DNA of 64,000 nucleotides from contig JACPQY010000048.1 in the NCBI GenBank assembly GCA_016190245.1, positions 32,969-96,968 on the forward strand, read 5' to 3'. The stretch's first letter is position 1, and each line of letters starts with the position of its first letter. Both the position numbers and the translations under genes were made by a program. The DNA comes from Nitrospirota bacterium. GTDB taxonomy: Bacteria > JACPQY01. Shown piece by piece: positions 1 through 64,000 of the stretch. A model generated the notes under the pieces. That model did not search any database. It was not told where the DNA came from and was given only the letters and a program-made list of their open reading frames with translations.

Positions 1-96
1 CTCGCGCAGGTGCAGTGCCTCCAGACGGAGGACCACCGGGAAGGTGTGCGTGCATTTTTCAAAGAGAAGCGCGCGCCGAAGTACGTCGGGAAATAG
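1..96 (+). CDS. Enoyl-CoA hydratase/isomerase, C-terminal fragment cut by window edge
   Basis: Only the last 31 codons are inside the window; they end at TAG 94-96. The visible residues include EDHREGVRAFFKEKRAPKY, the usual C-terminal tail of crotonase-superfamily enoyl-CoA hydratases (a phrase like 'EDxxEGxxAFxEKRxPxF'). The same tail type recurs in the gene at 1255-2031. Ten bases separate its stop from the start of the acyl-CoA dehydrogenase, so the two are probably co-transcribed in a fatty-acid or cyclic acyl-CoA catabolic operon. The substrate cannot be told. Confidence 0.75.
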   Translation, partial: LAQVQCLQTEDHREGVRAFFKEKRAPKYVGK

Positions 97-106
97 GGGC
101 AGGCGC

Positions 107-1246
107 GTGGATCTCGAACTGACCGAGGAACAAAGGATTTTCCGCGACCGCTTCCGGGAGTTCGCCCGTGGCGAGATCGAGGCCATCGCGAAGGAGTGCG
201 ATGAGAAGGGCGAGTTCCCCAAGGAGCTTTTCCGGAAGATGGGTTCGCTGGGATATCTCGGCATCCCGTTTCCGACCGAGTACGGCGGCTCGGGTCTCGA
301 TCTCGTGACGTTCGCCCTTTTCGCGGAGGAACTGGGACACGCCTCGGCGGGGATCGCCGTGGGCATCTACGTTCACGTGGCGCTGGCGCTGAGCGCCGTA
401 CACGCCTTCGGCACGAGCCGGCAGAAGGAAAGCTACCTCGCGCCAGGGATCCGGGGGGAGAAAGTCGGCGCCTGGGGGTTTGCGGAGCCTGCCGGCGGGT
501 CCGACCCCTCGTCTTTCCGCACGGTGGCTGAACAGGGTCCGAACGGTTGGCGACTCAACGGAACAAAAGTGTTCATCTCGAATGGAACCTTCGCCGATTT
601 CATCGTGGTCACGGCCAAGACAGCCCCGGAGAAAGGGGCGCAAGGCATGAGTCTCTTGATCGTCAACAAGGGAACGCCGGGTTTCACGGCCCGCCGCATC
701 CCCGTGATGGGCGTGCGCGCCACCGAATCTGCCGAGCTGGTCTTCGACAACTGCGTGTTGCCGCAGGACGCCCTGCTCGGACGCGAGAACGAAGGCTTCC
801 TACAGGCGATGAAGACGCTCGCGCTCGGCCGCATCATGGCCGCTGCGTTTGCCTGCGGTCTCGGACGGGCCGCCCTGGAGGCGAGCCTGAAATACGCGGG
901 TGAACGAAAAGCCTTCGGACAGGCGATCGGCGCGTTTCAGGGCAATCAGTGGACGTTGGCGGACATGGCCACGCGCCTCGATGCCTCGTGGCTCCTCACG
1001 CTGCGGGCGGCGCAACTGGCCGGCGAGGGCCGGCCCCACATCAAAGAGGCGTCTATGGCCAAGCTCTACGCTTCCGAGACGGCCACGTGGATCTGCGAGC
1101 GAGCCGTGCAGATCCACGGAGCGTATGGGATGGCGATGGAGTACCCTGTGCAGCGCTACTACCGGGACTGCAAGCTCCTCGAGATCGGCGAGGGGACGAG
1201 CGAGATCCAGCGGAACACCATCGCCCGGCAACTGGGGCTGAAGTAG
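107..1246 (+). CDS. Acyl-CoA dehydrogenase
   Basis: FAD flavoprotein of the acyl-CoA dehydrogenase family that makes an alpha,beta double bond in an acyl-CoA and passes electrons to ETF. The 379-residue length is normal. It begins MDLELTEEQRIFRDRFREF, the usual N-terminal helix. The GTG start at 107 follows a GGGGCAGG ribosome-binding region; reading further upstream would overlap the preceding gene. The middle domain has the FAD/substrate signature WGFAEPAGGSDPSS. The C-terminal domain has RKAFGQAIGAFQ and the [12 protein letters not shown] box, whose glutamate near residue 362 is the expected catalytic base. Its neighbours are two enoyl-CoA hydratases, so consecutive beta-oxidation steps are encoded together. 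Chain or ring specificity is unknown. Confidence 0.93.
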   Translation: MDLELTEEQRIFRDRFREFARGEIEAIAKECDEKGEFPKELFRKMGSLGYLGIPFPTEYGGSGLDLVTFALFAEELGHASAGIAVGIYVHVALALSAVHAFGTSRQKESYLAPGIRGEKVGAWGFAEPAGGSDPSSFRTVAEQGPNGWRLNGTKVFISNGTFADFIVVTAKTAPEKGAQGMSLLIVNKGTPGFTARRIPVMGVRATESAELVFDNCVLPQDALLGRENEGFLQAMKTLALGRIMAAAFACGLGRAALEASLKYAGERKAFGQAIGAFQGNQWTLADMATRLDASWLLTLRAAQLAGEGRPHIKEASMAKLYASETATWICERAVQIHGAYGMAMEYPVQRYYRDCKLLEIGEGTSEIQRNTIARQLGLK

Positions 1247-1254
1247 GAGGGAAC

Positions 1255-2031
1255 GTGGGATACGAAAAGATCACACTCGCCGTTGATCCCCCGCGCGCCA
1301 CGATCACGATGAACGACCCCGCCGTGATGAACGCGCACTCAACGCCGATGCTTCTGGAAATCCAGGACGCCGTGCGGCGAATCGAGGCGGACGAACGCGT
1401 TGTGGTGGGTGTCATCGAGGGCGCCGGCGGCCACTTCTGCGCCGGGATCAACATCAACGAGACGCACGACATGACCGCCCTCAAGGGGCGAAAGCTCGCG
1501 CGCCTTTTGCACGAGACGTTTTCGCGCGTCCGGACGGCCGACAAGCTCTACGTCGCCAAGATCAGAGGGAACTGCCTGGGCGCCGGGCTCGAGCTGGCGG
1601 TCTCGTGCGATCTTCTCGTGGGGACGGAGTCGTCGAAATACGGCTTTCCTCACATGAAGATCGGGATCCCGTCCATCGTGGAGGCTGGCATCGTTCCTCA
1701 GATGATCGGGATCACGCGGGCAAGGGAGCTCTACTACCTTGCGAAGTTCTGGGACGGGAAGAGGGCGTGCGCGGAGGGCCTGATCAACCGGGTCGTGCCG
1801 GACGATCAACTGGATGCCGCCGTGGACGAGTGGGTCGAGGTTCTCGCCGGCTACAGCCCGGTCGGTATGGCCATCCAGAAGGACGTTTGCCACAAGTGGA
1901 TGACGGCGGATCTGGAGACGGCCATAGACTTCTCCATCAACTCCGTCTGCATCAATTTCTCCTCGGAGGACCAGAAAGAGGGCATGCGGGCTTTTCTCGA
2001 GAAGAGGAAGCCGCGCTTCACCGGCCGTTGA
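1255..2031 (+). CDS. Enoyl-CoA hydratase/isomerase family protein
   Basis: Crotonase-fold protein of 258 residues, the normal length. The GTG start at 1255 sits behind a GGAGG motif, eight bases after the dehydrogenase stop. The oxyanion-hole segments GAGGHFCAGININ and RGNCLGAGLELAVSCD are clear. The segment that usually reads P-E-x-x-x-G-I-P reads PHMKIGIPSIVEAG here, so the glutamate corresponding to Glu144 of rat hydratase appears to be histidine. That makes plain hydration less certain, and an isomerase, hydrolase or lyase role remains possible. It lies between the dehydrogenase and the amidohydrolase and probably follows the dehydrogenase in one pathway. Confidence 0.88.
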   Translation: MGYEKITLAVDPPRATITMNDPAVMNAHSTPMLLEIQDAVRRIEADERVVVGVIEGAGGHFCAGININETHDMTALKGRKLARLLHETFSRVRTADKLYVAKIRGNCLGAGLELAVSCDLLVGTESSKYGFPHMKIGIPSIVEAGIVPQMIGITRARELYYLAKFWDGKRACAEGLINRVVPDDQLDAAVDEWVEVLAGYSPVGMAIQKDVCHKWMTADLETAIDFSINSVCINFSSEDQKEGMRAFLEKRKPRFTGR

Positions 2032-2045
2032 AAGGGAGGTGACAC

Positions 2046-2900
2046 GTGACGAACATCGGCGCCATTGATGCCTGGGGCTCGTGGATCGGCCCGGAAGGGG
2101 CCAAGCGGTGGCCCAGGGAGTACGTGCACATTTTCAAGAAATACCGCTCACCGGAAGTGATCCTCAAGGGGATGAGCCCCGAGCAGATGATCGAGGACAT
2201 GGATCGCGCGGGCGTCGAGATGTGCGTCCTGTCCGCCTTCTACCACAAGGAACTTGCCGTCGTGTCCAACGAAGAGGTGAGCGATCTCGTCCAGCGGAAC
2301 CCGAAGCGGTTCGTCGGGTCCGGCACGGTGAACGTGCTCAGGCGGCCGATGGACGTGGCGCGGGAGGTGGAGCGGCTCGTGAAAGACCTGGGCATGAAAG
2401 CGATCCGGCTCGAACCGTACATGTACGGCGACGGCACGACGGGGCTTCCCCCGAACGACAAGCACTACTGGCCCGTGTACATCAAGTGCACCGAGTTGAA
2501 CGTGCCGGTTTGCATCCAGGTGGGGCACACGGGGCCGCTGCTTCCCTCCGAGGTGGGCAGGCCGATCTACCTCGATGAGGTCGCGCTCGCGTTTCCCGAT
2601 CTCACCATCCTGGGCTGCCACCTCGGCCAGCCGTGGCATGAGGAGATGATGATCCTGGCCTGGAAACATCCCAACGTGTATGTCGAAACGTCTGCGCGGA
2701 CCCCCAAGCACTGGCCTTCGGCCTTCGTGGAGTTTGCGCGGACGTGGGGGCAGGACAAGGTGATCTGGGCGACCGACTATCCTCTGCTTCCGTTCGATCG
2801 GGCGCTTCGCGAAGTGGACGGGCACGCCTTCACCGAAGAGGTGAAGAGGAAAATCGTGCGCGAGAATGCCGCCCGGGCGTTCGGGTTGAACGGGGGCTGA
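2046..2900 (+). CDS. Amidohydrolase family (ACMSD/amidohydrolase_2-like) protein
   Basis: A 284-residue TIM-barrel metallohydrolase of the amidohydrolase_2 (PF04909) type, which includes decarboxylases and hydrolases of aromatic or ring-cleavage products. The GTG start at 2046 follows GGGAGGTG. Likely metal or catalytic residues are His in CIQVGHTGP, His in LGCHLGQPWHEE and Asp in IWATDYPLLPFDR. The usual N-terminal HxH metal pair is not obvious: the protein starts NIGAIDAWGSW, where family members have D-x-H-x-H. It is the last gene of the plus-strand catabolic run and faces the CoA-transferase. In established pathways such enzymes sit with acyl-CoA genes for ring-derived substrates; the exact reaction is unknown. 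Confidence 0.85.
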   Translation: MTNIGAIDAWGSWIGPEGAKRWPREYVHIFKKYRSPEVILKGMSPEQMIEDMDRAGVEMCVLSAFYHKELAVVSNEEVSDLVQRNPKRFVGSGTVNVLRRPMDVAREVERLVKDLGMKAIRLEPYMYGDGTTGLPPNDKHYWPVYIKCTELNVPVCIQVGHTGPLLPSEVGRPIYLDEVALAFPDLTILGCHLGQPWHEEMMILAWKHPNVYVETSARTPKHWPSAFVEFARTWGQDKVIWATDYPLLPFDRALREVDGHAFTEEVKRKIVRENAARAFGLNGG

Positions 2901-2916
2901 CCGGAGGACCGGTCAG
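2897..2916. terminator. Perfect hairpin between convergent genes
   Basis: CTGACCGG (2897-2904), loop AGGA and CCGGTCAG (2909-2916) form a perfect 8-bp stem that overlaps the amidohydrolase stop codon and ends 4 bases before the 3' end of the opposing CoA-transferase gene. There is no U-tract on either side, so it may stop or stabilise transcripts rather than act as a classical intrinsic terminator. Confidence 0.5.
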
Positions 2917-2920
2917 GCGA

Positions 2921-4672
2921 CTACACCCGGCCGAGGAAATACCGCCCGGGGTCGAAGTCGCGCAGGAGGGCCAACTCGGCGCGAGTGGGGGGGGGGATTC
3001 GTCGGAGGTGCTTCTCGCGGCGCAGTCGCCATCCGCAGGCGGCCTGCACCTCAGCTACCGTCGCCTTTCCAATCAACGCCGCAAGAACAAGATCACGCCC
3101 GCGTTTCTCGAAAACGCCGAGCTGCGTGACGAGCTTGGCCACTCGTTTCCCCGGACACGTGACATAGGGCAGGCGGCGGACGAGCCGTTCGCGCGTTTGC
3201 TCGGCCACGACGATGACGCGATCGGCGAGCGAGGCCACGTCGTTCGCGCCGCCCGATCCCAGGATGAAGGGCGGCGTCCCCGGAATGAGCGTGCTGTTGA
3301 GATTTCCCTGCCGGTCCACCTGCGCGGCGCCCAGCGCGCCGAGGCTTCTGATTCTCGGATGCGGCAGGCACATTCCCAGGATCGTGGCGATATCCGTGTT
3401 GAGTAACGCCGTATTGAAGTTGCGCGCATGGAAGATGAAGGCTTCCCCCTCCACAGGATAGAACCCGTAGGCGCCGATTTCGACCATGAGGCGGTAGCCG
3501 GGGTTCCTTTTCGTTCTGTAGGCCAGAAAAGCGGCCAAATGGGCGGCGCCGACACCCGCCAGGATGGCCCGGTGCCCGTTCGCCTTGGCGGTTCGAGAGA
3601 TTTCGCGTGCCGCCGTGACGATCATGCGCTCGGCAGGTGACGGCCCGGCCGGGTGACTGAGGTGCTTGAGCCCGGAAGGGCGCTCTTCGCGCCACGTTGA
3701 GGGATCGGTCCGCCGCCGGAGGGCCCGGAGCCGGCGGTTTCCCAATCGGCGAACGTACGTCCGAGAATCCGCGCACTCGGTGATCCAGCGCCGGATCCAC
3801 GCCTCGTGACTCTGTGGATCGCGACACGCCCGACGGGCCTCAAGGACGAAATCGGGATCTTCGCCGTAGCCCGGCTCTTCCGCCACGCCGGGCGAGACGA
3901 GTGCTGTGGGATGCGCGCCGAAGGGTACCTCGCACACGGCAAGAACGATCTCCGGAGGGAGAACCACGTGGTGACGATAAGCATCCACGGCGGATGCGGG
4001 CAGGATTTTCTCTACCGTCGCAATGACTCCCCCTCGACTGGCGAGGGCGCCGTAGATGCCTACTCCGTAGGGAATGGGGAGGACCACGCGGCCCATCGGG
4101 TCGGCTACCACGCCTTGCACGAAAGCCAGATCCGGCTCACACGCCCCAGCGACGCCAACTGAACCCCTGCCAAAGGGATTTGCCACACGCTTGAAGCCCG
4201 ACCGGTTGCCTTCGAGACTGCTGCCCGCGATGGAGCCGATGGGCACGAAGGGTACACGGAAGGCCCCGGCCCACAGACGGAGGACGGTTGTCAGCATCGT
4301 CCAATCCTCGAATTCCACCGAGCCCTCCGCTCTGGCTCTCGTGAAGACAGGATTGGGAGACGGGTAAGGCATCCCGTCGCCGTTGAAGGAACTGACGAGC
4401 CGTTTCAGCAGGCCGGCGTGGACCCAAGGGGCGAGATTGCAGGAATTGGCGGACGTGACGACCGCGGTGAGGCCGGACTTCCGACCCACAAAGAGCCGGA
4501 AAACTTCGTTGCACGCGGCATGCGGAAACGGGTACCCGCCCAAGTAAAGACAGGCGCCCGGCCGCACGAACCGGGCGACGGCCACACGAAGACTGAGGAC
4601 TTTCGAGGACTCCCTGCGGTCCCTGCTCAGGACCGACCGCTCGAAACCTCGGGCACGCATCCTCGGGTGCAC
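2921..4672 (-). CDS. Fused two-subunit CoA-transferase (glutaconate/IpdAB type)
   Basis: The 583 residues join two halves that are usually separate subunits of family I CoA-transferases. The N-terminal half has SLRVAVARFVRPGACLYLGG and AGSSLEGNR, like the alpha subunit. The C-terminal half has RAILAGVGAAHLAAFLA, VEIGAYGFYPVEGEAF and GSGGANDVAS, like the beta subunit of glutaconate CoA-transferase and the steroid-ring hydrolase IpdAB. The join is near residues 300-350. The start used is GTG; an in-frame ATG lies 12 bases downstream at 4660. It is transcribed toward the acyl-CoA operon, so a shared cyclic acyl-CoA pathway is a fair inference. Transferase and ring-opening hydrolase activities cannot be told apart from sequence. 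Confidence 0.82.
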   Translation of the reverse strand: MHPRMRARGFERSVLSRDRRESSKVLSLRVAVARFVRPGACLYLGGYPFPHAACNEVFRLFVGRKSGLTAVVTSANSCNLAPWVHAGLLKRLVSSFNGDGMPYPSPNPVFTRARAEGSVEFEDWTMLTTVLRLWAGAFRVPFVPIGSIAGSSLEGNRSGFKRVANPFGRGSVGVAGACEPDLAFVQGVVADPMGRVVLPIPYGVGIYGALASRGGVIATVEKILPASAVDAYRHHVVLPPEIVLAVCEVPFGAHPTALVSPGVAEEPGYGEDPDFVLEARRACRDPQSHEAWIRRWITECADSRTYVRRLGNRRLRALRRRTDPSTWREERPSGLKHLSHPAGPSPAERMIVTAAREISRTAKANGHRAILAGVGAAHLAAFLAYRTKRNPGYRLMVEIGAYGFYPVEGEAFIFHARNFNTALLNTDIATILGMCLPHPRIRSLGALGAAQVDRQGNLNSTLIPGTPPFILGSGGANDVASLADRVIVVAEQTRERLVRRLPYVTCPGKRVAKLVTQLGVFEKRGRDLVLAALIGKATVAEVQAACGWRLRREKHLRRIPPPTRAELALLRDFDPGRYFLGRV

Positions 4673-4707
4673 GCGAGCACCCCGAGGGTTGATCTGAGGC
4701 GGGATGG

Positions 4708-4863
4708 CTACTTCTTTACGAGCTTCTTCCCCTTGACGTAGGCCCAGAGCTTCTTGTTCATCTCGGCGGGGGTCACCGGCTTCGCGCCGAAAACGTCTTC
4801 GACTGATTCCGCTCGACCCTTGAAGTTGATCGTCATACCGCCGAAAGGTTTTCTGACAGCCAT
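4708..4863 (-). CDS. 51-aa basic protein with SWIB-like C-terminus
   Basis: Small gene with a good ribosome-binding site (AGGAGG seven bases upstream of ATG) and a compact 51-residue product beginning MAVRKPFGGMTINFKGRAE and ending in a basic tail. The stretch KPVTPAEMNKKLWAYVKGKK resembles the second half of the SWIB/MDM2 domain (T-x-x-E-x-x-K-x-x-W-x-Y-I-K). Bacterial SWIB-like proteins are usually small and basic, but here only half of the fold is present. Function is unknown; a nucleic-acid or protein-binding role is only a guess. It stands alone between the CoA-transferase gene and tRNA-Arg. Confidence 0.6.
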   Translation of the reverse strand: MAVRKPFGGMTINFKGRAESVEDVFGAKPVTPAEMNKKLWAYVKGKKLVKK

Positions 4864-5056
4864 TGCGTCTGCCTCCTATTCTGTTTCCGTAGAACCGATG
4901 TGCCCACCCATGTTGTGGACCAATCTAATACACTCTCTCTAAAAGGCAAGGAAAAACTGTTCGGAGTGCAGGCGTTGCCAGGGATGTCGGCGTGCAGACG
5001 CGCTCGCGGAGCGCCCCTTTTTCCGAGGATGGGGACATGCTAAGGTAGGGCTCGCC

Positions 5057-5130
5057 GCGCCAATAGCTCAACTGGATAGAGCGACGGCCTACGGAGCCGT
5101 AGGTTGGGGGTTCAAATCCCTCTTGGCGCA
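5057..5130 (+). tRNA. tRNA-Arg (ACG)
   Basis: A full cloverleaf can be drawn: acceptor GCGCCAA (5057-5063) with TTGGCGC (5123-5129), a D-arm in GCTCAACTGGATAGAGC, an anticodon stem ACGGC/GCCGT with loop CTACGGA giving anticodon ACG, and T-loop GGTTCAAATCC. The discriminator is A. The 3' CCA is not encoded (the sequence continues TGC), so CCA must be added after transcription, unlike the tRNA-Leu gene at 31.8 kb. It reads CGN arginine codons after A34 deamination to inosine. Confidence 0.95.
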
Positions 5131-5193
5131 TGCGCTTCTCAACGCCGCCTACATTTGCAATTGCGCTCCGAGCCGTCTATCTTCTTGAGAAGC

Positions 5194-5640
5194 GTGGGCA
5201 CGACAATCGGGGAGGTGTTGAAGGATCGGCCCGTGGTCCACGTGGCGCCGTCGCACAGCGTGGCCGACGCGGCGCGGAAGATGTCCGCCATGCGGGTGGG
5301 GGCGGCCGCGGTGTTGGAGGGCGACCGGCTGGTCGGCATTGTCACGGAGCGCGACATCATGTCCAAGGTGGTAGCCGAGGGGAAAGACCCGCTCAAGACG
5401 CTCGTCTCGGACATTATGACGCGCAACGTGATCCTCGCCCTTGCCGAGGAGGACTACGAGATCTGTCTGGGCCGCATGAGGCAGGCGGGGATCCGGCACC
5501 TGCCGGTTGTGAAGGGCGATCAACTCATCGGCATCGTATCCATCCGTGCCCTCAGCTTCTTCGAGCTCGACCGCAAGGACGAGGAACTGAAGCTCATGAA
5601 CGACTACGTCCGCTACGTGCCCGAAGAGGCCGACCGGTAG
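5194..5640 (+). CDS. CBS-domain pair protein
   Basis: About 148 residues, almost all of it two CBS motifs in tandem: GEVLKDRPVVHVAPSHSVAD through LVGIVTERDIMSKV, and VSDIMTRNVILALAEED through LIGIVSIRALSFF. Such stand-alone CBS pairs bind adenine nucleotides and act as energy sensors or regulators of partner proteins. The frame is open back into the tRNA-Arg gene, so the start must be downstream; GTG 5194 is used, and TTG 5185 is the alternative. Both have weak ribosome-binding sites. The stop codon lies in a perfect stem GCCGACC-GGTA-GGTCGGC (5629-5646) that may end the transcript. Confidence 0.88.
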   Translation: MGTTIGEVLKDRPVVHVAPSHSVADAARKMSAMRVGAAAVLEGDRLVGIVTERDIMSKVVAEGKDPLKTLVSDIMTRNVILALAEEDYEICLGRMRQAGIRHLPVVKGDQLIGIVSIRALSFFELDRKDEELKLMNDYVRYVPEEADR

Positions 5641-5664
5641 GTCGGCCGGCGCCCTCTTTCCGCA

Positions 5665-6951
5665 GTGGACACTCTTCCCGGAGAACTGGGCGTCTACGTC
5701 CACATCCCGTTTTGCCGCGCTCGCTGCCCCTACTGCCATTTCAACACGGTCGCCACGAGGGAGATCCCCGAGGGGCCGTACCACGGTGCATTGCCCCGCC
5801 ATCCTGGCGGGGCCACACCTGGGCAGGAAGCCCTGGTGCCACGAGCGGAAGGCAGCCCACGAAGGGCTGCGATGAACGTGGCATTGCGTGGTACCAGGCC
5901 CTCCTTCGCCAGGTACGTTGAGGCGGTCGAAGCCGAGTTGCGCGGACGCGTCGGGAAGGAGGGGCTTGGCGGACGGCCGTTGAGGTCCATCTATTTCGGC
6001 GGGGGGACACCGTCGCTCCTCTCGCCGGAGGCGATCCGGTGCCTCGTGAAGTCCATCCGGGAGTCGGTGCGAACTTCGGGGCCTGTCGAGGTGACCCTCG
6101 AAGTCTTTCCCGACGAATCAGGACTGGCGAAGCTCCAGGATTTCCGTGACGTCGGCGTGACTCGGGTCTCGTTTGGGATGCAATCGATGTTTGCAGACGT
6201 GCGCGAGGCCCTGTGGCGGGGGCGATCGGCGGTGCCGGGCCGCGTGGTTCAGGCCGCTTCAGAGGCCGGTTTCAACAACGTCAGCCTCGATTTCATCTAT
6301 GGACGGCCCGGGCAAACCGCGGAGTCGTGGCGATCGGAACTGGGTGAGATCGTGAATCTTGGCCTGGCGCACCTTTCGATCTACATGCTTTCGGTGGAGG
6401 AGGACACGCCGCTGGTTCGGTTGCTCGCAAGCGGGCGCATGGCGGTGCCGGAAGAGGATGCGGTTGCCAGGATGGCGCTCGACATGTGGAGCGTACTTGG
6501 CGATGCGGGATATCGTCCCTACGAGATCTCGAACTTTGCCCGCCCGGGATTCGAGTGCCTCCACAACCTCGCCTATTGGACGCCCGGAGCGGAGTACCTC
6601 GGCATCGGCGCGGGGGCTCATTCCTGTGTGGGTGGCGCCCGGTGGGAGAATCTTGCCGATCCGTTCGAGTACGTCGCTCACATCGCAAGAGGTGAGTCGG
6701 TGGAATTGAACAGGCAAGCCGCGGACCGGGAGCGCGAGATGCGCGAGTATCTCTACCTTGGCCTGAGGCGTGACACCGGCGTCTCCCCCTCGTGGTTCCG
6801 CGACCATTTCGGACGGGATCTCGAGGACGTGTTCCCGGCGGTGATGAGCGCGGCGATCGAGCGCAAGTGGATGGAGGCGGACTCGTCCTCCCTGAGGCTC
6901 ACGCCCCGCGGCCGCCTGATGTCCGACGCCGTCTTCCGCGATCTGTTCTGA
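5665..6951 (+). CDS. hemW: HemW-like radical SAM protein (heme chaperone)
   Basis: Radical-SAM protein of the HemW (formerly 'oxygen-independent coproporphyrinogen III oxidase-like') family. The cluster motif is VHIPFCRARCPYCHFNT, with the CxxxCxxC cysteines near residue 20. Other family marks are YFGGGTPSLL, LSIYMLSVEEDTPL, YEISNFARPGFECLHNL and YLGIGAGAHS. HemW transfers heme and binds SAM; the extra cysteine specific to true HemN is absent, so HemW is the better name. The start is GTG. At 428 residues it is about 40-50 longer than usual, because a palindromic element (5774-5900) is read in frame between the cluster motif and the helix YVEAVEAEL. The reading frame survives the insertion. 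Confidence 0.9.
   Translation: MDTLPGELGVYVHIPFCRARCPYCHFNTVATREIPEGPYHGALPRHPGGATPGQEALVPRAEGSPRRAAMNVALRGTRPSFARYVEAVEAELRGRVGKEGLGGRPLRSIYFGGGTPSLLSPEAIRCLVKSIRESVRTSGPVEVTLEVFPDESGLAKLQDFRDVGVTRVSFGMQSMFADVREALWRGRSAVPGRVVQAASEAGFNNVSLDFIYGRPGQTAESWRSELGEIVNLGLAHLSIYMLSVEEDTPLVRLLASGRMAVPEEDAVARMALDMWSVLGDAGYRPYEISNFARPGFECLHNLAYWTPGAEYLGIGAGAHSCVGGARWENLADPFEYVAHIARGESVELNRQAADREREMREYLYLGLRRDTGVSPSWFRDHFGRDLEDVFPAVMSAAIERKWMEADSSSLRLTPRGRLMSDAVFRDLF
5774..5900. repeat. In-frame palindromic element inside hemW
   Basis: A 127-bp structured insert. Its ends are imperfect inverted repeats: GGCCGTACCACGGTGCATTG at 5774 and the complement of GCATTGCGTGGTACCAGGCC ending at 5900. Inside are a perfect 7-bp hairpin CCCCGCC-ATCCT-GGCGGGG (5794-5812) and another GCAGCCC-ACGAA-GGGCTGC (5852-5870). 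The encoded segment (YHGALPRHPGG through NVALRG) has no counterpart in HemW proteins and falls after the radical-SAM cysteines. It resembles in principle the Rickettsia palindromic elements that are carried inside genes. Origin and mobility are inferred. Confidence 0.75.
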
Positions 6952-7064
6952 GTTCCGTGGGAGGGTGTGAGGGGTTGCCTCCTGGGTGGAGGTGCGACTC
7001 GGCGGGATACAAGCACAATGCAATCTAGGAAACAACGTCCCTCTGTTGCGCGTCCGGACGAAGC

Positions 7065-8270
7065 ATGAGCGGTTTTCTCCTTCTGTGCGGTGTGGGCTTC
7101 GCGGCTTTTGCCAGCTACGAGTGGGCCCGCACGCCCCTCACGCCGCTTCTGGGGGAGAGCTTGGGCGCATCGCCGGAAGCCATCGGCTCGATCATGGCCG
7201 TCTCCACGGCGGTTGGGATCTTGGTGAAACTCCCGGCGGGTGTTTTGTCGGACACCCTGGGCCGGAAGTGGGTCATCCTGTCGGGTGTCGGATTCTTCGC
7301 GTTGACTCCATTCCTCTACGCGGGGGTTCACTCAGCCGGTGCGCTCCTGGCCGTGCGCCTCATCCATGGCCTTGCCACCGCGCTGTACACTCCTGCGGCG
7401 ATGGCCGCCGTGGCCGATGTTTTCGGCCGGCGGCGGGGCGAAGGCATCGGCTGGTACACGGCCTGCACTCAGACGGGCAAGTCGATCGGCCCGGCGATCG
7501 GAGGGTTTGCCCTGAGCCACGTGGGCTTCGGCTCATCGTACCTTCTGTGCGGGGTGTCGGGACTGGCTGCGCTCGGGCTCGCGCTCGTTTTCGTGGCGCG
7601 CACGGGGAGGGGGAGCCAAGTGGGGATTGCGCCGGGATCATCTCCGATGGTCGTGGGCGCCGAAGTGCGGCGTCGCCTGATCGTGGGCGTGAAGGAGCTG
7701 TCCGCCAGTCCGAAGGTGGTCGTAACCTGTCTGGCCCAGTCTCTCCAACTCTTCGCGTTGGGGAGCCTCCAGGCGTTTCTGCCGCTTCTGGCCGCTTCGA
7801 GGGGAGTGGCGGTGGAACTGATCGGTCTCTTCTTCACCGTCAAGTCGGTAGCCTCGCTCATGGCCCGCCCCATCGCGGGCCGGCTCTCCGACCGGATTGG
7901 TCGCACCCCGATGCTGGTGGCGGGGATGATCGTCTCCGCGGCCGCCCTCTACGCGCTGCCTTTCAGCGCCGCCACCGCTCCGATCATCCTCGTGGCCCTC
8001 GTGTACGGCCTGGGCGATGCCGTCACACACACCGCCAGTGCCGCCCAAGTGGCCGACCTCTCCCGGACTCAATCCCTCGGTGCCGCGATGGGCCTCTTCG
8101 GTTCGCTGACCGACGTGGGTCATGCTGCCGGCCAGTTCCTGATGGGTTTCTTGGTTGCTTGGATGGGGTTCGTCGGCGCATACCACTCGGTGGCCGGTCT
8201 TCTCCTCTTCGGGGCGGCGGTCGTCTGGTGGACGTTTCGGTCGCGGCGCCCCTCGCTCCGTCCAGCGTGA
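7065..8270 (+). CDS. MFS transporter
   Basis: A 401-residue hydrophobic protein with about twelve predicted helices. It carries the major-facilitator loop motif between helices 2 and 3 (AGVLSDTLGRKWVILSG) and its repeat in the second half (AGRLSDRIGRTPMLVAG). The second half begins after the cytoplasmic loop near residue 200. These motifs are typical of drug/H+ antiporter-like and sugar-exporter families, but the substrate cannot be read from sequence. ATG at 7065 is the natural start, as the hydrophobic helix follows directly. It stands between hemW and the DUF59 gene with normal spacing. Confidence 0.88.
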   Translation: MSGFLLLCGVGFAAFASYEWARTPLTPLLGESLGASPEAIGSIMAVSTAVGILVKLPAGVLSDTLGRKWVILSGVGFFALTPFLYAGVHSAGALLAVRLIHGLATALYTPAAMAAVADVFGRRRGEGIGWYTACTQTGKSIGPAIGGFALSHVGFGSSYLLCGVSGLAALGLALVFVARTGRGSQVGIAPGSSPMVVGAEVRRRLIVGVKELSASPKVVVTCLAQSLQLFALGSLQAFLPLLAASRGVAVELIGLFFTVKSVASLMARPIAGRLSDRIGRTPMLVAGMIVSAAALYALPFSAATAPIILVALVYGLGDAVTHTASAAQVADLSRTQSLGAAMGLFGSLTDVGHAAGQFLMGFLVAWMGFVGAYHSVAGLLLFGAAVVWWTFRSRRPSLRPA

Positions 8271-8345
8271 CGGATGCGGGGTCGCTCTTGTGGAGTGCGG
8301 AGGGTGCTGATAAGATGCTAGGGGTCCGAGGCGAAGGAGACGCGA

Positions 8346-8657
8346 ATGCCCAGCCGAGAGGAGATTCTAGAGTCGCTTAAGAGTGTTTTCGATCCTGAGA
8401 TCCCGGTGAACGTAGTGGATCTCGGGCTCATCTACGATGTAGAAGTCGGCGGAGAGGCGGCGGCGGATGTACACGTGAAAATGACCATGACGGCGGCGAA
8501 TTGTCCGGCCGCCCAGATGATTCCCGGCATGGTCCAAGAGGTCGCGCAGAACGTGCCGGGCGTCCGCCGTGTGGATGTCGAGGTGGTGTGGGACCCGCCG
8601 TGGGGCCCCGCGCGGATCAGTCCCGAGGGCCGGCGGATCCTCGGGATCGAGGACTGA
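8346..8657 (+). CDS. MIP18/DUF59 metal-sulfur cluster assembly factor
   Basis: A 103-residue single-domain protein of the DUF59 (PF01883) family, related to SufT and PaaD and used in iron-sulfur cluster delivery. Typical features are the start REEILESLKSVFDPEIPVNV, then VDLGLIYDVEV, KMTMTAANCPAAQMIPG with the conserved cysteine, and VVWDPPWGPARIS. The ATG has GGAGA seven bases upstream. A TPR gene follows 13 bases after the stop and could be co-transcribed. No other suf or isc genes are in the window. Confidence 0.9.
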   Translation: MPSREEILESLKSVFDPEIPVNVVDLGLIYDVEVGGEAAADVHVKMTMTAANCPAAQMIPGMVQEVAQNVPGVRRVDVEVVWDPPWGPARISPEGRRILGIED

Positions 8658-8670
8658 GAGTTCGCCGTTC

Positions 8671-9030
8671 GTGCCCGGAGCAGCGACACGGGACGAATTC
8701 TACCTCCAGGGGATGGAACTGCTAATGGAAGATCGGTTCGACGAGGCGGCGGACCGATTCAAGGGGGCGCTCGAACTCCGTCCGGATGACCCCGAAGTGC
8801 TCGAGGGACTGACACAGGCCAGTCTGGGCAGGCACGACTTGGCCGGGGCGCTCGAGTGGGCGAAGCGCTGGACGGCGGCTGATCCGGAGGCCGTGCTCCC
8901 GCACACGAATCTCTCTATCATTTATCAGAAGATGGGTCGGATCGAGGACGCGGAGAGGGAGGGCGCCGTCGCGCGGACTCTCGGCTGGAAGCAGGAGTTG
9001 CGCGAACAGAAGCAGGCCGGTCAGGGTTGA
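8671..9030 (+). CDS. Small TPR protein
   Basis: About 119 residues made of roughly three TPR-like helical hairpins: FYLQGMELLMEDRFDEAADR, PDDPEVLEGLTQASLGRHDL and LPHTNLSIIYQKMGRIEDAE. Such proteins are adaptor scaffolds with no enzymatic function. GTG 8671 is taken as the start; ATG 8713 inside the first repeat is the alternative. It lies directly after the DUF59 gene and its last 10 bases overlap the convergent CbiX-like gene. The role is unknown. Confidence 0.75.
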   Translation: MPGAATRDEFYLQGMELLMEDRFDEAADRFKGALELRPDDPEVLEGLTQASLGRHDLAGALEWAKRWTAADPEAVLPHTNLSIIYQKMGRIEDAEREGAVARTLGWKQELREQKQAGQG

Positions 9031-9839
9031 GTAGGCGCTGAGATTCGGGCCGACCCGAGCGCAGACCTGCCGGTGCAGCGGACCCAGCGGTTCGCCACGA
9101 TCCGGACGAGTTCGGGCGAGGAGGCGAGGGGAGGACTCATTCGAATAGAGACCGCGCGGTTGCGGCTGGAATAGGTTCGGCATGCGCGGCGGATCGCGCC
9201 CAGGAGTCGGCCCCGGAAAAGGATCAGGGGGACTACGCGAATCGAGGGGGCGTTTTCGCGGAGAGCGCAGTCAAGTGCCTGAGTGAGGGACGGACGACCG
9301 CGGACGATGAAGCAGGCGCGGACCACTGTGGGAGAGATGCGTCCCTGAAGCGCGCGGGCGAGTCGGCCCGCGGCGGCGGTGGTCCCTCGCTGTGTGCTGC
9401 CGTGCGCCGGGAGGAGAATCACCGTTCGCGCGCCGCGGGCAGAGGGATGTGAGCACGAACCGGTCACGAGTTGCAAGAGATCCCTTCCGGCGCCGATCGG
9501 CGGAGAAAGGATGAAGCGTGTTCGTCCCCGGGCTGGACCAAGCTTCCGCAGGGCGCGCGGGATATCCCGCACCACGTGGGTGCCCGGCAGGAGAAGGACG
9601 GGCACGACGAGGACGCTCGGCACCCCATCACGCAGGAGCTTCTGAGCCACCTTGGAGAGGGGTGGGCCGCCAGGAGCCAGCCGTGCGAGCGCCACGCGCA
9701 CACCCGGCAGGGCGCGGCGAACCCGCCGGACGAGGCCGCGATGCTCCGCCTGCCCCAACGCCTCTCGGGTGCCGTGGACGATGAGGAGGAGCGCGGGCTG
9801 CGAGGGGTGGCTGCTCAGACTCTTGCCCCGGAGGCCCAC
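9021..9839 (-). CDS. CbiX/SirB-type chelatase-like protein with two domains
   Basis: Two copies of the CbiX fold in one chain. The first starts ALLLIVHGTREALG, with the active-site-like His in the VHGT motif, and includes VPVLLLPGTHVVRDIP. The second starts VILLPAHGSTQRG and includes VVPLILFRGRLLGAI. CbiX/SirB enzymes insert cobalt or iron into sirohydrochlorin. In the second repeat the 'GxH' histidine of the family is replaced (FRGRLL), so that half may be structural. The GTG start at 9839 is preferred because it has GGGGAAG upstream and avoids overlap; ATG 9929 would run 65 bases into the next gene. No cobalamin or siroheme genes are nearby. Confidence 0.72.
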   Translation of the reverse strand: MGLRGKSLSSHPSQPALLLIVHGTREALGQAEHRGLVRRVRRALPGVRVALARLAPGGPPLSKVAQKLLRDGVPSVLVVPVLLLPGTHVVRDIPRALRKLGPARGRTRFILSPPIGAGRDLLQLVTGSCSHPSARGARTVILLPAHGSTQRGTTAAAGRLARALQGRISPTVVRACFIVRGRPSLTQALDCALRENAPSIRVVPLILFRGRLLGAIRRACRTYSSRNRAVSIRMSPPLASSPELVRIVANRWVRCTGRSALGSARISAPTQP

Positions 9840-9864
9840 CCCTGCTTCCCCGCGCAAGAAGCGA

Positions 9865-10674
9865 CTACTCGATGATGTAGCGGACGAAATCGTCCTGCCG
9901 GGACTTCTTTCCAGTCTTGCCCTCCGCATGGTCTCGTGCGAGGTCCCGCGCCAGGCGGAAATTCTCCGTGTCGAAGAGGCTGCTGAGATAGAAGATGTAT
10001 CCGAGGCTCGATGCGGCGCGCTCGGCGCGGTAGGTCTCGTTCACCGAGTAGATCGTGGTGACCGGCCCGAACCAGACGGCGCCATCGTACTTGAAAGGCA
10101 TGCCCACTTTTTGCCCCGCGTACACGGGGGTGAGCGTGAATCGTGTCAGGGCTGCGGAGGGAGGGCCGTGGGTCTTTTCGAGAAGACGGCCGGCCTCTTC
10201 CCAATCTCCCGGCGAGAGCGGAAACCAGTATCCTGTGAGGCGGTCGCCAAGGAACGTGACGTACTCGTCAAAGCCTCCGACGCGGAAAACCTTGATCTCC
10301 CGCTCGGGAATCGCATCGGTCACCGGTTGGACCGATTCCTCCAATGCCTCCGCTTGGCGCGTGGGGGAGCCGTACCAGATCCAGAACGCTTGTTCGAGGG
10401 GGCGCCCGCAAAAGAGTCGGCAGAGGACCGTCGGCGACGTCGGCTCCCCCCACCTCACGAAGCGGTCGCCGGTGGCGTAGATCCGCCCGAAGCTCGGCAG
10501 GCTGAGAACGTGCAGGACCTCCTGCGGGCTCATCCCCCAGCGCAGGTCCTTGTAGCCCTCGATGAGGACGGCAGGGCGGTGCGCGTCCAGCGCCAGGCTC
10601 GGGGTTCCACCATCCTTCTCGCAGGCCGCCAGTGAAGCGGTGATCAGAACGAGGAAGCGGGACCCGTTGCGCAC
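9865..10674 (-). CDS. Predicted lipoprotein, unknown function
   Basis: From GTG 10674 the product begins VRNGSRFLVLITASLAACEK, a short basic N-terminus, hydrophobic core and LAAC lipobox, so it should be a lipoprotein of about 269 residues. Upstream codons in this frame only mirror the opposing gene at 10741-11004 and are excluded. The mature protein has YKDLRWGMSPQEVLHVL near its start, a pattern seen in many exported proteins that track a 'G-M-S-x-x-E-V' repeat, followed by beta-rich sequence. I do not recognise a family with confidence. It ends 25 bases before the CbiX-like start, so the two are probably co-transcribed. Confidence 0.7.
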   Translation of the reverse strand: MRNGSRFLVLITASLAACEKDGGTPSLALDAHRPAVLIEGYKDLRWGMSPQEVLHVLSLPSFGRIYATGDRFVRWGEPTSPTVLCRLFCGRPLEQAFWIWYGSPTRQAEALEESVQPVTDAIPEREIKVFRVGGFDEYVTFLGDRLTGYWFPLSPGDWEEAGRLLEKTHGPPSAALTRFTLTPVYAGQKVGMPFKYDGAVWFGPVTTIYSVNETYRAERAASSLGYIFYLSSLFDTENFRLARDLARDHAEGKTGKKSRQDDFVRYIIE

Positions 10675-10740
10675 GGTGATCTCGCGATGATAGCAGAGGA
10701 TGGTGGAGGAGGGAAAAAGGGGTAGAATGGCTGGACGTCG

Positions 10741-11004
10741 ATGAAGCTCGGCCTCAAGCAGATGCTTCCGTTCGAGAAGAACAGGGAGATTCTTACAGCG
10801 CTCATTCGCGCCCATCCCGAGCAGCTTCCGCAGATCGTCGAGACCTTGAGGACGCTCCGCTGGGAGGGGCCCAAGCGCGAGGACTTGTACCGGCTGATTT
10901 CCTACGCCCAGGAACTGGAGCGGACGGGGACGATCACGACGCAGATGGACCGGGACATCGAGTCCATGCGGCGGGCGTTCATTTCCGAGAGGAAGAAGCC
11001 CTAG
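10741..11004 (+). CDS. Small conserved-looking protein, unknown
   Basis: An 87-residue helical, charged protein starting MKLGLKQMLPFEKNREILTA and ending ISERKKP. No membrane segment, signal or known motif is visible. The coding pattern is convincing, with biased third positions and an ATG 66 bases from the divergent lipoprotein start. Its stop codon TAG (11002-11004) lies in the outer arm of the palindrome at 11001-11165. No function is proposed. Confidence 0.6.
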   Translation: MKLGLKQMLPFEKNREILTALIRAHPEQLPQIVETLRTLRWEGPKREDLYRLISYAQELERTGTITTQMDRDIESMRRAFISERKKP

Positions 11005-11165
11005 TACCATGTTGCGCATGTTCTTGAGCAGATCGAAAACCCGGATCCGGCGGCAACATGGTACATACGCCCCGCCCCCATTTGGACACAGGCTTTTGAG
11101 AGCGGGGCTACCGTACCGCGCCTTTGCTCGAAACTGCTCAAAGATTTCTTCAACGCGGTACTAGG
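11001..11165. repeat. 165-bp composite palindrome upstream of dnaX
   Basis: The outer ends are CTAGTACC (11001-11008) and its complement GGTACTAG (11158-11165). Inside are two hairpins. The first pairs GTACCATGTTGC (11004-11015) perfectly with GCAACATGGTAC (11053-11064). The second pairs GTACCGCG (11113-11120) with CGCGGTAC (11154-11161). The two loops share TTGAGCAG in opposite orientation, so the hairpins are diverged inverted copies of one unit. It ends 15 bases before the dnaX start and could affect dnaX expression. Confidence 0.72.
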
Positions 11166-11180
11166 AATCGGGCAACGGGG

Positions 11181-12890
11181 ATGGCGTACCAAGTTCTTGC
11201 CCGCCGGTGGAGGCCTTCTCGACTCGAAGAGGTGGTGGGGCAGGAGCACGTCGTCCGCGCGTTGCGGGGAGCGCTGGCGTCGCAGCGAATGCCGCATGCG
11301 CTCCTTTTCTGCGGGCCACGGGGGGTGGGGAAGACCACGTTGGCGCGCCTCGTGGCCAAATCGCTCAACTGCGCGAAGGGTCCTACGCCGGAGCCGTGTC
11401 TCAAGTGCGGGCCCTGCACGGAGATTCCCACCGGCATGTGCGTGGACGTTCTCGAAATCGACGGCGCCTCCCACACGAGCGTGGACGAGGTGCGGCAGAT
11501 CATCGAGGCCGTGCCCTACGCCCCATCGTCCTGCCGATTCAAAGTCTATGTCATTGACGAGGTCCACATGCTTTCCCTCAGCGCCTTCAACGCCTTGCTC
11601 AAGACGCTGGAGGAACCGCCGGCGCACGTGGTCTTCATCTTCGCCACCACGGACCCGCGCCGGATACCTCCCACCGTCATCGGCCGGTGCCAGAGGTTCG
11701 ATTTCTTGCGGATATCGCATGAGGCGATCGTCGAGAAGCTTGGCCGGATGGTCGCGGCCGACGGTCTCCCCCTTTCGGAGGCCGCCCTGCACGCTATCGC
11801 GCGCTTCTCGGAGGGGAGTCTGCGCGACGCCGAGGTCCTCCTCGATCAGCTCCTCAACGCAGCGGGCGTGCGCGGGCGGGACGCCAAGGGAAAGCCAGAG
11901 AAGGGAGACTCCGCCCCCATCACGGCCGAACAGGTGGCGGAGTTCCTCGGCCGCCCCTCCTCGGACGGGTTGTGGACGATTTTGAACCGTCTCATCGAGC
12001 GGGACGGCGCGGGCGCGCTGCAGGCTTTTCATCGCCTCTATGAGGGAGGTTGCGACCCCGCGATTGCGGTTCGGGCCCTTCTGAACGAGGTTCACGCGCT
12101 TCTCGTCTGCCGGATGACGGGGGAGCAGGCCGCGCGCATCCTCCGGCGGACGGCGGACGACATGACCCCGCTAACTCAGCGCGCCCAGACTTCCAGCGAT
12201 GCCGATTTGATTCAGACCTCCGAAACTCTCATCCAGGCGTGCGAGTTGGCCGAGCAGTCGGCCGATCCCTATGTGGTAGTGACGACCTACCTGGCCAAGA
12301 TCGCCATGCTGCCGCGACTGATGGATGTGGGACCGATTTTGAAGAAACTGGACACGATTGCGGCGGGTGGCGCGACGGGCTTCGGCATGGCGGGTGTTTC
12401 GAATCCCCCCCCCGGCCACGTCTCTCCGCCGGTCCCACCGATGGGCGGGCGGGGTGGTGGACTGGCTCCCGTCGAGGAGAAGGGGAGGGCGGCAGGGGGC
12501 GCCGTGCTTGGCAGTAGTGACCGTGCGGTGGACACCGGGAGCGCGCACCCGCCCGGATCGGTGGCCACGAGCGCTGCGGCTGGGTCTTTCGCCGAATTCG
12601 TTCACCAGCGCAGTCCGATGGTGGGGTCCTTCCTGCGACAAGTCAGCATCGGCCGGGAGGGCTCGCGGCTCGTACTCCGTCCCAGCTCGAGCGACACCGG
12701 CGCGCTCCATTTCCTCGAGGACAAGATTGCCGACCTGCGGGCCTGGGCCGCGGATCACTACGGGGAGCCTCTGGAGGTGGCTCTCGAAACCGAGCCGGGA
12801 GCGGGTGGTCATCCTGGAGGGGCCTCAAACATCGAGACGCACCCCATGTACGGCGAGTTCGTCCGAGTCTTTCAGCCCGATCGGGAATGA
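11181..12890 (+). CDS. dnaX: DNA polymerase III subunit gamma/tau
   Basis: Clamp-loader ATPase subunit of about 569 residues. From ATG 11181 it begins MAYQVLARRWRPSRLEEVVG, the standard DnaX start. Walker A is GPRGVGKTT at residues 45-53, the zinc module has cysteines in CAKGPTPEPCLKCGPC, Walker B is VYVIDEVHML, sensor 1 is FIFATTDPRRIPPT, and the SRC motif is GRCQRFDF. Sensor 2 lies in GSLRDAEVLLDQLL. The C-terminal third is proline/glycine rich and then acidic, as expected for tau. A run of nine C (12405-12413) lies at about residue 410, at the start of the flexible region. Upstream residues in frame belong to the palindrome. It is followed by ybaB and recR, a classic gene order. Confidence 0.96.
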   Translation: MAYQVLARRWRPSRLEEVVGQEHVVRALRGALASQRMPHALLFCGPRGVGKTTLARLVAKSLNCAKGPTPEPCLKCGPCTEIPTGMCVDVLEIDGASHTSVDEVRQIIEAVPYAPSSCRFKVYVIDEVHMLSLSAFNALLKTLEEPPAHVVFIFATTDPRRIPPTVIGRCQRFDFLRISHEAIVEKLGRMVAADGLPLSEAALHAIARFSEGSLRDAEVLLDQLLNAAGVRGRDAKGKPEKGDSAPITAEQVAEFLGRPSSDGLWTILNRLIERDGAGALQAFHRLYEGGCDPAIAVRALLNEVHALLVCRMTGEQAARILRRTADDMTPLTQRAQTSSDADLIQTSETLIQACELAEQSADPYVVVTTYLAKIAMLPRLMDVGPILKKLDTIAAGGATGFGMAGVSNPPPGHVSPPVPPMGGRGGGLAPVEEKGRAAGGAVLGSSDRAVDTGSAHPPGSVATSAAAGSFAEFVHQRSPMVGSFLRQVSIGREGSRLVLRPSSSDTGALHFLEDKIADLRAWAADHYGEPLEVALETEPGAGGHPGGASNIETHPMYGEFVRVFQPDRE

Positions 12891-12905
12891 GATAGGATCG
12901 AAGCG

Positions 12906-13241
12906 ATGTCAAACGAGCGAAGCGTGGACATGCGGCAGTTGCTGGGCCAGTTTCAGAGCGCGCAGGCGCGTCTGAAGGGTGTTCAGGAACGGCTCGCGGG
13001 ACGCCAGTTGTCCGTGCAGACCGGCGGGGGGCTTGTCGAGGTGGTGATCAACGGCCGTTTCGAGATCGTGAGCCTCCGGGTTGACCCCGAGCTCGTCCGG
13101 GGGGGGGATTCGACCCTGATGCGTGAGCTCATTGTGAGCGGGGTCAACGAGGCGATCCGTCGCTGCCAGCAGATGATCGGCGAGGAGGTGTCGCGCGAGG
13201 CGGCAGGGATCGTCCTGGGTGCGGGCCCGAGCGAGGCGTGA
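12906..13241 (+). CDS. YbaB/EbfC nucleoid-associated protein
   Basis: A 111-residue protein of the YbaB/EbfC family, a dimeric DNA-binding protein commonly encoded between dnaX and recR. Typical pieces are the helical start RQLLGQFQSAQARLKGVQER, the strand VEVVINGRFEIVSLRVDPEL and the C-terminal helix VNEAIRRCQQMIGEEVSRE. It starts with ATG 12906, 15 bases after dnaX, and ends 14 bases before recR, so one transcript is likely. A run of nine G (13099-13107) encodes the Gly-Gly turn. Confidence 0.93.
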   Translation: MSNERSVDMRQLLGQFQSAQARLKGVQERLAGRQLSVQTGGGLVEVVINGRFEIVSLRVDPELVRGGDSTLMRELIVSGVNEAIRRCQQMIGEEVSREAAGIVLGAGPSEA

Positions 13242-13255
13242 TCCCCGGGTGAAGC

Positions 13256-13870
13256 ATGGCTGCGGTGAAAGATCCCCTTCGTCTGCTGGTGGAACTCCTT
13301 CAGAAGGTCCCGGGCATGGGCGAGAAATCCGCTACCCGCATGGCGTATCACTTCATGAAAGCGCCCGCGCAGGAGGTGCTCGGCCTTGCGGAGGCGCTCC
13401 GGCGGCTCAAGGCGGAGATGAGAGAGTGCGAGGAGTGTTGCGATGTTTCGTTCAGGTCCCCTTGCGAAACGTGCGCCAATCCCAAGCGTGATCCGGCCGT
13501 CATCTGCGTGGTGGCGGATTCCTCTCACATCAAACCCCTCGAGCGGAGCGGGGCGTACGCTGGCGTTTACCACGTGCTTCACGGGACGCTCTCGCCGATG
13601 GAGAATGTGGGGCCGGAGCAGCTACGGATCGCCCCGTTGCTTCGGAGGATCGAAGGGCGGCCCGTGTGCGAGGTGATCCTGGCGATCAATCCGACGATGG
13701 AAGGCGAGACGACGATGCTCTACCTCATGGATCTCCTGAAGGACCGCGGCCTCCGTGTCACGAAGCTGCCCGTCGGTCTGGCGCTCGGCTCTGACATCGA
13801 GTACACCGACCACGAGACGCTCGGCAAGGCACTCCGCGACCGGGTGCAGGTGTCTTCGCGCGCGACGTGA
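13256..13870 (+). CDS. recR: Recombination protein RecR
   Basis: A 204-residue RecR, part of the RecFOR loading machinery for RecA at gaps. The N-terminal helix-hairpin-helix is LLQKVPGMGEKSATRMAYHF. The four-cysteine zinc finger is CEECCDVSFRSPCETC. The Toprim domain includes VICVVADSSHIKPLE, YHVLHGTLSPMENVGP and the conserved VILAINPTMEGETT. The C-terminal Walker-B-like segment reads LPVGLALGSDIEYTDHETLG. Length and order match the family throughout. Confidence 0.97.
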   Translation: MAAVKDPLRLLVELLQKVPGMGEKSATRMAYHFMKAPAQEVLGLAEALRRLKAEMRECEECCDVSFRSPCETCANPKRDPAVICVVADSSHIKPLERSGAYAGVYHVLHGTLSPMENVGPEQLRIAPLLRRIEGRPVCEVILAINPTMEGETTMLYLMDLLKDRGLRVTKLPVGLALGSDIEYTDHETLGKALRDRVQVSSRAT

Positions 13871-13883
13871 TGCGGCCGACGCG

Positions 13884-14315
13884 ATGAGACTGATGGCCCT
13901 CGACGTGGGCGATCGTCGGATCGGCGTGGCGCTGAGCGACGAGCTGGCCACGGTCTCTTCGCCGCTTTGCACGCTGGACAGGGGCGATGACGGCGAGGCG
14001 TTGCGGGAGATCCTGCGGGTGATCCGGGAGAAGGGCGTGGGCGAGGTCATCGTAGGGGTGCCCTACGGGATGGACGGTACGCCGGGTGTCCAGGCCCGGA
14101 AGGTGCTGCGTTTTGCGGATCGGCTGCAAGACGAACTCGGCACAAGGGTGACGTTGTGGGATGAATCCTTCAGCACCCGTGAAGCGGAGCGCCTGCCGAA
14201 GACCCGCCGTGGAAAATCGCGGGGGCAGAAGGCGCGCCTTGACCGGCGCGCCGCGGCGTTCATCCTTCAGGAGGTTCTTGAGACCCGCAGGCGGGAGGCC
14301 GGCCCCGGCGGGTGA
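13884..14315 (+). CDS. ruvX: Putative pre-16S rRNA nuclease / RuvX-YqgF family
   Basis: A 143-residue RNase-H-fold protein of the YqgF/RuvX family, which processes 16S rRNA 5' ends and was earlier proposed as a Holliday junction resolvase. The start MRLMALDVGDRRIGVALSDE contains the first catalytic Asp. The second acidic site is in VIVGVPYGMDGTPG and WDESFSTREAE, and the last Asp is in KARLDRRAAAFILQ. It begins 13 bases after recR and is followed by mltG, an order seen in many bacteria. Confidence 0.93.
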   Translation: MRLMALDVGDRRIGVALSDELATVSSPLCTLDRGDDGEALREILRVIREKGVGEVIVGVPYGMDGTPGVQARKVLRFADRLQDELGTRVTLWDESFSTREAERLPKTRRGKSRGQKARLDRRAAAFILQEVLETRRREAGPGG

Positions 14316-14360
14316 AGCCGAGCCCCTCGGGGGGGGGGCGCGCGGCGCATCGGAGGCAGG

Positions 14361-15443
14361 ATGCCCGAACCAGAACAGGCTGTACCTGTGGCACGCAAAC
14401 GGAAGCGTCGCTGGGGTCGTCTCACGATCTATGCAGCGCTTCTCCTCTTCCTCTTTGGGGCAGGCTTTCTCTCTGCCCAGTGGTTGCCCTATCTCCTGTT
14501 CCCGGCCAACGAATCGGTGGGGGAGATGATGTTCCGTGTCCAATGGGGCGAGTCGCTCGATCAGGTGGCGCACCGCCTCCACGAGGATGGCTTGGTCCAG
14601 CAACCATACCGCTTCGTGCGACTCGCGCGGTACCTCGGCGTCTCGCGCAAGATGCAGGCCGGGGCGTACATGCTCAGCGGCCGGATGACGCCGCTCCAGA
14701 TCTTGGACCACCTGACGACCGGTCGTGTGGTGCGTTTCAAGGTGACGGTTCCCGAGGGGTACAACCTCTACCAAATTGCGCGACTGCTGGAAGATGGCGA
14801 CGTCGTCCCTGCCGAGGATTTCCTCACGGCGGTGCGCGACCCGAGGCTGCTGGTGGAGTTGGGGATCGAAGGTGATACCGCCGAAGGGTACTTGTATCCC
14901 GAGACCTACGTTTTCAGCTCGTCCCTCACGGCGCCGCGCGTCGTACGCATGATGGTGGAGCAGTTTCGCGTCGTCTATGATGAGGGTGTGGCGACGAAGG
15001 CCCGGCAGTTGGGGATGACCCAGCGGGAAGTGGTGACGCTTGCTTCGCTGATCGAGAAGGAGTCCTCCGTCCCCGAGGAGCTTCCACTCGTCTCAGCGGT
15101 GTTCCACAACCGGCTCAGGATCCGGATGCGGCTGCAGAGCGATCCAACCGTGATCTACGGTCTGTTGCCGGACTTCAACGGTAATCTGACCCGCGCGCAC
15201 CTTGAGATGGACGGCCCCTACAATACCTACACGCGTTCGGGGCTCCCCCCCGGCCCGATCGCCAATCCCGGCCGGGAGGCTCTCATTGCCGCGCTCTATC
15301 CTGCGCATGCGAATGTTCTCTACTTCGTGTCGCGAAACGACGGGACGCACATCTTCTCATCGGATCTCAAGTCGCACAGTCGAAACGTCTGGAAGTACCA
15401 GCGCAACAACCCCGGCCAGGCCGAGGCGTTGGGGGTGAGATGA
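14361..15443 (+). CDS. mltG: Endolytic transglycosylase MltG
   Basis: A 360-residue inner-membrane glycan-strand cleaving enzyme (YceG fold). A basic N-terminus is followed by one membrane helix (LTIYAALLLFLFGAGFLSAQ, about residues 20-40). The LysM-like region includes VPEGYNLYQIARLLE. The catalytic domain shows EGYLYPETYVF, VTLASLIEKESSVPEELPLV with the catalytic Glu in the IEKES motif, LQSDPTVIYGL and SGLPPGPIANPG. The ATG has GGAGG five to six bases upstream. The 45-base gap after ruvX contains a G10 run (14329-14338). Confidence 0.95.
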   Translation: MPEPEQAVPVARKRKRRWGRLTIYAALLLFLFGAGFLSAQWLPYLLFPANESVGEMMFRVQWGESLDQVAHRLHEDGLVQQPYRFVRLARYLGVSRKMQAGAYMLSGRMTPLQILDHLTTGRVVRFKVTVPEGYNLYQIARLLEDGDVVPAEDFLTAVRDPRLLVELGIEGDTAEGYLYPETYVFSSSLTAPRVVRMMVEQFRVVYDEGVATKARQLGMTQREVVTLASLIEKESSVPEELPLVSAVFHNRLRIRMRLQSDPTVIYGLLPDFNGNLTRAHLEMDGPYNTYTRSGLPPGPIANPGREALIAALYPAHANVLYFVSRNDGTHIFSSDLKSHSRNVWKYQRNNPGQAEALGVR

Positions 15444-15448
15444 CCCCG

Positions 15449-15512
15449 CCACCTCGACCGGCTTCCTCGCGGCCGAAGAGCAGCAGCAGCTTCAGGCGAC
15501 CGCTCGAGGTGG
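15449..15512 (+). promoter_or_regulatory. Long-range stem covering the epimerase ribosome-binding site
   Basis: CCACCTCGA (15449-15457) is perfectly complementary to TCGAGGTGG (15504-15512). The right arm overlaps the start of the Shine-Dalgarno region AGGTGGAGGGG just before the GTG at 15517. If folded in mRNA it would sequester part of the ribosome-binding site. No ligand-binding core is recognisable in the 46-base loop. Confidence 0.35.
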
Positions 15513-15516
15513 AGGG

Positions 15517-16455
15517 GTGAGGGTCCTGATCACAGGTGTGGCCGGTTTCATCGGATCACACTTGGCGGAAGACGCGTTGCACAGTGGGGACGAAGTGATC
15601 GGGGTAGACTGTTTCACGCCGTTCTATGACCGTTCCTACAAGGAGAGGAACGCAGCGGTCCTCAGCGGACGAAAGGGTTTCACGTTTCTCCAGCAGGATC
15701 TGAGCGAGGCTGACTTGGGTCCGGTTCTCGAAAGTGTGGAGACAGTGTTTCATCTCTCGGCCCAGGCGGGTGTCAGGTCCAGTTGGGGGGCGCAGTTCTC
15801 GGACTACACGCGGCACAATGTGACGGTCACCCAGCGGCTCCTCGAAGCATCCAAGGGCAGGGGGTTGAGGAAGTTTGTGTATGCGTCCAGTTCATCGGTG
15901 TATGGGGAACCGGGCGTGTACCCCCTCGTCGAAGATATGGCCTGCCGACCCATCTCGCCCTACGGCGTGACCAAGCTCGCGGCCGAACACTTGTGCATGC
16001 TGTATCACCGTTCCTACGGGGTCCCGTGCGTGGCCCTGCGCTATTTCACGGTGTATGGACCGCGGCAGCGCCCGGATATGGCGTTCCATAGGATGATCCG
16101 CGCGGCGCTGGATGGGAAGCCGTTCCCGCTTTACGGCGACGGGCGGCAAACCCGCGACTTCACGTTTGTGGCCGATGCCGTGAAGGCCACGCGCGCGGCT
16201 GCCGACGCGCCTGCGGGCGAGGTGCTAAACGTGGGCGGTGGCAGCCGGGTGACGATGCTCGATGTGGTCGAGACGCTCCGCTCGATCGCAGACCGGCCCC
16301 TCCGCATTCAGGAAGAGGAACCCCAGAAGGGGGACGTCCGCCACACCTGGGCGGACCTCACGCGCGCCCGGCGCCACCTCAACTATACCCCTTCGGTTGG
16401 CCTGAAAGATGGCCTCCAGGCGGAGTGGGCGTGGCTGAAGTCGGTTCCTCGCTGA
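15517..16455 (+). CDS. NAD-dependent epimerase/dehydratase (UDP-sugar type)
   Basis: A 312-residue extended short-chain dehydrogenase. The NAD-binding motif is ITGVAGFIGSHLAEDAL at the N-terminus. The catalytic triad appears as Ser in YASSSSVYGE with Tyr and Lys in SPYGVTKLAAE. ALRYFTVYGPRQRPDMAF and FTFVADAVKAT follow as in UDP-glucuronate and UDP-glucose 4-epimerases. It should act on a nucleotide sugar for surface polysaccharide. The GTG start has GGAGGGG five bases upstream, partly buried in a possible stem. Substrate specificity is not readable, and no polysaccharide genes are adjacent. Confidence 0.9.
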   Translation: MRVLITGVAGFIGSHLAEDALHSGDEVIGVDCFTPFYDRSYKERNAAVLSGRKGFTFLQQDLSEADLGPVLESVETVFHLSAQAGVRSSWGAQFSDYTRHNVTVTQRLLEASKGRGLRKFVYASSSSVYGEPGVYPLVEDMACRPISPYGVTKLAAEHLCMLYHRSYGVPCVALRYFTVYGPRQRPDMAFHRMIRAALDGKPFPLYGDGRQTRDFTFVADAVKATRAAADAPAGEVLNVGGGSRVTMLDVVETLRSIADRPLRIQEEEPQKGDVRHTWADLTRARRHLNYTPSVGLKDGLQAEWAWLKSVPR

Positions 16456-16464
16456 GCCCCGCGG

Positions 16465-17847
16465 CTATCCCTGCTTGAGGGCCGCGGCCAGACCGGTGAT
16501 GACTTTCTTGGCGTCGCCGAAGACCATCATCGTCTTGTCGAGGTAGAACAGCTCGTTGTCGATGCCGGCAAAGCCCGGGTTCATGCTCCGCTTGATGAAG
16601 ATGACCGTGCGGGCCTTGTCTACGTCCAGGATCGGCATGCCGTAGAGCGGGGAGTCCGCCTTGGTGCGGGCGGCCGGATTCGTCACATCGTTCGCCCCCA
16701 CGACGATGGCCACCTCCGCCTCGGGGAAGAGAGGGTTGACCCGCTCCATCTCCCAGAGCTGGTCGTAGGGCACGTCGGCCTCGGCCAGCAACACATTCAT
16801 GTGCCCGGGCATGCGGCCCGCCACGGGATGGATGGCGAACTTGACGTCGGTCCCGCGTGCGGAAAGCACGTTGGAGAGTTCTTTCACGGCGTGCTGGGCC
16901 TGGGCGACGGCCATTCCGTAACCCGGCGCGACGATCACAAGCCGGGCCCCGTCGAACACCGTGGCGGCATCCTCGACCGTATAGCCCTGAACGCTGCGCC
17001 CCGTGGGCGAGGTTCCTGCGCCGGCGCCCGCCTGTACGGTCCCCACGCCTGCAAAGAGCACGTTCGTGAAGGACCGGTTCATCGCCTTGCACATGAGGAT
17101 GGAAAGGATGAGACCGGAGGAGCCATCCAGCGCGCCCGCGATGATCAGGAGCTTGTTGTTCATGACGAAGCCCATGGCGGCCGAAGAGAGACCGGCGTAC
17201 GAATTGAGAATGGCGATCACCGTGGGCATGTCCGCCCCGCCGATCGGGAGGAGGAGCAGGACACCGAACGCGAGGGCCGCAGCCATCAGGATCGGCACCA
17301 GGGAGGTCGCGCCCGGCTCGATCGTGAGGTAGACGGCCAGCAGGACAGCAGTTCCGAGAACGGCCAGACTGACGAGATTCCGTCCGGGGTAGACGATCGG
17401 CCGTGTCGGAAGGATCTCCTGGAGCTTGCCAAAGGCCATGAGGCTCCCCGTGAAGGTGAGATAGCCGAGCAGGATTTCCGTCGAGAGGGCGCCCATCGTG
17501 AACGTGCCGATGTGCGGGGCGTTCGAGTAGTACTCGGCCGTGCCGACCAGGCCCGCGGCGAGCCCGCCGAACGCGTGGGAAAGGGCCGTCCGCTGGGGGA
17601 CGGCGGTCATGGGCATGAAGATGGCCATCGGTGCCCCGATCAGGCTGCCGAGGGCGATGGCCAGGGCGATCCAGGTCCAGCCCTTCACGTCGAAACCGGC
17701 CAGCGTGCCTACCACGGCGAGGACCATCGCCAGCGTCCCGGCCCAGTTGCCGCGACGCGAGGTCTTGACCTGGCCCATCCACTTCAGGGAAAGGACGAAC
17801 AGGGCCGCGGAGGCCAGGTACACGAACTGCACCCACTGCTCGGACAT
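16465..17847 (-). CDS. pntB: NAD(P) transhydrogenase subunit beta
   Basis: The 460-residue beta subunit of the proton-translocating transhydrogenase. The N-terminal half has about eight to nine membrane helices (from VQFVYLASAALFVLSLKWMG). The C-terminal NADP(H)-binding domain has VIVAPGYGMAVAQAQHAVKE, GAGTSPTGRSVQGYTVEDAA, HPVAGRMPGHMNVLLAEADV, DVTNPAARTKADSPLYGMPI and SMNPGFAGIDNELFY. ATG 17847 is used; upstream codons in frame overlap the preceding gene. Hydride moves between NAD(H) bound to subunit alpha and NADP(H) bound here, driven by the proton gradient. It is the last of a three-gene operon. Confidence 0.96.
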   Translation of the reverse strand: MSEQWVQFVYLASAALFVLSLKWMGQVKTSRRGNWAGTLAMVLAVVGTLAGFDVKGWTWIALAIALGSLIGAPMAIFMPMTAVPQRTALSHAFGGLAAGLVGTAEYYSNAPHIGTFTMGALSTEILLGYLTFTGSLMAFGKLQEILPTRPIVYPGRNLVSLAVLGTAVLLAVYLTIEPGATSLVPILMAAALAFGVLLLLPIGGADMPTVIAILNSYAGLSSAAMGFVMNNKLLIIAGALDGSSGLILSILMCKAMNRSFTNVLFAGVGTVQAGAGAGTSPTGRSVQGYTVEDAATVFDGARLVIVAPGYGMAVAQAQHAVKELSNVLSARGTDVKFAIHPVAGRMPGHMNVLLAEADVPYDQLWEMERVNPLFPEAEVAIVVGANDVTNPAARTKADSPLYGMPILDVDKARTVIFIKRSMNPGFAGIDNELFYLDKTMMVFGDAKKVITGLAAALKQG

Positions 17848-17849
17848 CT

Positions 17850-18152
17850 CTACTTGTCGTCCTTTCTCTTGAACATGCGAAGGATCCGCTCCGTGATCAT
17901 GAACCCGCCGATGGCATTGATGGCGGAACAGACGATGGCAAGGGTGCCAAGCACCGTGGTGAGCGATGTTTCCTGGCGCCCGGCGATGATGAGGGAGCCC
18001 ACGATCGCGATCGAGGAGATGGCGTTGGTCAGCGACATGAGCGGCGTATGCAGGAGCCTGGAGACACCCCGGATGAGTTCGAGCCCGAGGAAGCTGGCCA
18101 GCACGAAGACGAAGAGGTTGCTGATGAGGTCGCTCTGCGAGATCTCGTGCAT
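17850..18152 (-). CDS. NAD(P) transhydrogenase alpha subunit, membrane part
   Basis: The 100-residue membrane part of subunit alpha, encoded separately as in Rhodospirillum-type (three-gene) transhydrogenases. It has about three helices, including LFVFVLASFLGLELIRGV and LGTLAIVCSAINAIGGFMIT, and the family phrase HTPLMSLTNAISSI. It overlaps the stop of the upstream soluble part by one base and precedes pntB by two bases, so the three genes are translationally coupled. Confidence 0.94.
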   Translation of the reverse strand: MHEISQSDLISNLFVFVLASFLGLELIRGVSRLLHTPLMSLTNAISSIAIVGSLIIAGRQETSLTTVLGTLAIVCSAINAIGGFMITERILRMFKRKDDK

Positions 18153-19300
18153 CAGACGGTTCCCCCTCCCGGCCCCAGCGCCTTGAGTGTGGGTTCATGG
18201 ACGACCCGCCCCTCGTGGATCACGAGCGGTCCCTTGACCATCTCGTCCGCGAGATTCACGTTCAGCCGGCCGTCCTTGACCAGTTGCAGCAGGTAGCTCT
18301 GGATGTTCCTGGAATACATCTGGCTGGCATGGGGCGCCAGCGAGGCCGGCAGGTTGAGCGGGGCGTGGATGACGACGCCGTGTTTCACCACCGTCCGGCC
18401 CGGCTCGGTCAGCTCGCAGTTTCCCTGTTGCTCGGCGGCGAGGTCCACGATCACGGAGCCCGGCCGCATGCCCTGCACGGCTTCCGCCGTGATCAGTACG
18501 GGCGCGCGCCGCCCGGGTATGAGGGCCGTGGTAATCACGACGTCCGCCGACCGTGCCTGCTTCGCGAGGAACGCCTGCTGGTTGCGGTAGAACTCCTCCG
18601 ATTGGGCCTTGGCGTAGCCGCCCGCGTCCTGGGCGTCTTTCGCCTGGACGTCCATCTGCACGAATTTCGCGCCGAGACTCTCGATCTGCTCCTTGACGAC
18701 GGGCCTCACGTCGTAGGCTTCCACCACGGCGCCCAGGCGGCGGGCCGTGGCGATGGCCTGGAGGCCCGCGACTCCGGCCCCGATCACGAAGACCCGCGCG
18801 GGCGAAATGGTGCCTGCGGCCGTCATGAGCATGGGAAAGAACTTCGGCAGCGACTCGGCCGCCAGGATCACGGCCTTGTAGCCTGCTGCTGTGGCCTGCG
18901 AACTGAGGGCGTCCATGGGTTGCGCTCGCGAGATCCGGGGCATGAGCTCCATCGCGAAGGCGGTGGCCTTTCGCGCGGCCACGGCGCGGACGGCGTCCAA
19001 GTTCAGCGTGGGATAGAGGAATGAAATGAGCGCGGTGCCCTCTCGCAACCCTTCCGCCTCGGAGGGGGACGGCGGCCGGACCTTCAGGATGACGTCGGAG
19101 CCGGCATACAGATCCGCCGCCGAGGGCGCCACCATGGCCCCCTTTTCGACATACGCCGCGTCCACGTATCCCGATTGGACGCCTGCACCAGTCTCGATGA
19201 GGACTTCGAGCTTGGCAGCGGTGAGCTTGGACACTGAGTCCGGGACGAGGGCCACACGCGTTTCCCCCTCCGCCGTTTCCTTCGGGACTCCAACCTTCAT
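18152..19300 (-). CDS. NAD(P) transhydrogenase alpha subunit, soluble NAD-binding part
   Basis: The 382-residue NAD(H)-binding domain of subunit alpha (alanine dehydrogenase/PNT family). The start MKVGVPKETAEGETRVALVP is diagnostic. RISRAQPMDALSSQA and the Rossmann segment VFVIGAGVAGLQAIATARRLG follow, then VIVDLAAEQQGNCELTEPG. The sequence ends before any membrane segment, confirming the split form. It is first in the operon. The function is NADPH supply from NADH, or the reverse, at the inner membrane. Confidence 0.95.
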   Translation of the reverse strand: MKVGVPKETAEGETRVALVPDSVSKLTAAKLEVLIETGAGVQSGYVDAAYVEKGAMVAPSAADLYAGSDVILKVRPPSPSEAEGLREGTALISFLYPTLNLDAVRAVAARKATAFAMELMPRISRAQPMDALSSQATAAGYKAVILAAESLPKFFPMLMTAAGTISPARVFVIGAGVAGLQAIATARRLGAVVEAYDVRPVVKEQIESLGAKFVQMDVQAKDAQDAGGYAKAQSEEFYRNQQAFLAKQARSADVVITTALIPGRRAPVLITAEAVQGMRPGSVIVDLAAEQQGNCELTEPGRTVVKHGVVIHAPLNLPASLAPHASQMYSRNIQSYLLQLVKDGRLNVNLADEMVKGPLVIHEGRVVHEPTLKALGPGGGTV

Positions 19301-19372
19301 GATTGTGGCCCTGCCATGCCGGGGCGCATGTTGAGGCAGACGGCGGGGTTTTTCAAGCCGGAGGCAACGGCG

Positions 19373-20174
19373 TCAGGCCTTCCTTGGTTCCTTCCGCGCT
19401 CCCCTGAACACCGGCGGGCGCTTCTGCATGAAGGCCATGACGCCTTCCGTGAAGTCGTCCGATCTCATCAGCTCCAACTGGCGTTACTTTTCGAGGTCGA
19501 GGGCCTGAGGGAGTTCCGCGGAGAGGTTTTCGTACACCGTCCGCTTCGTGGCGGCCAGGGCAAGCGGCGCAGCTGCTGCGAGCGGGCGGGCCAGCCCCGA
19601 GACCTCCGACTCCAGGCGGTCGTCGGGCACCACACTCACCATCCCGATCGCCTCGGCCCGTGCCGCGTCGATCTTCTCCGCCGTCAGCATCATCTCGAGG
19701 GCCCGTGTCAGACCCACGAGCCGCGGCAGGAAAAAGGTGCTGCCGCCGTCGGGCAGAAGTCCCACCTTGACGAAGGCCTGTGTGAAGAAAGCCGTGGTGG
19801 ACACCACGCGCAGGTCTTACGCGAGGGCCAGACTGAGGCCGAAGCCTGCAGCCGCACCGCGCACTTGGGCAATCGCCGGCTTGGGCATCTTGGCCAGGGT
19901 CTCGATGCTCCCGTGGAACCCCTCCGTGAAGACTCTTTCGGTTCCGCCCAGGCTGTCGGCCAGGTTCGGCGGCTGCCTGAGGTCCGCACCGGCGCAGAAA
20001 CTTCCCCCCTCACCCGTCAGGATGAGAACGCGGCACGCCTCATCCTCCGCCGCGGCGTGCAGCGCGGCGGAGACGCATCACCGAAGGCGGATCGAGGGCG
20101 TTGCGTTTCTCCGGTCGGCAGATCGTGATGGTGGTGACGGCGCCTTCGCTTTCAGATCTGATCGCGTCGGTCAT
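19373..20174 (-). pseudogene. Broken enoyl-CoA hydratase
   Basis: From ATG 20174 the product starts MTDAIRSESEGAVTTIT and reaches RPEKRNALDPPSVM, a normal crotonase N-terminus. It then needs a frameshift near 20065-20085 to rejoin the frame containing ACRVLILTGEGGSFCAGADL. Two in-frame TAA codons follow: one after GFGLSLALA (about 19817-19819), where homologues have a residue before DLRVVS, and one after LPQALDLEK (19484-19486), before RQLELMRSDDF. The tail FTEGVMAFMQKRPPVFRG then ends at TGA 19373-19375. Three separate lesions make sequencing error an unlikely sole cause. Confidence 0.85.
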
Positions 20175-20343
20175 TCAAGTCTCCTCTCGTTGGGTTTCCG
20201 CCGAGGGCGGACTCATCTTGTACGCCGGGGAGTCAAATCGCAAGCGGAAGGCGGAGGCGGGCGTTGCCTCCGGATTCCAGTTGGCGCTCTCGCCCCTACG
20301 CCGAGCAGCCCCCCAATCTGATAGAATGTTTCGCAAGGTGACG

Positions 20344-23019
20344 ATGCAGGGCGGTCCCGTACCCCGGCGGGAGGGGGGTGCCGACGGCAAGTGGCTCGAC
20401 GCCGTCGAGTACGTGCTGGAATCCTACCTGAAAAACGAGACGCCGGAACGAGTCCCCCTACTGTTCGAACGGCTTCTCGACCGGCTGCGGCAGGCCGGGA
20501 TCAACGCGCCCTCGGTCCTCAACACCCCGTACGTGAATACCATTCCCGTCGGAGAAGAACCTCCGTTTCCGGGAAACTACGACCTCGAACACGCGATCCG
20601 CAATGCCATCCGGTGGAACGCCATGGCCATGGTCGTCCAGGCCAATCGAAATAGGCCCGGAGTCGGAGGCCACATCTCCACCTATGCCTCAAGCGCAACG
20701 CTGTACGAGGTTGGGTTCCAGCACTTTTTCCGAGGGGGCGGCGACCGACCGGCCGATCTGGTCTATTTCCAAGGGCACGCTTCGCCCGGTATCTACGCCA
20801 GGGCGTTTCTCGAGGGGCGCCTCTCGGAAAAGCAGCTTCACAACTTCCGTCAGGAACTGGCCGAAGGGGGAGGGCTGCCCTCGTACCCCCACCCCTTCCT
20901 CATGCCGGATTTCTGGCAGTTTCCTACAGTCTCCATGGGACTTGCACCGATCATGTCCATCTATCAGGCCCGTTTCCTTCGATACGTGAAGGCGCGCGGT
21001 CTCCTCGCAGGAGACGAACCTCGCGTCTGGTGCTTCGTGGGGGACGGCGAAACCGACGAGCCGGAATCGCTCGGAGCCCTTACACTTGCCGCCCGGGAGA
21101 ACTTGGACAATCTGGTATGGGTCGTCAACTGCAATCTCCAACGCCTGGACGGGCCTGTCCGCGGCAACGGCAAGATCATCCAGGAGTTGGAGGCTGCGTT
21201 CCGCGGCGCTGGCTGGAAGGTGATCAAGTTGATTTGGGGGCGGGACTGGGATCCGCTCCTGAAGGCCGATGCGAGCGGACTCCTGATCCGACGGATGGAG
21301 GAGGCCGTCGACGGGGACTATCAGAAGTATTCGGTGGAGCCGGGCAGCTACACGCGAAGGCATTTCTTCGGCAAGTACCCCGAGCTCCTGGAGCTTGTGA
21401 ATCACCTCACGGACGAGCGGATCCACAAGTTGCTCCGGGGCGGTCATGACACTCGCAAGGTGTACGCGGCCTATCGGGTCGCGGTCGAACATCGAGGATC
21501 ACCCACCGTCATTCTCGCAAAGACCGTGAAAGGGTACGGGCTGGGCGAAGCGGGCGAGGGACGAAACATCACCCACCAGCAGAAGAAGCTGAACGAGAAA
21601 GAACTGCGGGAGTTTCGATCGAGATTCCGCATCCCCATCAGCGACGAAGAGGTGGCGGACGCGCCGTTCTACCGCCCGCCCGACTCGACTCCGGAGATGG
21701 CCTATCTCATGGAGCGAAGGAGGGCGCTGGGCGGTTTCGTGCCGAACCGACGGACAGTTCTCCCCACCATGCGCATGCCTTCGATCGAGCCTTTTTCTGA
21801 GTTTCTCAAAGGGTCGGGAGATGTCGAAGCGTCAACGACGATGGCCTTCGTCCGAATGTTGAGCCTCCTGATGCGGCACCCGGAGATCGGCCGGCACGTG
21901 GTTCCGATCATTCCCGACGAGGCGCGCACGTTCGGCATGGACGCCCTGTTCCGACAATTCGGCATCTATTCCTCGAAGGGGCAGCTCTACGAGCCGGTCG
22001 ACCGCGAAACGCTCTTCTACTACCAGGAGAAACACGACGGCCAGATCCTGGAGGAAGGGATTACGGAGGCGGGCGCCATGTCCTCCTTCATCGCCGCCGG
22101 TTCGGCGGCCTCCACCTTGGGCGTGCCGACGATTCCTTTCTACGTCTACTACTCCATGTTTGGGTTCCAGCGCATCGGCGATCTCATCTGGGCCGCAGCC
22201 GACATGAAAACGAAAGGGTTTCTTCTGGGCGCGACGGCCGGGCGGACCACGCTCGCGGGCGAAGGCCTCCAGCACCAGGACGGCCACAGTCACCTGCTCG
22301 CCGCGGCCGTGCCGACCCTCTTGACCTACGATCCTGCATTCGCCTTTGAAATGGCCGTGATCCTCCAGGACGGCATGCGGCGGATGTACGAAGCTGGGGA
22401 AGACGTTTTCTACTACCTGACGCTCTACAACGAGAACTATCCCATGCCCCCGATGCCGGACGGGGCGCGGGACGGCATCCTCAAGGGACTCTACAAGTTC
22501 CGAGCGGCCCCACGGGAACGGAACCATCGCGCGCATCTCTTCGGAAGCGGGCCGCTCCTAAGGGAGGCCCTGAGGGCGCAGGAGATCCTGGGGGAACGAT
22601 ATGGCATCGCAGCCGACGTCTGGAGCGCGACCAGCTACAAGCGGCTCCGATCCGACGCCCTCCGAACCCGGCGGTGGAACCGCCTCCACCCAACCGAGCC
22701 GCCACGGAGGGCCTACGTAGAAACCCTACTTGAAAACGAAAAAGGGGTTTTCGTGGCCGTGTCGGACTATGTGACGCTCGTGCCCGATCAGATCGCGCCT
22801 TGGATTCCCGGAGGGCTGACGACCCTGGGCACCGACGGATTCGGACGGAGCGATGATCGCGCGCGTCTCCGGCGATACTTCGAGGTGGACGCCGAGTCCA
22901 TCGTGGTCGCCACGCTGTACGCACTCTCCCTGCGTGGCGAGATCGGGGCCGATAGGGCTTCCCGGGCCGCTCGAGACCTCAAGATTGACCCCGAGAAATC
23001 TTGCCCGATTCCCGCCTGA
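20344..23019 (+). CDS. aceE: Pyruvate dehydrogenase E1 component, homodimeric type
   Basis: Thiamine-diphosphate enzyme of about 891 residues, close to the 887 of E. coli AceE. Visible family blocks are LNTPYVNTIPVGEEPPFPG, GVGGHISTYASSATLYEVGF, the ThDP-binding region FVGDGETDEPESLGAL with the matching NCNLQRLDGPVRGN, KTVKGYGLGEAGEGRNITHQ, IIPDEARTFGMDALFRQFGI and EGITEAGAMSSFIAAGSAAS. It decarboxylates pyruvate and acetylates the lipoyl group of E2. ATG 20344 has AAGG five bases upstream; ATG 20326 is possible but lacks a ribosome-binding site. E2 and E3 genes follow, with two unrelated genes between. A weak stem (23020-23039) follows the stop. Confidence 0.95.
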   Translation: MQGGPVPRREGGADGKWLDAVEYVLESYLKNETPERVPLLFERLLDRLRQAGINAPSVLNTPYVNTIPVGEEPPFPGNYDLEHAIRNAIRWNAMAMVVQANRNRPGVGGHISTYASSATLYEVGFQHFFRGGGDRPADLVYFQGHASPGIYARAFLEGRLSEKQLHNFRQELAEGGGLPSYPHPFLMPDFWQFPTVSMGLAPIMSIYQARFLRYVKARGLLAGDEPRVWCFVGDGETDEPESLGALTLAARENLDNLVWVVNCNLQRLDGPVRGNGKIIQELEAAFRGAGWKVIKLIWGRDWDPLLKADASGLLIRRMEEAVDGDYQKYSVEPGSYTRRHFFGKYPELLELVNHLTDERIHKLLRGGHDTRKVYAAYRVAVEHRGSPTVILAKTVKGYGLGEAGEGRNITHQQKKLNEKELREFRSRFRIPISDEEVADAPFYRPPDSTPEMAYLMERRRALGGFVPNRRTVLPTMRMPSIEPFSEFLKGSGDVEASTTMAFVRMLSLLMRHPEIGRHVVPIIPDEARTFGMDALFRQFGIYSSKGQLYEPVDRETLFYYQEKHDGQILEEGITEAGAMSSFIAAGSAASTLGVPTIPFYVYYSMFGFQRIGDLIWAAADMKTKGFLLGATAGRTTLAGEGLQHQDGHSHLLAAAVPTLLTYDPAFAFEMAVILQDGMRRMYEAGEDVFYYLTLYNENYPMPPMPDGARDGILKGLYKFRAAPRERNHRAHLFGSGPLLREALRAQEILGERYGIAADVWSATSYKRLRSDALRTRRWNRLHPTEPPRRAYVETLLENEKGVFVAVSDYVTLVPDQIAPWIPGGLTTLGTDGFGRSDDRARLRRYFEVDAESIVVATLYALSLRGEIGADRASRAARDLKIDPEKSCPIPA

Positions 23020-23067
23020 GCCGCACGTCTTGTTGCGGCCGGGAGGGTCTGATAGATTCCGCGACGG

Positions 23068-23688
23068 ATGACGAAACCGGTGCTGGTGCTGCTCTCCGGC
23101 GGGGTCGATTCGTCGGTTCTCCTGTACTGGACTTTGAGCCTATGTCTCCACCCTCGGGTTCTGGATTTCCAGTATCCGGGGCGGCTCGAAGAGGAGGCCC
23201 AGGCAGCGGCGCGGGTGTCCGGCGCGGCCAGCGTCGGTCCGGTCGTCCGGATCGATCTGCCCTTCGTCGACGCGCCGAAGGAGGAACATTCGGCGTACAT
23301 CCCGAAGCGGAATCTCATTTACTACGGGATCGCCGCTTCCATCGCGGAGCAGTGGGAATTTGACACGATCTACGGCGGCCACATAGATCCCGACGGCCGT
23401 TCCTTTTCAGATGCCCGGGCGGATTTCTTCGACGCCTTGAACTCGCTGATTGCCGCCTCGAGCCATACGGGCAGCAGCCGTCCCTGCCGGGTCGAAACGC
23501 CCTTCATTCGGAAAAGCAAGGCGGACGTGATTCGCCTCGGCCGCGATCTGGGGGTTCCGTTCGATCTCACGTGGAGTTGTCTAAGAGACGGGCCGATTCA
23601 CTGCCGGTCGTGCTCATCGTGCAGGGAGCGCCGCGATGGGTTTCGATCGGCGGGGGTGGATGATCCGTTGGCGCTTCCCGCGGCCTGA
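23068..23688 (+). CDS. QueC-like 7-cyano-7-deazaguanine synthase
   Basis: A 206-residue PP-loop ATPase. The ATP-binding motif is LVLLSGGVDSSVLLYW at the N-terminus. YIPKRNLIYYGIAASIAE matches the QueC motif 'P-x-R-N-x-x-F/Y-x-x-x-A'. The zinc site is WSCLRDGPIHCRSCSSC, four cysteines spaced as in QueC. QueC turns 7-carboxy-7-deazaguanine into preQ0 for queuosine or related DNA modifications. No other queuosine gene is in the window. The gene lies inside the pyruvate dehydrogenase locus. A non-queuosine PP-loop role cannot be excluded. Confidence 0.8.
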   Translation: MTKPVLVLLSGGVDSSVLLYWTLSLCLHPRVLDFQYPGRLEEEAQAAARVSGAASVGPVVRIDLPFVDAPKEEHSAYIPKRNLIYYGIAASIAEQWEFDTIYGGHIDPDGRSFSDARADFFDALNSLIAASSHTGSSRPCRVETPFIRKSKADVIRLGRDLGVPFDLTWSCLRDGPIHCRSCSSCRERRDGFRSAGVDDPLALPAA

Positions 23689-23752
23689 GGGATGTGGGCA
23701 TTCCTCTCCGCTTCTCTTGTGATCCGCGCGCGGGCGACCATCGCATCCCCAT

Positions 23753-24550
23753 ATGAGAGAAACCACCCTCTCTTCCAAGTACACGGGCCTCCTGGCCCGC
23801 TTTTACGACGAGGACAGTCGCTGGCACGACTACGAGGCGGAGGCTGCGTGGATACGTCGGGAATGCCGGCACCGCATGCGCGCCCCGCGCGCGCGTCTCC
23901 TCGACCTGTGCTGCGGTAGCGGATCGCATGCTCTCGTCCTGGCGCGATTCGGATATCGCGTAACCGGCATCGACCTTTCACCGACCATGGTTCGGCTCGC
24001 GCGAGAGAAGGTTCCGCCCCGCCCTCGCAAGGAGGCTCCATCCTTCCACCGCGGCTCGGTCCTTCAGATTCCGAAGAACCTTGGCCCGTTTGACGGCGCC
24101 TACCTCCTGGGACTCAGCATTCTTGTGGAAACCATTTTCGATCGCGTCGGCGTTCTCGCGCGGCGGGTGGCCCGTGTCGTGGCGCCGGGCGGGTTCTTCC
24201 TGTTTGATGCCCACCTCGGGTCCTCCCACCCCCACACCCCCCCACGAGGCGCCGCAACGTATCGGGTGGACGGGATCGAGGGCAGCCTTCGCATCTCCGA
24301 GGTTCGCCGCCGGGCGGACCGGACGTACCACTATGACTGGGCTCTCAAACGTGGACGGTGGGCGCTGGGGCTCCACGCCGCAGAACGGCTGAAGATCCTT
24401 CGGGGGAGCGATCTTGCCGCCGTCGTGGACGGCTGCCTGGAATCCGGCTGCTGGGATCATCCGAGGGTTCTCCACCCTCCCCAAACCAAGTCGGGCTATC
24501 GCCTGGTGGCCCTTGTCCGCAAGGCGGCCCCGATCTGCCATGGATGTTAG
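23753..24550 (+). CDS. SAM-dependent methyltransferase
   Basis: A 265-residue class I methyltransferase. The SAM-binding motif I is RLLDLCCGSGSHALVLARFG, followed by the acidic motif VTGIDLSPTMVRLA and the post-motif VAPGGFFLFDAHLG. The N-terminus (KYTGLLARFYDEDSRWHDYE) is typical of small-molecule methyltransferases. The substrate is not identifiable. Its last 11 bases overlap the E2 gene, so the two are translationally linked. It is not a usual pyruvate dehydrogenase partner. Confidence 0.85.
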   Translation: MRETTLSSKYTGLLARFYDEDSRWHDYEAEAAWIRRECRHRMRAPRARLLDLCCGSGSHALVLARFGYRVTGIDLSPTMVRLAREKVPPRPRKEAPSFHRGSVLQIPKNLGPFDGAYLLGLSILVETIFDRVGVLARRVARVVAPGGFFLFDAHLGSSHPHTPPRGAATYRVDGIEGSLRISEVRRRADRTYHYDWALKRGRWALGLHAAERLKILRGSDLAAVVDGCLESGCWDHPRVLHPPQTKSGYRLVALVRKAAPICHGC

Positions 24551-25787
24551 ACTGCCGCGTCTCGGGGAAGGGGCCCATTCCGGTACGGTGGTCAAGATTC
24601 TCGTCCGAGTGGGTGACGTGATCGTGAAGGACCAGCACCTTCTCGAGATCGAGAGCGAGAAGGCCATCGTCCCGATCCCGTCGCCCGCATCGGGAAGAGT
24701 CGTCCGCATCGATATCCGTGAAGGGGACGAGGTTCGAGTCGGTCAAGTCATCCTCGGCTTGGAAGAATCCGCGGCCGGAGCCGAGGTTGCGGTTCGGCCG
24801 GCTGGACCGCCTCAAACGTTGAGCACCGCCCCAGAACCCCTTCTCGAACGAGCTGCGATCCACCCCGAGCGAAGCGGCATAGGGCCGCCTGCGCCGCCAT
24901 CGGTGCGGAGGATCGCCCGCGAGTTGGGCATCGACCTGGCGAACGTGGCGGGCAGCGGGCGCGGAGGCAGAATCTCCGTGGCGGATCTCCGGCTCTACGT
25001 CTCGAACTTGCAGAGGCGAGCGGAACCCGCCGGCGCGGCCCCACCGTCCGATGGGCCCTCCGAACCGGTTGATTTCCTCAAATGGGGGCCGGTGACCCGG
25101 AAGAAGATGTCCCCCCTTAGGCGGACCGTTGCGGAACGAATGCGGCAGTCGTGGATGTCGATCCCCCACGTGACCCAGTTCGACAGGGCGGACATCACCC
25201 GGCTGCTGGGCCTTCGCAAGACCTTTTCCCCGGAGTACGAGAAGCGCGGGGCGCGACTCACCCTCAGTTGCTTCATCCTGAAAGCCTGCGTGTCCGCCTT
25301 GAAGAAGTTCCCTATTCTCAATTCGAGCATGGACGAGTCCGCCGGCGACATCGTTTTCAAGGACTACTTCCACCTCAACGTGGCGGTGGACACGGAGTCG
25401 GGCCTCATGGCACCGGTCATCCGGAACGTGGACCGGCGACACCTCTTGGATCTGTGCATCGAGCTCAGGTCGCTGACCGAAAGGACGCGGCAGCGAAAGA
25501 TCGGCCTGGAGGAGCTCCAAGGCGGGACGTTCACCGTGTCGAACTTGGGCGGCATCGGTGGAACGTATTTTTCTCCCCTCATCAGCAGGCCCCAGGTGGC
25601 CGTCCTGGCCGTGGGACGCGGCTTTGAGGAACCCCGAATCGTCGGTGGAAAACTGGAATCCGTGTCGATCCTGCCGATCGGGGTGTCTTACGATCACCGC
25701 GTCATCGACGGTGCGGACGGCGCGCGATTTATTCGAGCGGTGGCGGACGCTCTGGAGCAATTCAGGGAAGATGACGTGAAACTGTGA
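24540..25787 (+). CDS. Dihydrolipoamide acyltransferase (E2)
   Basis: A 415-residue E2 with one lipoyl domain (residues about 1-75, lipoyl lysine in IESEKAIVPIPSP), a linker, a peripheral-subunit-binding domain (SVRRIARELGIDLANVAGSG) and the C-terminal catalytic domain ending in VSYDHRVIDGADGARF, which holds the catalytic His and Asp. It starts at ATG 24540; earlier codons in frame mirror the methyltransferase gene. In context with homodimeric E1 and E3 it should be the acetyltransferase of pyruvate dehydrogenase. A single lipoyl domain contrasts with the three of E. coli AceF. Confidence 0.93.
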   Translation: MDVRLPRLGEGAHSGTVVKILVRVGDVIVKDQHLLEIESEKAIVPIPSPASGRVVRIDIREGDEVRVGQVILGLEESAAGAEVAVRPAGPPQTLSTAPEPLLERAAIHPERSGIGPPAPPSVRRIARELGIDLANVAGSGRGGRISVADLRLYVSNLQRRAEPAGAAPPSDGPSEPVDFLKWGPVTRKKMSPLRRTVAERMRQSWMSIPHVTQFDRADITRLLGLRKTFSPEYEKRGARLTLSCFILKACVSALKKFPILNSSMDESAGDIVFKDYFHLNVAVDTESGLMAPVIRNVDRRHLLDLCIELRSLTERTRQRKIGLEELQGGTFTVSNLGGIGGTYFSPLISRPQVAVLAVGRGFEEPRIVGGKLESVSILPIGVSYDHRVIDGADGARFIRAVADALEQFREDDVKL

Positions 25788-25794
25788 CGGCCCG

Positions 25795-27228
25795 ATGGAC
25801 ATGAGACACACGGATCTCGCGGTTCTGGGCGCCGGACCCGGCGGGTACGCCGCCGCGTTCTACGCCGCCGACCGCGGCAAGAAAGTCATCCTCGTCGATC
25901 GGAACGACCGCCCGGGCGGCATCTGCCTCCATCACGGCTGCATTCCTTCCAAGGCCCTTCTTCACGCCGTGCGGATCCTCTCGGAGGCGAAATCCTCCGC
26001 CGCAAGGGGGATTTATCTCGGCCATCCGAGAATCGACCTCGACAGGCTCCGGGCCTGGAAGGACTTGATCCTGGACAAACTCGGACGGGGTGTCGAGGGC
26101 CTCGCCCGGAAACGGGGTGTGGAGTTCATCGCCGGTCGTGGCCATTTCGAGGACTCCGAAACCTTGCGCGTGGAAACCGCTCACGGGCAAGAGTTCATCC
26201 GCTACACGCGGGCGATCATCGCGGTGGGCTCGAAGCCGGCCATGCCGTCGGAGTTCGACCTCGGCAACGAGCGGGTCATGACCTCCACCGAGGCGCTCCA
26301 ACTTCCCGAAATCCCCGCCCGGCTTCTCGTGGTCGGCGGCGGCTATATCGGCATGGAACTCGGCACCGTCTTTGCCGCGCTCGGCAGCCGCGTGGTCCTG
26401 GCCGAGGCGCTCCCATCCCTGCTCTCGGGAGCGGATCCCGATTTGGTGAGACCCGTCGCCGAGGCCGCGAGGGCCGCTTTTGAAGAAGTCCGGTTGGGGG
26501 CCAAGGTGCTCAAGCTCGGCACCTCAGGCAGACAGATCCGCGTCACGATGGAAGCCGGTGGGAAGAAGCTGGACGAGACGTTTGATCGCGTGCTCGTAAG
26601 TGTGGGTCGTGAACCCCATTGCCTGGACCTGGGTCTCGAGAGCACCCGTGTGGGGAGGGACGATCGGGGGTTCATCCAGGTCGATGCGCGTCAGCGCACG
26701 TCCGATCCGAGGATCCAGGCCGTCGGCGACGCCGTAGGGGGGGTCCTGCTGGCACACAAGGCGGCGAAACAGGGTCGGATCGCCGTCGATGACTGGCTGG
26801 GTGAGAATGTGACGTTCGAGAACGTGGTCATCCCCGCGGTGGTATTCACCGACCCCGAAGTGGCCTGGTGCGGCCTCACGGAACATTCCGCCCAACAAAA
26901 GGGAATCGCGGTGACCGTTGCGAAGTTTCCGTGGAGCGCCTCTGGACGCGCCCTCACGTACGATCGGCCGGACGGCCTGACGAAGCTCGTCATCGAACCC
27001 GACACGGAGCGGATTCTGGGCGTCGGCATCGTTGGGGTCGGTGCCGGTGACCTGATCGGTGAAGGTGTCCTCGCGGTGGAGATGGGAGCCACCGCAAGGG
27101 ATTTGACGGAGTGCGTCCACCCGCATCCGACCCTCTCGGAAACACTGATGGAAAGTGCGGAAGCGTTTTTCGGGACCGCCACGCACACGTTTATTCGCCC
27201 AGCCGGCACAACGGAGGGCGCGTCGTGA
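25795..27228 (+). CDS. lpdA: Dihydrolipoamide dehydrogenase (E3)
   Basis: A 477-residue flavoprotein disulfide reductase. The FAD motif is LAVLGAGPGGYAAAFYAADRG. The redox-active pair is in GGICLHHGCIPSKALLH. The NAD motif is LLVVGGGYIGMELGTVFAALG. The C-terminal active-site segment TECVHPHPTLSETLMESAEA carries the His-Glu pair. It reoxidises dihydrolipoamide on E2 and reduces NAD+. It begins 7 bases after E2 and completes the pyruvate dehydrogenase set. Confidence 0.95.
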   Translation: MDMRHTDLAVLGAGPGGYAAAFYAADRGKKVILVDRNDRPGGICLHHGCIPSKALLHAVRILSEAKSSAARGIYLGHPRIDLDRLRAWKDLILDKLGRGVEGLARKRGVEFIAGRGHFEDSETLRVETAHGQEFIRYTRAIIAVGSKPAMPSEFDLGNERVMTSTEALQLPEIPARLLVVGGGYIGMELGTVFAALGSRVVLAEALPSLLSGADPDLVRPVAEAARAAFEEVRLGAKVLKLGTSGRQIRVTMEAGGKKLDETFDRVLVSVGREPHCLDLGLESTRVGRDDRGFIQVDARQRTSDPRIQAVGDAVGGVLLAHKAAKQGRIAVDDWLGENVTFENVVIPAVVFTDPEVAWCGLTEHSAQQKGIAVTVAKFPWSASGRALTYDRPDGLTKLVIEPDTERILGVGIVGVGAGDLIGEGVLAVEMGATARDLTECVHPHPTLSETLMESAEAFFGTATHTFIRPAGTTEGAS

Positions 27229-27340
27229 GCCGTATCGATGCGTTCGCTCCCGTCGAGCCGCTTCTCCTGCCGAAACTGCGGCCGAGGTCGGCCTGCCGAT
27301 GTGGTGAGGGGCTTGAGCGGCTGGCGCAGGCGCCGGAGGA

Positions 27341-28150
27341 TCACGGCGGGGGGGGGGCGGTGCGAAAGGCGCGGATCCGGCCCAGATACCCGGCCTCCCG
27401 GACCACCGCGCGCAGGGGGATAAACGACCGATCCGTAACGAACTCGACCTCCTTCACTTTGAGTTCCATGAACGACCCACGAAAGGACACCCGCCCCCCC
27501 GCCTCGTCCGGCGGGCGTAGCCTCAGGTCGGCGTGCACGTCCTTGTCCGCCAGCATCTCCACATGCGCCATGACGGGGCCGCGAGGGTCGAGAATTGGAA
27601 CCTGATAGGTGCGGCCGGGTTCCGGCAGGCCGTAGACCCCGATCGCGAAGTTGTAGAAAGCGGACACGGGATCCTGCGCGGGCACGGCCGGATCGAGCGG
27701 CCCTGTGGACTCCGAGACTTTTTCCTCGTTCACGAAGACGGCGCGGGTCCAACCGGTCGCGCCGAGATTCACGCGGACCTCCCGTGTCCGATCCGCTCGA
27801 CGGACGAATTCGTGGACTGATTGCAGCGTGAACCGCCCGCGACGTTCGTCGAAGCGCAGGTTGGCGGTGTATCGGGCCGCGCGGAAACGCGTGATCGAGC
27901 GGATCCAATCGGTGGGACGCGCCTCGGAGACCACGACGTACGTCCCGGGCTGATCGCCCCGATGGAGTACGAACGACAGCTCGCCAACGTCCACGAACCA
28001 GAGGACCTCGATCCGATACACGATGGGGACATCCACCCAGGCCTCGGGGCCCGCCGGCTTGGGCGCCGGGGGGGGGGCGGCTGCGGCGCTCGCGAGGAGG
28101 AGGGAGGCGAGGCCGAGCGTTGCAGCTTGAAGCACGTCATCGTGTAGCAT
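27341..28150 (-). CDS. DUF3108-type periplasmic protein
   Basis: A 269-residue exported protein with an N-terminal hydrophobic signal (AATLGLASLLLASAAAAPPP) and a body matching DUF3108: YRIEVLWFVDVGELSFVL, SITRFRAARYTANLRFDERR, DPVSAFYNFAIGVYGLPEPG and a final AGYLGRIRAFRTAPPPP. Function is unknown; family members sit in envelope contexts. Two G10 tracts (C10 in the gene sense) lie at residues about 25-28 (28068-28077) and in the last codons (27348-27357). Slippage at the first would switch the gene off. The 112 bases between lpdA and this gene hold nothing I recognise. Confidence 0.78.
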   Translation of the reverse strand: MLHDDVLQAATLGLASLLLASAAAAPPPAPKPAGPEAWVDVPIVYRIEVLWFVDVGELSFVLHRGDQPGTYVVVSEARPTDWIRSITRFRAARYTANLRFDERRGRFTLQSVHEFVRRADRTREVRVNLGATGWTRAVFVNEEKVSESTGPLDPAVPAQDPVSAFYNFAIGVYGLPEPGRTYQVPILDPRGPVMAHVEMLADKDVHADLRLRPPDEAGGRVSFRGSFMELKVKEVEFVTDRSFIPLRAVVREAGYLGRIRAFRTAPPPP

Positions 28151-28272
28151 CGCGCGCCGTTCTTGACAAGATCGGCACGCGTGTGTTACCGAGACCGCCG
28201 AACGAAAGAAATTCGTGAGTGTGGCGCCGGAGGGCGCGCGGAGCCGCTGGAGTGGCGGACAGGGAGGGCAGC

Positions 28273-29076
28273 ATGAAGCGGAAGAAAGATCCCTACGCGA
28301 TTCTCTCGATCCTCAAAGGCCTCGAGATCCTTGAAAGTTTCAGCAAGTCCGACCAGGCCGAGCGTGGGGTGTCCGATTTGGCCAAGCGGGTGGGGTTGAG
28401 CAAGAACCAGGTCTTTCGCGTCCTCGCCACGCTGATGAGCCGTGGGTACGTGGAGCAGAACCGGTCAACGGAGAACTACCGGCTGGGGCCGAAGGTCGTG
28501 GACCTCTGCCGCGCGTTCACTTCGCAGGCATCCCTTGCGCGACTCCCCCGGACCTTCCTTGAGGAGGCGCGGGAGCGGGTAGGGGAAACGGTGTTGCTCG
28601 GTGTGACCAACGGAAGCAAGGCCGTCTGCGTGGACGGCGTGGAAGGCAATCAGCCGGTTCGAGTGGCTCCCCTCATCGGTGCGCTCCTGCCGCTGCACGC
28701 CTCGGCGCTCGGCAAGGCTCAGGTCGCGTTTCTCTCCACCGCCGAAATCGAGCGCGCGCTGCCCAAGGAGCTCGCGAAGTACACCAGCCGGACACTCACC
28801 GACCGGAGGAAGCTCCTTGATGACCTCGTGCGCGCGGCCCACCAAGGCTGGGCCCTGGAGGACGAGGAGTACATGGAGGGCGTCCGGTCCGTGGCCGCTC
28901 CCGTCTACGACTACACGCCGCGGGTTGTGGGATCCGTCGCCGTCGTCGCACCGGCCTATCGCATGACGGAGGACGACTTGAGGAAGGCGATCCTGCCCGG
29001 TCTGCTCCAAGTGGCGGGGCAGCTCTCCCAGCGGCTCGGGTACACGCCGTCTCCGTCGGCCGCGCCCGGCGCCTGA
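28273..29076 (+). CDS. IclR-family transcriptional regulator
   Basis: A 267-residue regulator. The N-terminal winged helix is AILSILKGLEILESFSKSD through VSDLAKRVGLSKNQVFRVLATL. The C-terminal effector domain has ARERVGETVLLGVTNGSKAV, LLPLHASALGKAQVAF and WALEDEEYMEGVRSVAAPVY. IclR proteins control catabolic operons in response to small metabolites. The ATG has GGGAGGG upstream. Its target may be one of the acyl-CoA operons, but no palindromic operator was identified. It is divergent from the DUF3108 gene. Confidence 0.92.
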   Translation: MKRKKDPYAILSILKGLEILESFSKSDQAERGVSDLAKRVGLSKNQVFRVLATLMSRGYVEQNRSTENYRLGPKVVDLCRAFTSQASLARLPRTFLEEARERVGETVLLGVTNGSKAVCVDGVEGNQPVRVAPLIGALLPLHASALGKAQVAFLSTAEIERALPKELAKYTSRTLTDRRKLLDDLVRAAHQGWALEDEEYMEGVRSVAAPVYDYTPRVVGSVAVVAPAYRMTEDDLRKAILPGLLQVAGQLSQRLGYTPSPSAAPGA

Positions 29077-29093
29077 GCCCGTCGCCGGCCGAT

Positions 29094-29975
29094 CTACTTC
29101 GAGTAGCGGAACCCCCCCCCGCCGAGTTTGCGGGCCCAGTCGAGCTGGACCCGTGCGTAGGAGAGCCACACGTCCGGCATCTTGAAGTCGTTCCTCCAGA
29201 GCTGCCCGCCGACGGTCAGCGTAAACGCCATCCGAGCGCCCATGATCGTGAACGGCGTGCGCTTGATCACGCCCTGGACGCGCGGTCCCCAGACCTCCAG
29301 GCTTCGCCCCGCCTCGTGGATGAAAAGGATGGCGAACATCCGCCCCTCGATGCGTGCGATCTGATCCTTCGGGGTGATCGTCTGCTTCAGGAAGTTGGAC
29401 ACTGCGAAGAGGATGAGATCCGCAGCGTCGAACCCCTGAGACTTGCTGATGGCCTCGAAATCGTCGATCTCGATGAGACCGAGCGACATCGTTTTCGGGA
29501 ATTGCCGAAGGGAGTTGATTTCGTCCGTTAGTTTGTTGATGAACGGATCCTTCGCCCAAAATCCGGTCACCCCGTCGTGAGAGGTGAGGAACTCGACCTC
29601 GCCTTGGACGGCTCGATCGAGGCCGTCTTGCTGGATGAATTTCACATGCGTGGACCCGATCTGGACCCGGTCGCCGTTGCGCAGCTCGACCTCCTTGATT
29701 CTCTGACCGTTCACCACCACGCCGTTCGTGCTGTTGTTGTCGGCGAGCATGTAGCGGCTGGGTTCTCGGAGGATCTTGACATGGATGCGCGACATGAACG
29801 GGTCGCCCTCGATCTTAAGCGTGGCGCTGCCGTCCCGTCCCATCGTGGTGACGTCGCGATCGAGGTTGACGACGGTGGCCTTGTGCTGGCCGCTCAGGAT
29901 GACCAGGCTGGCGGGCTTCGCTTTCCCCTGCGCGGCTTGGCCGCCGCCGAACATGGTCTGCTCATAGTCGGTCAT
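29094..29975 (-). CDS. FHA-domain protein with degenerate GGDEF-like module
   Basis: A 293-residue protein. Residues about 20-110 form an FHA phosphothreonine-binding domain (VTTMGRDGSATLKIEGDPF, MSRIHVKIL, ADNNSTNGVVVNGQRI, LRNGDRVQIGSTHV). The rest follows the layout of a diguanylate cyclase domain (FINKLTDEINSLRQFPKTM, LGLIEIDDFEAISKSQGFDAAD). At the GGDEF position it reads EGRMFAILFI, so it lacks the active site and should not make cyclic di-GMP. A likely role is a phospho-dependent adaptor. C9 at 29112-29120 encodes the Gly run near its end. A promoter (29990-30018) is visible upstream. Confidence 0.8.
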   Translation of the reverse strand: MTDYEQTMFGGGQAAQGKAKPASLVILSGQHKATVVNLDRDVTTMGRDGSATLKIEGDPFMSRIHVKILREPSRYMLADNNSTNGVVVNGQRIKEVELRNGDRVQIGSTHVKFIQQDGLDRAVQGEVEFLTSHDGVTGFWAKDPFINKLTDEINSLRQFPKTMSLGLIEIDDFEAISKSQGFDAADLILFAVSNFLKQTITPKDQIARIEGRMFAILFIHEAGRSLEVWGPRVQGVIKRTPFTIMGARMAFTLTVGGQLWRNDFKMPDVWLSYARVQLDWARKLGGGGFRYSK

Positions 29976-29989
29976 CCGGGTGACTTGAA

Positions 29990-30018
29990 ATTATAACGGC
30001 CTGAGAAGGTTGGGTAAA
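29990..30018 (-). promoter_or_regulatory. Sigma-70-like promoter for the FHA gene
   Basis: On the minus strand, TATAAT (complement of 29990-29995) is preceded at 17 bases by TTTACC (complement of 30013-30018). The -10 box ends 15 bases before the ATG at 29975. The -10 is perfect and the -35 matches TTGACA at four of six positions. Confidence 0.5.
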
Positions 30019-30043
30019 GCCGGACGTTGTGGCGTCACGGCGA

Positions 30044-30709
30044 TCAGAACTCCACCGAGGCTCCGACGCCCGGGGCATAGAGAAGGAATCTTTCGTTGAC
30101 ATACGTGCGGCCGAAGTCGCCCAGCCCGTACGACGCCCCCCAGAGGGCCGCGAACTCGACCCACCATTGGACGGGCCCCTGCCGGATGCAGCGGGTGATC
30201 GCTCCACCCGCCCACACTTGGCCGTAGTTGTCTTCCGAAGTCCGGATCATTCGGCTGACGACTCGGGGGGCGAGAGTGAGTTGCCAGAGATCGAGCCGGA
30301 AGACCAAGTCGCCGGAAAACGCAGCCTGATCGACGAATGGCGTGTCGCCCGTGCTATCCCACGAGATGAACAGGAGGCCGGACCGCGGCCCCTCCACCTG
30401 CGCCTGGGCCGCGCTGGCGGCGCCTTCCACGCTGAACGCCAGTCCGTCGGGCGCCGGCAGGCCGAGCTTGAAACCGGCGCGCACGCCCACCGGCGAGAAA
30501 AGCTTCAGCGTGAAGTCGCCGAATCCGAAGCCCATGTTGTAGCCGGCGTCGACGATGGGAAACCTCAAGGAGTCTGTGTCGCCTTCCTCCGCGAGGGCTT
30601 GGCCGGCCAGGCCTAGGCGATGCTGTCCCTTCGCGAGCACAGCCGCAGGTTGAAAATTCCCGGCCGCGGCGGACAGCAGCGTCAGCGCGATCAGAGGAGC
30701 AACGGGCAC
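30044..30709 (-). CDS. Predicted outer-membrane beta-barrel protein
   Basis: A 221-residue exported protein starting with GTG and a short hydrophobic signal (VPVAPLIALTLLSAAAG). The mature part alternates hydrophobic and polar residues in short strands and ends in the aromatic APGVGASVEF, the C-terminal phenylalanine expected for BAM-inserted barrels. The length suits an eight-strand barrel. No family is recognised. The GTG lies 10 bases past the fabH stop, so it is probably co-transcribed with fabH. Confidence 0.65.
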   Translation of the reverse strand: MPVAPLIALTLLSAAAGNFQPAAVLAKGQHRLGLAGQALAEEGDTDSLRFPIVDAGYNMGFGFGDFTLKLFSPVGVRAGFKLGLPAPDGLAFSVEGAASAAQAQVEGPRSGLLFISWDSTGDTPFVDQAAFSGDLVFRLDLWQLTLAPRVVSRMIRTSEDNYGQVWAGGAITRCIRQGPVQWWVEFAALWGASYGLGDFGRTYVNERFLLYAPGVGASVEF

Positions 30710-30718
30710 GCCGGGGCG

Positions 30719-31717
30719 CTACCAGCGCAAGAGCGCGGCCCCCCACGTGTAGCCCGCGCCGAACGCAGCCAGACAGACGAGGTCGCCCTGCTTGAGCCGG
30801 CCGGCCCGCACGCATTCATCGAGGGCAAGAGGGATCGAGGCAGCCGTCGTGTTCCCGTATCGTTGAATGTTGTTGTACACCTTGTCTGGAGGCAACCCGA
30901 GGCGCTGAGCCACGCCATCGCAGATGCGAAGGTTGGCCTGATGGGCGATGAAGAGCGAGAGATCCTCCACCTTCTGCCCGGCGCGCGCGAGGACCTCCTG
31001 GACGGCCTCCGGCATCTTCTGGATGGCGTTCACGAAGACCTTGCGGCCTTCCATTCTCGGGAAGTGCCGGCCCTCTTCGACGTGCTGCAGATTGACCCTT
31101 GGCTTGCCGAAGCACCCTGGGGCCTCGAGCCAGAGGTCACGGGCGGAGCGTCCGTCCGAGTGAATCACAGAAGCGAGGACTCCGCGGGAGTCGTCCTCCA
31201 CGGGACTGAGGAGAACGGCAGCGGCGCCATCACCGAAGAGCACGGCCACATCGCGGCCCCGATCGGAGAAATCCAACCCGTGCGAGTGGACCTCGGCGCC
31301 GACGAGCAGGACGTTCTTGTAGAGCCCTTGCCGGATAAGGGCGTCCCCGACATGAAGGCCGTAGATGAAACCGGAGCACTGGTTCCGCACGTCCAGGGCG
31401 GGCGTACCGGGCGTGATGCCCAGCTTTGGCTGGATGAAGCAGCCGCTGCCAGGGAACTCGTGGTCGGGAGAGAGCGTGGCGTAGATGATGAGATCCACGT
31501 CCGCGGGCGTCCGCCCGGCCATCTGGAGCGCGCGTTCGCAGGCCACCTTGGCGAGGTCCGTTCCGCACTCCGTCCCGTCCGTGAAGTGGCGCTCCTTGAT
31601 CCCCGTTCTCTGTGTGATCCACTCGTCCGACGTCGTCATCAACTTCGAGAGATCGTTGTTGGTGACCACGCGCTCGGGCACATGGTGGCCCGTGCCCACT
31701 ATGATCGTCCGCAGCAT
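30719..31717 (-). CDS. fabH: Beta-ketoacyl-ACP synthase III
   Basis: A 332-residue KAS III that condenses acetyl-CoA or another acyl-CoA with malonyl-ACP to start fatty acid synthesis. The catalytic triad is visible: Cys in VRNQCSGFIYGL, His in FIAHQANLRICD and Asn in RYGNTTAASIPLAL. The N-terminus TIIVGTGHHVPERVVTNNDL and the region DEWITQRTGIKERH are typical. No other fab genes are nearby, so it may prime a special fatty acid or be a relocated housekeeping copy. It is transcribed away from tRNA-Leu. Confidence 0.94.
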   Translation of the reverse strand: MLRTIIVGTGHHVPERVVTNNDLSKLMTTSDEWITQRTGIKERHFTDGTECGTDLAKVACERALQMAGRTPADVDLIIYATLSPDHEFPGSGCFIQPKLGITPGTPALDVRNQCSGFIYGLHVGDALIRQGLYKNVLLVGAEVHSHGLDFSDRGRDVAVLFGDGAAAVLLSPVEDDSRGVLASVIHSDGRSARDLWLEAPGCFGKPRVNLQHVEEGRHFPRMEGRKVFVNAIQKMPEAVQEVLARAGQKVEDLSLFIAHQANLRICDGVAQRLGLPPDKVYNNIQRYGNTTAASIPLALDECVRAGRLKQGDLVCLAAFGAGYTWGAALLRW

Positions 31718-31783
31718 AGACCAAGCTCATAGTCCACCGGATGCTCGTTGTCAAAGAGCGGAGAGGCTTTTGCCTGTGCGGCC

Positions 31784-31812
31784 TTGAAAACAGGTACCTG
31801 ATAGGGTTATCT
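31784..31812 (+). promoter_or_regulatory. Promoter of tRNA-Leu
   Basis: TTGAAA (31784-31789) and TTATCT (31807-31812) are separated by 17 bases. Transcription would start near 31819, four bases before the tRNA 5' end. The match and position fit a housekeeping sigma factor promoter for a stable RNA. Confidence 0.6.
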
Positions 31813-31822
31813 TTCCCACGTT

Positions 31823-31909
31823 GCCGCGGTGGTGGAATTGGCAGACACACCATCTTGAGGGGGTGGCACCCGCAAGGGTGTGCGAGTTCAAATCTCGCCC
31901 GCGGCACCA
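31823..31909 (+). tRNA. tRNA-Leu (GAG)
   Basis: An 87-nt class II tRNA. Acceptor GCCGCGG (31823-31829) pairs with CCGCGGC before discriminator A. The D-arm is GTGGAATTGGCAGACAC. The anticodon stem CCATC/GGTGG holds loop TTGAGGG with anticodon GAG. A long variable arm (CACCCGCAAGGGTG) and the T-arm GCGAGTTCAAATCTCGC follow. The CCA end is encoded (31907-31909). It reads CUC/CUU leucine codons. It is intact and has its own promoter. A GIY-YIG gene starts 10 bases downstream, and a disrupted copy of this tRNA lies at 32160-32298. Confidence 0.96.
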
Positions 31910-31918
31910 CCGGGTGCT

Positions 31919-32182
31919 ATGGGCCAGTGGAGTGTGTACCTGATTCGAAGCGTGGCGACCGGCCGGGTGTACGTGGGTGCCAGCGGGGATGTGCCGCGGC
32001 GGATTCGCGAGCACAACGCAGGGAAGGTTCCCAGCACCCGCAGGGACCGCCCTTGGACCTTGCTTGAGGTGGAGCCTCATGCGGACAAGTACACGGCCCT
32101 GAGGCGAGAGAAGTACCTGAAGAGCGGGGCCGGGCGGGCGGAGATCCGCCACCGATTCGGGTGGAATTGGCAGAGCCCGTAG
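31919..32182 (+). CDS. GIY-YIG nuclease, short stand-alone type
   Basis: An 87-residue protein that is nearly all GIY-YIG nuclease domain: WSVYLIRSVATGRVYVGAS holds the two-part motif (VYLI, then YVG), and RRIREHNAGK has the usual Arg and His-Asn. EVEPHADKYTALRREKYLKS is the metal-binding helix with Glu. It starts at ATG 31919, 10 bases after tRNA-Leu. Its last codons (encoding WNWQSP and TAG) are made from a duplicated D-arm segment of the tRNA, so the coding region overlaps the tRNA-Leu copy. Family members of this size are often described as UvrC-like or YhbQ-like, with few known functions. The tRNA flanks suggest a tRNA-linked mobile or homing-like gene. Confidence 0.85.
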   Translation: MGQWSVYLIRSVATGRVYVGASGDVPRRIREHNAGKVPSTRRDRPWTLLEVEPHADKYTALRREKYLKSGAGRAEIRHRFGWNWQSP

Positions 32183-32298
32183 AACGGGCCGCGGCACACC
32201 ATCTTGCTGCGCCACGTTTCACGTGGAGGGGGTGGCACCCGCAAGGGTGTGCCACGTGACGACGTGGCGCGGCGAGTTCAAATCTCGCCCGCGGCACC
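32160..32298 (+). pseudogene. tRNA-Leu copy interrupted by three mini-hairpins
   Basis: Four blocks match the intact tRNA-Leu base for base: GGTGGAATTGGCAGA (32160-32174), CACACCATCTTG (32195-32206), a 25-nt block (32227-32251) and a 26-nt block (32273-32298). Between them are inserts of 20, 20 and 21 nt (32175-32194, 32207-32226, 32252-32272). Each insert is a 6-bp stem with a 3-4 nt loop (for example CCACGT-TTC-ACGTGG) plus a CGCGG-like tail; the middle one is inverted. They fall in the D-loop, between anticodon positions 34 and 35, and between variable arm and T-stem. The 5' acceptor strand is not in its normal place. As it stands it cannot be a normal tRNA. Confidence 0.85.
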
Positions 32299-32353
32299 GC
32301 TTCTGCGGCCCGTGGTGTTGCCGCGCGTGTGGCCTGCGGCTAGGATACGCGCC

Positions 32354-33160
32354 ATGGCGAGCCTGGCCGACGTTCTCGCGCACACCCGTCAGGGTGTAGA
32401 GCAGCGTAAGCGGGCAAGGCCTTCCGAGGTCGTGCTGGAGGGGCCGGCGCAGGATCATGAAAAGATCTCGTTCGTGGATGTCGCGCGGCCGCGTGGCGAC
32501 GCGGCGGGGAGCACGCGCGACCGCAACGTCGTCATCGCGGAGTTCAAGCGGGCGTCGCTGACGCGCACCTTCGTGCAACCCGACGAAGACCCGGCGCCCT
32601 ATTTCGAGGCCTATCGGGAGGGAGGGGCCGCGGCGATTTCGGTCCTGACTGAGCCGGAGTTCTTCCACGGCGACCCGGCGGACATCGAAACGGCCAAGCG
32701 AACCGTGGACGTTCCCGTGCTCATGAAGGATTTTGTCATCGACGAGTACCAGATCTACGAGGGTCTGGCGGCGGGAGCCGATTTCGTCCTGCTCATCGTC
32801 CGGATCCTCACCGATGAGCAGATCGACAGGATGCTGCATGTCGTGCGGCGTCACGGGATCGAGGCGCTTGTGGAGGTATGCTCGGAAGAGGATCTTCGGC
32901 GCGCTCTCCGGTTCGAGGTGGACCTCCTCGGCGTGAACAGTCGTGACTTGGACACCCTCCGCGTGGACACAACCGTCTTCGAGACGCTGGCGGACCGGCT
33001 GCCGGCGAAAGCCGTGAGGGTGGCGGAGAGCGGAATAAAATCCCGGGAGCAGATCGCCCGGCTACGCGGGCTCGGCTACGATGCCTTCCTCGTGGGCGAG
33101 GCGCTGATGTCTCACCCGCAGCCCTCCGAGGCGCTGCGGGAGTTGGTCGAGATTGCGTAG
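32354..33160 (+). CDS. trpC: Indole-3-glycerol-phosphate synthase
   Basis: A 268-residue TIM barrel for the fourth step of tryptophan synthesis. Family blocks include VVIAEFKRASLTRTF (catalytic Lys and the ring-binding region), AAAISVLTEPEFFHG, VPVLMKDFVIDEYQIYE with the catalytic Lys, LVEVCSEEDLRRAL, LLGVNSRDLDTL and VRVAESGIKSREQIARL. The start is ATG 32354, downstream of the tRNA-Leu copy. It opens a trpC-trpF-trpB-trpA operon. The N-terminal part contains HTRQGVEQRKRARPS, so the usual 'I-x-x-x-K-x-x-E' helix is present but diverged. Confidence 0.95.
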   Translation: MASLADVLAHTRQGVEQRKRARPSEVVLEGPAQDHEKISFVDVARPRGDAAGSTRDRNVVIAEFKRASLTRTFVQPDEDPAPYFEAYREGGAAAISVLTEPEFFHGDPADIETAKRTVDVPVLMKDFVIDEYQIYEGLAAGADFVLLIVRILTDEQIDRMLHVVRRHGIEALVEVCSEEDLRRALRFEVDLLGVNSRDLDTLRVDTTVFETLADRLPAKAVRVAESGIKSREQIARLRGLGYDAFLVGEALMSHPQPSEALRELVEIA

Positions 33161-33161
33161 A

Positions 33162-33776
33162 ATGGTGCGAGTCAAGGTCTGCGGAATCACCAACGCGAAG
33201 GATGCCGAACGGGCGATCCTGTACGGATGCCACGCGCTGGGTTTCATTTTCTACGCGAACAGCCCGAGAGCCGTGACGGTCGAAACGGCCCGAGCGATCG
33301 TGCGCGATCTTCCGCCCCTGGTCGAAACCGTGGGTGTCTTCGTGGATGAGAGCGAAGGCCGCATCCGAAAAACTCTGGAGGCTACCGGTATCCAGACCGT
33401 CCAACTCCACGGCGAGGAAGCCCCGGCCTTTTGTGCCAGGTTCGAGCCCCGGGCGATCAAGGCGATCCGCATGCAGGGGGGGGGATGGATGGAGCGGCTC
33501 GACGAGTATCGCGTTCGGGGCATCCTCCTCGACGGTTTTGTGGACCCGCACGAGAGCGGCGTGGCGGGGCGAAAGAGGTGGACGCTGGCGCGCGAGGCGG
33601 CGAGCAAGCGGGTGGTCATTCTGGCGGGGGGGCTCACGCCGTCCAACGTGGCCGAGGCGATTGGACTGGTTCATCCTTACGGTGTGGACGTGTCCCGTGG
33701 CGTCGAGCGCAACGCCGGTGTGAAGGACTGGAGCAAGCTCAAGGCGTTCATGGAAGCGGTTCAGGGGGCGGCTTAA
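33162..33776 (+). CDS. trpF: Phosphoribosylanthranilate isomerase
   Basis: A 204-residue TIM barrel for the third step of tryptophan synthesis. [19 protein letters not shown] contains the catalytic Cys. [28 protein letters not shown] and the phosphate-binding [18 protein letters not shown] with [17 protein letters not shown] are all present. The ATG start is one base beyond the trpC stop. A run of nine G (33476-33484) encodes Gly-Gly-Gly after IRMQ. It ends one base before trpB. Confidence 0.95.
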
Positions 33777-33777
33777 C

Positions 33778-34980
33778 ATGCCTGCGAAACTCCCCGACCA
33801 CCGCGGTCGTTTCGGAGCTTTCGGCGGACGCTACGTCCCCGAAACGCTCATGCCCGCGCTGGACGAGCTTGAATCGGCCTATCGAAAGATCGGACAATCG
33901 GGCGGTTTCAAGAAAGACTTGGGGTATTACCTCAGGGAATTCGCCGGCCGGCCCACACCCTTGTACCTCGCGCGCCGCATGTCGGAGGAGTTGGGGGGTC
34001 CACGCATCTACCTCAAGCGAGAGGACCTGTGTCACACGGGTGCCCACAAGATCAACAACACTCTCGGCCAGGTGCTGCTGGCGAAGCGTATGGGCAAGAA
34101 GCGGATCATCGCGGAGACGGGGGCCGGGCAGCACGGCGTGGCCACGGCCAGCACGGCGGCCCTATTCGGCCTCCCGTGCGAGGTGTACATGGGGGCTGAC
34201 GACATCCGCCGGCAGGAGATCAACGTGTTTCGGATGCGGCTCCTGGGGGCGAAGGTCCACGAAGTGACGACCGGCTCACGCACGCTCAAGGATGCCATCA
34301 ACGAGGCCATGCGCGACTGGGTGACGAACGTGCGCACCACCCACTACGTGATCGGCTCCGTGGTGGGCCCGCACCCCTTCCCGATGATGGTGCGCGACTT
34401 CCAGAGTGTGATTGGGAAGGAGGCGCGAGGACAGATTCTGAAGGCCGAAGGGCGGCTGCCACGCGCGGTCGTGGCCTGCGTGGGGGGGGGGAGCAACGCG
34501 ATGGGAATCTTCTGCGCCTTCCTGGCCGATGGTCGAACGGACCTGATCGGCGTCGAGGCGGGTGGGAAGGGGCTCCGCCACGGCGCAACGCTGGCGCACG
34601 GGACCCCTGGAGTCCTCCACGGGGCGATGAGCTACCTCTTGCAGGATGCGGACGGCCAGATTTCAGAGACCCACTCGATTGCGGCCGGACTCGACTATCC
34701 GGGTGTCGGCCCCGAGCACAGCCACCTCAAGGCGACCGGCCGCGCGACGTACGTGACGGTGAACGATGCCGAGGCGCTGGATGCATTCCAGTATCTTTCG
34801 CGTACGGAAGGCATCCTCCCAGCCATGGAGCCTTCACACGCGGTCGCCCACGTGCGGAAGATGGCCCGCCGGTGGGGCAAGGGCGGAGCGGTGATCATTT
34901 GCTTGTCCGGCCGTGGGGACAAGGACAGCGCCATGGTCGCGGACCTTCTCCAGCCGCGAGCGCAGGTGAAGCCCCAGTGA
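33778..34980 (+). CDS. trpB: Tryptophan synthase beta chain
   Basis: A 400-residue PLP enzyme joining indole and serine. PLP lysine lies in [20 protein letters not shown]. The catalytic region [13 protein letters not shown] and the phosphate loop [14 protein letters not shown] are clear. The start [18 protein letters not shown] is typical of the main TrpB1 class. A G10 run (34492-34501) encodes the Gly triplet of the phosphate loop, so a slip there would kill the enzyme. It overlaps trpA by four bases (GTGA). Confidence 0.97.
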
Positions 34981-35780
34981 GTGAGATCTCGCGTGTCCTG
35001 GAGGATGTGGCCCGACGCCGCCGGAAGGCCCTGATCCCGTTCGTGACGGCGGGCGACCCGGATGCGGCGACCACGGAGGCACTCCTCCCTGCGCTTCAGG
35101 ACGCGGGTGCGGACGTGATCGAGATCGGCGTGCCTTTCTCGGACCCTGTCGCCGATGGTGTCGTTATCCAGGCTTCGTCCCAGCGCGCGCTCCGGGGGGG
35201 GATGACGACGGCGAAGACGTTGGACATCGTCCGCCGCGCCCGCCGCCGCGTGTCCTGTCCCATCGTGTTGATGGGGTACACCAACCCGGTCCTGAGATAT
35301 GGTGTGGACCGCCTTGCTCGCGACGCCGCTTCGGCGGGAGTGAACGGGTTCATCCTGGTGGACCTCCCGCCCGAGGAGGCGGAGCCGGCTCGCCGCGCGC
35401 TTCGCCAGAACGGGATTGACCTGATTTTCCTCTTGACCCCTGCCAGCCCCGGCGAAAGAATAGCGCGCGTGGCGGCCCGGGCTTCCGGCTTCATTTACTA
35501 CGTGGCCTACACGGGCGTGACGGGCGCGCGCGCCGCCGTCCATTCCGAGGTGGGGGCCTCCGTTCGCCGCATCCGGAAGCGTACGCGCCTGCCGGTCATG
35601 GTCGGTTTCGGTGTAAGGACGCCCGAACAGGCGCGATCGCTGGCGGCCGTGGCCGATGGCGTGATCGTAGGATCGGCGTTGATCCGCGGGATGGAGGGCG
35701 TGGCCAGTCGGGGAGGACGAGTGCGCAAGGCCGCCGCCTTCGTCGAGTCTCTCCGCCGGGGCCTCGATCGCGCGGCGTAG
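34977..35780 (+). CDS. trpA: Tryptophan synthase alpha chain
   Basis: A 267-residue TIM barrel that splits indole-3-glycerol phosphate. The first catalytic Glu is in [17 protein letters not shown] and the second catalytic residue Asp is in [27 protein letters not shown] and [17 protein letters not shown] follow. Its GTG start overlaps the trpB stop, giving translational coupling for the alpha-beta complex. trpE, trpG and trpD are not in the window. Confidence 0.96.
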
Positions 35781-35781
35781 G

Positions 35782-36927
35782 ATGGAATTCGAGCTGACCC
35801 ACGAGCAGCGCGAGCTGGCGGCCGCGTTCCGTCAGTTCTGCGACCAGGAGATCGCACCGCGGGCCGAGGACGTGGACGAGACGGCCACCTTCTCCTGGGA
35901 GAACTACCGCAAACTGGCCGAGTTCGGCTACCTCGGGATGGGGTACGCAAGCGCCTACGGCGGGGGGGGGGCGGACACGCTCACGACCTCGGTGCTCGGC
36001 GAAGAGCTCTCGCGTGTGTGCGCTTCCACGGCCCTCTCCGTGGCCGCCAGCACGGGTCTCTGCGGTAAGTTCATCGAGAGGTTTGGGAACGAGGAGCAGA
36101 AGCGGGCCTACCTCCCGCGGCTCGCCAGGGGTGAGATTGTGGGTGCGTTCTGTCTGACGGAGCCGCACTCGGGGTCGGATGCCGCGGGCATGAAGACGAC
36201 CGCCGTCCGCCGGGGCGACCGATGGGTGATCAACGGCTCGAAGATGTTCGTGACCAACGGGACGATTGCCGATGTTTTCGTTGTGCTCGCGCGCACGGAC
36301 CCCGAAAAGGCGCACGGGGGGATCAGCGCGTTCATCGTGGAGAAGAATCCTCAGGCGCGGCCGGGTCGTCCGCTCCGCAAACTGGGCGTTCGGGGATCGC
36401 CCACCTGCGAGGTTGTGTTCGAGGACTGCGCCGTGGCGGGCTCGGCTGTCATCGGTGAGGAGGGCAACGGATTCCACTACGCCATGCAGAACCTGGATCT
36501 CGGGCGGATCGGCATCGCCGTCTTCAGCTTGGGAATCGCGCAGGCCTGCCTCGACGAGAGTGTGAAATACGCCACCGAGCGGCAGGCGTTCGGGCACAAC
36601 ATCTACGAGTTTCAGGGGGTGCAGTTCAAGATCGCCGACATGCAGGCCTACATCGAAGCGGCTCGACTCCTCGCCTGGAAGGTCGCGTGGCGGTTTTCAC
36701 GGGGTGAGAAGGTCACGCGGGATGCGGCGATCGCCAAGCTGTTCGCCTCGGAGGCGGCTGCCCAGGCGGCGAGTTGGGCGGTTCAGATCCACGGCGGCTA
36801 CGGCTACATCAAGGATTTCAAGGTGGAGCGGCTCTACCGCGACGCGAAACTGGGGGAGATCGGCGAGGGTACATCCGAGATCCAGCGGATGGTCATCGCC
36901 AAGGAGATTCTCCGCTCGCGCGGCTGA
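35782..36927 (+). CDS. Acyl-CoA dehydrogenase
   Basis: A 381-residue FAD acyl-CoA dehydrogenase: [20 protein letters not shown] at the start, [14 protein letters not shown] in the middle domain, [20 protein letters not shown], and [12 protein letters not shown] with the likely catalytic Glu near residue 362. It looks like a short/branched-chain or butyryl-CoA type enzyme. It begins one base after trpA, so it is probably read on the trp transcript although unrelated to tryptophan synthesis. A G10 run (35962-35971) encodes AYGGGGAD. It is only moderately similar in sequence to the enzyme at 107-1246. Confidence 0.94.
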
Positions 36928-36950
36928 GGCCGACGGGCTATAATAGGCGG

Positions 36951-37427
36951 ATGGTGGTGATGGCAAGACCCCATGTCTTTCGGACCTCGCGCGTGTCGTT
37001 CTCGCGGGTTCCCGGGCTCACAGGTTCACGCGGATTTACTCTCCTCGAAATCATGATTGCGGTGGCGGTGGTCGTGATGTTCAGCACGATCGTCGGCGTG
37101 GCCGTGACGCGATACTTCTCACAGGCGCAGGTGAAGAAGGCGATGGTGGATATCAAGAGCCTTGAGAGCGCGATCGAGCTGTATCGAACCAACTGCTACA
37201 GATACCCCGCCGGAGACGCGGGTCTGCGCGCGCTCATCGAGAAACCCTCCGACTGCGAAGGCTGGGCGGGCCCCTACATCAAGGCGAACAAGCTTCCGAA
37301 AGACCCATGGGGCAAGGAATACATGTATTCCGGCCCGAGCGGGGACGCCGACTACCAGCTCTCGTCCGGTGGCCCGGACGGTTCGCCCGGCTCAGCGGAC
37401 GACATCAAGATCACGGACATCGACTAG
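36951..37427 (+). CDS. gspG: Type II secretion major pseudopilin GspG
   Basis: A 158-residue pseudopilin. A long positively charged leader (about 28 residues) ends at a prepilin peptidase site, G before FTLLEIMIAVAVVVMFS; the Glu at +5 is present. The C-terminal domain has LYRTNCYRYPAGDAGLRALI, WAGPYIKANKLPKDPWGKEY and GGPDGSPGSADDI, all GspG hallmarks, including the calcium-site region. A TATAAT at 36939-36944 lies just before the start but has no clear -35. It is first of a gspGHIJK-like set. Confidence 0.93.
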   Translation: MVVMARPHVFRTSRVSFSRVPGLTGSRGFTLLEIMIAVAVVVMFSTIVGVAVTRYFSQAQVKKAMVDIKSLESAIELYRTNCYRYPAGDAGLRALIEKPSDCEGWAGPYIKANKLPKDPWGKEYMYSGPSGDADYQLSSGGPDGSPGSADDIKITDID

Positions 37428-37449
37428 GCCGACGTCCCACGATCGGCCG

Positions 37450-37977
37450 ATGATGCGACGCGGCCCGCTGCGAAAGGGAACCGGGGGCGCGGGCTTCACG
37501 CTCCTGGAAATCATGGTCGCCGTCGCGATCATGGTCCTGATCGTGACTGTGGTGGTGCCCCAGATCGGCGACTTGGCGCAGGTCCAGCTCCGCTCGGCCA
37601 CGCGTCGCCTCGCGGGGACGGTTCGCCACGTCTATTTCGAGGCCCTCCTCACCAAGCAGGACTACATCCTCAACTACGACCTGGACCGACACGAATACTG
37701 GGTGGGTCAGGCCGTGTTCAATCCTGAGCTGAATGCCATCGAGCAGATCGAGACGAAACGCGGGCTGGGGCGAAGGCATCGCCTGCCGCCGGGGATCGAG
37801 TTCGCATCCGTTGAGGCGGCCGACCGGCCCTCACGCAGTTCGGGTATGGAGCTTACCTTCTTCTCACACCTCGGCGTCGCGGAGCCCACGGTGATTGAGC
37901 TGCGCGACCAGAAGCGTCGCGAGGTGCGTCTCGAAGTGGCCCCGTACGCGGGCCGGGTCACCGTGGGCAAACCATGA
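37450..37977 (+). CDS. GspH-like minor pseudopilin
   Basis: A 175-residue type II pseudopilin: a short charged leader and then GFTLLEIMVAVAIMVLIVTV with the processing site and Glu5. The remainder (LRSATRRLAGTVRHVYFEAL, EYWVGQAVFNPELNAIEQIE, VEAADRPSRSSGMELTFFSH) matches the GspH/FimT layout. It starts at ATG 37450; upstream residues in frame mirror gspG. It overlaps the next gene by four bases. Confidence 0.85.
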   Translation: MMRRGPLRKGTGGAGFTLLEIMVAVAIMVLIVTVVVPQIGDLAQVQLRSATRRLAGTVRHVYFEALLTKQDYILNYDLDRHEYWVGQAVFNPELNAIEQIETKRGLGRRHRLPPGIEFASVEAADRPSRSSGMELTFFSHLGVAEPTVIELRDQKRREVRLEVAPYAGRVTVGKP

Positions 37978-38405
37978 CGAACCGGGTGACAGGCTGCCCG
38001 CGGCTCGCGGCTCGCGGTTCGCGCGCGAGCGGTTTCACCCTCATCGAGGTCTTCTTCGCCCTCGCCATCCTCGCCACCACCCTGTTCGCCTACATGCAGA
38101 TGACAAACGACAACGTCCGCAAAGTCCGCCATGCCCGGGAGAACTATCTGATCGGTCTCCTTCTCCAGATGAAAATGGCGGATGTCCTCGCCGAGAAGTT
38201 CCCGGACCAGGGGACGCGGTCGGGCGACTTCGCGGACGAGGGATATCCGGACTATGCGTGGGAGGCGACGGTGACGCAGGCGATGCTCGGTGAGATTTCT
38301 TTTCGCGACCTGCGGGAAGTGACCGTGCGCGTCATGTGGGGTGAGGGGGAGCCCAAGACCGAGATCTCAATGGTGGCCTACGTCCTGGACAGGAAGTTCC
38401 CATGA
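37974..38405 (+). CDS. GspI-like minor pseudopilin
   Basis: A 143-residue pseudopilin with leader ending SGFTLIEVFFALAILATTLF, which carries the processing site and Glu5. A short globular region includes QMKMADVLAEKF and EATVTQAMLGEISFRDLREV, and ends in VTVRVMWGEGEPKTEISMV, a usual GspI C-terminus. It is translationally coupled to both neighbours (ATGA overlaps). In the type II system GspI nucleates the tip complex with J and K. Confidence 0.85.
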   Translation: MTNRVTGCPRLAARGSRASGFTLIEVFFALAILATTLFAYMQMTNDNVRKVRHARENYLIGLLLQMKMADVLAEKFPDQGTRSGDFADEGYPDYAWEATVTQAMLGEISFRDLREVTVRVMWGEGEPKTEISMVAYVLDRKFP

Positions 38406-39169
38406 GCCGGCGGGGTGGTTCTACCCTGTACCGAGGCCCTGGCGGCTCACGGCTCGCGACTCGCGACGGCCGGTCCAAGGGCTTCACCCTGATGGAGCTC
38501 ATGGTGGCGCTCTTTACGCTTGCCGTCCTGATGTCCGCAGCCATCCAAGGCTACTATGCCGTCAGCCGCGGTCGCGCAGTCATCACCTCGGCTGTGGAGA
38601 CGGACATTCAGAACATGGCCGTGCTCCACCAGATCGTGAAGGACCTCCAGTCGGCCTACGTGATCCAGGGCCGGGACAACACCCTGCCCGGCCCCCGCAG
38701 CGAGGCGCGGACCTTTTTCGCGTGTGAGGACACCGGCTTTGGGGTGGAGGCATGGGACAAGTTGAGCTTCACATCCGTGGGGCACGTCATCATCCCCCGT
38801 TCCGGTCCCGAGCGGCAGTACGAGAGTGAACTGACGGAGATCACGTACGAACTGGTCTCGGGCGGTGACGACCCCGAAACGGGCATCTTGCAGCGGCGCG
38901 AAGTCAGCCCCCCCGCCGCCGGTGTGGACGATCAACAGGCATCCATCCCCGTCGCCGAGAGGGTGGCCGGTTTCGATGTGGCTTGCATCGATTCAGAGGG
39001 CCGGCCTCGGGAGGATTGGGACTCCCGCCAACTCGACGGCCGGGGACAGCTCATCGGTCTCCCCGTGCTCGTGAGGATCACGCTCGTGGTCAAAGGCGAG
39101 GGGGGCGAGAAGCAAACCCGCACGACGGCCGTGACCCTCCCGCTGGCGCCGCGACTGAATCTCCGATGA
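38402..39169 (+). CDS. GspJ-like minor pseudopilin
   Basis: A 255-residue pseudopilin. The leader ends KGFTLMELMVALFTLAVLMS, with processing Gly and Glu5. A larger beta-rich domain (SFTSVGHVIIPRSG, ELTEITYELVSGGDDPETG, RREVSPPAAGVDDQ, VAERVAGFDVACIDSEGR) follows, as in GspJ. It overlaps the gspI-like and gspK-like genes by four bases each. It should sit at the tip of the pseudopilus. Confidence 0.85.
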   Translation: MSRRGGSTLYRGPGGSRLATRDGRSKGFTLMELMVALFTLAVLMSAAIQGYYAVSRGRAVITSAVETDIQNMAVLHQIVKDLQSAYVIQGRDNTLPGPRSEARTFFACEDTGFGVEAWDKLSFTSVGHVIIPRSGPERQYESELTEITYELVSGGDDPETGILQRREVSPPAAGVDDQQASIPVAERVAGFDVACIDSEGRPREDWDSRQLDGRGQLIGLPVLVRITLVVKGEGGEKQTRTTAVTLPLAPRLNLR

Positions 39170-40173
39170 ACCCTTCGCGCGACACCCCGGCTCCGTCCGT
39201 CCATCGCGTACGTCGTTCCTCCCGCGGGATCGCCTTGCTTATGGTTATGACCCTGATTACGATGCTGTCCATCATCGCGATCGAGATTGTGGAGACGGCC
39301 CAATCCCACTACCTGCTGACGACGTCGCTGCGTGACGAGGTCAAGGCCCGTGCGCTGGCCTTCTCCGGCGTGAATCTGGTCGGCGCGCTCCTCAAGGAGG
39401 ACCTTCGGAAGGAAGAGACCAAGACTTCGGATCATCTCCGGGAGGACTGGAACGTTCCGGAACCCTTCAACACGGTCGCGCTGGGCGACGGGTGGGTGAA
39501 GGGGCAGGTGGAGGATGAGGAGCGGCGATTCAACGTCCACACGATCACCCGCGACCAGTTGGCGTGCCTCGCGCGCGAGCTCGAGATCGAACAGGATTTC
39601 GATGCGGAAAGCGTGCACCGGCGGATCACGGAATGGACCGATCGAACCGGGTCGGATGGCGTGCAGGAAGACCCGTATTCCGCTCGGCGGCCGCCCGTTC
39701 TCCGACCGGATGCGCCCTTCGAGGCCCCCGGTGAGGTTGCCCTGATCGAGGGGATCGGCTGGCAGACCTACCTGAAGCTAAGGCCCTACCTCACGATCTG
39801 GCCGCAGAGGGAGCCCACGCAGCCCACCGAGGGTTCCTCCGATCAACCGGAGAAGCGCCGACCCAAGATCAATGTGAACACCGCCCCGCCGATCGTGCTC
39901 AAGTGCGTGGACAAGGACATGCCTACGGTTGCGGAGACGATCCTTGGGTTGCGGGAGGAGGACCCATTCAGGAACGTGCAGGATCTGCAAACCCGCGTCC
40001 AGGGAATCCCCGCGGCGGCGCTCGGCCTCCTCACGGTCCAGAGCGACATTTTCACGGTCCGCTCGGCGGGCCAAGTGGGGCCGGAGGGGAGGGCGTCCAC
40101 CGTGATCGTGACGGCGGTGCTGGACCGTCGAAAGCAGGACGAGTTGCGCCTGATCTACTGGCGAGAGGAGTGA
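39166..40173 (+). CDS. gspK: GspK-like minor pseudopilin
   Basis: A 335-residue GspK. The leader ends RGIALLMVMTLITMLSIIAI, lacking Glu5 as is normal for K. The large tip domain includes ARALAFSGVNLVGALL, DEERRFNVHTITRDQLACLA, WTDRTGSDGVQEDPYS, KINVNTAPPIVLKCV and LREEDPFRNVQDLQ, the helix-hairpin-like alpha domain typical of GspK. It caps the pseudopilus. gspL, gspM and the ATPase/secretin genes do not follow; instead a lipase-like gene begins 5 bases later. Confidence 0.88.
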   Translation: MNPSRDTPAPSVHRVRRSSRGIALLMVMTLITMLSIIAIEIVETAQSHYLLTTSLRDEVKARALAFSGVNLVGALLKEDLRKEETKTSDHLREDWNVPEPFNTVALGDGWVKGQVEDEERRFNVHTITRDQLACLARELEIEQDFDAESVHRRITEWTDRTGSDGVQEDPYSARRPPVLRPDAPFEAPGEVALIEGIGWQTYLKLRPYLTIWPQREPTQPTEGSSDQPEKRRPKINVNTAPPIVLKCVDKDMPTVAETILGLREEDPFRNVQDLQTRVQGIPAAALGLLTVQSDIFTVRSAGQVGPEGRASTVIVTAVLDRRKQDELRLIYWREE

Positions 40174-40178
40174 CGGGC

Positions 40179-41018
40179 ATGGTCCAGGAGGCCGACCATT
40201 TCCTGACCGCGGATCGGAGGAGGATTTTCTACCGTCGCTTCCAGGCTGATCGGCCCAAAGGCCTGGTCCTCTTCGTGCACGGTCTGGGCGAGCACTCGGG
40301 TCGGTACGTGGAACTGGCACAGGTCTTCGCCAAAGTGGGCCTGAGTGTCGTGGCGCCGGATTTGCGCGGGCACGGGCGCTCGGACGGCCGTCGGGGATGC
40401 ATCCGGCGATTTGACGAATTCGGGGAGGACCTCTCGCGGCTTCTCGCGGTGGTTTCCGACGGGGCAGGGGAAGTTCCCCGCTTCGTGCTGGGTCACAGTC
40501 TCGGCGGGCTCATCGCAGCCCACTGGGTGCTCTCCCAGGCCGAGGGGGCGGTGGTGCGGGCGGTCGTGATCTCTTCGCCTGCACTGGGGATTGCCATGCC
40601 GGTTCCCCCCCTGAAGGCCGCGCTGGGGAGGACCTTGTCGAAGTGGTGGCCCGGGCTCACCATGGACAACCAACTCATCCCCGAGCAACTCAGCCGCGAT
40701 GAGGCCGAGGTGCGCGCCTATGTGGAGGATCCGCTTGTGCACAGGCGGGTAAGTACGCGCCTCTTCACCGAGATGATGGCCGCGATGCAACGCGTTCAGG
40801 ATGGGGCCACGAGGTGGGCCCTGCCGCTCCTCATGGTTCTCGGTGGCAGCGACAAGATCGTCAGCGTGGATGCGGCCCGTGGCTTTTTCGGGCGCGTCCC
40901 GATCCGAGACAAGACACTCAAGACCTACGCGGAGTACTTCCACGAGCCTTTCCACGAGAAGGGACGCGAGCAGACCATGCGCGAAGTGGCGGACTGGGTC
41001 GCCGAGAGGGCAGGCTGA
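40179..41018 (+). CDS. Alpha/beta hydrolase, monoacylglycerol lipase-like
   Basis: A 279-residue hydrolase_4 family protein. The oxyanion region is LVLFVHGLGEHSGRYVELA, followed by VVAPDLRGHGRSDGRRG. The nucleophile elbow FVLGHSLGGLIAAHW gives Ser of the catalytic triad. LLMVLGGSDKIVSVDAAR carries the Asp and EYFHEPFHEKGREQ the His. It most resembles lysophospholipase/monoglyceride lipases. No signal peptide is seen, so it is probably cytoplasmic. It is close-spaced with the pseudopilin genes and the next gene. Confidence 0.88.
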   Translation: MVQEADHFLTADRRRIFYRRFQADRPKGLVLFVHGLGEHSGRYVELAQVFAKVGLSVVAPDLRGHGRSDGRRGCIRRFDEFGEDLSRLLAVVSDGAGEVPRFVLGHSLGGLIAAHWVLSQAEGAVVRAVVISSPALGIAMPVPPLKAALGRTLSKWWPGLTMDNQLIPEQLSRDEAEVRAYVEDPLVHRRVSTRLFTEMMAAMQRVQDGATRWALPLLMVLGGSDKIVSVDAARGFFGRVPIRDKTLKTYAEYFHEPFHEKGREQTMREVADWVAERAG

Positions 41019-42781
41019 TGGTTCGGGCGCGGATGTCATGGATGGCGCTGGCGTTTTTCGTGTTGGGCGTGGCGCCCTCGGCCCATGCTCAGGCGAGACT
41101 CCGGATCGCCGTGGCCAACGTCCAGCCGCGCGGCGTCGATCCGACCGTGGCCCAGGCCGTCACCGCGGGCCTGCTCGAAGGTGTACAGCGGCTCGGGCCG
41201 GTCACCGTGGTCGCCACCGCCGACTTCCAGCGGGCGCTGGGGGCGGACTACGAGATGCGCATCTACGGATGCAAGAACGAGACGGAATGCCTCGTGCAAT
41301 TGGGGAGCGTGCTTCCGGCGGACCGGCTCTTCGTCGGCACGGTGGCCGGCGGCGCCGGGAGCTGGGCCGTGACGGTCAAGATGGTGAACCTCCGCTCGGA
41401 GGGTTCGGCCATGACCGTGGTGACCGCACCGACGGACGTGCAGAAACTCGGGCCGCTCGTGGCGGGGGTGCCGAAGCAGCTCATCCTGAATGAACAGCGC
41501 TCACAACTTGGCCCCGGAGGTTTCAACCTTGCGTTCGAGACCGAATACTCCATGGGCCTCGGCGATTACTACGAAGACCGCTATGCAGAGGCCCACGCCC
41601 ACCTGGACGGAGCGATCCGAGCCAATCCTACCCCCCGCGCGCCCTACTACTATGCGGGTCTGAGCGCCTACTTTGCGGACGACCTGCCGCATGCCAAGGC
41701 CCACCTCCTGCGTGCCAAGGGGATCGGGCCGGACCCGGATTTAGAGGTGGAGTACTACCTCGGGCTGACGTCCTACCGCCTCGAGGAGTTTGACGAATCC
41801 GAGGCCCACTTTCTCATCGTGCGCCAAACAACCCCCGACGAAGAGATGCTCGACACCGTTGATGTCTACCTCGCCCTGATCGAGAAAGTGCGCGAGCGAA
41901 AGCGGATGGAAGGCCGGTTCTGGAAAGTCACGGGGAAGACGGGCATTCAGCACGATTCCAACGTCATCCTGAGCCCCCAGCAGGCGGTGGCCCTCGGGAA
42001 GGAGGGCACGCGGGCCCTCATCGGTGCCGAGGCGCAACTCTGGGCGGTTCCCGTCCGGGCGGCGCGCATCTCTGGGAGTCTGGGTGTGGACCAGACGCTC
42101 CACTTTTACGGCGCGTCGAAAGCCGTCACGAACTACGACATGACGCACGCGTTCCTGAACACCAGCGGCCTTCACTACTTCGACAACGAGGCCTACCGAC
42201 TCCAAGCCGAGCTGGGGGGGGAAATCGCCCAGTTCCGGGCCGCCCCCTCGTTTGTGGAGATGAACGGCTCGTTCGGGCTGTGGAGGCGCCTCGTGGACCG
42301 GGCGGCGCTCGGGCTCTCGTACGACCTGCGCTACGATCACTACTACAGCCTGGAAGAAGTCGTGCTCACCGGCCTCAACCACGGGCCGACGACGAGGCTG
42401 ACGGTGGACGTTGTGCAGGGGTACGTCCGCAACTCGCTCAAGCTGGCGTACGATCGAAATCAACCGACGAAGGACACGGACGAGAAGCTGGCGTACAACG
42501 GTGTCCTGGCCGAGTTGGGGGTCACCCTTTTTGCGCCCATGAAACTGCGGTTCCACGGCTTCGGGGGGATCCATTTCAAGTTCTTTGATCGCGAAGATCC
42601 TCCGCCTGAACCCAAGCGGCATTCCGATCGGCTTCTCACGGCGGGGGCTGGGGCCCATCGCGAGTTCGGCGGCCGCTGGTTTCTCGACGGTTCGTTCTCT
42701 TACTACTTCAATGATGCCACTCGGCCGCAGCGCGAGTTCCAGCGGTGGATCGCCGCGCTCACGGCCGGTATTTCGATATGA
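41018..42781 (+). CDS. Outer-membrane TPR/beta-barrel protein (Slam/DUF560-like)
   Basis: A 587-residue exported protein. A signal peptide (MSWMALAFFVLGVAPSAHAQ) is followed by a domain resembling N-terminal TolB/FlgO-type folds (LRIAVANVQPRGVDPTVAQA, ADRLFVGTVAGGAGSWAVTV). TPR repeats follow (GDYYEDRYAEAHAHLDGAIR, LGLTSYRLEEFDESEAHFLI). From about residue 305 a beta-barrel begins (WKVTGKTGIQHDSNVIL) and ends in IAALTAGISI. TPR plus barrel is the layout of surface lipoprotein assembly modifiers. The N-terminal domain is not part of that family. It is placed after a pseudopilin set, so a surface export role is plausible but unproven. Confidence 0.72.
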   Translation: MVRARMSWMALAFFVLGVAPSAHAQARLRIAVANVQPRGVDPTVAQAVTAGLLEGVQRLGPVTVVATADFQRALGADYEMRIYGCKNETECLVQLGSVLPADRLFVGTVAGGAGSWAVTVKMVNLRSEGSAMTVVTAPTDVQKLGPLVAGVPKQLILNEQRSQLGPGGFNLAFETEYSMGLGDYYEDRYAEAHAHLDGAIRANPTPRAPYYYAGLSAYFADDLPHAKAHLLRAKGIGPDPDLEVEYYLGLTSYRLEEFDESEAHFLIVRQTTPDEEMLDTVDVYLALIEKVRERKRMEGRFWKVTGKTGIQHDSNVILSPQQAVALGKEGTRALIGAEAQLWAVPVRAARISGSLGVDQTLHFYGASKAVTNYDMTHAFLNTSGLHYFDNEAYRLQAELGGEIAQFRAAPSFVEMNGSFGLWRRLVDRAALGLSYDLRYDHYYSLEEVVLTGLNHGPTTRLTVDVVQGYVRNSLKLAYDRNQPTKDTDEKLAYNGVLAELGVTLFAPMKLRFHGFGGIHFKFFDREDPPPEPKRHSDRLLTAGAGAHREFGGRWFLDGSFSYYFNDATRPQREFQRWIAALTAGISI

Positions 42782-42803
42782 CCCAGGATTTCGGAGGTGA
42801 GTC

Positions 42804-42980
42804 TTGAAGGACATGCAGCCCGAGGGATATGCACTCGAACAGGCGATCCGCTGGATCCGCGAGGAGTTGAAGCAGGTCCCGAAGAAGCCGATCGGCAAGC
42901 TGATCCAGGAGGCGGGGCGGAAATTCGACCTATCCCCGAAAGACGAGGAGTTTCTTCACCGTCAGTTCAAGAGGCCCTGA
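42804..42980 (+). CDS. 58-aa protein of unknown function
   Basis: A small gene with a strong ribosome-binding site GGAGGTGA (42793-42800) and a TTG start at the right distance; ATG 42813 is too far from it. The product is helical and charged: GYALEQAIRWIREELKQVPK, KPIGKLIQEAGRKFDLSPKD, ending in RQFKRP. It looks like a conserved helical adaptor, but I know no family. It lies 23 bases downstream of the TPR/barrel gene and is probably on the same transcript. An intergenic G11 tract (43012-43022) follows. Confidence 0.65.
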   Translation: MKDMQPEGYALEQAIRWIREELKQVPKKPIGKLIQEAGRKFDLSPKDEEFLHRQFKRP

Positions 42981-43047
42981 AGGCCCCGCCTGCGGAAAAC
43001 GGCGGTCGTTCGGGGGGGGGGGACGAGTCAGGGGCGATGGGCGATCG

Positions 43048-43920
43048 TCAGGCGCTGCCGTCGCGGAGGGTGGCCTCGACGGAGCGGAGGAGGCCCTCCG
43101 GACTCTTCCACATGATGCGCTCGGCAGGCACGCCGCCCGCCAGCGCGGCGGCGGCGTCCAGGACCAGGTTGGTGAGCTCGCGCTGGGAGGGGCGCATGAC
43201 GGTGCGTTCGAGGCACATTCGGAACGCCTGCGTTTTCGCCAGGGCTTGGCGGGCATCGTGGTGATGCTTCTCGAGGAATATCAGACTCCGGACCCGTCCA
43301 GAGGAGCCGGATGCGGGCCACTCCCGGCCCTTGGGCCGGGGCAACTCTCCCCAGAACGGCGAAGCGAATGCGGCGGCCGGGGTCGGTTGCGCGCGTACGA
43401 GGGCGAACTCGTCCGTGAGCACGCCTGCGCAGATTTCCCGTTTCATCAGCTCCCGCGAGATGGTGGTCTTGCCGTGGCCGGAAGGGGCCGCGAACAGGCA
43501 GGCGCTCCCGCCCGGCAGGATCACCGCCGCGGAGTGGAGGGCAAGTCCCGAGCGGAAGGGAAGATAGCCCGCCAGAAACGTCCTCAGGAAGGAAGAAAAC
43601 GCCGAGAAGCGGGGTTGAATGACTGCCGCACCGAGGCCCGAGGCCACGTCGAACTCTGCCTCGAAGGTCGCGTGGCGGGCGGACCATCTTCCGTCCCGCA
43701 CGACGATTTCCGGCGGTTCATCTCCTCGATCCGCGCCGGTTCCCGGGCTTTCCGAGCGCCTCTCTCGAACTGTCCAGCAGACGGTCGAGTGGGGCAGGAG
43801 CGAGGGGTCATCCTGCGTGACGAACGGGCCGAGCAGGTTCAGGATCTCAGCCCGGCAGGAGACAGCATCGAGCTGGAGAGAGAAATCCAATCCTGCAACT
43901 CGCGCGTCGAGGGAATCCAT
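43048..43920 (-). CDS. HprK-like P-loop ATPase/kinase
   Basis: About 290 residues with a P-loop ACLFAAPSGHGKTTISRELM, a downstream acidic segment VLTDEFALVRAQ, and SLIFLEKHHHDARQAL with the basic residues seen in HPr kinase/phosphorylase-related proteins of the 'PEP carboxykinase-like' P-loop group. These are often found with surface or peptide-modification genes. The substrate is unknown. ATG 43920 is used; a GTG at 43941 would overlap the divergent metalloprotease start. The start region is only 2 bases from that ATG, so the two genes share a promoter region inside each other's 5' ends. Confidence 0.7.
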   Translation of the reverse strand: MDSLDARVAGLDFSLQLDAVSCRAEILNLLGPFVTQDDPSLLPHSTVCWTVRERRSESPGTGADRGDEPPEIVVRDGRWSARHATFEAEFDVASGLGAAVIQPRFSAFSSFLRTFLAGYLPFRSGLALHSAAVILPGGSACLFAAPSGHGKTTISRELMKREICAGVLTDEFALVRAQPTPAAAFASPFWGELPRPKGREWPASGSSGRVRSLIFLEKHHHDARQALAKTQAFRMCLERTVMRPSQRELTNLVLDAAAALAGGVPAERIMWKSPEGLLRSVEATLRDGSA

Positions 43921-43922
43921 CC

Positions 43923-45857
43923 ATGATTCAGCATAGCCCACACGCGCACGGGAGGAAATGGGTCCACGCCACGCTCGTGAGCGCCGTCATGTGGTCTGTC
44001 GCGGGAACCTCGGACTCGCGAGAATATCCCACGGGGCTGCGCGAACGCTTTCCGCCGGGTTCCTCCTTCGGTCGGGCAGCCCACGGCTGGGTGGAGGCCG
44101 TGCGTGAAGGGCGACTCGCGCCCCCGAGAGAGTCTCCCGGTCGAGCCGAGGTCGCCCAACCCCGCACGATGGATGTGCCCGTCTTCCTGCTGCGCTACCT
44201 GGGGGAGACCGAACCGTGGGTGCCGTCTTCGATCTCAAGCCTTCTTTTCGGGGAGCAAGCGGGCTCGCTGCGGGCCGCCTATCGCGAATACACGTACGAC
44301 CGCCTCGACGTGCGCGGGGAGGTCTACGGTTGGCACCAGCTCGCGCGAGACCGCGCGTACTACGAGCAGCACTCGACGGACGCGAAGGGGCAGCCGTGTG
44401 CCGGCCTCTGTCTGGAAAAGGAGGGGGGGGCGGGCCCGATGGTGCGGGAAGCCCTGCAGCGTTTCGACCCCGAGGTGGACTTCGGGCGGTTCGACAACGA
44501 CGGTCCCGACGGGCAGGCGAATTCGGGTGACGACGACGGCATCGTCGATTCGCTCTTTCTCGTCCAGAACGGAAAGGGCGGGGAGTGCGGCGGGCCGTAT
44601 GTCTTCTCGCACTATTTCCAGTACGCCGGCTGGTTCGGGAACGCGTTCGAGACGAACGATGTCTCCCGCCGTCCGGGGGGGGGGAAGATCCTCGTAGACG
44701 ATTACGTCATGCAGCCCGCCATCTCCTGCGTGGGGGGTGGCATGATCGAGGTCGGCGTTTTTGCGCACGAGTTTGGCCACGCGCTTGGACTTCCGGATCT
44801 CTATGACACAGATTTCTCGAGCAGCGGTGTGGGCGTCTGGGATCTCATGGGCAGGGGCGGCTTCGGCGGTGACGGGCGCTCGCCGGAGCGCCCCACGCAC
44901 CTCTCTGCGTGGAGCAAGGTTTACATTGGGTTGTTCGAGCCCGTCACACTCCCCCGGTGCCTCGCCGGGGCGACGCTGCCGCCCGCTGAGACCAGCCCCG
45001 TGGCGTACAAGCTGGCCGTGAACGCCGCCGAATATTTCCTGGTCGAGTGCCGCCGCCGCGTGGGACTGGATGCCTTGCTCCCCGGGGACGGACTTTTGAT
45101 CTGGCATGTGGATGAGCAGGTCTGCGCCGCGCGGTACGACGACAACACGGTGAATGACGACGAGGCCCACCGTTGTGTGGCCCTCCTCGAGGCCGACGGT
45201 CGGGGCGACTTGGATCGGCCAGGGGCCGCCGGCAGCGCAGGCGATCCCTACCCGGGGATCACAGCCGCGACCCGGTGGACCTGCGACACGGGACCGAGTT
45301 CGGCGGCCTACGACGGGACCTGCGCCGGTTTCTACATCACCGAGATCGCCTCACCCACGGAGGCCGGGTGCGTGGTGCGCGCCACCAAGCTGAAGGAGCC
45401 GGCACCGGGGGGAAGGGTTGGAGGCCTGGGCTCGTCGCCTGAGATCAAGATGACGTTTACCCGCCCGCTCGGGAGCGACCAGAATTGGATCTCTCTGTTC
45501 CAATTGGCCCCGCCTGCCGACCTCGAGGCGACCCCGGGTGCCGGGCCGGCCGAACTTCTCCTGCGTCCGCGACTCGCGGAGGGAACAACCTACACGCTGG
45601 CGACCTCCGCGCCCCTCAAGGACGAATGCGGGGGCGAAGCGGACTCGTTTTCCCTCGAACTGGACACCAATCCCGATGGTGGCGGTTGCGGTTGCGCCCT
45701 CGTGGGCGGTCCGACTCCAAGGGATCTGGGCTGGCTGCCCCTCTTCGCGTGGCTCGCGTTCTGCTTTCGGCGCCGGCCGAGGAGCCGAGGTTCCGCTACG
45801 GTGCTTCCCCCTCCGAGGGGCGCGATTTCTTGCGCCGCACCGCAACCTGACTCTTGA
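43923..45857 (+). CDS. M6-family metalloprotease with MYXO-CTERM-like tail
   Basis: A 644-residue zinc protease of the immune-inhibitor A (M6) type. The metal site is VGVFAHEFGHALGLPDLYD (HEFGH, with a downstream Asp), followed by VGVWDLMGRGGFGG and HLSAWSKVYIGLFEP. The upstream part has DNDGPDGQANSGDDDGIVDS, a calcium-like acidic stretch. The C-terminus carries GGGCGCALVGG, a hydrophobic helix (LGWLPLFAWLAFCF) and RRRPRSR, the MYXO-CTERM layout for surface anchoring. About 20 further residues follow and are encoded over the end of the convergent response regulator (62-base overlap). Two G8-G10 runs lie in the gene. Confidence 0.85.
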   Translation: MIQHSPHAHGRKWVHATLVSAVMWSVAGTSDSREYPTGLRERFPPGSSFGRAAHGWVEAVREGRLAPPRESPGRAEVAQPRTMDVPVFLLRYLGETEPWVPSSISSLLFGEQAGSLRAAYREYTYDRLDVRGEVYGWHQLARDRAYYEQHSTDAKGQPCAGLCLEKEGGAGPMVREALQRFDPEVDFGRFDNDGPDGQANSGDDDGIVDSLFLVQNGKGGECGGPYVFSHYFQYAGWFGNAFETNDVSRRPGGGKILVDDYVMQPAISCVGGGMIEVGVFAHEFGHALGLPDLYDTDFSSSGVGVWDLMGRGGFGGDGRSPERPTHLSAWSKVYIGLFEPVTLPRCLAGATLPPAETSPVAYKLAVNAAEYFLVECRRRVGLDALLPGDGLLIWHVDEQVCAARYDDNTVNDDEAHRCVALLEADGRGDLDRPGAAGSAGDPYPGITAATRWTCDTGPSSAAYDGTCAGFYITEIASPTEAGCVVRATKLKEPAPGGRVGGLGSSPEIKMTFTRPLGSDQNWISLFQLAPPADLEATPGAGPAELLLRPRLAEGTTYTLATSAPLKDECGGEADSFSLELDTNPDGGGCGCALVGGPTPRDLGWLPLFAWLAFCFRRRPRSRGSATVLPPPRGAISCAAPQPDS

Positions 45858-46245
45858 GGGTGTCCACCCGGGTCTTGTCCCGCAGCCGCGCGCGCACCCG
45901 AGCCACGAGATCCTCCTGGTAAAACGGTTTCTCGATGAAGTCCACGGCACCCAATTCCATGCATCGCGTGATGTCCTTGCGCTCTCGCCTCGCTGTCACC
46001 ACGATGACGGGGATGTTTGGAAACTTGTCCTCCACGATGGCAAGAAAACGGAATCCGTCGATGTCGGGCATGTTGATGTCCAGAAGAATGATGTCCACAT
46101 CCCGGCTCGAAACGGCCTTGATGCCCTCGGCGCCCCCCGGAGCCTCGATCACCTCCCAAGGCTCTCCCGATTTCCGCAACATGTCGATGCACTCCTTGCG
46201 GAAGAGTTCGGAATCGTCCACCACCAGGATGCGTGCATTGCTCAA
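45796..46245 (-). CDS. Response regulator receiver protein
   Basis: A 149-residue receiver domain: ARILVVDDSELFRKE (acidic pocket), IILLDINMPDIDGFRFL with the phospho-Asp, VIVVTARRERKDI with the conserved Thr, and VDFIEKPFYQEDLV with the Lys. A basic tail (VRRKKSRPSEGEAP) follows, with no output domain, so it should act through protein contacts as CheY-like proteins do. No histidine kinase is adjacent. Its 3' end overlaps that of the metalloprotease gene. The 208 bases before the next gene hold nothing I recognise. Confidence 0.93.
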   Translation of the reverse strand: MSNARILVVDDSELFRKECIDMLRKSGEPWEVIEAPGGAEGIKAVSSRDVDIILLDINMPDIDGFRFLAIVEDKFPNIPVIVVTARRERKDITRCMELGAVDFIEKPFYQEDLVARVRARLRDKTRVDTLKSQVAVRRKKSRPSEGEAP

Positions 46246-46453
46246 GGTTTTCTCCTCGGCCGGCGCGGGTCGATCCGGCCGGCTCCCCTCTGGATCGTCT
46301 GAGGCCGCTTAGGGGGCGATTGTACCGGCTGGCCGGGCGGCGTCAAGCCCAATCGCCGGAGGTCGGCTATTTCCGACGATACCATCGTGATCTGCTGACG
46401 CGAATCGCACCTGGCCGGAGGGGCGGCGGCTGAAACGGAACAGCAGATGCACC

Positions 46454-48034
46454 TCACGGTCGGTTCTTGGGGGGGACACCACTCGACCAGCGTTCGGCCA
46501 AGGCCGTGATCGTGAGGCTCGGGTTGACCCCGATGTTGACGGGGAGAGCGGATCCGTCCACTACATGCAGGCCCGGATACCCGAAGACTTGGTGATGGGC
46601 GTCAATCACCCCCGTCTCCGGCGAGGCACCGATGGCGCAACCGCCCAGGAGGTGGGCCGTAACGGATCGGTTGAGGACGCTCTCGAGGAGCACGTTGAGC
46701 GGAGTGCCACCCGCGTGCTCCGCGAAGATTCGGGCCGCCCGGTTCGCGACAGGAAGATAGGTTGGCGCACGGTGCTCCGGCACGACCTCCGATCGGAGCC
46801 GCCTGCGGAAGGGTGGGAAGATGCCCCTGGAGTACCGGAATCCCACTTGGCTGTCCGAGTGTTGCATGACGGTCAACACGCTGACGCGGCGGCCGTAGTT
46901 CTGCGTGCGCCAGGCCACCGTGGAATGTGCGGGATGGGTCAAAAACCGGGCGAGCGTTTTCAAACTTCGCCGCCAGGGCAGCGAGTCGTCCACCATCGGC
47001 CCCATCTGCCACTTGGAGAGCCGGTCTTCAGCCGGAAAACGATTCTGCGTGATGTGTGTCTGCGCATCCGGGAAGAAATGGGACGACACGGTGGGGCCGT
47101 CCGTGAGGTCCTTCGCAGGATCCCCGGAAAGAATCCCGACAATGGCTTCGCTGTTGGTCCGCACGGCTTTCCCCAGGGCCGGAGAAAGGCCGGGCAGCGT
47201 TCGATGCTCGTCGCGGCACCGCAGGAGAAGCTCCACCGTTCCGACCACGCCCGCCGAGAGGACAACGCTCGCCGCCTTCAACGTGGCACGGCCCGACGCG
47301 GCATTGAAGGGGTCCGAAACCTCCACGGCGTAGCCGCCCGTTTCGAGCGGAATGATTCGTGTGGCCTTGCGCCTCGGCAGAATCTCCACCCCGAGCTTCT
47401 CCGCGAGATGGAGGTAGTTCTTGTCGAGGCTGTTCTTGGCATCGTAGGGACACCCCGTGATGCAACCGCCGCAGAAGCGGCAGCCTCTCCGGGGCGGGCC
47501 CTGGCCGCCATAATAGGGATCGGGCTGATCCGTCTCGGAGTTTCCGAAATAGAGACCGAGCGGCACCGGGCCGAAGGTGGACTCTGCCTCCATCGAGCGC
47601 GACGTGAGGCGCAAGTACTCGTCCATTTCACCGAGCTTGGGATTCATCGTCTCCCCGAGCATCCGGCGTGCGGTCGCATAGTGGGGGGACAACTCCTCAG
47701 CCCATCCCGATCCGAGCGCCGGCCAAGCGGGGTCACGAAACACGTCCGGGCGCGGCTCGAGGAGGACCGCCGCGTAAACGAGCGAGCCGCCGCCGACGCC
47801 GACCCCGCCCACGGCTCCGAGGTGCCTGAAGATGTGGACCGCAAAATAGCCGTGGAAGCCGAGCCGGGGAAGCCAGAGCAGGCGCCGGGGATCCGCCCAC
47901 GCCGCCTCGATCTCGCGCGCTCCGATCCGGCGTCCCTGTTCGATCACCGTCACGCGGTAGCCTTTCTCCGCCAGCCGGAGCGCGGCAACGCTTCCGCCGA
48001 ACCCGCTCCCGACCACGATGAAATCGCAGTCCAT
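46454..48034 (-). CDS. GMC-family oxidoreductase (cholesterol-oxidase-like)
   Basis: A 526-residue FAD oxidoreductase. The dinucleotide-binding start is DCDFIVVGSGFGGSVAALRLAEKG. VGVGGGSLVYAAVLL follows. A cysteine-rich insert GCRFCGGCITGCPYDAKNSLD resembles the motif in one cholesterol oxidase/GMC subgroup. The C-terminal domain has HLLGGCAIGASPETGVID, YPGLHVVDGSALPVNIGVNP and SLTITALAER. It oxidises a hydroxyl group on a lipid or sterol-like substrate; the actual substrate is not known. With the fused IpdAB-like transferase elsewhere, a sterol link is tempting but weak. It lies next to a membrane protein. Confidence 0.88.
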   Translation of the reverse strand: MDCDFIVVGSGFGGSVAALRLAEKGYRVTVIEQGRRIGAREIEAAWADPRRLLWLPRLGFHGYFAVHIFRHLGAVGGVGVGGGSLVYAAVLLEPRPDVFRDPAWPALGSGWAEELSPHYATARRMLGETMNPKLGEMDEYLRLTSRSMEAESTFGPVPLGLYFGNSETDQPDPYYGGQGPPRRGCRFCGGCITGCPYDAKNSLDKNYLHLAEKLGVEILPRRKATRIIPLETGGYAVEVSDPFNAASGRATLKAASVVLSAGVVGTVELLLRCRDEHRTLPGLSPALGKAVRTNSEAIVGILSGDPAKDLTDGPTVSSHFFPDAQTHITQNRFPAEDRLSKWQMGPMVDDSLPWRRSLKTLARFLTHPAHSTVAWRTQNYGRRVSVLTVMQHSDSQVGFRYSRGIFPPFRRRLRSEVVPEHRAPTYLPVANRAARIFAEHAGGTPLNVLLESVLNRSVTAHLLGGCAIGASPETGVIDAHHQVFGYPGLHVVDGSALPVNIGVNPSLTITALAERWSSGVPPKNRP

Positions 48035-48065
48035 CGAAGACGGTTGAGGGGTCAGTTATCGGGAG

Positions 48066-48557
48066 TCAGGCCGGCCCGGCCGTCGCCGGCTTAGTCCGCC
48101 TGAGCATCAGGCCAAGGGCCGGCAGAAACACCGCGCCCATGGCCAGGATCACCCAAAACAGGGGCGTGTGGACAATGAGCGGTGCGCCGTCGCCGTGATA
48201 CTCGGCGTATGTGCCGGCGTGGAGGAGTCGGTGCCAACCCCAGAGGGAGATGACAACAATCACGACCCCGTCGCTCACGGCGTGAAGGAGCGCCACGAGG
48301 GGCTGAACGCGCGTGACAAGAACCGCCCCAAGCTCGAACCCCGCCCAGGTGAACAGCATGTACACGCCAAGCATGCCGTAGGTGAGAGCGGCCGGGATGC
48401 TGCCGCTGTCCACGAGGTACATCCAACTCCAGTCCGGATACCGCCTCACGTAGTAGGCGGCAAACGGGACGAACGCCACGAGCACCACCCCGATCGCGCG
48501 CATCCGGGCCGTGCCGCGCGTTTCGGCGCGCAGTAGCCCGTCCTTCCCGCACACCAA
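48066..48557 (-). CDS. Small integral membrane protein, unknown
   Basis: At least 163 residues with four or five membrane helices (RAIGVVLVAFVPFAAYYV, ALTYGMLGVYMLFTWAGF, GVVIVVISLWGWHRLL, TPLFWVILAMGAVFLPALGL). TTG 48557 is used as the start, but the frame stays open upstream and encodes another likely helix (LDLFFTLLIGQAFALV). An AAAGGAGG ribosome-binding site lies near 48620-48630, so the true start may be a non-ATG codon around 48600-48611. No family is recognised. Confidence 0.6.
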   Translation of the reverse strand: MVCGKDGLLRAETRGTARMRAIGVVLVAFVPFAAYYVRRYPDWSWMYLVDSGSIPAALTYGMLGVYMLFTWAGFELGAVLVTRVQPLVALLHAVSDGVVIVVISLWGWHRLLHAGTYAEYHGDGAPLIVHTPLFWVILAMGAVFLPALGLMLRRTKPATAGPA

Positions 48558-48764
48558 GGCGAAGGCCTGACCGATAAGAAGGGTGAAGAAAAGGTCCAGG
48601 GGAATTGTGGCTACGGCCCTCCTTTCCGGTACATGCTTAACTTATAGCATTCCCACCCGGAAAATCCACAGCTTCTGGACTCCCCAGGAAAATGAAAGTA
48701 CAACACCCGTCGGGCAATCCACCGCGTCCGGCTCGCGAGCGGGACCGGTGCCCCGGAGATCGCT

Positions 48765-49361
48765 ATGGACCCTTCCGAGCCTCGATCGAAGCCGCCGGGC
48801 CCCCCGGCCGACGATCTGGAGATCATCCGGCAGGTCCTCGATGGCCGCACCGAGGCGTTCGAAGCGCTGATCCGGAGGTATCAGGACCGTATCTTCGGCT
48901 TCTGCATGGCCACGCTTTCACATCGCCAGGAAGCGGAGGAGGCGGCCCAGGAGGTCTTCCTCAAGGCTTTTCGCTCGCTCAGCACGTTCAGGCGTGAAGC
49001 GAATTTCTCCACGTGGCTCTATCGGGTCGCCGTCAACGAGTGCCGCGATGCTCTCCGGCGGAGGGCACGCCGACGCGAACGGTCCTGGGAGGAGCTTGTC
49101 GAAAAGCACGGCGATGCCCTTGGCCGGATGCTCCTTCATCCTCCGGCCGTTCCTCCTGATGAGAACGCCGAGGAGGCGATCGATGGACTATTTTCGTGTT
49201 TGCGCCCCGAGGACCGTTCTCTCCTCGTGCTTCGCGAGCGCGAGGGGCTGTCCTATGCCGAAATGGCGCGCACCCTCAACTGCTCCGTGGACGCGGTGAA
49301 GGCGCGGCTCAAGCGCGCCCGCCATGCGCTGCGGGTGAAGACGCGACACTTTTCCGGCTGA
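48765..49361 (+). CDS. ECF-type RNA polymerase sigma factor
   Basis: A 198-residue sigma-E-type ECF factor. Region 2 is AFEALIRRYQDRIFGFCMAT through FLKAFRSLSTFRREANFSTW LYRV, and region 4 is RSLLVLREREGLSYAEMART with CSVDAVKARLKRARHAL. It is followed by a zinc-binding anti-sigma gene, a CpxP/Spy-like protein and a TolC-MacA-MacB export set, so it is very likely the operon's own stress regulator. GGAAAA near 48690 with CGTCGG about 16 bases on could be an autoregulated ECF promoter, but this is weak. Confidence 0.93.
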   Translation: MDPSEPRSKPPGPPADDLEIIRQVLDGRTEAFEALIRRYQDRIFGFCMATLSHRQEAEEAAQEVFLKAFRSLSTFRREANFSTWLYRVAVNECRDALRRRARRRERSWEELVEKHGDALGRMLLHPPAVPPDENAEEAIDGLFSCLRPEDRSLLVLREREGLSYAEMARTLNCSVDAVKARLKRARHALRVKTRHFSG

Positions 49362-49388
49362 TCCATCGTCTAATCTCTTAGGGAAGCG

Positions 49389-49844
49389 ATGGATCACATC
49401 CAGCTCAAGGGCCTCCTGTCTCCGTACCGCGACGGGGAACTGGAAGCGGCTGCCCGAGACGAAGTCGCCCGCCACGTGGCCCACTGTGAGGAATGCCGGA
49501 GCGAGCTTGCCGCGTGGGGACGGATGGCGGAAGGGCTCTTTCGCCGACCCCTTCTCTTACCTCCGGATGGCTTCACCGTCCGGCTCATGGCCCGACTGGA
49601 AGATGAGGCCACCCGGAGCGCAGGCGGCATCTGGGACGCGGCGCGCCGGTGGCTCGTGCCGGCTCTCGGGACAGCCGTGGCTGCCTTCGCACTGGTTTTG
49701 GTACTGTCGGAGGATGATCCTGCGCATGACACGGAGGTGCTTCTCTTGGCGGGTGCCAGGGATGACACCGGAACACTGGACTCGCTGCTTGCATCCTCGA
49801 ATGGGATCGAGCCTTTCATCGAACCGCTACTGGAGGAACCATGA
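49389..49844 (+). CDS. Zinc-binding anti-sigma factor
   Basis: A 151-residue anti-sigma protein. The N-terminal zf-HC2 motif is RHVAHCEECRSELAAW (HxxxCxxC), the ZAS-type anti-sigma fold that holds the sigma factor. One membrane helix (WLVPALGTAVAAFALVLVL) lies at about residue 98, followed by an acidic periplasmic tail. It starts 27 bases after the ECF gene and overlaps the next gene by four bases. It should release the sigma factor on envelope stress. Confidence 0.88.
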   Translation: MDHIQLKGLLSPYRDGELEAAARDEVARHVAHCEECRSELAAWGRMAEGLFRRPLLLPPDGFTVRLMARLEDEATRSAGGIWDAARRWLVPALGTAVAAFALVLVLSEDDPAHDTEVLLLAGARDDTGTLDSLLASSNGIEPFIEPLLEEP

Positions 49845-50218
49845 ATCGGCCTTGGAAAGAAATCATCGCAGCTCTTCTCATCGGGCTTTTCCTCGGCGCA
49901 GCAGGGGGCTGGTGGGGCCACCGGTGGCGAATGCAGAGATGGCATGGCGAGGGTCGCGACACGCAACTACTTGAGAAATTCACCTCCCAACTCGACCTCA
50001 CCACGGAGCAGAAAGCCCAGATCGCCTCGATTCTTGAGGCGAACCGACGGAAGGTGGATTCCCTCCGCTCAGAGGTTCACCCCAGGTTCGACGAGATCCG
50101 TTCCTCAGCCGACTCGGAGATAGCCAAGCTGCTGACGCCTGAACAGCAGGTGGAGTTCGAGAAGATGAAAGCCCACCGGGAAGGCCGACGGAAGAGGCGC
50201 CATCCCCCCGACGAGTGA
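49841..50218 (+). CDS. CpxP/Spy-like periplasmic protein (LTxxQ)
   Basis: A 125-residue protein with an N-terminal signal or anchor (IIAALLIGLFLGAAGGWWG) and a helical body with two LTxxQ-type motifs: QLDLTTEQKAQIASILEAN and AKLLTPEQQVEFEKMKAHRE. Spy/CpxP proteins are periplasmic chaperones or stress sensors, and the related heavy-metal resistance (CnrX) proteins release anti-sigma factors. Here it sits between the anti-sigma gene and a TolC gene, so it may be the stress sensor of this sigma system. Confidence 0.8.
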   Translation: MNRPWKEIIAALLIGLFLGAAGGWWGHRWRMQRWHGEGRDTQLLEKFTSQLDLTTEQKAQIASILEANRRKVDSLRSEVHPRFDEIRSSADSEIAKLLTPEQQVEFEKMKAHREGRRKRRHPPDE

Positions 50219-50231
50219 GTCCCGCCCGAAG

Positions 50232-51482
50232 ATGCAGATGCTTGCCCTCGGTTTCCTGCTCATCACCCTTGCCGCTGACGCGACGGCCACCCTGACGTGG
50301 GAGGACTGCCTGCGCGAAACCGCCGCGAACAACCCCGAATTGGCCGCCGCACGGGAGCGCCTCGACTCGTTGCGCGATCGCGAGCTCGCGGCCCGCAGCC
50401 CTTTTCTCCCGCAGTTGTCCGCGGACGCGGGTTTGAGCCGGAGGAACGCATCCTCGGCCGGGGCAGGCTCGGGGACCACGAACGACTTGAGCCTGGGTCT
50501 TTCGGCGAGGCAGAACCTGTTCGCGGGGTGGGAGGACCGGGCGGCGCTGGAGCGGAGCCGGGTGGAGTACGCCCTCGCAGAGGCCGAGCGGGACGACACG
50601 AGTTCCCGGCTTCGGCTTGAACTGGCAACGGCCTTCGCGCGGCTGCGCTACGCGCAAGATGCATTGCGGCTCGCGGAGTCCGTCCTTCTGCGTCGCCGGG
50701 AGAACGTCCGCCTCGTCGAACTCCGTTTCGAAGCCGGTCGCGAGAACAAGGGGTCGCTCCTCCGGAGCAGAGCCGCGGAGAGTCAGGCCCGGCTCGACGT
50801 GTCCCAGGGCGCCCGCGACCTCCATGTGCGGCAGAGGGAATTGGCGCGCATTCTAGCTCGGGGAGAGGCCGCCCCCCTCATCGTCTCAGGAGACCCACCC
50901 CCACTCGCGGAGATCGCCGAGCCGGACGTGCGAGCGATTGCCGACCAAGTGCCCTCCACCCGTCGTGCCCGCGCGTCACTCCAAGCGGCGGGCACGGCCC
51001 TGGAGTCGGCGCGGAGCCAACTCTATCCGAACCTGGACGCCTTCGGCTCCGTCTCTCGAGGAGGCGATCCCTGGCCGCCCGACTCGAACCGATGGTCCGC
51101 CGGGCTTTCCGTTTCCTATCCCTTCTTCCCCGGGGGTCGCACGGCCTACGACATTGGCAGCGCGAGGGCCGAGCAGCGCCGCGCTGAGGCGTTGGTGCGA
51201 GATGCGCGGGAGAGGGCTGCGGTTGACATCGAGGAAGCCCTGGCCGGCCGCCGGAATGCGGTGGAGCGCAGCGAGGTTCAACGGGAATTCCTGGAGGCGG
51301 CGCGCCTGCGGGCGGAAATCGCCCGGAGCCAGTACACCAGCGGACTTCTGTCGTTTCAGGACTGGGATCTCATTGAGAACGATCTCATCTCCAGCGAGAA
51401 AGGTTGGCTGGTTGCGAGGACGGACGTCCGGCTGGCTGAGGCTGCCTGGCTGAAGGCGCTGGGGAAAGGCATCGGCGAGTGA
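50232..51482 (+). CDS. TolC-family outer-membrane efflux protein
   Basis: A 416-residue protein with a signal sequence (MQMLALGFLLITLAADATA) and two repeated outer-membrane-efflux-protein halves: LTWEDCLRETAANNPELAAA through AELERSRVEYALAEAE-type helices, then GLSVSYPFFPGGRTAYDIGS and AARLRAEIARSQYTSGLLSF. It forms the trimeric channel of a tripartite exporter with the MacA and MacB proteins encoded next. It overlaps macA by four bases. Confidence 0.9.
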   Translation: MQMLALGFLLITLAADATATLTWEDCLRETAANNPELAAARERLDSLRDRELAARSPFLPQLSADAGLSRRNASSAGAGSGTTNDLSLGLSARQNLFAGWEDRAALERSRVEYALAEAERDDTSSRLRLELATAFARLRYAQDALRLAESVLLRRRENVRLVELRFEAGRENKGSLLRSRAAESQARLDVSQGARDLHVRQRELARILARGEAAPLIVSGDPPPLAEIAEPDVRAIADQVPSTRRARASLQAAGTALESARSQLYPNLDAFGSVSRGGDPWPPDSNRWSAGLSVSYPFFPGGRTAYDIGSARAEQRRAEALVRDARERAAVDIEEALAGRRNAVERSEVQREFLEAARLRAEIARSQYTSGLLSFQDWDLIENDLISSEKGWLVARTDVRLAEAAWLKALGKGIGE

Positions 51483-52459
51483 AGACGAAACTCCTCTGGA
51501 TCGCCGTGGCGCTCGGCATCGTGGGAGGAATCGCCTTTGGGGTCTCCCGAAGGATGGATGGGAAGAAGGAGGCCCCCGACTATCAGCAGGTCCGCGTCGA
51601 GAGAGGCTACCTCCAAGTCTCGATCCGCGCCACTGGAGTTGTCCAGCCGCGAACCCGTGTCGAGATCAAGCCGCCGCTTGGCGGCCGCGTCGAGGAGGTC
51701 CGATTCCAGGAAGGTGAAAGCGTGCGCAAGGGCGACGTCCTTGCATGGATGAGTTCGGCGGAGCGTGCGGCACTGTTGGACGCCGCCCGCGCGAAAGGCC
51801 CGGGGGAACTGGCCCATTGGCAGGAACTGTACAAACCGATGCCTTTGGTTGCGCCCCTGAGCGGGGTCGTGATCGCGCGGAACGTCGAGGCCGGGCAGAG
51901 CGTCTCACCGCAGGACGCCGTGCTCGTCATGTCCGACCGCCTCATCGTGCAGGCGCAGGTGGATGAAACGGATATCGGTCAGGTGCATCGGGGGCAGGAG
52001 GCCGACATCATTCTCGATGCCTACCCCTCTGAAGAGATTCCAGCCCGGGTCTCCCACATCGCGTACGAAGCACGGACGGTGAGCAACGTCACCATCTACG
52101 AGGTGGACCTGATTTCCGCTCACGTGCCGCCTTTCATGCGCAGCGGAATGACAGCCAACGTGGCGATGAAAGCTCAGACCCGGAGGGGTGTACTGGTCCT
52201 GCCGACCGGGGCGGTGGGCCAGGAAGGGGGCCGCTCCGTCGTTCGGGTGCCCGGTCCGAGCAACGGCGAGCCGGAGGTGAGGATCGTCGAAACGGGCGTG
52301 ACGGACGGAAAGAACGTGGAGATCACGTCCGGCCTTCAGCAGGGCGAGGTCGTGCTCGTGAAGAGTTTCCGCCTCCCTAGGTCTCAGGACCCGAAATCCA
52401 GTCCCTTTATGCCCTGGGGGCCTCGCAAGCCCGGTGGCAAGGAGAGCCGATCGCGATGA
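51479..52459 (+). CDS. MacA-like periplasmic adaptor protein
   Basis: A 326-residue membrane-fusion protein. A basic start and membrane anchor (LLWIAVALGIVGGIAFGV) precede a lipoyl/biotinyl hybrid domain (RATGVVQPRTRVEIKPPLGG), a short alpha hairpin, ARNVEAGQSVSPQDAVLVMS and a beta-barrel domain (VDETDIGQVHRGQEADIILD), then LPTGAVGQEGGRSVV. The hairpin is very short compared with typical MacA, so it may contact TolC differently. The GTG start overlaps the tolC-like stop, and the stop overlaps macB. Confidence 0.88.
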   Translation: MKTKLLWIAVALGIVGGIAFGVSRRMDGKKEAPDYQQVRVERGYLQVSIRATGVVQPRTRVEIKPPLGGRVEEVRFQEGESVRKGDVLAWMSSAERAALLDAARAKGPGELAHWQELYKPMPLVAPLSGVVIARNVEAGQSVSPQDAVLVMSDRLIVQAQVDETDIGQVHRGQEADIILDAYPSEEIPARVSHIAYEARTVSNVTIYEVDLISAHVPPFMRSGMTANVAMKAQTRRGVLVLPTGAVGQEGGRSVVRVPGPSNGEPEVRIVETGVTDGKNVEITSGLQQGEVVLVKSFRLPRSQDPKSSPFMPWGPRKPGGKESRSR

Positions 52460-54501
52460 TCCGGCTGGCCGACGTGCGAAAGTCGTATCGCGTCGGATCC
52501 GCAGAGGTCCACGCTCTGGCCGGAGTCTCGCTCTCCATCGAGCCGGGTGAATTCGTCGCCATCATGGGCCCCTCGGGATCGGGGAAGTCCACGCTCCTGC
52601 ACGTTCTTGGGATCCTTGATGTTCCGGATTCAGGCGAGTTCGAGATCATGGGCACGCGCGTTGCCGAACTGGGCGATGAGCAGCGATCGAGCCTGCGGGG
52701 GCGGGCGATTGGTTTTGTGTTTCAGCAGTTCAATCTGCTTCCGAGGCTGACGGCGCTCGAAAACGTTTCCCTTCCTCTCGTCTACACTCCGAATGGGAGG
52801 CTTCCGGAGCGGCCGCGGCTCGTGCTCGAGCGGTTGGGTCTCGGGGACCGTCTCCGCCATCGCCCGAACGAGCTTTCCGGAGGCCAGCAGCAGCGCGTGG
52901 CGATCGCCCGCGCCCTCGTCAACTCCCCGCCGATCATCCTGGCCGATGAGCCGACGGGAAATCTCGATTCTCAGAGCGAGGGGGAGATCCTTGAGGCTCT
53001 CTGCGACCTGAATGCGGAAGGCAAGACCGTGATCCTGGTTACCCACGAGTCAGACATCGCCGGGCGTGCCGGGCGGGTCATCCGGATGCGTGATGGGCTC
53101 ATCCAGTCGGACGAGCGGACGCGTCCAAAGATGTCCAGGCGGCCCGATGTAGGTGTTCTTGGGCTTGCTCATGGTTCGACGGGCTCACCACGAGCGGATT
53201 CTTTCGGTCATGCAGCGGGGGATACCGCTCGCCCTGTCCGCCATAGGCGGATGGTCGAAGGGCGCGCGACCCGGCCTCTCTCGGCCCGGAAGCTGCTCGA
53301 CCATTCCCGGCAGGCCGTCCGCGCGCTCCGGGCCAACAAGGTCCGATCCGGTCTTTCCATGCTCGGAATCCTGATCGGTGTCGCGGCCGTCATCGCAACG
53401 CTGGCGCTCGGGGAAGGCGCGAAGCGGGCCATCGAGGAACGCCTCGCCTCGATGGGCTCCAACCTGCTGGTTCTGCGTCCCGGCTCGGCGAGGTTGCACG
53501 GCGTCTCGAGAGAAGGTGCAGGCTCTGTTCGCTTCACCCTCGAAGACGCCGAGGCGATCCGGAGATCCGTTCCCGGTGTCGTCAAAGTCGCCCCCACGGT
53601 GATGGGGCGGGGGCAGGTGGTCGCGGGGAACAAGAACTGGAACACGCAGATTCTGGGGGCCGTTCCTGAGTACGCGGGCATGCGCGCCGCCTCGGCGGTC
53701 ACCGGAAGATTCCCCACCGAAGACGAGGTGGCTCGGCGGGCACGGGTGGCCGTCCTGGGCATGACTCCGTTGCGCGAGCTTTTCGGCGAGGCCAATCCGC
53801 TCGGCGAGTTCATCAAGATCAATCGTGTCAATTTCCAGGTGATCGGCGTCCTCCGAGAGAAGGGGGCGTCAACGTGGCGGGACGAGGACGATCTCATTGC
53901 GATCCCGCTGAGCACCGCCATGCGGCGACTGCTCGGGAAGGAGTATGTGGATTCAATCGACATCGAGATCGGCTCGCCGGAGCAGATGGAGGACGCCCGC
54001 GCCGCCATCGAGGAACTCATCATCAGGACCCATCACCTTCCGCCCTCTCAGACGGACTCATTCCAGATCCGGAACATGGCGGAGCTTCAAGAAGCGCTCA
54101 CGGAAACGAGCCGGACGCTGTCCTGGCTGCTCGCGTGCATCGCCGCCATCTCCCTCCTTGTCGGAGGCATCGGAATCATGAACATTCTTCTGGTTTCGGT
54201 GACGGACCGGACGCGGGAGATCGGCCTCCGAAAGGCCGTTGGGGCGACGCGGTGGGACATCCTGGGGCAGTTCCTTGTCGAGGCGACGGCGGTGAGCCTG
54301 ATGGGAGGGATTCTGGGCATCGCGTTGGGTTGGTCGCTCACCGTGGTCATGTCCGATGTGGCGGGATGGGCCACGGCGGTGTCGCCCCGCGCCATTGCTC
54401 TGGCGTTTCTTTTCTCGGCGGGGGTGGGGGTGCTCTTTGGCCTTTGGCCCGCCCGCCGCGCCGCCGCCCTGAACCCGATAGACGGCCTGCGCTACGAGTA
54501 G
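52456..54501 (+). CDS. MacB-like ABC transporter, ATPase and permease fused
   Basis: A 681-residue MacB type. The N-terminal ATPase has Walker [16 protein letters not shown], signature [16 protein letters not shown], Walker [13 protein letters not shown] and the H-loop VTHESD. The permease starts near residue 280 ([20 protein letters not shown]) with four helices and a periplasmic domain, and ends [20 protein letters not shown] through the last helices. The linker between the two domains carries a palindromic element (53171-53265) in frame. With MacA and TolC it should export lipoprotein, peptide or macrolide-like substrates. Confidence 0.92.
53171..53265. repeat. In-frame palindromic element inside macB linker
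   Basis: A 95-bp insert reading [20 protein letters not shown] in protein. The DNA has CGAGCGG (53191-53197) and its complement CCGCTCG (53225-53231), a perfect mini-hairpin TCCGCC-ATA-GGCGGA (53237-53251), and TTCGAC/GTCGAA-type outer motifs (53175-53180 and 53254-53259). The motif GTTCGACGGGCTCACC...CCGCTCGCCCTG matches the style of widespread palindromic repeats in high-GC environmental genomes. It sits in the tolerant ATPase-permease linker, so the gene remains intact. Confidence 0.65.
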
Positions 54502-54618
54502 CCCCCCGCGGCCGTTCATTCCGCAAGGGTTGCGTGCGCCGTGGAAGGGGATAGACTGTGCCCACGGTCGGGCGGAAGCGGCGGGAGGTGCTTCGCCGGA
54601 CCTGAAGGGAAGAGTTTC

Positions 54619-55428
54619 GTGGGTAGCGTCCCCTTGGCGGCGCTCGGACGAACGGGGATCAAGGCCTTTCCCCTCGGTCTCTCGGCTACGTACAGGCCGG
54701 GGAAGGAGACGGTGGCGAAGGCCTTGGACGAAGGCATCAACCTCTTTTTCTGTTTCGGTTTCGACTCGCACCTGATCAAAGTCCTGCGGGAGCTTCCCGC
54801 GAGCCGCCGGCAGCAGCTCGTGATCGTTACGGGCGCCTACAACCTCCTGTATGGCCATCCCAACCTCAGACGCACTCTGGAGAAACGGCTCAGGCAATTC
54901 AGAACCGACTGCATTGATGTCTTCCTCTTTCTCGGCGTGACCAAGCCCAAGCACTTCACGGATCATGTGCGCGAGGAACTGGCGCGGTTCCGTGAAGAGG
55001 GCAAGGTGCGCGGCGTGGGCCTTTCCACGCACAATCGCCCTTTCGCAGGGAAGTTGTGCGCTGAGGGCGCCATAGACGTGATCATGATGAGATACAACGC
55101 GGCCCATCGTGGCGCAGAGACGGATATCTTCCCCCACCTCGCCGCGCACGACCCCGGCGTCCTCAGTTACACGGCCACACGCTGGACCTATCTCCTGCGC
55201 CGCCCGAAGAAATGGGACGGCGACGAGCGCGTGCCGACCGCAGGCGAGTGCTACCGCTTCGCACTCTCGAGCCCGTACGTGGATGTGTGCCTGACCGCGC
55301 CGCGCAGTGGGAAGGAGCTCATGGAGAACCTCGCGGCGGTGAGGCAAGGGCCGTTGGGCGCGGAAGACATGGATTTCATGCGCCGCTTTGGGGACGCTGT
55401 CCACCACACCAAGAAATGGTTCATGTAG
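54619..55428 (+). CDS. Aldo/keto reductase-fold protein lacking catalytic residues
   Basis: About 269 residues, matching the aldo/keto reductase fold: PLAALGRTGIKAFPLGLSAT, VAKALDEGINLFFCFGF, RRTLEKRLRQFRTDCIDVFL, FREEGKVRGVGLSTHNR and YVDVCLTAPRSGKELMENLA. The catalytic tetrad seems absent: FFDTA is LFFCFGF, the Tyr position is Ser/Asp, the K of IATK is G (VIVTGAY), and the H of LHR is G (FLFLGVTK). It is therefore probably a non-enzymatic relative. GTG 54619 has AAGGGAAGAG upstream. It lies just before the cbb3 oxidase genes and may be part of that operon. Confidence 0.8.
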   Translation: MGSVPLAALGRTGIKAFPLGLSATYRPGKETVAKALDEGINLFFCFGFDSHLIKVLRELPASRRQQLVIVTGAYNLLYGHPNLRRTLEKRLRQFRTDCIDVFLFLGVTKPKHFTDHVREELARFREEGKVRGVGLSTHNRPFAGKLCAEGAIDVIMMRYNAAHRGAETDIFPHLAAHDPGVLSYTATRWTYLLRRPKKWDGDERVPTAGECYRFALSSPYVDVCLTAPRSGKELMENLAAVRQGPLGAEDMDFMRRFGDAVHHTKKWFM

Positions 55429-55469
55429 AACAATCCCGCGAGGCCGGGAAAGGGCCCGTGGAGGCGCCC

Positions 55470-56813
55470 ATGGACCTGGTGAAGTTTCATCTTGTCGCGG
55501 CTCTTTCCTGGTTGATTCTTGGAATGCTCGCGGGATCTGTTGAGGCCTACCGGCTCACATCCCCCGAGGCGGCCGGTTTCATGGAGGCGGTTCCCTGGCT
55601 GAGCTACGGCCGACTCCGGATCTTCCACACGAATGCGGTGATCTTCGGATGGCTCACGAATGGGTTCCTTGCCTTCACGTACTACGCCGTGCCGAAGTTG
55701 GCCGAGCGCCCGCTGGTGGCCGCGGGTCTCGCCCGCTTCAACCGCGTATTCCTTCAGATCGCCCTCGCGGTGGGGGTCGTCTCGATCCTGGGTGGCTACG
55801 CCGAGGGTGTGGAGTATGCGGAGCCTCCGTGGTGGGCGGACGTCCTGTTCGCCGTCTCGTTCGTGTTCGCCGTGATCAACACCATCGGGACGATCCTCAA
55901 GGGCGGTCCGGGCGCGATGTACGTGACGCTCTGGTACGTGGGACTGGCCTTCGTCTTCACGACGCTCAACTTCGTGATGGCCAACACGATCGTGGCCCAC
56001 GTGGCGCCCGGAGCGGCGGGGGCGGCCCTCTCCGGTTTGTGGATCCACAACGCGGTCGGCCTGTGGGTCACGCCTATGGGAACGGCGATCGTCTACTACC
56101 TCCTGCCCGTGATCGTGAGGAAGCCGATCGCCAGCCACCGGCTTTCTCTCATCGGTTTCTGGACGCTTGCCTTCCTATATCCTCTGGGTGGAAGTCACCA
56201 CTACTTCTACAGCCCCGTACCGTGGTGGCTCCAGATGCTGGCGGTGCCGCTCACGAGCGCGCTGCTCTTGGTGGTGTACACGGTGGTGTACAACTTCTTT
56301 GCGACGATGAAGGGGAGCTGGAACCGCATCTCGGACGACATCGCGCTCAGGTTCCTCGCATTCGGAATCTTCTCGTATCTGCTGACGTGCACCCAGGGGC
56401 CGTTCCACGCGCTGCTCTCGGTCCAGAAAGTCGTGCACTTCACGGACTGGATCGTCGCCCACGCGCATCTCGCCCTCTTTGGTGTCTTTTCGTGGTGGAT
56501 CTTCTCGTTCATCTACTTCGTGTGGCCCAAGATCACGGGGCGGCCGATGGCCTCCCGCGCGCTCGCGGAATGGCATTTCTGGCTCTCGGTCGTGGGTTTC
56601 TTCCTCCTTTACTACGTGCCGGACACGGTTGCGGGGCTCATGCAGGGGTTCACATGGCTGCGGGGACTCTCCATCGTGGATTCGCTGAAAGCGGCACAAC
56701 CGTTCTGGATTCCTCGGGCGATTTCGGGTGTGGTACTGCTCACGGGCACGGTGCTGCTGGCCGTCAACATGGCCCTCAAGCCGGCTGAAAGTGGGCAGGC
56801 GGATGGAAGGTGA
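55470..56813 (+). CDS. ccoN: cbb3-type cytochrome c oxidase catalytic subunit CcoN
   Basis: A 447-residue heme-copper oxidase subunit with about twelve helices. Heme and copper ligands are visible: His in RIFHTNAVIFGWLTNGF, CuB His in WIHNAVGLWVTPMG, the His pair in FLYPLGGSHHYFY (with the FLY tyrosine region expected for cbb3), and His-x-His in DWIVAHAHLALFG. ATG 55470 has GGAGG upstream; ATG 55416 would overlap the previous gene. It reduces oxygen to water at high affinity. Related nitric oxide reductases are excluded by the absence of their conserved glutamates. Confidence 0.88.
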   Translation: MDLVKFHLVAALSWLILGMLAGSVEAYRLTSPEAAGFMEAVPWLSYGRLRIFHTNAVIFGWLTNGFLAFTYYAVPKLAERPLVAAGLARFNRVFLQIALAVGVVSILGGYAEGVEYAEPPWWADVLFAVSFVFAVINTIGTILKGGPGAMYVTLWYVGLAFVFTTLNFVMANTIVAHVAPGAAGAALSGLWIHNAVGLWVTPMGTAIVYYLLPVIVRKPIASHRLSLIGFWTLAFLYPLGGSHHYFYSPVPWWLQMLAVPLTSALLLVVYTVVYNFFATMKGSWNRISDDIALRFLAFGIFSYLLTCTQGPFHALLSVQKVVHFTDWIVAHAHLALFGVFSWWIFSFIYFVWPKITGRPMASRALAEWHFWLSVVGFFLLYYVPDTVAGLMQGFTWLRGLSIVDSLKAAQPFWIPRAISGVVLLTGTVLLAVNMALKPAESGQADGR

Positions 56814-57972
56814 TCGCTCACCGGTCGCCGAGCGGCCCGCGTTTGTTCTACTGGTTGCCGGTGTGGGGTTCTTTATCTTCTCCTTGGTCGCGATGGGTCT
56901 TGCGCCGTGGACGACGCTCAGGCACGCGGCAAAGCCGCCCGCGGGATTCAAGAACCCCTACGTGGACGCCCGCGGCGATCTCGCGCCCGAGGGGCGGGGG
57001 AGGCGGATCTACATTCGGGAAGGTTGCTGGCACTGTCACTCTCAGTTCGTGAGGCCCGTGGCGGGCGAGTCCTTCCGCTACGGCCCCGTGAGTCGCGCGT
57101 GGGAGAGTATGTTCGACGTGCCTCACACCTTCGGCACGCGCCGGATCGGCCCGGACCTGAGTCGAGAAGCCGGGCGGAGGCCGGACGACTGGCACTTCGC
57201 GCACCTCTACAACCCGCGCTCCACCGTGCCGCTTTCGGTGATGCCCGGCTATCCGTTCCTGTTCGAAGAAACGGCCGAAGGACCCAGGCCTGTCGAGGAA
57301 GCTCGCGACCTCGTGGCCTACCTCCAGATTCTGGGGAAGCCCTTCGAGGAAGAGGTCAAGGCCATGGTGTACTCGCGTGCGCTTCTCGTGTCGGGCGAGC
57401 CGCCATCAGAGCCGACCGCCGCCGAGCGAGGGCGCGTTCTCTTTGGTGAGCACTGCGCGGGGTGTCACGGAGAGAAGGGGGATGGGCGCGGAGCGGCGCT
57501 ACCGTTTCTCAAACCCACACCCTCGGATCTGACGGTGAGATTTCTGCGTCCCGCGTATGCCTACGAGCTCTACTATGGTGGAGTCTACGGGAGCGCGATG
57601 CCTTCATTCCGCGAGCTGCCGGAGCGGGATCTCTGGGCGATAGCTTTTTTTGTCTCGAGCCTCGGCCGATCCGCGAGGGATCGAGCGATCCAGGCGTCCT
57701 CGCCGGCGATGCTGGAGAAGGGGAGGGGAATCTTCCTCTCCCAGTGTGGCGTCTGCCATGGATTTGAGGGAAAGGGGGACGGTCCGGCGGGCCACGTGCT
57801 CACGCCGCATCCGAAAGACTTCACGCGCCGACTCATAGATCCGGCCCACGTTGATCGGGTTCTCCAGGAAGGGCGGCCCGGAACGGGCATGTCCCGCTTC
57901 CCCGCGCTGGAGGCGGAGGACCGGAGCGCCGTGGCCGCGTTCCTTGCAAGCCTCTACAGGGAGCCCTTGTGA
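56803..57972 (+). CDS. Triple-heme cytochrome c subunit (CcoO/CcoP fusion-like)
   Basis: A 389-residue protein with one N-terminal membrane helix (FVLLVAGVGFFIFSLVAMG) and three CxxCH heme sites: REGCWHCHSQFVRPV with the CcoO-like VPHTFGTRRIGPDLSREAG, then GEHCAGCHGEKGDGRG, then LSQCGVCHGFEGKGDG. The first part matches CcoO and the last two hemes match the diheme CcoP, so one gene appears to replace two. It overlaps ccoN by 11 bases. Electrons should pass from a soluble donor to CcoN. Confidence 0.9.
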   Translation: MEGDRSPVAERPAFVLLVAGVGFFIFSLVAMGLAPWTTLRHAAKPPAGFKNPYVDARGDLAPEGRGRRIYIREGCWHCHSQFVRPVAGESFRYGPVSRAWESMFDVPHTFGTRRIGPDLSREAGRRPDDWHFAHLYNPRSTVPLSVMPGYPFLFEETAEGPRPVEEARDLVAYLQILGKPFEEEVKAMVYSRALLVSGEPPSEPTAAERGRVLFGEHCAGCHGEKGDGRGAALPFLKPTPSDLTVRFLRPAYAYELYYGGVYGSAMPSFRELPERDLWAIAFFVSSLGRSARDRAIQASSPAMLEKGRGIFLSQCGVCHGFEGKGDGPAGHVLTPHPKDFTRRLIDPAHVDRVLQEGRPGTGMSRFPALEAEDRSAVAAFLASLYREPL

Positions 57973-58220
57973 AAGGCGTCCGTCTCACGCTTTTTTCAAC
58001 GGCGTTTGTCGTGATCCCGAGCCCGGCCATTGCCTGTCCGTTTTGCGAGACCGGTGGCCGCGACGCCGCGCTTTTCATCGGCGTGTTTTTCGGCTTGTTC
58101 GCACTCGGGCTGGCGTCCGTGGCGCTGGCCTACTCGAAAGCGGGCGCTTTCCGCAAGGATCTCAAGCTCGAGGACCGCGCGTTGAAGGCCGAGGGGATCG
58201 AAGCGGAGGAGAAGAAATGA
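57969..58220 (+). CDS. Small membrane protein of the cbb3 operon
   Basis: An 83-residue protein with an N-terminal hydrophobic signal (LTLFSTAFVVIPSPAIA), then CPFCETGG, one membrane helix (ALFIGVFFGLFALGLASVAL) and a charged tail. The GTG start overlaps the heme-protein stop. The CPFC pair could be redox-active or metal-binding. It is not a recognised Cco subunit. Confidence 0.65.
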   Translation: MKGVRLTLFSTAFVVIPSPAIACPFCETGGRDAALFIGVFFGLFALGLASVALAYSKAGAFRKDLKLEDRALKAEGIEAEEKK

Positions 58221-58360
58221 CGGCCCACGAATCCGACGAGAAGCCGCGGATGGCCGAGAGCGGCGTGCCGCTCTGGGTCAAGGTCATGTGGGTGATCGGC
58301 GCCGCCTGGGTCGTGGGCTATGTCGTCCTGGGCCTACGCTCCACGCCGGAAACTTGGTAG
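58217..58360 (+). CDS. 47-aa single-helix protein of the cbb3 operon
   Basis: A 47-residue protein with one helix (VPLWVKVMWVIGAAWVVGYV) after a charged head (MTAHESDEKPRMAESG). The ATG overlaps the stop of the previous gene by four bases. Small one-helix subunits (CcoQ- or CcoH-like) are usual in cbb3 operons, and this may be one. The name is only positional. Confidence 0.65.
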   Translation: MTAHESDEKPRMAESGVPLWVKVMWVIGAAWVVGYVVLGLRSTPETW

Positions 58361-58399
58361 GCAGGGCATCCGGGCTCGGTATGGCCCCGCGGAGTGTCT

Positions 58400-58590
58400 G
58401 GGAGACTTGAGATCGCCACGGTCATCCCCGCCGGTTGGTAGTGACTCCCTCGTGATGACAAAGAACGGTGTCATGGCGAGCGGCTCGTGCGGCGCAGCGA
58501 CCTTCCTTCGCCCGCCGAAGCGGGCTTCGCGAAGGCGGGAGCGCCGCTTCGCAGAGCAGCAAGCGAAGGAATCTCGAACGGGCCACAAGT
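58400..58590. repeat. Nested palindromic repeat between convergent operons
   Basis: Intergenic sequence rich in inverted repeats. The inner part is CGCCCGCCGAAGCGGGCTTC followed by GCGAAGGCGGG, which folds on itself (CCCGCC with GGCGGG). It is flanked by GTCATGGCGAGCGGC-type sequence and by GCGAAGGAATCTCG, the style of the common 'GTCATTGCGAGC...GAAGCAATCTC' environmental repeat. No gene is seen in 58361-58606; the repeat may also end both convergent transcripts. Confidence 0.5.
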
Positions 58591-58606
58591 TTGTGCGGCG
58601 CGGTGC

Positions 58607-59143
58607 TCAGTCCTCCCCGTCCTCTTCTGCTTCGGTCTCACCGCCCGCCTCGGGGGCGCCGGCGCCGCCGGCGCTCTCGCCACCCTGCATCGCAGAAGTC
58701 AGCCCACCTTGAATCTCCGGGTGGCGGATGAGGCCGCCCTGGTTGGCTGCGCGAAGCATCAAGATGCAGGCGACGACGGCTCCAAGCGTGATCGGGCCTG
58801 CGAGCCAGCGGGGGAGGGCCTCCTTGCGCAAGTAGAGGGCCACGCCCGCGAGGGAGAAGACCCCAAGTATCACCGTGGCGATCCAGGCGGGCTCGGCTGC
58901 TTCCTCATGCCCCTCGATGAGGTTCTTGGAGACTCCCTGAAGGCGCTCGATCGCTTCCTCGGCCTCCTCACCCGTCAAGTTGGCTGCCCCTGCCGCGAGC
59001 GCGCAGAAGACGAAGCCGACGAGGGCTGCGTTTCTAAGATGGCGGCTCCCTGCCGACCAGGATGCGATCCACAGGGCGAGCGCGAACAGCATCCCGATCA
59101 CGGGCACGTGGTTGACCATGAGGTGAAGATGGGCGTAGTTCAT
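58607..59143 (-). CDS. Membrane protein, DUF2231-like
   Basis: A 178-residue protein starting [20 protein letters not shown], where the His-x-His and N-H-x-P pattern resembles DUF2231 membrane proteins that may bind heme. About four helices follow ([57 protein letters not shown]). The C-terminus is a Gly/Ala/Glu-rich tail. ATG 59143 has AAAGGAGG upstream. It overlaps the acr3 stop region by four bases and is probably co-transcribed after acr3. Confidence 0.75.
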
Positions 59144-60246
59144 GGATTCCTCCTTTGGGGGTTTGCTTCCGACGTGCGGTAGTACTTCCGTCCGAGCCGA
59201 AGCGCAATGTTGACCAGCCCGATGAGGACGGGTACCTCCACGAGCGGGCCTATGACCGCGGCGAGCGCGACGCCATGGTTGATCCCGAAGGTGGCCACCG
59301 CGACGGCGATGGCAAGCTCGAAGTTGTTTGATGCCGCCGTGAATGAGAGCGTCGTCGCCTGCTCGTACGTCGCGCCGACCTTCTTCGACATGAAGAAGGA
59401 GAAGAAGAACATCAGCACGAAGTAGATGAAGAGCGGAATCGCGATCCGCACGACATCCAGGGGGAGTTGAACGATCTTCTCGCCCTTGAGGGAGAACATC
59501 ACGACGATGGTGAAGAGCAGCGCGATGAGCGTGATCGGGCTGATCTTCGGAATGAACCTGGTCTGGTACCACTCTTTGGTTTTGAGCTTGATCAGCGAGA
59601 ACCGCGTGATCGCGCCGGCGATGAAGGGGATGCCGAGGTAGATGAAGACGCTTTTGGCGATCTCGCCGATGGTGATGTTGACGGCCACGCCCCTGAGTCC
59701 GACCCAGGTCGGCAGAAGGGTGATGAAGACGTAGGCGTAGACCGAATAGAGCAGGACTTGGAAGATCGAGTTGAAGGCGACGAGGCCGGCACAATACTCG
59801 GTGTCTCCCTTGGCCAGGTCGTTCCAGACAACGACCATCGCGATGCAGCGGGCGAGACCGATCATGATCAGGCCGACCATGTACTCGGGTCTATCGTGAA
59901 GGAAGATGACGGCCAGGCCGAACATCAGGACCGGGCCGATGATCCAGTTCTGGACGAGGGACAGGCCGAGGATTTTGGTGTTGCGGAAGACGGGCCCCAT
60001 CTCCTCGTACCGAACCTTCGCCAACGGCGGATACATCATCAGGACGAGCCCGACGGCGATCGGGATGGAAGTTGTGCCGACGTCGAACTGATTGATAAAC
60101 GGGACGACCCCGGGGTACTCGAAGCCGATGCCGACCCCGACTGCCATGGCGAGGAAGATCCACGCGGTCAGGAAGCGGTCGAGGAAGGGAAGGCGACTCC
60201 CGACGCCCGCAGTTTCACCGGCCGGCGTGTCTTCGGCGGGCTTCAT
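59140..60246 (-). CDS. acr3: Arsenite efflux transporter Acr3
   Basis: A 368-residue ten-helix arsenite/H+ antiporter. [20 protein letters not shown] holds the conserved Cys, and [20 protein letters not shown] contains the core of the fourth-to-ninth helix motif of the BASS/Acr3 fold. [19 protein letters not shown] and [19 protein letters not shown] are family-typical. ATG 60246 overlaps the arsR stop by four bases. No arsC or arsB is present, so the arsenate reductase must lie elsewhere. Confidence 0.95.
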
Positions 60247-60626
60247 CGACCTTGCCGTTTTCCGGACCGCTGCTTGCAGAGGGTTTCGGGGTCGATCCGA
60301 AGGATGGATGCCAGCTTCCGGGCATCCGCTTGAATCGTATCGTCGGCCTGCAAGGACGCCCTCACACGTCGAAACAACACCCCACTCGGGAGCGGAGAGC
60401 GAGCGTCGGTCTCCAGCCGATAGTAGACCCAACGGCCGGCCTTCCGGGATTCAACGAACCCGGCTTGATAGAGGATCGACAGGTGTTTCGAGACCGTTGC
60501 GGGGGCCAATCGAAGAAGTTCGATGACTTGGCAGACGCAGAGCTCGCGCCCGTCCAGGGCCATGAGGATTCTCAGCCGGGTCCGGTCGCTCAGGGCCTTT
60601 GCTGCGGAGAGGACATCGCGGATCAT
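60243..60626 (-). CDS. arsR: ArsR-family metalloregulator
   Basis: A 127-residue winged-helix repressor. [20 protein letters not shown] begins the fold and [20 protein letters not shown] carries the CVC arsenite-binding pair in the recognition helix region. [19 protein letters not shown] and VYYRLET complete the wing. It should repress itself and acr3 until arsenite binds. A possible operator lies just upstream (60632-60656). Confidence 0.93.
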
Positions 60627-60631
60627 CTAGT

Positions 60632-60656
60632 ATGCTTCGCCATGTGACGAAATGAT
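60632..60656. promoter_or_regulatory. Putative ArsR operator
   Basis: ATGCTTCG (60632-60639) and CGAAATGAT (60648-60656) form an imperfect inverted repeat around an 8-base spacer, starting 6 bases upstream of the arsR ATG. The position suits an autoregulatory site. The rest of 60627-60841 shows no gene. Confidence 0.35.
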
Positions 60657-60841
60657 CCTATTCGTCCCGTGCGGCTCAGTCAAGTCATGGGATGTCCCGC
60701 GGCCAGCGATCAGTGGGGTCGGGCTCGGGCGACGGCATAGGCAGGATCTTGAAATCCGTGATGCCTGCGGAGACCTCGCGGTCTGGTTCAAACCTACTCG
60801 CGAGGAAAATGGTTGACGACGTATCTGGGCGGTACCAGGAA

Positions 60842-61081
60842 CTATAACGAGATGACGAGCCATCTCTTGCGCAAGGCAAGCGGCGTGTAGATCAGCCAGA
60901 TGGCCAGCAAGATCCAGAAGGCGCGATTCGGCCCGCCCAGGCTACCCTCACCGGCTGTCCACCAGACATACCACAGCCCCCAGAGGACGAGGAGATACGA
61001 GAGGATCGTCAGCCAGGGGGGCCGTGGTCCTTTCCCCGCCTGAATTTCGCCGGCAAAGTCCTGAACCTCACTTTCTTGCAT
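60842..61081 (-). CDS. Two-helix membrane protein near CcoS-like gene
   Basis: A 79-residue protein with a charged N-terminus (MQESEVQDFAGEIQAGKG) and two likely helices (ILSYLLVLWGLWYVWWTAG and AFWILLAIWLIYTPLALRK). It overlaps the CcoS-like gene by 14 bases. It probably belonged to an older oxidase operon; function unknown. Confidence 0.55.
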   Translation of the reverse strand: MQESEVQDFAGEIQAGKGPRPPWLTILSYLLVLWGLWYVWWTAGEGSLGGPNRAFWILLAIWLIYTPLALRKRWLVISL

Positions 61082-61229
61082 CGCCCTGATCCTCCTCCAA
61101 CACTTTGTACTTTACTTCCTCCAGGTCGTCGAACTGACCGAAGGCCCTGGCGATGAAATAGGCGCCCCAGAAAAGGATCATGATGAGGCTCAGCGTGGCC
61201 AATACCAACCAGGAGCCCGGCAAGACCAT
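61068..61229 (-). CDS. CcoS-like cbb3 oxidase maturation protein
   Basis: A 53-residue protein with one helix (WLVLATLSLIMILFWGAYF) followed by ARAFGQFDDLEEVKYKVLEE. The GQFDDLE-x-x-x-x-x-L phrase is the hallmark of CcoS, needed to insert heme and copper into CcoN. The ATG at 61229 is 8 bases past the cytochrome fragment. Homology outside this phrase is limited by size. Confidence 0.7.
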   Translation of the reverse strand: MVLPGSWLVLATLSLIMILFWGAYFIARAFGQFDDLEEVKYKVLEEDQGDARK

Positions 61230-61237
61230 GTCGGCTC

Positions 61238-61456
61238 CTATTTCAGCGTCAACAGATAGGCCGCCAGCGCCTCCAGATGGTCCCCCGGAAGGTGGGCGTA
61301 AGAAGGCATGAAGCTGCCAAAGCTCAGCAGCCGGGGGTCCTTCACATGCACCAACTGCCATTCCTTCGTGGCGCCGTACGTCCGGTCGGCGACGTGGGCC
61401 AGATCGGGCCCTTGGCGCTCCGTTCCCCAGTAGTCCAAAGAGGCGGCGTGGGTCAC
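61238..61456 (-). pseudogene. Truncated CcoO-like cytochrome c fragment
   Basis: The C-terminal 72 residues of a CcoO-type cytochrome: LDYWGTERQGPDLAHVADRT, then PRLLSFGSFMPSYAHLPGDH and LEALAAYLLTLK. The heme site CxxCH and membrane anchor that should lie about 60 residues upstream are missing; the sequence beyond 61456 does not continue the family in any frame. It is therefore probably a 5'-truncated remnant. Confidence 0.6.
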
Positions 61457-61479
61457 GATGAGCGTTCCATTCGCCGTCC

Positions 61480-61776
61480 TTGGAGCGGAGCGTAGAGGAC
61501 GGCGTCGCGCGGACGACGGGTGCGATGGCCCGCCGGGCTCTGGACCATCTCAAGACGCTGAACGCCGGCGTGATGGGTGTCGTGCTCAACGACGCGGATC
61601 TCTCAGTCGCCCCAAGCGCCTACATGGCCCCGGAGGCGGAACGGATGGGCGCTGTCCCAAGAGGTCACGACCTCCCCCTCCGGCATCGGCCAACCCCCGA
61701 AACGAGCATCATCTGGCCGGTCACCTCAGCGCGAGCCCTCCCCAACCGTTCAACCCCGACCCTGAGCGAGGAGTGA
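61480..61776 (+). pseudogene. Possible tyrosine-kinase (CpsD-like) C-terminal fragment
   Basis: Within this open frame TGAMARRALDHLKTLNAGVM and GVVLNDADL resemble the end of bacterial BY-kinases of polysaccharide export (L-x-x-x-G-V-x-G-V-V-L-N). No Walker motifs are present, and nothing before 61480 extends the match. The following residues (SAYMAPEAERMGA onward) are not recognisable. It looks like debris, next to the truncated cytochrome. Confidence 0.35.
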
Positions 61777-62207
61777 CCCACGCCAGGCCGCCCTTCCAGG
61801 ATCATCACGCTACGTGAGGGTCCGACCGAATTCCTTACATCCTTGCGATTGGCCCCTTAACCCGAAAGGTCGGCTGCGAAACAGCCGAAAAAAGTTCGCC
61901 AAGCCAAGCTGTCCGGCATGAACTTCAAGGATTTCGTCAAGATTCGCCCCCGAGCGTCAGACGGGCGAGGCGCAAGCACGGTCCGTTGCCGATCCCTTCA
62001 CCTCTCCAGGCATTCGAGCATAACAGTCTGTCAATGCATCAACGCAAGATCTGACCCTCGGCGCGTTCGCGCGAACAACGCTGCGCCGCCGCCTGAATTC
62101 AAGCTCGAACAACGGGTCCGAACCTTCCGGGACATAGACCGAAAACCGCCTTCGCCGGCCTCCAGCACCGCTCGCGCGCTGAGCTTGGGTTGCTGCCTCG
62201 TTCATTT
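61777..62207. other. Non-coding or decayed stretch
   Basis: About 430 bases with no convincing gene. Open frames on both strands are short and have no motif, and base composition drifts lower in GC than the neighbours. It may be decayed sequence continuous with the debris at 61238-61776. Confidence 0.45.
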
Positions 62208-62216
62208 TGCTATACT
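62208..62216 (+). promoter_or_regulatory. Extended -10 promoter candidate
   Basis: TGCTATACT (62208-62216) is an extended -10 (TG-N-TATAAT-like). TTGCTG near 62191 would be a -35 at a short spacing. The start codon ATG 62228 follows at 11 bases with GAGGG between, so the leader would be very short. Confidence 0.35.
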
Positions 62217-62227
62217 GGATGAGGGTC

Positions 62228-63136
62228 ATGGTTCGGATCCGACAAACCGCGGCTATGGCGTCGATCCTTTCCCTCGCGATATCCGGCTGTGAGAGAGGGG
62301 ATGCGCCGACGAAAGTAAGGTTATGGGCGCTGGCCCCACCGGAAGTCACTCCCCTCTACGAGGAGGGTCTGAGCCCTTTACGCTTCGCCGTCGCACTGAT
62401 GATCTCGCCCCAGGAGGGCTTCACGATCTATGGAGAGCTGGCGGAATACCTGGGCAAAAAGCTGAACCGGCCCGTGCAACTGATCCTTCGCCGGACCTCC
62501 TCGGAAGTCAACGACCTCGTAAGAAACCGGCACGTGGAGGCGGCGATCCTTTGTGATTACGGATACGCGCAGGGGCGGAAGGATTTCGGCCTGCAAGCCC
62601 TCGCGGTCCCTCAGGTCCGGGGCCGGATCTTCCATCCTTCGTACCTCATTGTCGCTGCCGAAAGCGAAGTCGAGAGTTTCGAACAGCTCACGGACAAGGT
62701 GTCCGCCTTCGCCGTTCCCCAATGCAGTCGGGGCGGACTTTCTCCGCCGTGGGAAGCAGGGTTGCCGCCGAAGGCCTCCATCGAAAAGCAACGCGTCATT
62801 TTCGGTCATGATCGGGCGATCAAGGCGGTGGCGGAGAAACTCGTTGAAGCCGCCGTCGTAGACGGCATGACTTACGAGCAGGCCGCGCTGAAGCACGCGG
62901 AGGACACGGAGAAAACCAAGGTCATCGGGAGGTCGGCTCCATACCAGACGCCCCGCATCGCGGTCCATCCCCGGCTGGACCGCCGGCTGAAAAATGAACT
63001 TCAACGCTTGTTCCTCACCATGCATGAGGATGAAGACGGCAAGAAGCTCTTGCAGAAGCTGACGGTGGACCGGTTCGTCATGCCCGAGGGTGGGACCGAC
63101 TCCTCCATGCGTGGAAAGGCCGGCGGTCCACAATGA
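62228..63136 (+). CDS. PhnD-like substrate-binding lipoprotein
   Basis: About 302 residues. ATG 62228 (SD GAGGG) gives a signal ending LSLAISGCERG, with a lipobox before Cys. The body is a periplasmic binding-protein fold of the phosphate/phosphite/phosphonate (PhnD) type: LRFAVALMISPQEGFTIYGE, LAEYLGKKLNRPVQLILRRT, VRNRHVEAAILCDYGYAQGR and YLIVAAESEVESFEQLTDKV. No transporter genes follow; instead a sensor kinase overlaps its stop by four bases. It likely presents a ligand to that kinase. Confidence 0.85.
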   Translation: MVRIRQTAAMASILSLAISGCERGDAPTKVRLWALAPPEVTPLYEEGLSPLRFAVALMISPQEGFTIYGELAEYLGKKLNRPVQLILRRTSSEVNDLVRNRHVEAAILCDYGYAQGRKDFGLQALAVPQVRGRIFHPSYLIVAAESEVESFEQLTDKVSAFAVPQCSRGGLSPPWEAGLPPKASIEKQRVIFGHDRAIKAVAEKLVEAAVVDGMTYEQAALKHAEDTEKTKVIGRSAPYQTPRIAVHPRLDRRLKNELQRLFLTMHEDEDGKKLLQKLTVDRFVMPEGGTDSSMRGKAGGPQ

Positions 63137-64000
63137 AGGCGATGGGACTCCCGAAGCGGCTCTTCTCCTGGGCCCTGGGGGTCAGCGTTCGCGCGAAGAT
63201 CATGGGGATCGGCTTGGGCCTGATCCTCTTGTTTGGGTTCGGGGCCATCCTTCAGGTTCGAGTATCCATGAGATCGGTCCTGGAGCTTGAGATGGAGGAA
63301 CGGGGCGCCTCCATAGCCAGAGATGTGGCGGCCAGGGCCGCCGACCTCATCCTCATCGATGACCTTTTCTCTCTTCGCGATCTGGTAAAGAGCACCTTGG
63401 AAAGCAACAAAGACGTGCGCTACATCTTTGTCCTGGATCGGCGGGGGAACGTCCTGGCCCACACCTTCGGCCATTTCCTGCCGCCGGATCTTCAGGCGGC
63501 GAACGCCGGAGGGGACTACCCGAGAGGGTTCAGGACCGAGCCCTTGCAAAGCGAGGAAGGAATCATCCGTGACGTGGCGGTTCCCATCTTCGAGGGCCGG
63601 GCCGGCGTGGCCCGGGTGGGGATGTCCGGGGAGCGGTTGGAGAAGATTCTGGCGGGGACGACTCGGCGGCTTCTCCTCCTTGTCACTGCCGTATCTCTCT
63701 TCGGCGTGATCATGGCATACCTCCTGACGACCATCCTGACGAAGCCGCTGCTGGAGTTGAAGGACGTGGCCAGGGCCGTGGGCAGTGGAGATTTTGGCCG
63801 CCGGACGCAGGTGAGGTTTGGGGATGAAATCGGCCAGCTCACGGCTGCCTTCAACGCCATGGCCGACAGCCTTGAAGTCTCCAGAAGAGAGGTCATCCAG
63901 CGCAATGAAGAGTTAGCAACCCTCAACCTCATCGCGGCCACCGTAAGCCAGTCCCTCGAACTTCAGAAGGTTCTTGAGGATGCCCTGGGCAAAGTGATGG
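63133..64000 (+). CDS. Membrane sensor protein (HAMP, GAF onset), cut by window edge
   Basis: The first 289 residues of a longer protein, open at 64000. Basic start, first helix (IMGIGLGLILLFGFGAI), a periplasmic Cache-like sensor (LVKSTLESNKDVRYIFVLDR, GIIRDVAVPIFEGRAGVARV), second helix (LLLLVTAVSLFGVIMAYLL), HAMP domain (LTKPLLELKDVARAVGSGDF with GDEIGQLTAAFNAMADSL), then ATLNLIAATVSQSLELQKVL, the usual opening of a GAF domain. A histidine kinase or cyclase output is expected beyond the window. The overlap with the PhnD-like gene couples the pair. Confidence 0.85.
   Translation, partial: MKAMGLPKRLFSWALGVSVRAKIMGIGLGLILLFGFGAILQVRVSMRSVLELEMEERGASIARDVAARAADLILIDDLFSLRDLVKSTLESNKDVRYIFVLDRRGNVLAHTFGHFLPPDLQAANAGGDYPRGFRTEPLQSEEGIIRDVAVPIFEGRAGVARVGMSGERLEKILAGTTRRLLLLVTAVSLFGVIMAYLLTTILTKPLLELKDVARAVGSGDFGRRTQVRFGDEIGQLTAAFNAMADSLEVSRREVIQRNEELATLNLIAATVSQSLELQKVLEDALGKVM

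Follow-up and report, generated by a model that had tools for sequence, protein, structure and literature searches.

Elements that use a tyrosine integrase to enter tRNA genes leave a partial duplication of the tRNA flanking the insert, keep one tRNA intact and have their breakpoints in loops; such tRNA-directed integration is known to produce 3' partial tRNA copies. Among GIY-YIG proteins, Slx1 is a structure-specific nuclease for branched DNA. Prokaryotic Slx1/UPF0213 proteins are strongly conserved and mostly of vertical descent according to the available part of the study that describes them (PMC1564403). Phage T6 SegB is a GIY-YIG enzyme that cuts inside tRNA genes at the motif RAWTSGAAC, which is the reverse complement of the T-loop sequence GTTCSAWTY, and in the accessible portion of that account it drives tandem amplification of a tRNA together with the nuclease gene (PMC13096335). 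Two further systems involve short palindromes. REPs have a GT(A/G)G head, and the RAYTs are tyrosine (HUH) transposases (PMC2817692, PMC3116915). The palindromes of Volvox organelles often have TAAA or TTTA loops, as described in the accessible sections of that article (PMC2670323). We analyzed a stretch of 64,000 nucleotides from a Nitrospirota bacterium, hereafter the window, in which a tRNA-Leu gene, a small GIY-YIG gene and a hairpin-interrupted partial copy of the tRNA adjoin one another, and compared this locus with related loci in other genomes.

A split tRNA-Leu(GAG) copy beside a GIY-YIG gene

The intact tRNA-Leu(GAG), called by both ARAGORN and Rfam and kept as the functional copy, lies at 31823..31909 on the forward strand. 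It is followed on the same strand by a compact ORF (31919..32182) predicted to encode an 87-aa Slx1/UPF0213-like GIY-YIG nuclease (PF01541, E 6.9e-15), and then by a split copy of the tRNA that spans 32160-32298. This copy comprises four forward-strand blocks, each an exact match to the intact gene: nt 9-23, the 5' side and loop of the D-arm (32160..32174); nt 24-35 (32195..32206); nt 36-60, the 3' side of the anticodon and the variable arm (32227..32251); and nt 61-86, the T-arm and 3' acceptor strand (32273..32298). The downstream neighbor, also on the forward strand, is trpC, encoding indole-3-glycerol phosphate synthase (32354..33160; PF00218, E 1.3e-68). The GIY-YIG gene is the sole ORF between tRNA-Leu(GAG) and trpC, in a unit of about 0.4 kb. 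The collinear chain of four blocks scores 75, whereas the best of 2000 dinucleotide shuffles reached 22, and the likelihood that it arose by chance is negligible.

Three inserts of 20, 20 and 21 nt separate the blocks, each consisting of a 6-bp stem, a loop of 3-4 nt and a CGC(G/A)G tail. Insert 1, GCCCGTAGAACGGGC followed by CGCGG, is on the forward strand at the boundary of D-loop and D-stem (32175..32194). Insert 2 lies inverted inside the anticodon (32207..32226) and reads CCACGTGAAACGTGG followed by CGCAG on the reverse strand. Insert 3, CCACGTGACGACGTGG followed by CGCGG, is again on the forward strand (32252..32272) at the junction of variable arm and T-stem, its exact position being uncertain by about 2 nt. 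Inserts 2 and 3 are related in inverted orientation, their alignment score being reached by 0 of 2000 shuffles (P about 0.0005), and pairing between them is possible along about 20 bp around the variable arm. Insert 1 is less closely related (P 0.004-0.007). An Rfam match of the copy to mir-4876 (23 bits against a cut-off of 100) overlies this inverted pair and was taken as chance. The gene runs into the copy: its last seven codons (GWNWQSP) are mostly D-arm sequence and its stop codon comes from insert 1. A preliminary description of this DNA had reported the tRNA, the gene, the four-block copy and the three hairpins with the middle one inverted, all of which hold to the base, and had correctly noted that the 3' end of the gene is built from the duplicated D-arm.

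The copy lacks tRNA nt 1-8 and is therefore unable to close an acceptor stem. Its best predicted fold is not a tRNA, and neither ARAGORN nor Rfam called it as one. A group I intron in tRNA-Leu was rejected, as positions 31700-32500 matched no intron at E<=1. The core of the inserts has no further copy elsewhere in the window genome (G000), and we rejected the idea that these hairpins are a genome-wide repeat.

In the nearest relative, which belongs to the same family (G016, locus L097), trpC is preceded by a single tRNA-Leu(GAG) with nothing between them. An unoccupied allele of the window site thus exists. The tRNA-Leu of this relative differs from that of the window only in the variable arm, and the split copy bears the variable arm of the window genome's own tRNA-Leu(GAG), from which we conclude that the copy was made locally and not imported with the gene. 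Comparison with the empty site shows that the unit was inserted at tRNA-Leu(GAG) in the window lineage.

The window protein is a member of the established GIY-YIG/Slx1 family. Residues Y7, Y18/G20, R28 and E64 are invariant across 23 relatives, and the residues, the PF01541 match and an AF2 model (pLDDT 92) agree in placing the Y, Y-x-G, Arg and Glu catalytic residues of the superfamily on a GIY-YIG fold. The best solved match to the model is Slx1, with Slx1 and 1zg2 the best Foldseek matches, and profile comparison gave E values of 1e-14 to 1zg2 (UPF0213) and 4e-6 to Slx1. The protein consists of a single compact domain that stands alone and most resembles UPF0213 and Slx1, as in the prokaryotic Slx1/UPF0213 (URI) group. 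Among relatives, the dN/dS estimates for two pairs (0.29 and 0.20) and the invariant catalytic residues show a nuclease maintained by constraint. We rejected a homing endonuclease of the SegB/I-TevI type, as the 87 aa amount to the catalytic domain only and include no DNA-binding region; a PHROG homing endonuclease matched at only E 0.0036 and an NCBIfam intron endonuclease was far under its cut-off. A viral origin was also rejected, since only 4 related loci were present among 2.9 million viral contigs.

Related units beside tRNA genes and between inverted repeats

We surveyed 113 related GIY-YIG loci from Bacteroidota, Patescibacteria, Omnitrophota, Ignavibacteria and other groups. In these loci, which are homologous and not independent, a tRNA lies within 60 nt of the gene in 65 cases and within 700 nt in 81. 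A collinear partial copy of that tRNA (score >=16) is present at 64 of the 81, and 3 of the 28 other tRNAs of the window genome, used as a control, reach this score. The tRNA-GIY-YIG-tRNA layout for which the preliminary description had proposed a search in relatives is therefore widespread; at most loci the opposing case, the same gene with no tRNA and with random inserts, was not encountered. Partial copies are usually on the far side of the gene and are often interrupted by hairpins. The window genome contains five GIY-YIG genes of the family, three of which directly follow an intact tRNA (Leu, Pro or Arg) and have a partial, hairpin-bearing copy beyond them.

The layout also occurs in named isolates such as Winogradskyella aurantia and Christiangramia bathymodioli. 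This bears on the possibility of an assembly artefact: the window genome is a draft of 86 contigs, 84.8% complete, but the arrangement is repeated in many independent assemblies, named isolates among them, and we consider an artefact extremely improbable.

The part of the tRNA that is copied depends on the side on which the intact gene lies. Where the intact tRNA is downstream, the copy is a 5' part (39/47 begin at nt 1-2); where it is upstream, the copy is a 3' part (9/11 stop no more than 3 nt from the tRNA end). Read from these alignments, the rule matches the outcome expected of an arrangement tRNA(1..q)-gene-tRNA(p..end), such as a long staggered break would produce. The gene-side ends of the copies have no clear preference for loops (14/46 distinct ends are in stems), loci vary greatly in which part of the tRNA they keep (nt 1-22 alone, or nt 31-85), and some loci have a 3' remnant past the intact tRNA. 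Two partial copies in the window genome are without a nearby nuclease gene, one with a D-loop hairpin upstream of tRNA-Lys (L180) and one downstream of tRNA-Cys (L198).

Tandem arrays of 2-4 units are found at L260, L261, L262 and L263. In the L260 array an unrelated hairpin takes the place of the whole anticodon arm in the tRNA copy, and in the L262 array that of the whole T-arm. Such arrays, along with the precedent of T6 SegB in the available text of that report (PMC13096335), are what would be expected if nuclease breaks and direct tRNA repeats led to reversible tandem amplification of a tRNA locus. Most loci are single units, however, the protein is unlike SegB outside the catalytic fold, and the copies are partial and hairpin-bearing, so that mainly the nuclease gene is multiplied. 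We regard amplification of this kind as a very unlikely explanation.

A second setting was found among relatives that have no tRNA. Inverted repeats of at least 12 nt bound 20 of 41 tRNA-free loci, compared with 0.5% at shifted positions and 1/89 at tRNA-linked loci. The window unit has no terminal inverted repeats and was rejected as a MITE or other inverted-repeat element. The bounded units are mostly 276-304 bp (~290 bp; full range ~276-423 bp), and their terminal repeats are perfect, 12-20 nt long and often start with (A)CCCCG. Two are in the window genome (L003:1478-1777 and L004:1476-1779; C37, C33), and others are at L030, L051, L059, L069, L075, L076, L077, L084, L130, L131, L144 and L154. 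From its structure, the inverted-repeat unit is possibly a very small autonomous transposable element. Elements of ~108-112 bp with the same inverted repeats, CCCGCACCTATCC, were seen at L162, L166 and L170 (G016) and at L173 (window genome); they are too short for the nuclease gene and look like non-autonomous versions.

The 299-bp unit at L144 (~1460-1759) lies in a 23S rRNA gene, in a predicted terminal hairpin loop. The units at L030, L051, L076 and L084 share a single conserved insertion site in a gene; its flank, HPHVHCIVPGGG, resembles an IS91-type transposase when translated by eye. At L052:2867-3133, a group I intron lies directly 3' of a GIY-YIG gene of the family. Both settings, tRNA genes and inverted-repeat units, are hairpin-forming DNA.

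Hairpin modules in tRNA copies

We identified 42 distinct clean insertions in tRNA copies. The D-loop contains 20 of them, and the folds of 32 surpass those of 95% of shuffles. Seven lie strictly inside stems, compared with 13.6+-2.9 under the null (P 0.015). The tendency to occupy single-stranded positions of the tRNA, first noted for the window inserts, is accordingly shared by many loci. L085 has three extra hairpins relative to its ortholog L032, all clean insertions: one at the variable-arm/T-stem junction, which is the site of insert 3 in the window, one in the T-loop and one in the loop of another hairpin. Neither loss nor duplication of the target was visible at these insertions when compared with L032. 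The hairpins are thus separately inserted modules. Nesting is also seen at L027, where a 27-nt palindrome lies within a D-loop palindrome that L028 has in plain form. At tRNA-Leu(CAA) loci, hairpins in both orientations carry a TAAA tail and have the same architecture as the CGC(G/A)G hairpins of the window. That the hairpins are separate modules, that the window unit is one of a large set and that it has relatives in tRNA-free inverted-repeat elements are all additions to the preliminary description.

Two genomes contain many copies of the palindrome CCTGCCTRCCGGCAGGCAGG. Several other genomes have few copies, mostly or all at GIY-YIG units, which argues that the hairpins are not simply dispersed repeats that landed there by chance. 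In G010, the Dokdonia genome of L045, the palindrome ACGCTTTCGCGAAAGCGT occurs at 520 places, and its reversed control at 0. Outside tRNAs, a general bias of palindromes towards hairpin loops was unsupported in G012 (P 0.85) and weak in G010 (P 0.01).

These distributions bear on a reading in which the partial tRNA is a decaying scar of a tandem duplication or old integration, where unrelated palindromes landed because the sequence was dispensable. Such a scar is consistent with the 3' partial copies that tRNA-directed integration yields, with palindromes of the same type being dispersed in G010 and G012 and with the nuclease-free, hairpin-bearing partial copy before tRNA-Lys in the window genome. 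It accords poorly with the lack of other genomic copies of the window hairpins, with genomes in which most or all of the few palindromes are at such units, with the nuclease being the only gene of the unit in many phyla and with retention of a hairpin in relatives. We consider decay unlikely.

Retention is clearest at a tRNA-Met locus of Flavobacteriaceae, where the copy contains a 30-nt D-loop palindrome that is identical in four genomes and single-copy in every genome bearing it. In the same four genomes, pS of the GIY-YIG gene is 0.58-0.80, near saturation and similar to that of the neighboring gene. Conversion by the intact tRNA cannot preserve this hairpin because the intact tRNA has none. 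Identity at such divergence therefore shows that the hairpin-tagged copy is maintained under selection in that branch. This constraint result refers to Flavobacteriaceae, as no orthologous unit of the window locus was found. At L032 and L085, the copy blocks and a 22-nt non-tRNA insert are unchanged while dS of the gene is 0.44.

The same observations raise the possibility that the partial tRNA with its hairpins serves the nuclease mRNA as a structured leader or 3' UTR, is co-processed with the tRNA and either regulates the nuclease or provides its RNA substrate, with mobility secondary. The hairpin identity across genera, the unchanged L032/L085 sequences and the L260 and L262 copies, in which the remaining fold is kept after arms were swapped for other hairpins, all fit an RNA function. 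Such a role is harder to reconcile with a window copy that lacks the 5' acceptor strand and does not fold best as a tRNA, with the great variation in the part of the tRNA retained or with the extra hairpins tolerated in orthologs. On balance, we find this reading rather unlikely. The idea of a hairpin-tagged tRNA-like RNA, also raised in the preliminary description, gains support from the conserved hairpin of Flavobacteriaceae.

A candidate mobile unit and its relation to known systems

The explanation we favor, with a probability of roughly 0.55, is that the window contains a small mobile unit whose sole gene encodes an Slx1-type nuclease and which inserts into or next to genes that form hairpins, copies part of a tRNA and retains hairpins as a cis-element. 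Entry into the tRNA-Leu(GAG) locus would have given tRNA(1..end)-gene-tRNA(9..end), a product like a target duplication with one tRNA left whole. The nuclease would cut hairpin-forming DNA or RNA, such as tRNA genes and palindromes, and repair of the break would copy the unit and duplicate part of the target. The spare copy would acquire short hairpins where the tRNA fold leaves bases unpaired and, in this family of units, would persist as a cis-acting element instead of decaying. The hairpins may alter or mark the nuclease site, or alternatively may control a nuclease mRNA co-transcribed with the tRNA. We infer the cleavage, the repair route, the hairpin role and the nuclease-driven mobility. 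The homing-like, tRNA-linked unit of the preliminary description stands as regards linkage to tRNA, which recurs across phyla and has an empty site in a relative; any homing is hypothetical. The companion proposal that hairpins mark or immunize the target needs modification: simple masking would be insufficient, as the intact tRNA-Leu(GAG) in the unit has no hairpin. It is unprotected, and self-cutting must therefore be averted in some other way.

More tentatively, and with somewhat less than even confidence, there may be a cross-phylum class of minimal mobile elements in hairpin-forming DNA that have compact Slx1-type GIY-YIG proteins as their enzymes and take the form of split tRNAs or ~290-bp inverted-repeat units. 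They may also spread short hairpins into loops of structured RNA genes, as a nuclease-palindrome partnership independent of RAYT/REP. If so, the common and unexplained small GIY-YIG genes would be engines of very small mobile elements. This would point to a source for many bacterial palindromes where RAYTs are absent, account for the hairpin-studded partial tRNAs adjoining tRNA genes and offer a ready natural substrate set with which to identify the targets of this nuclease branch. Related units are present in cultured hosts.

Compared with tyrosine-integrase elements in tRNA genes, the window unit is only ~0.4 kb, has hairpins in the copy and contains a GIY-YIG gene as its one ORF; lacking an integrase between the tRNA and trpC, it was rejected as such an element. 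A closer likeness, the nearest together with REP/RAYT, is to SegB of phages T4 and T6, a free-standing homing endonuclease, in that a GIY-YIG nuclease adjoins tRNA genes of many isotypes (PMC13096335, available portion). SegB is a phage homing enzyme, whereas the window family has a compact cellular domain of the Slx1/UPF0213 type and is accompanied by partial, hairpin-interrupted tRNA copies, of which the accessible part of the same report gives no account for SegB (PMC13096335). SegB is similar in habit and not in family, and the window family is not SegB-like outside the catalytic fold. Cutting of tRNA by the window family is nonetheless plausible because SegB, a distant GIY-YIG protein, cuts tRNA genes and amplifies in tandem.

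As with REP/RAYT systems and REPINs, short GC-rich hairpins with a fixed short tail occur in both orientations and are linked to one nuclease gene, possibly between inverted copies (PMC2817692, PMC3116915). Here, by contrast, a GIY-YIG enzyme accompanies hairpins that carry CGC(G/A)G or TAAA tails and lie in a split tRNA. We rejected REP/RAYT on the enzyme, the only family-matching ORF of the unit being GIY-YIG, and on the hairpins, which have a CGC(G/A)G tail and an insert core confined in G000 to the window locus. The nested palindromic repeats of Volvox organelles are likewise mobile short hairpins inserted into one another; they are organellar, and the available part of that article mentions neither a GIY-YIG partner nor a tRNA copy (PMC2670323). 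The double-hairpin elements of Allomyces mtDNA, organellar as well, also resemble the hairpins here in mobility and mutual insertion. Prokaryotic Slx1/UPF0213 proteins (PMC1564403; PDB 1zg2, 1ywl) share the compact GIY-YIG fold and the sequence family, and the tRNA-linked and inverted-repeat-bounded settings are features of the window family not met in the accessible part of that study (PMC1564403). In the literature covered, which excluded preprints and held few subscription papers, we found no description of a layout of tRNA, GIY-YIG gene and hairpin-bearing copy. Each described mobile system seriously considered differs from it in a defining feature.
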